Source: Spirochaetaceae bacterium (GTDB lineage Bacteria > Spirochaetota > Spirochaetia > Treponematales > Treponemataceae). Taken from it: 5,431 nt of DNA. The notes beneath the pieces were generated by a model that saw only the letters and a program-made list of their open reading frames with translations, was not told the DNA's origin and searched no databases. Each line of letters opens with the position of its first letter. The stretch's first letter is position 1. This document shows positions 1 through 5,431 of this stretch, piece by piece. Position numbers and translations under genes: made by a program. The DNA lies in NCBI GenBank assembly GCA_017382775.1, contig JAFNZQ010000130.1, positions 1-5,431 of the forward strand, given 5' to 3'.

Positions 1-578
1 ACCATAAATCTTAAAACGGCAGTTTGCAACGATGACAGAATTGTCATGGACAAAATGCAAAGTCCGATCAAAATAAAAAGTTTATTGCGAAAGCCCATAA
101 AACGTAACTTGGGAATTTTGCAGGTGATTTTTCCGTAAATTGCAGTAACAAAAGAATCGATTCCCCCAAGAAGCTGTTGATTCCCTCGACCTAAAAAGTA
201 CAGTAAAAGACGAACTGCCAGCAGCACAACAAGAAACATAATAAACTGGTTAGCCAAACTGAAAATCGCCAGAAAAATTGTTCCCAAAATGGAAATCAAG
301 GAAAACTGTCCGGTCGTCGCCACGGAAAAAAACAACTGCCGAAGTAAACTTAAAGTGAAAATTGCCACAATCGGGGAAAAATCCAGCATTCCTATTTGCA
401 AAAAACGGATTCGACGGAAAAAATTCAAAAACGGATCGCATAATTGGGACAACACATTTCCCACCGTCGAATAATTCAAAGATGGTATCCAGGTTAAAAA
501 AACACGAATTACCAACAACAACGAGTAAATCCTGATAAAAGAGGAAATCATCATTAAAATTTGAGCGATTACATTCAT
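1..578 (-). CDS. YggT-family integral membrane protein, two-domain form (partial, C-terminus off the left edge)
   Basis: The frame reads 192 codons from ATG at 578 and is still open at base 1, so the C-terminus is missing. The family match comes from the first YggT repeat: a hydrophobic helix, then RVFLTWIPSLN, CDPFLNFFRRI and GMLDFSPIVAI (residues about 25-72), the classic R..L.W.P / DP.L..FRR / DFSP pattern. A second, weaker copy follows (about residues 110-180), with RLLLYFLGRGN and a basic segment ending in a hydrophobic helix. Likely membrane segments lie at about residues 4-29, 66-88, 93-107, 110-129 and 166-184. YggT proteins are small inner-membrane proteins of poorly defined function, linked in some bacteria to osmotic tolerance or to cell division; no enzymatic role is visible. 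The start overlaps the dnaE stop (ATGA, 578-575), and an AAAAGG 10 bases upstream inside dnaE is a weak ribosome site, so expression probably depends on translational coupling. The family is fairly sure; the function is unknown. Confidence 0.88.
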   Translation of the reverse strand, partial: MNVIAQILMMISSFIRIYSLLLVIRVFLTWIPSLNYSTVGNVLSQLCDPFLNFFRRIRFLQIGMLDFSPIVAIFTLSLLRQLFFSVATTGQFSLISILGTIFLAIFSLANQFIMFLVVLLAVRLLLYFLGRGNQQLLGGIDSFVTAIYGKITCKIPKLRFMGFRNKLFILIGLCILSMTILSSLQTAVLRFM

Positions 579-3500
579 TCTAACCAAACCTTTTCCACAT
601 AAGGGGATTTTTGAATTTTTTCAATTGTTTCATCATCGTAAGTGATTTTAAAACAATCTGCAGCCTTAAAAGTTGCGTTTATTGAGTCGATATGAAAAAG
701 AACTTCTCCTCGACCGTTGGCAGCCTCGCAAATGGTATCTCGCAAGGGCTGCAATTCTTCATCTCTCAAAAAGCCATCCCGTAACATGATATGGACCTTT
801 TTGGCCGGAGGCAATGCCGGTTTTGGCGGTTCAGCCGGCTTGTTTTTGTCGATGATCCATTGGGGAACTTGACGACGCGCATTTGGTTTTGGGGGAACGG
901 AACCGTCCAGAGGAAAAAGACTTAACCCCACCATTTCCGGGCCATTGCCTTGGTCGCTGAAGTTTATTGTCCCATGAACCCCCACGTAATCTCCTATGGA
1001 AATGTTGCTTTTTTGTTTTTTCCATACTCGGGGAAAGAACACGACAGTTAATTCTCCGGAAAAGTCCTCCAGGGTTATTTTGGCCATTTCCTCGCCTTTT
1101 TTGGTGGTAAAAGAGGCAAAATCCACGATTTTTCCCGCCAAAGTGTATACAGTGTTTTCTTGATAGGTAAAATCGGTTTTTCCTTCTTTGTTGTTAAACT
1201 CTTCCATAAGAACGGAAATGTCCAAATCCTCCACTTCCTCAATACGTTCTCGCATTTCATCGTTAAGCGGTTCTGCGGATTTGTTTTTTTCAATCGGCTT
1301 CGTGACGGTTTTGCGATAAAAGCCCTGTGGTTCCGGCTTTGGCGGAACGGAGCCGTTCAGTGAGAAAAGGCTTAATCCCAGCATTTCCGGAATATTGCCT
1401 TGGTCGCTGAAGTTTATTGTCACATGAACCCCCACGTAATCGCCTATGGAAATGTTGCCTTTTAGTTCTTCCCAAACTTTTGGGAAAAACACGACTTTAA
1501 TTTTTCCCAAAAAGTCTTCCACGGTTATTTTGGCCATATTCTCACCCTTTTTGGTGGTAATAGGCATAAAATCCACAATTTTTCCCGCAAAAGTATATAC
1601 GGTGTTTTCACGATAGGTAAAATCGGCATCATCTTCTTCGTTACCTAATTCTTTCGTAAGAAGGGAAATGTTCAATTCCCCCACTTCCATAATGCGATCT
1701 CGCATTTCGTCATAGGGATGTCCGGAGAAGAAAAAGCCACACAGTTCATTTTCCTTGTTTAGGATTTCCTCCTTGGGCAATTCCGGCACAATGTCGAATT
1801 TAAATTCTTCGAAAAGATTAGCTCCCTCTCCGAAAAGGCTTTCTCCAACTGCGGAACGGGCTTTTGCGTATTCCAATGCGCGATCCAGGTTCACAGCCAA
1901 AGAGGTTCGATTGGGAGATTGCTCATTTGACACAGAATCGAAGGCGCCGGAATATATAAGGGATTCCATGTTTTTCTTGTTCACATAACCGGTCATTCTT
2001 TCCAGGAAATTCATAAAACTTGTAAATTTACCGTTGGCACTCCGTTCTTCGGTAATTTGAATTCCGATTTCTTCGCCCACATCCTTTATTCCGCAAAATC
2101 CGAAAACAACATTTCCCTCTGACACCGAAAAAAAGTTTTCCGACTTGTTTATATCCGGCGGAAGGATTGAAATGTCGTGACGCTTTGCATCCGTCACAAA
2201 AATGCCTATATCTTCCGCTTTATTTCTGCTTTCGTTTATTAAATTTGCCACATAAAATTCCGGAGCAAAATGGGCTTTTAAATAAGCAGTTTGATATGCC
2301 ACAAAAGCATAGGCCGCAGCGTGGCTCTTGTTAAAACCGTATCCGGCGAATTTTTCCATGATTTCGAAAATTTCGTCGGCTTTTTTCTCATCAAAATTGC
2401 AAGATTTTGCCTTTGGAATGAATTTTCCTTTCTCCGCGGCCATTACCTCCGGCTTTTTCTTTCCCATGGCACGACGAAGCAAATCCGCTTCACCCAAAGA
2501 ATATCCGGCAATTCGTTGAGCAGTCAACATAACTTGCTCTTGGTAAACCATAACACCGTTTGTTTCTTCCAAAATGTCTTTCAAAGACTCATGGGGATAA
2601 CGAACGGTTTTGGGGTTAAATTTACCGTCGATATATTGAGGGATAAAATCCATAGGTCCGGGACGATACAGAGCATTCATTGCCACAAGTTCGCTTACGG
2701 AATTGGGATGGAGTTGTTTCAAATACTTTTGCATTCCCGCAGATTCAAACTGGAAAACCCCCACCGTATCTCCGTGGCAAAAAAGTTGAAATGTTTTCTC
2801 GTCTCTATCAAGTATTTTCTGAGCAGAAAAATTTTCATATCCCGGTCTTCTTCGAATCAGTTTTTCCGCCCGTTTTATGAGAGTAAGGGTTTTTAATCCC
2901 AAATAATCCATTTTTACCAAACCGATTTGCTCGATAACGTCCATGGTATACTGAACTGCCGTAACATTATCCGCATTCTTTCCCTGGGATTTTACGGCAC
3001 AAACCGGAGCCCAATCCGGTAATGAGGTTCTTCCGATTACAATACCGGAAGCATGGAGAGATGTATTTCTGTGGCAACCTTCCAACTTTATTGCAAGTTT
3101 AAACAAATCATTGTATTTGGGATTATTCTTGTATTCCATTAAGCAGCCGCCATCCGGCACTTTATCCGTTGGTGGCTCAAGGGCGGCGGAGAGAGTAAAT
3201 TTTTTACTTGGCATCTTGGGAATTTTGGATTTTATCTCGGTCACTTCGGAAAGGGGAATATTCAATACCCGACCAACGTCAGCGATAATGGCCTTTGGTT
3301 GCTCGGTACTGAAAGTAACAATGTTTGCCACCTGATCATGACCGTATTTTTGCCTGGTGTATTCGATAATATCCTTGCGACCTTCTTCGCACATGTCAAT
3401 ATCGAAATCGGGCATGCTAATACGTTCCGGATTCAAAAATCGTTCGAAAAGAAGCCCGTATTCCATTGGATCGATATCCGTTATTGTCATGGCATAGGCC

Positions 3501-4621
3501 ACCAAAGAGCCGGCACCGGAACCGCGCCCCGGTCCTATGGGAATATCGTTTTTTTTCGCCCAGTTGATAAAGTCCCACACTATGAGAAAATAGCCGGAAA
3601 ATCCCATGGTAAAAATCGTATTTAATTCCATTTCGGCTCGTTCCCGTAACTGCGGCGTAATCTCCCCGTAACGGCGGACAAGGCCTTCTTCCACCAAATG
3701 GCGTACATAATCATCTTGAGTCTCAAAACCCTCCGGTATTTGATAAATGGGGAGACAGTCCTTCAATTCTTGAGTTTTGTATTTTTTGATAACGCAATCG
3801 TCGCACATTTCGGCTATTTTCCCTGTGTTGGAGACCGCCTCGGGATATTCCGGGAAAAGCTCGGCCATTTCCTCACCGGATTTCAAATAATATCCGGAAC
3901 CGTCGTAGCCTTTGTGATTGGGACTGTTCAACTCTTCCTTTCTGCCAATGCAAAGCAACACGTCGTGGGCCACGGCATCATCATCCATAACGTAGTGAAC
4001 ATCATTGGTCACCACCAAGGGAATATCGTGCTTTTTCGCCAACTCAACAAGCATGGGCATTACCCGGTCTTCATCGGCAATTCCGTGCTTTTGCAACTCA
4101 ATGAAAAAATTTTCTTTGCCGTAAATTTGTTGATATTTCAGTGCGGTTTCTTCCGCTTCCGGGGTTTTACCTTCCAGCAACAGCGATGGGATCTTTCCCG
4201 CAATACAAGCGGAAAGGCAAATGAGTCCTTCGGAATATTGTTCCATCACCTCTTCATCGATTCTGGGGCGGGAATAAAAGCCTTCCGTATAGGCCAAGGA
4301 GGACAACTTACAGAGGTTTTTATATCCTTGGGAATTTTTTGCCAGCAAAATAAGGTGATGATAATTCTTTTGATTTGCCACTCGTTGCCGGATTAAGCGA
4401 CTTTCCGCGGCCACATAAAATTCGCAACCGATTATGGGCTTAATTCCGGCATCCTTACACTGTTGTTCAAAATTCAATACACCGAACATATTTCCGTGAT
4501 CGGTAATTGCCAAGGCGGTAAATCCCAGTTCCTTGGCCCTTCCCACAAGAACCGGGATTTGAGCCATACTGTCGCATAAAGAGAAATCAGTGTGAACGTG
4601 TAAGTGAACAAAATTACCCAT
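575..4621 (-). CDS. dnaE: DNA polymerase III subunit alpha (DnaE) with a tandemly duplicated OB-fold module
   Basis: This is the catalytic subunit of the replicative DNA polymerase, 1348 residues from the preferred start; E. coli DnaE has 1160. Domains in order: PHP domain (1-about 275) with the full apparent metal ligand set H8, H10, D17, H42, E67, H88 or H89, C135, H179, D207 and H209; palm, thumb and fingers (about 290-830) with GPGRGSGAGS (363-372), catalytic D405 and D407 in PDFDID, and D572 in KMDYLG; a helix-hairpin-helix region (about 840-900); a possible clamp-binding segment ESLFG (927-931); two tandem OB folds (about 1000-1090 and 1150-1240); and a C-terminal domain (1267-1348, from VHIMLRDG to VWLE). 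A longer reading from ATG at 4642 adds seven residues. I prefer 4621 because GGTGGAG sits 6 bases upstream, family members begin close to FVHLHVH, and the promoter's predicted transcription start lies downstream of 4642. There is no frameshift. It is the C-family DnaE type, not PolC, as no exonuclease insertion is present. It probably forms an operon with the overlapping yggT-like gene. Confidence 0.97.
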   Translation of the reverse strand: MGNFVHLHVHTDFSLCDSMAQIPVLVGRAKELGFTALAITDHGNMFGVLNFEQQCKDAGIKPIIGCEFYVAAESRLIRQRVANQKNYHHLILLAKNSQGYKNLCKLSSLAYTEGFYSRPRIDEEVMEQYSEGLICLSACIAGKIPSLLLEGKTPEAEETALKYQQIYGKENFFIELQKHGIADEDRVMPMLVELAKKHDIPLVVTNDVHYVMDDDAVAHDVLLCIGRKEELNSPNHKGYDGSGYYLKSGEEMAELFPEYPEAVSNTGKIAEMCDDCVIKKYKTQELKDCLPIYQIPEGFETQDDYVRHLVEEGLVRRYGEITPQLRERAEMELNTIFTMGFSGYFLIVWDFINWAKKNDIPIGPGRGSGAGSLVAYAMTITDIDPMEYGLLFERFLNPERISMPDFDIDMCEEGRKDIIEYTRQKYGHDQVANIVTFSTEQPKAIIADVGRVLNIPLSEVTEIKSKIPKMPSKKFTLSAALEPPTDKVPDGGCLMEYKNNPKYNDLFKLAIKLEGCHRNTSLHASGIVIGRTSLPDWAPVCAVKSQGKNADNVTAVQYTMDVIEQIGLVKMDYLGLKTLTLIKRAEKLIRRRPGYENFSAQKILDRDEKTFQLFCHGDTVGVFQFESAGMQKYLKQLHPNSVSELVAMNALYRPGPMDFIPQYIDGKFNPKTVRYPHESLKDILEETNGVMVYQEQVMLTAQRIAGYSLGEADLLRRAMGKKKPEVMAAEKGKFIPKAKSCNFDEKKADEIFEIMEKFAGYGFNKSHAAAYAFVAYQTAYLKAHFAPEFYVANLINESRNKAEDIGIFVTDAKRHDISILPPDINKSENFFSVSEGNVVFGFCGIKDVGEEIGIQITEERSANGKFTSFMNFLERMTGYVNKKNMESLIYSGAFDSVSNEQSPNRTSLAVNLDRALEYAKARSAVGESLFGEGANLFEEFKFDIVPELPKEEILNKENELCGFFFSGHPYDEMRDRIMEVGELNISLLTKELGNEEDDADFTYRENTVYTFAGKIVDFMPITTKKGENMAKITVEDFLGKIKVVFFPKVWEELKGNISIGDYVGVHVTINFSDQGNIPEMLGLSLFSLNGSVPPKPEPQGFYRKTVTKPIEKNKSAEPLNDEMRERIEEVEDLDISVLMEEFNNKEGKTDFTYQENTVYTLAGKIVDFASFTTKKGEEMAKITLEDFSGELTVVFFPRVWKKQKSNISIGDYVGVHGTINFSDQGNGPEMVGLSLFPLDGSVPPKPNARRQVPQWIIDKNKPAEPPKPALPPAKKVHIMLRDGFLRDEELQPLRDTICEAANGRGEVLFHIDSINATFKAADCFKITYDDETIEKIQKSPYVEKVWLE
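824..1264 (-). repeat. Tandem duplication inside dnaE, second copy (C-terminal OB-fold module)
   Basis: This 441-base unit encodes DnaE residues 1120-1266. It contains a connecting helix (DEMRERI), an OB fold (about TVYTLAGKIVDF through MVGLSLFPLDG) and a proline-rich linker ending in KNKPAEPP. Bases 884-1264 align without gaps to 1334-1714 at an offset of 450. The linker then continues to align at an offset of 441 (KNKPAEP against KNKSAEP), so the copies abut directly and differ by three codons in the linker. By hand count, 91 of 127 residues are identical in the gap-free part. OB folds of DnaE bind single-stranded DNA ahead of the polymerase; which of the two copies does so here is unknown. 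Confidence 0.95.
1265..1714 (-). repeat. Tandem duplication inside dnaE, first copy (N-terminal OB-fold module)
   Basis: This 450-base unit encodes DnaE residues 970-1119. It begins directly after the conserved SGHP motif (966-969), which marks the usual junction between the helix-hairpin-helix region and the OB region in DnaE. It has the connecting helix DEMRDRI, the OB fold (TVYTFAGKIVDF to MLGLSLFSLNG) and a linker ending KNKSAEPL. Its position after SGHP is the normal place for the single OB fold of ordinary DnaE, but either copy could be the ancestral one. Both copies stay in frame and keep the ITTKKGE/FTTKKGE turn and VVFFP strand, so neither looks decayed. Confidence 0.95.
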
Positions 4622-4627
4622 AGTTAT

Positions 4628-4634
4628 CTCCACC
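4628..4634 (-). promoter_or_regulatory. Ribosome binding site deciding the dnaE start
   Basis: On the minus strand GGTGGAG lies 6 bases before the ATG at 4621, a good Shine-Dalgarno match at ideal distance. The in-frame ATG at 4642 lies upstream of this site and has only AT-rich promoter sequence before it. This makes the 1348-residue form the likely product. Confidence 0.85.
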
Positions 4635-4644
4635 AGTTTCATAC

Positions 4645-4673
4645 ATTGTACATTTTTTTTAAAGTTTTGTCAA
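4645..4673 (-). promoter_or_regulatory. Sigma-70/sigma-A type promoter for dnaE-yggT
   Basis: On the minus strand a consensus -35 TTGACA (4673-4668), a 17-base spacer and a -10 TACAAT (4650-4645; one mismatch to TATAAT) form a strong housekeeping promoter. The predicted transcription start is near 4638, leaving a leader of about 17 bases before ATG 4621. The -10 lies within a 9-base palindrome, TACAATGTA, that recurs upstream at 4687-4695. Confidence 0.85.
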
Positions 4674-4686
4674 GGAATCTTGCTGT

Positions 4687-4709
4687 TACAATGTAAAAAC
4701 TTTAAAAGT
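4687..4709. promoter_or_regulatory. Dyad elements between the divergent promoters (possible operator)
   Basis: Two short perfect dyads lie side by side: TACA-A-TGTA (4687-4695, extending to TTACA-A-TGTAA at 4686-4696) and ACTTT-A-AAAGT (4699-4709). Each also has a partner in the dnaE promoter on the opposite strand: TACAATGTA at 4650-4642 and AAAACTTTAAAA at 4668-4657 (compare 4696-4707 on plus). This suggests a regulator binding site or an old inverted duplication of promoter sequence. In AT-rich DNA short dyads arise by chance, so a regulatory role is only a guess. Confidence 0.35.
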
Positions 4710-4722
4710 ATGAATAAACACC

Positions 4723-4751
4723 TTGACAAGAACACAATATTGCTATATAAT
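4723..4751 (+). promoter_or_regulatory. Perfect-consensus sigma-70/sigma-A promoter for the ygfK-like gene
   Basis: TTGACA (4723-4728), a 17-base spacer and TATAAT (4746-4751) match the housekeeping consensus exactly in both boxes and spacing. The predicted transcription start is near 4758, giving a leader of about 24 bases before ATG 4782. The spacer contains the palindrome CAATATTG (4735-4742), which could host a repressor, but nothing else supports that. Confidence 0.9.
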
Positions 4752-4771
4752 ATACGGTGAAATAATTTTTT

Positions 4772-4775
4772 GGAG
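4772..4775 (+). promoter_or_regulatory. Ribosome binding site of the ygfK-like gene
   Basis: GGAG lies 6 bases before ATG 4782. It supports that start over the in-frame ATG four codons later (4794); both fit the family's usual N-terminal pattern M.D.M.PIPF, which begins at the first ATG. Confidence 0.8.
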
Positions 4776-4781
4776 TGTATT

Positions 4782-5431
4782 ATGTCTGACAAAATGACGC
4801 CGATACCTTTCAGCAAACTTTTGAATTGGGTTTTGACTGAAAAAGAAAAGTTGGGAACGATTTTCTCTATTCAACGACCATACAAGGCAGATGGTCGATT
4901 TAACCGAGATATTTTCGGAAGAAAACTTGAAACTCCCATTGGTCCGGCTGCCGGTCCTAACAGTCAGTTGGCGCAAAACATTGTTGCATCCTACTATGCG
5001 GGCGCCCGCTTTTTTGAGCTTAAAACCGTCCAAAACATGGATGGCGAAGAATTAAGCAAATGCGTCAGCAAACCCTGTATTACCGCTGCCGACGAATGCT
5101 ATAACTGCGAATGGTCCACCGAGCTTGAAGTTCCCCAGGCTCGTGATGAATACATAAAGGCCTGGATGATTTTGAACATGATGGCCAAGGAATTTGATTT
5201 GGGCGACATGGATGGCTTCCAGTTCAACATGAGTGTGGGTTACGATTTGGAAGGCATTAAAGGCCCCAAAGTTGCTCCCTTTATTGATGCAATGAAAGAC
5301 GCCTCCACCACCGAAATCTTTGCGGAATGCAAGGCCGTTCTTTTGGACGCTTGCGAACAAGGCAAATTTAAGAAATTCACAGCGGCCGATGTGGAAGCAA
5401 TTTCGCCCAATGTTTGCAATTCCGTAACAAT
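4782..5431 (+). CDS. ygfK: YgfK-type oxidoreductase subunit ('putative selenate reductase subunit'), N-terminal part
   Basis: The first 216 codons are present and the frame is open at the right edge; family members run to about 1000 residues, so roughly a fifth is seen. The visible part is the N-terminal region, related to the FMN-binding barrel of dihydroorotate dehydrogenase-like enzymes. Family motifs are MTPIPFSKLL (5-14), TPIGPAAGPNSQLAQNI (51-67), FFELKTVQ (77-84), KPCITAADECYN (97-108), EWSTEL (110-115), FNMSVGYDLEGIK (148-160) and AISPNVCNSVT (206-216). The missing remainder in this family carries glutamate synthase small-chain-like, FAD/NAD-binding and iron-sulfur regions. YgfK belongs to gene sets that include ssnA and molybdenum hydroxylase (xanthine dehydrogenase-like) genes. 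The selenate role is an inherited annotation; a part in purine or other reductive catabolism by anaerobes is also proposed, and nothing here decides between them. It is transcribed away from dnaE from its own perfect-consensus promoter. Confidence 0.9.
   Translation, partial: MSDKMTPIPFSKLLNWVLTEKEKLGTIFSIQRPYKADGRFNRDIFGRKLETPIGPAAGPNSQLAQNIVASYYAGARFFELKTVQNMDGEELSKCVSKPCITAADECYNCEWSTELEVPQARDEYIKAWMILNMMAKEFDLGDMDGFQFNMSVGYDLEGIKGPKVAPFIDAMKDASTTEIFAECKAVLLDACEQGKFKKFTAADVEAISPNVCNSVT

Follow-up and report, generated by a model that had tools for sequence, protein, structure and literature searches.

The replicative DNA polymerase III α subunit (DnaE) encoded by the window, the whole 5431-nucleotide stretch of DNA analysed here, carries two abutting copies of the OB module in its tail. 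The copies are largely identical, share an intact reading frame and group as sisters, and the same module is repeated in DnaE proteins of another family of the order. The reading that we tentatively prefer is that an in-frame tandem duplication, with an OB fold predicted for each product, may have lengthened the flexible tail of the polymerase and added to it a second bead that binds nucleic acid or the clamp. The architecture itself is not new: a known variant appears to have recurred in the window, recently and apparently independently. Although DnaE is a conserved and essential enzyme, duplication of the OB domain in its tail seems to have occurred more than once in a single bacterial order.

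The dnaE gene and its two OB units

The window spans an entire contig (G000:C59) of a 1.44 Mb draft genome that comprises 308 contigs and is 81.5% complete; the named organisms closest to it are mostly treponemes and other Spirochaetales. The dnaE gene is an uninterrupted ORF and gives the sole DnaE match in the assembly. The product scores 1282.9 bits against the NCBIfam equivalog PRK05673 (cut-off 1002), and its Pfam matches run in the order PHP, Pol3 core, finger, HHH_6 and OB. With PHP, Pol3 core, finger, HhH and OB in this order, the protein appears from its sequence to be a DnaE1. The motif PDFDID, which holds the catalytic aspartates, can be read by eye in the translation. The C-terminal domain, which is absent after the OB in DnaE2 (Timinskas et al., 2013; PMC3919608), is recognizable here, as residues 1281–1355 align with relatives and have a pLDDT that is mostly above 90. 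The clamp-binding pentapeptide departs from the canonical form in lacking its Gln. This Gln is also missing from seven single-OB DnaE proteins (L013, L036, L037, L060, L179, L184 and L186), so it does not define membership of DnaE1; it is kept in all 26 of the other two-OB proteins.

A promoter-like site with the −10-like sequence TACAAT ends at position 4645, only two bases from the first ATG of dnaE, which makes Met8 at 4621 the likelier start. This site (4673–4645, reverse strand; 11/12 consensus matches) stands back-to-back with another (4723–4751, forward strand; 12/12), and the pair would serve dnaE and a divergent ygfK-like gene; the scan found three promoter-like sites compared with 1.3 expected by shuffling. 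The ygfK-like gene (4770–5431, forward strand) is truncated to its 5′ portion and putatively encodes the selenate reductase subunit YgfK. It scores 290 bits against TIGR03315 over profile positions 1–211 of 1012, which is under the whole-protein cut-off because the contig ends. Downstream of dnaE, positions 3–587 (reverse strand) encode a YGGT family membrane protein.

The features of dnaE that are used below are as follows.

575–4642, reverse strand: dnaE, replicative DNA polymerase III α subunit, 1355 residues from the first ATG
4621, reverse strand: probable dnaE start (Met8), giving 1348 residues; P0002, a database protein, begins at this Met
1832–1846, reverse strand: clamp-binding motif GESLF, residues 933–937; lacks the Gln that relatives usually have (GQxSLF)
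1262–1711, reverse strand: copy A (lead-in helices, OB fold, Pro-rich linker), residues 978–1127, 150 codons
1646–1711, reverse strand: copy A helical lead-in, residues 978–999; AlphaFold helices 978–987 and 992–999
1544–1555, reverse strand: copy A TKKG loop, residues 1030–1033, placed by profile alignment to 5fku
1361–1600, reverse strand: copy A OB core, residues 1015–1094, five strands and one helix
1277–1330, reverse strand: linker between the modules, residues 1105–1122, predicted disordered (pLDDT < 50)
821–1261, reverse strand: copy B (lead-in helices, OB fold, Pro-rich linker), residues 1128–1274, 147 codons
1193–1261, reverse strand: copy B helical lead-in, residues 1128–1150; AlphaFold helices 1128–1137 and 1142–1150
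1094–1105, reverse strand: copy B TKKG loop, residues 1180–1183
911–1150, reverse strand: copy B OB core, residues 1165–1244
803–904, reverse strand: linker between copy B and the C-terminal domain, residues 1247–1280; low pLDDT at model residues 331–333 and 341–353
578–802, reverse strand: C-terminal domain, tau-binding by homology, residues 1281–1355

The initial annotation described two abutting in-frame units of 450 and 441 bases, and both the direct-repeat analysis and a diagonal match confirm them. The largest repeat in the window by far is direct and in frame, with 300 nt at 82% identity and a spacing of 450 (885–1184 and 1335–1634). Along the 450 nt diagonal, 30 nt segments starting at ORF positions 2920–3280 match at 20–29 of 30 positions, compared with 4–12 of 30 elsewhere. 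The identity between the copies starts abruptly after an SGHPY motif and tails off in the Pro-rich linker. The residue range given originally (970–1266 in the numbering of the 1348-residue form) agrees with the present coordinates to within about one residue, and a hand count of 91 identical residues out of 127 becomes 91 out of 126 gap-free residues on recounting; at the nucleotide level there are 72 differences over 378 positions. Each unit alone exceeds the cut-off of 27 for the Pfam OB profile PF01336 (36.4 bits for copy A and 47.6 bits for copy B). A blastp self-comparison of the DnaE protein returned the full self-match only and was uninformative.

Age and distribution of the tandem pair

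The differences between copies A and B comprise 44.3 nonsynonymous changes over 297.7 sites and 27.7 synonymous changes over 80.3 sites (Fisher p = 1.8e-4 on rounded counts). The resulting dN/dS is 0.36 (bootstrap interval 0.20–0.62), with values of 0.31 for the OB core and 0.83 for the lead-in. A ratio of about 0.5 is expected when one copy is free and the other constrained. Purifying selection on the pair is supported; the earlier proposal that both copies are under selection is likely, though not demonstrated, as the top of the interval lies above 0.5. Recent gene conversion was set aside as a cause of the high identity: in the last third of the unit (41 codons) dN is 0.067 and dS is 0.46, which fits selection better.

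A 125-row OB tree pairs the two copies as sisters (SH-aLRT 100), each on an end branch of 0.16; they group together and not with the f5 copies, f5 being the family in which other tandem OBs were found. They lie in a set of 54 rows, starred at 98, that otherwise consists of single OBs only. Conservation in at least 70% of 38 relatives defines 33 columns, of which each copy keeps 18 and loses 15. Of these losses 14 are common to both, which suggests that divergence from the consensus largely predates the duplication; the unique losses are G1074V in copy A and E1208K in copy B. At the 28 well filled columns where the copies differ, copy A is nearer to the relatives in ten, copy B in 15, and three are ties. 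We infer a single in-gene duplication in the lineage of the window, after its split from every sampled genus, with the copies then kept at similar rates.

The distribution of tandem OBs was surveyed by running an OB profile on 291 genomes of the order, with the family counts made by hand from the resulting table. All 118 genomes of the family of the window (f1) have a match, and two have two matches: the genome of the window and G168. In G168 the matches are on different contigs and the DnaE piece is a 193-residue fragment, leaving the window as the only tandem in the 118 genomes. In f5 (119 genomes), 58 have two or three OB matches, 46 have one and 15 have none. Of the 58, 26 were inspected and every one carries two OBs in one ORF. 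Among the bearers are Treponema primitia ZAS-2 (P0013) and Leadbettera azotonutricia (P0080), both of which we take to be of termite-gut origin. At least 120 of the 221 proteins that match the tandem region of ZAS-2 (E of 1e-20 or better) cover 92–100% of that region. In f3 and f4 (53 genomes) a second OB match occurs in 13 genomes, always in another ORF. A survey of genome contigs with 80 DnaE loci gave none with two OBs, 74 with one and six with no match, and a scan of 67 loci on viral contigs added no two-OB protein, most of them giving no OB match with the treponeme profile.

The initial annotation would be refuted if most DnaE proteins of the phylum already had two OBs. The count in the family of the window (one of 118 genomes) speaks against this, as does a phylum sample of 100 genomes, in which 58 have an OB match and only the genome of the window has two in one ORF; the profile (A1) was built from this order and has no match in the other 42, so this sample is a weak test of the absence of tandem OBs outside the order.

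Trees of the polymerase body point to recurrence. Across 98 DnaE bodies (one of which, L222, was cut early by motif and is short) the one- or two-OB state requires at least eight changes, of which well supported branches force five; the 15 single-OB f5 proteins were chosen deliberately for contrast, so the proportions in the tree are not natural. Constraining the window and eight f5 two-OB bodies to form a clade is rejected (p-AU 1.1e-4), in a test that concerns the polymerase body and not the repeat itself, with a group that was chosen once a first tree had been seen and with long branches in play. The trees thus argue against a common ancestry of the window and f5 tandem OBs, and the doubling in the window is apparently recent and separate from the older ones in f5. 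Within f5, where support is moderate, the two OBs of L219 pair with each other, and a two-OB clade includes L189 and L225 with a single OB each, so that a second OB can apparently be lost; gains and losses seem to recur in this family.

The f5 proteins come from the same order as the window and share with it the position of the OBs, a repeated lead-in-plus-OB module and a longer tail. The repetition of the module is indicated by the segments between the OBs, which keep the HPLD motif of the lead-in in seven of the 26 proteins and the Y-R-x-x-W part in several more. The f5 pairs differ in being about 28–53% identical (22–43 of 71–85 aligned positions match; 26 proteins), compared with 66 of 86 in the window, and both OBs are still recognized. 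They also differ in having a shorter gap between the OBs (median 40, compared with 81 in the window, part of which is OB outside the profile match) and in keeping the Gln of the clamp motif.

One f5 genome gives a mixed signal. The DnaE body of L191 (G039:C112) groups with the family of the window, with L017 as its sister, and its tail has two OBs; grouping the body with f5 is rejected (p-AU 1.1e-4, the group again being chosen once a first tree had been seen). Transfer, a mosaic or contamination are possible explanations. A tandem shared between L191 and the window was discarded, as only 22 of 77 positions agree between the two OBs of L191, which fall apart from those of the window in the OB tree.

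Duplicated OB domains have been listed as a minor variant of DnaE1 (Timinskas et al., 2013; PMC3919608). Together with family f5 of the same order, this corrects the impression that a two-OB DnaE is unprecedented. The variant has the PHP-Pol3-HhH order, two OBs and a C-terminal domain, as does the window, which has two adjacent OBs in the canonical architecture; the passage of the survey that describes it is one sentence, giving no function and leaving the bearers unnamed. We would guess that T. primitia and L. azotonutricia were those bearers. The same source places tandem OBs in two Lactococcus PolCs, which likewise represent OB doubling in a C-family replicative polymerase. No prior work on the function of the duplicated-OB DnaE was found in the literature searched.

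Predicted folds and ligand surfaces

The proposal that the whole OB module is duplicated and that both copies fold as an OB is upheld by AlphaFold, which predicts an OB fold at high confidence in each copy with a disordered linker between them. The tail model as a whole has a pTM of 0.44, and the placing of copy B in it is therefore unreliable. In structure comparisons copy A resembles solved DnaE over the lead-in and OB, and copy B resembles OB folds. The top Foldseek matches of the tail are the tandem-OB proteins RPA, Teb1 and Deinococcus SSB. RPA and the Deinococcus/Thermus SSBs are like the tail of the window in carrying a pair of linker-connected OBs on a single chain; no sequence kinship is claimed, and the TM-scores by query are low (0.16–0.19) because the OB arrangement differs.

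The closest structural reference is the tail of Escherichia coli DnaE (5fku, 5fkv and 5fkw; PMC4703070), in which, as in the window, the tau-binding domain comes after an OB that has a basic loop and a short helix. The E. coli protein has one OB (residues 960–1071) joined by a short link to the C-terminal domain (1079–1160), in contrast to the tandem of the window. The initial annotation treated the OB simply as a contact for the single-stranded template. This does not agree with the E. coli cryo-EM model, in which the OB lies about 40 Å from the template ssDNA and contacts the clamp through a loop (1003–1013) and a helix (1035–1043), with Lys1009 and Arg1010 at the clamp face (PMC4703070). 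According to the same eLife paper (2015), which sets its clamp-contact reading against an earlier ssDNA reading, the OB bridges to the fingers, thumb and exonuclease, and the isolated OB binds ssDNA.

Profile alignment to 5fku indicates that lysines at the places of E. coli Lys1009 and Arg1010 are kept in both copies. The Arg matching E. coli Arg1004 is absent from both; 68% of 38 relatives have Arg there. The OB cores are net negative (−2 and −3 for the two copies; mean over 71 single OBs, −0.9), a charge that lends little support to strong ssDNA binding. Charge was otherwise discarded as a clue, with little difference between the f5 OB1 and OB2 means (0.5 and −1.1). The distance from the end of the OB to the C-terminus is 110 residues in the window, whereas 29 single-OB f1 proteins have a median of 82; the longer tail in f1 is a single case (the window alone). 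In f5 this distance is 120 in 25 tandem proteins and 92 in 19 single-OB proteins (p = 0.0014, ignoring kinship).

Possible roles of the second OB

Copy A comes immediately after the clamp motif, like the single OB in relatives, and it is therefore likely to keep the canonical place at the thumb, exonuclease and clamp. Copy B would sit between OB A and the tau-binding domain, connected on one side through a linker that includes about 18 disordered residues and on the other through a linker of increased length. It may there add a second weak contact to ssDNA or the clamp and extend the reach of the tail, as the tandem OBs do in RPA. The net negative OB cores, the missing Arg, the 15 conserved columns that each copy has lost, the lead-in ω of 0.83 and the apparent loss of an OB from L189 and L225 weigh against this role. 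A more ambitious version, in which repeated independent OB doubling in the treponeme order builds an RPA-like tandem tail with a second template or clamp site and alters the retention or release of the polymerase at the fork, the window being an early stage, seems to us unlikely.

Passive retention is nearly as likely as the longer bead-on-a-string tail. The duplication could have been tolerated in a flexible tail and now be drifting in a fast-evolving lineage, with one OB at work and the other a passenger, an account that we hold quite possible but would not favour. It is consistent with the isolation of the window as the sole tandem in its family, with its polymerase body, whose end branch exceeds all others among 33 in a focused tree (1.12; median 0.3), with apparent secondary reductions of OBs in f5, and with the upper bound of ω, which exceeds the value of about 0.5 expected if one copy were free. 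The OB-core ω of 0.31, however, together with the equal branches of the two copies and their equal retention of conserved columns (18 each), speaks against it, as does the fact that both OBs are still recognized in 26 f5 proteins despite the extent of their divergence.

A second contact with the clamp, in which the extra OB doubles the OB–clamp interface and offsets the weak motif GESLF, is improbable. The missing Gln, the loop lysines in both copies and the clamp contacts of the E. coli loop and helix (PMC4703070) would all suit it. Retention of the Gln in the 26 other two-OB proteins and its loss from seven with a single OB do not, and motif compensation as a cause was for this reason kept as a rival only; in addition, no DnaN match with TIGR00663 was found in the incomplete assembly of the window. 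An assembly artefact, with two strain alleles of the OB region joined in tandem, is very improbable, even though the window is a whole contig of a draft in 308 pieces. The repeat is exactly in frame and has an abrupt edge within the ORF, the copies differ at 72 nucleotides with dS greater than dN, and P0002, which differs at one residue of 1348, is on a separately recorded contig of 5435 bp (which may be from the same sample).

The old f5 pairs, the young pair of the window, their single-OB sisters and the apparent losses form a natural series on the role of the DnaE OB in ssDNA binding or clamp holding.

The genome of the window also encodes SSB (a 142-residue frame) and DnaX. Co-variation of the tandem OB with tau was considered in 20 genomes and set aside: DnaX is shorter in some two-OB genomes (440, 471, 466, 504 and 512 residues in G056, G070, G074, G039 and G121) with no clear link, as it has 658 residues in G048 and, in two-OB G112, 551 residues, equal to the 550 of single-OB G042. 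Thermus and E. coli dnaX are known for slippage sites. In dnaX of the genome of the window (L239, G000:C254), at about 1360–1480 on the reverse strand, the first frame, of 400 residues, ends immediately after a run of 11 A, and an overlapping frame of 143 residues could carry the C-terminal part; the DnaX frame in 20 relatives has 440–673 residues. The run resembles such a slippage site, or else reflects an error in sequencing a homopolymer.
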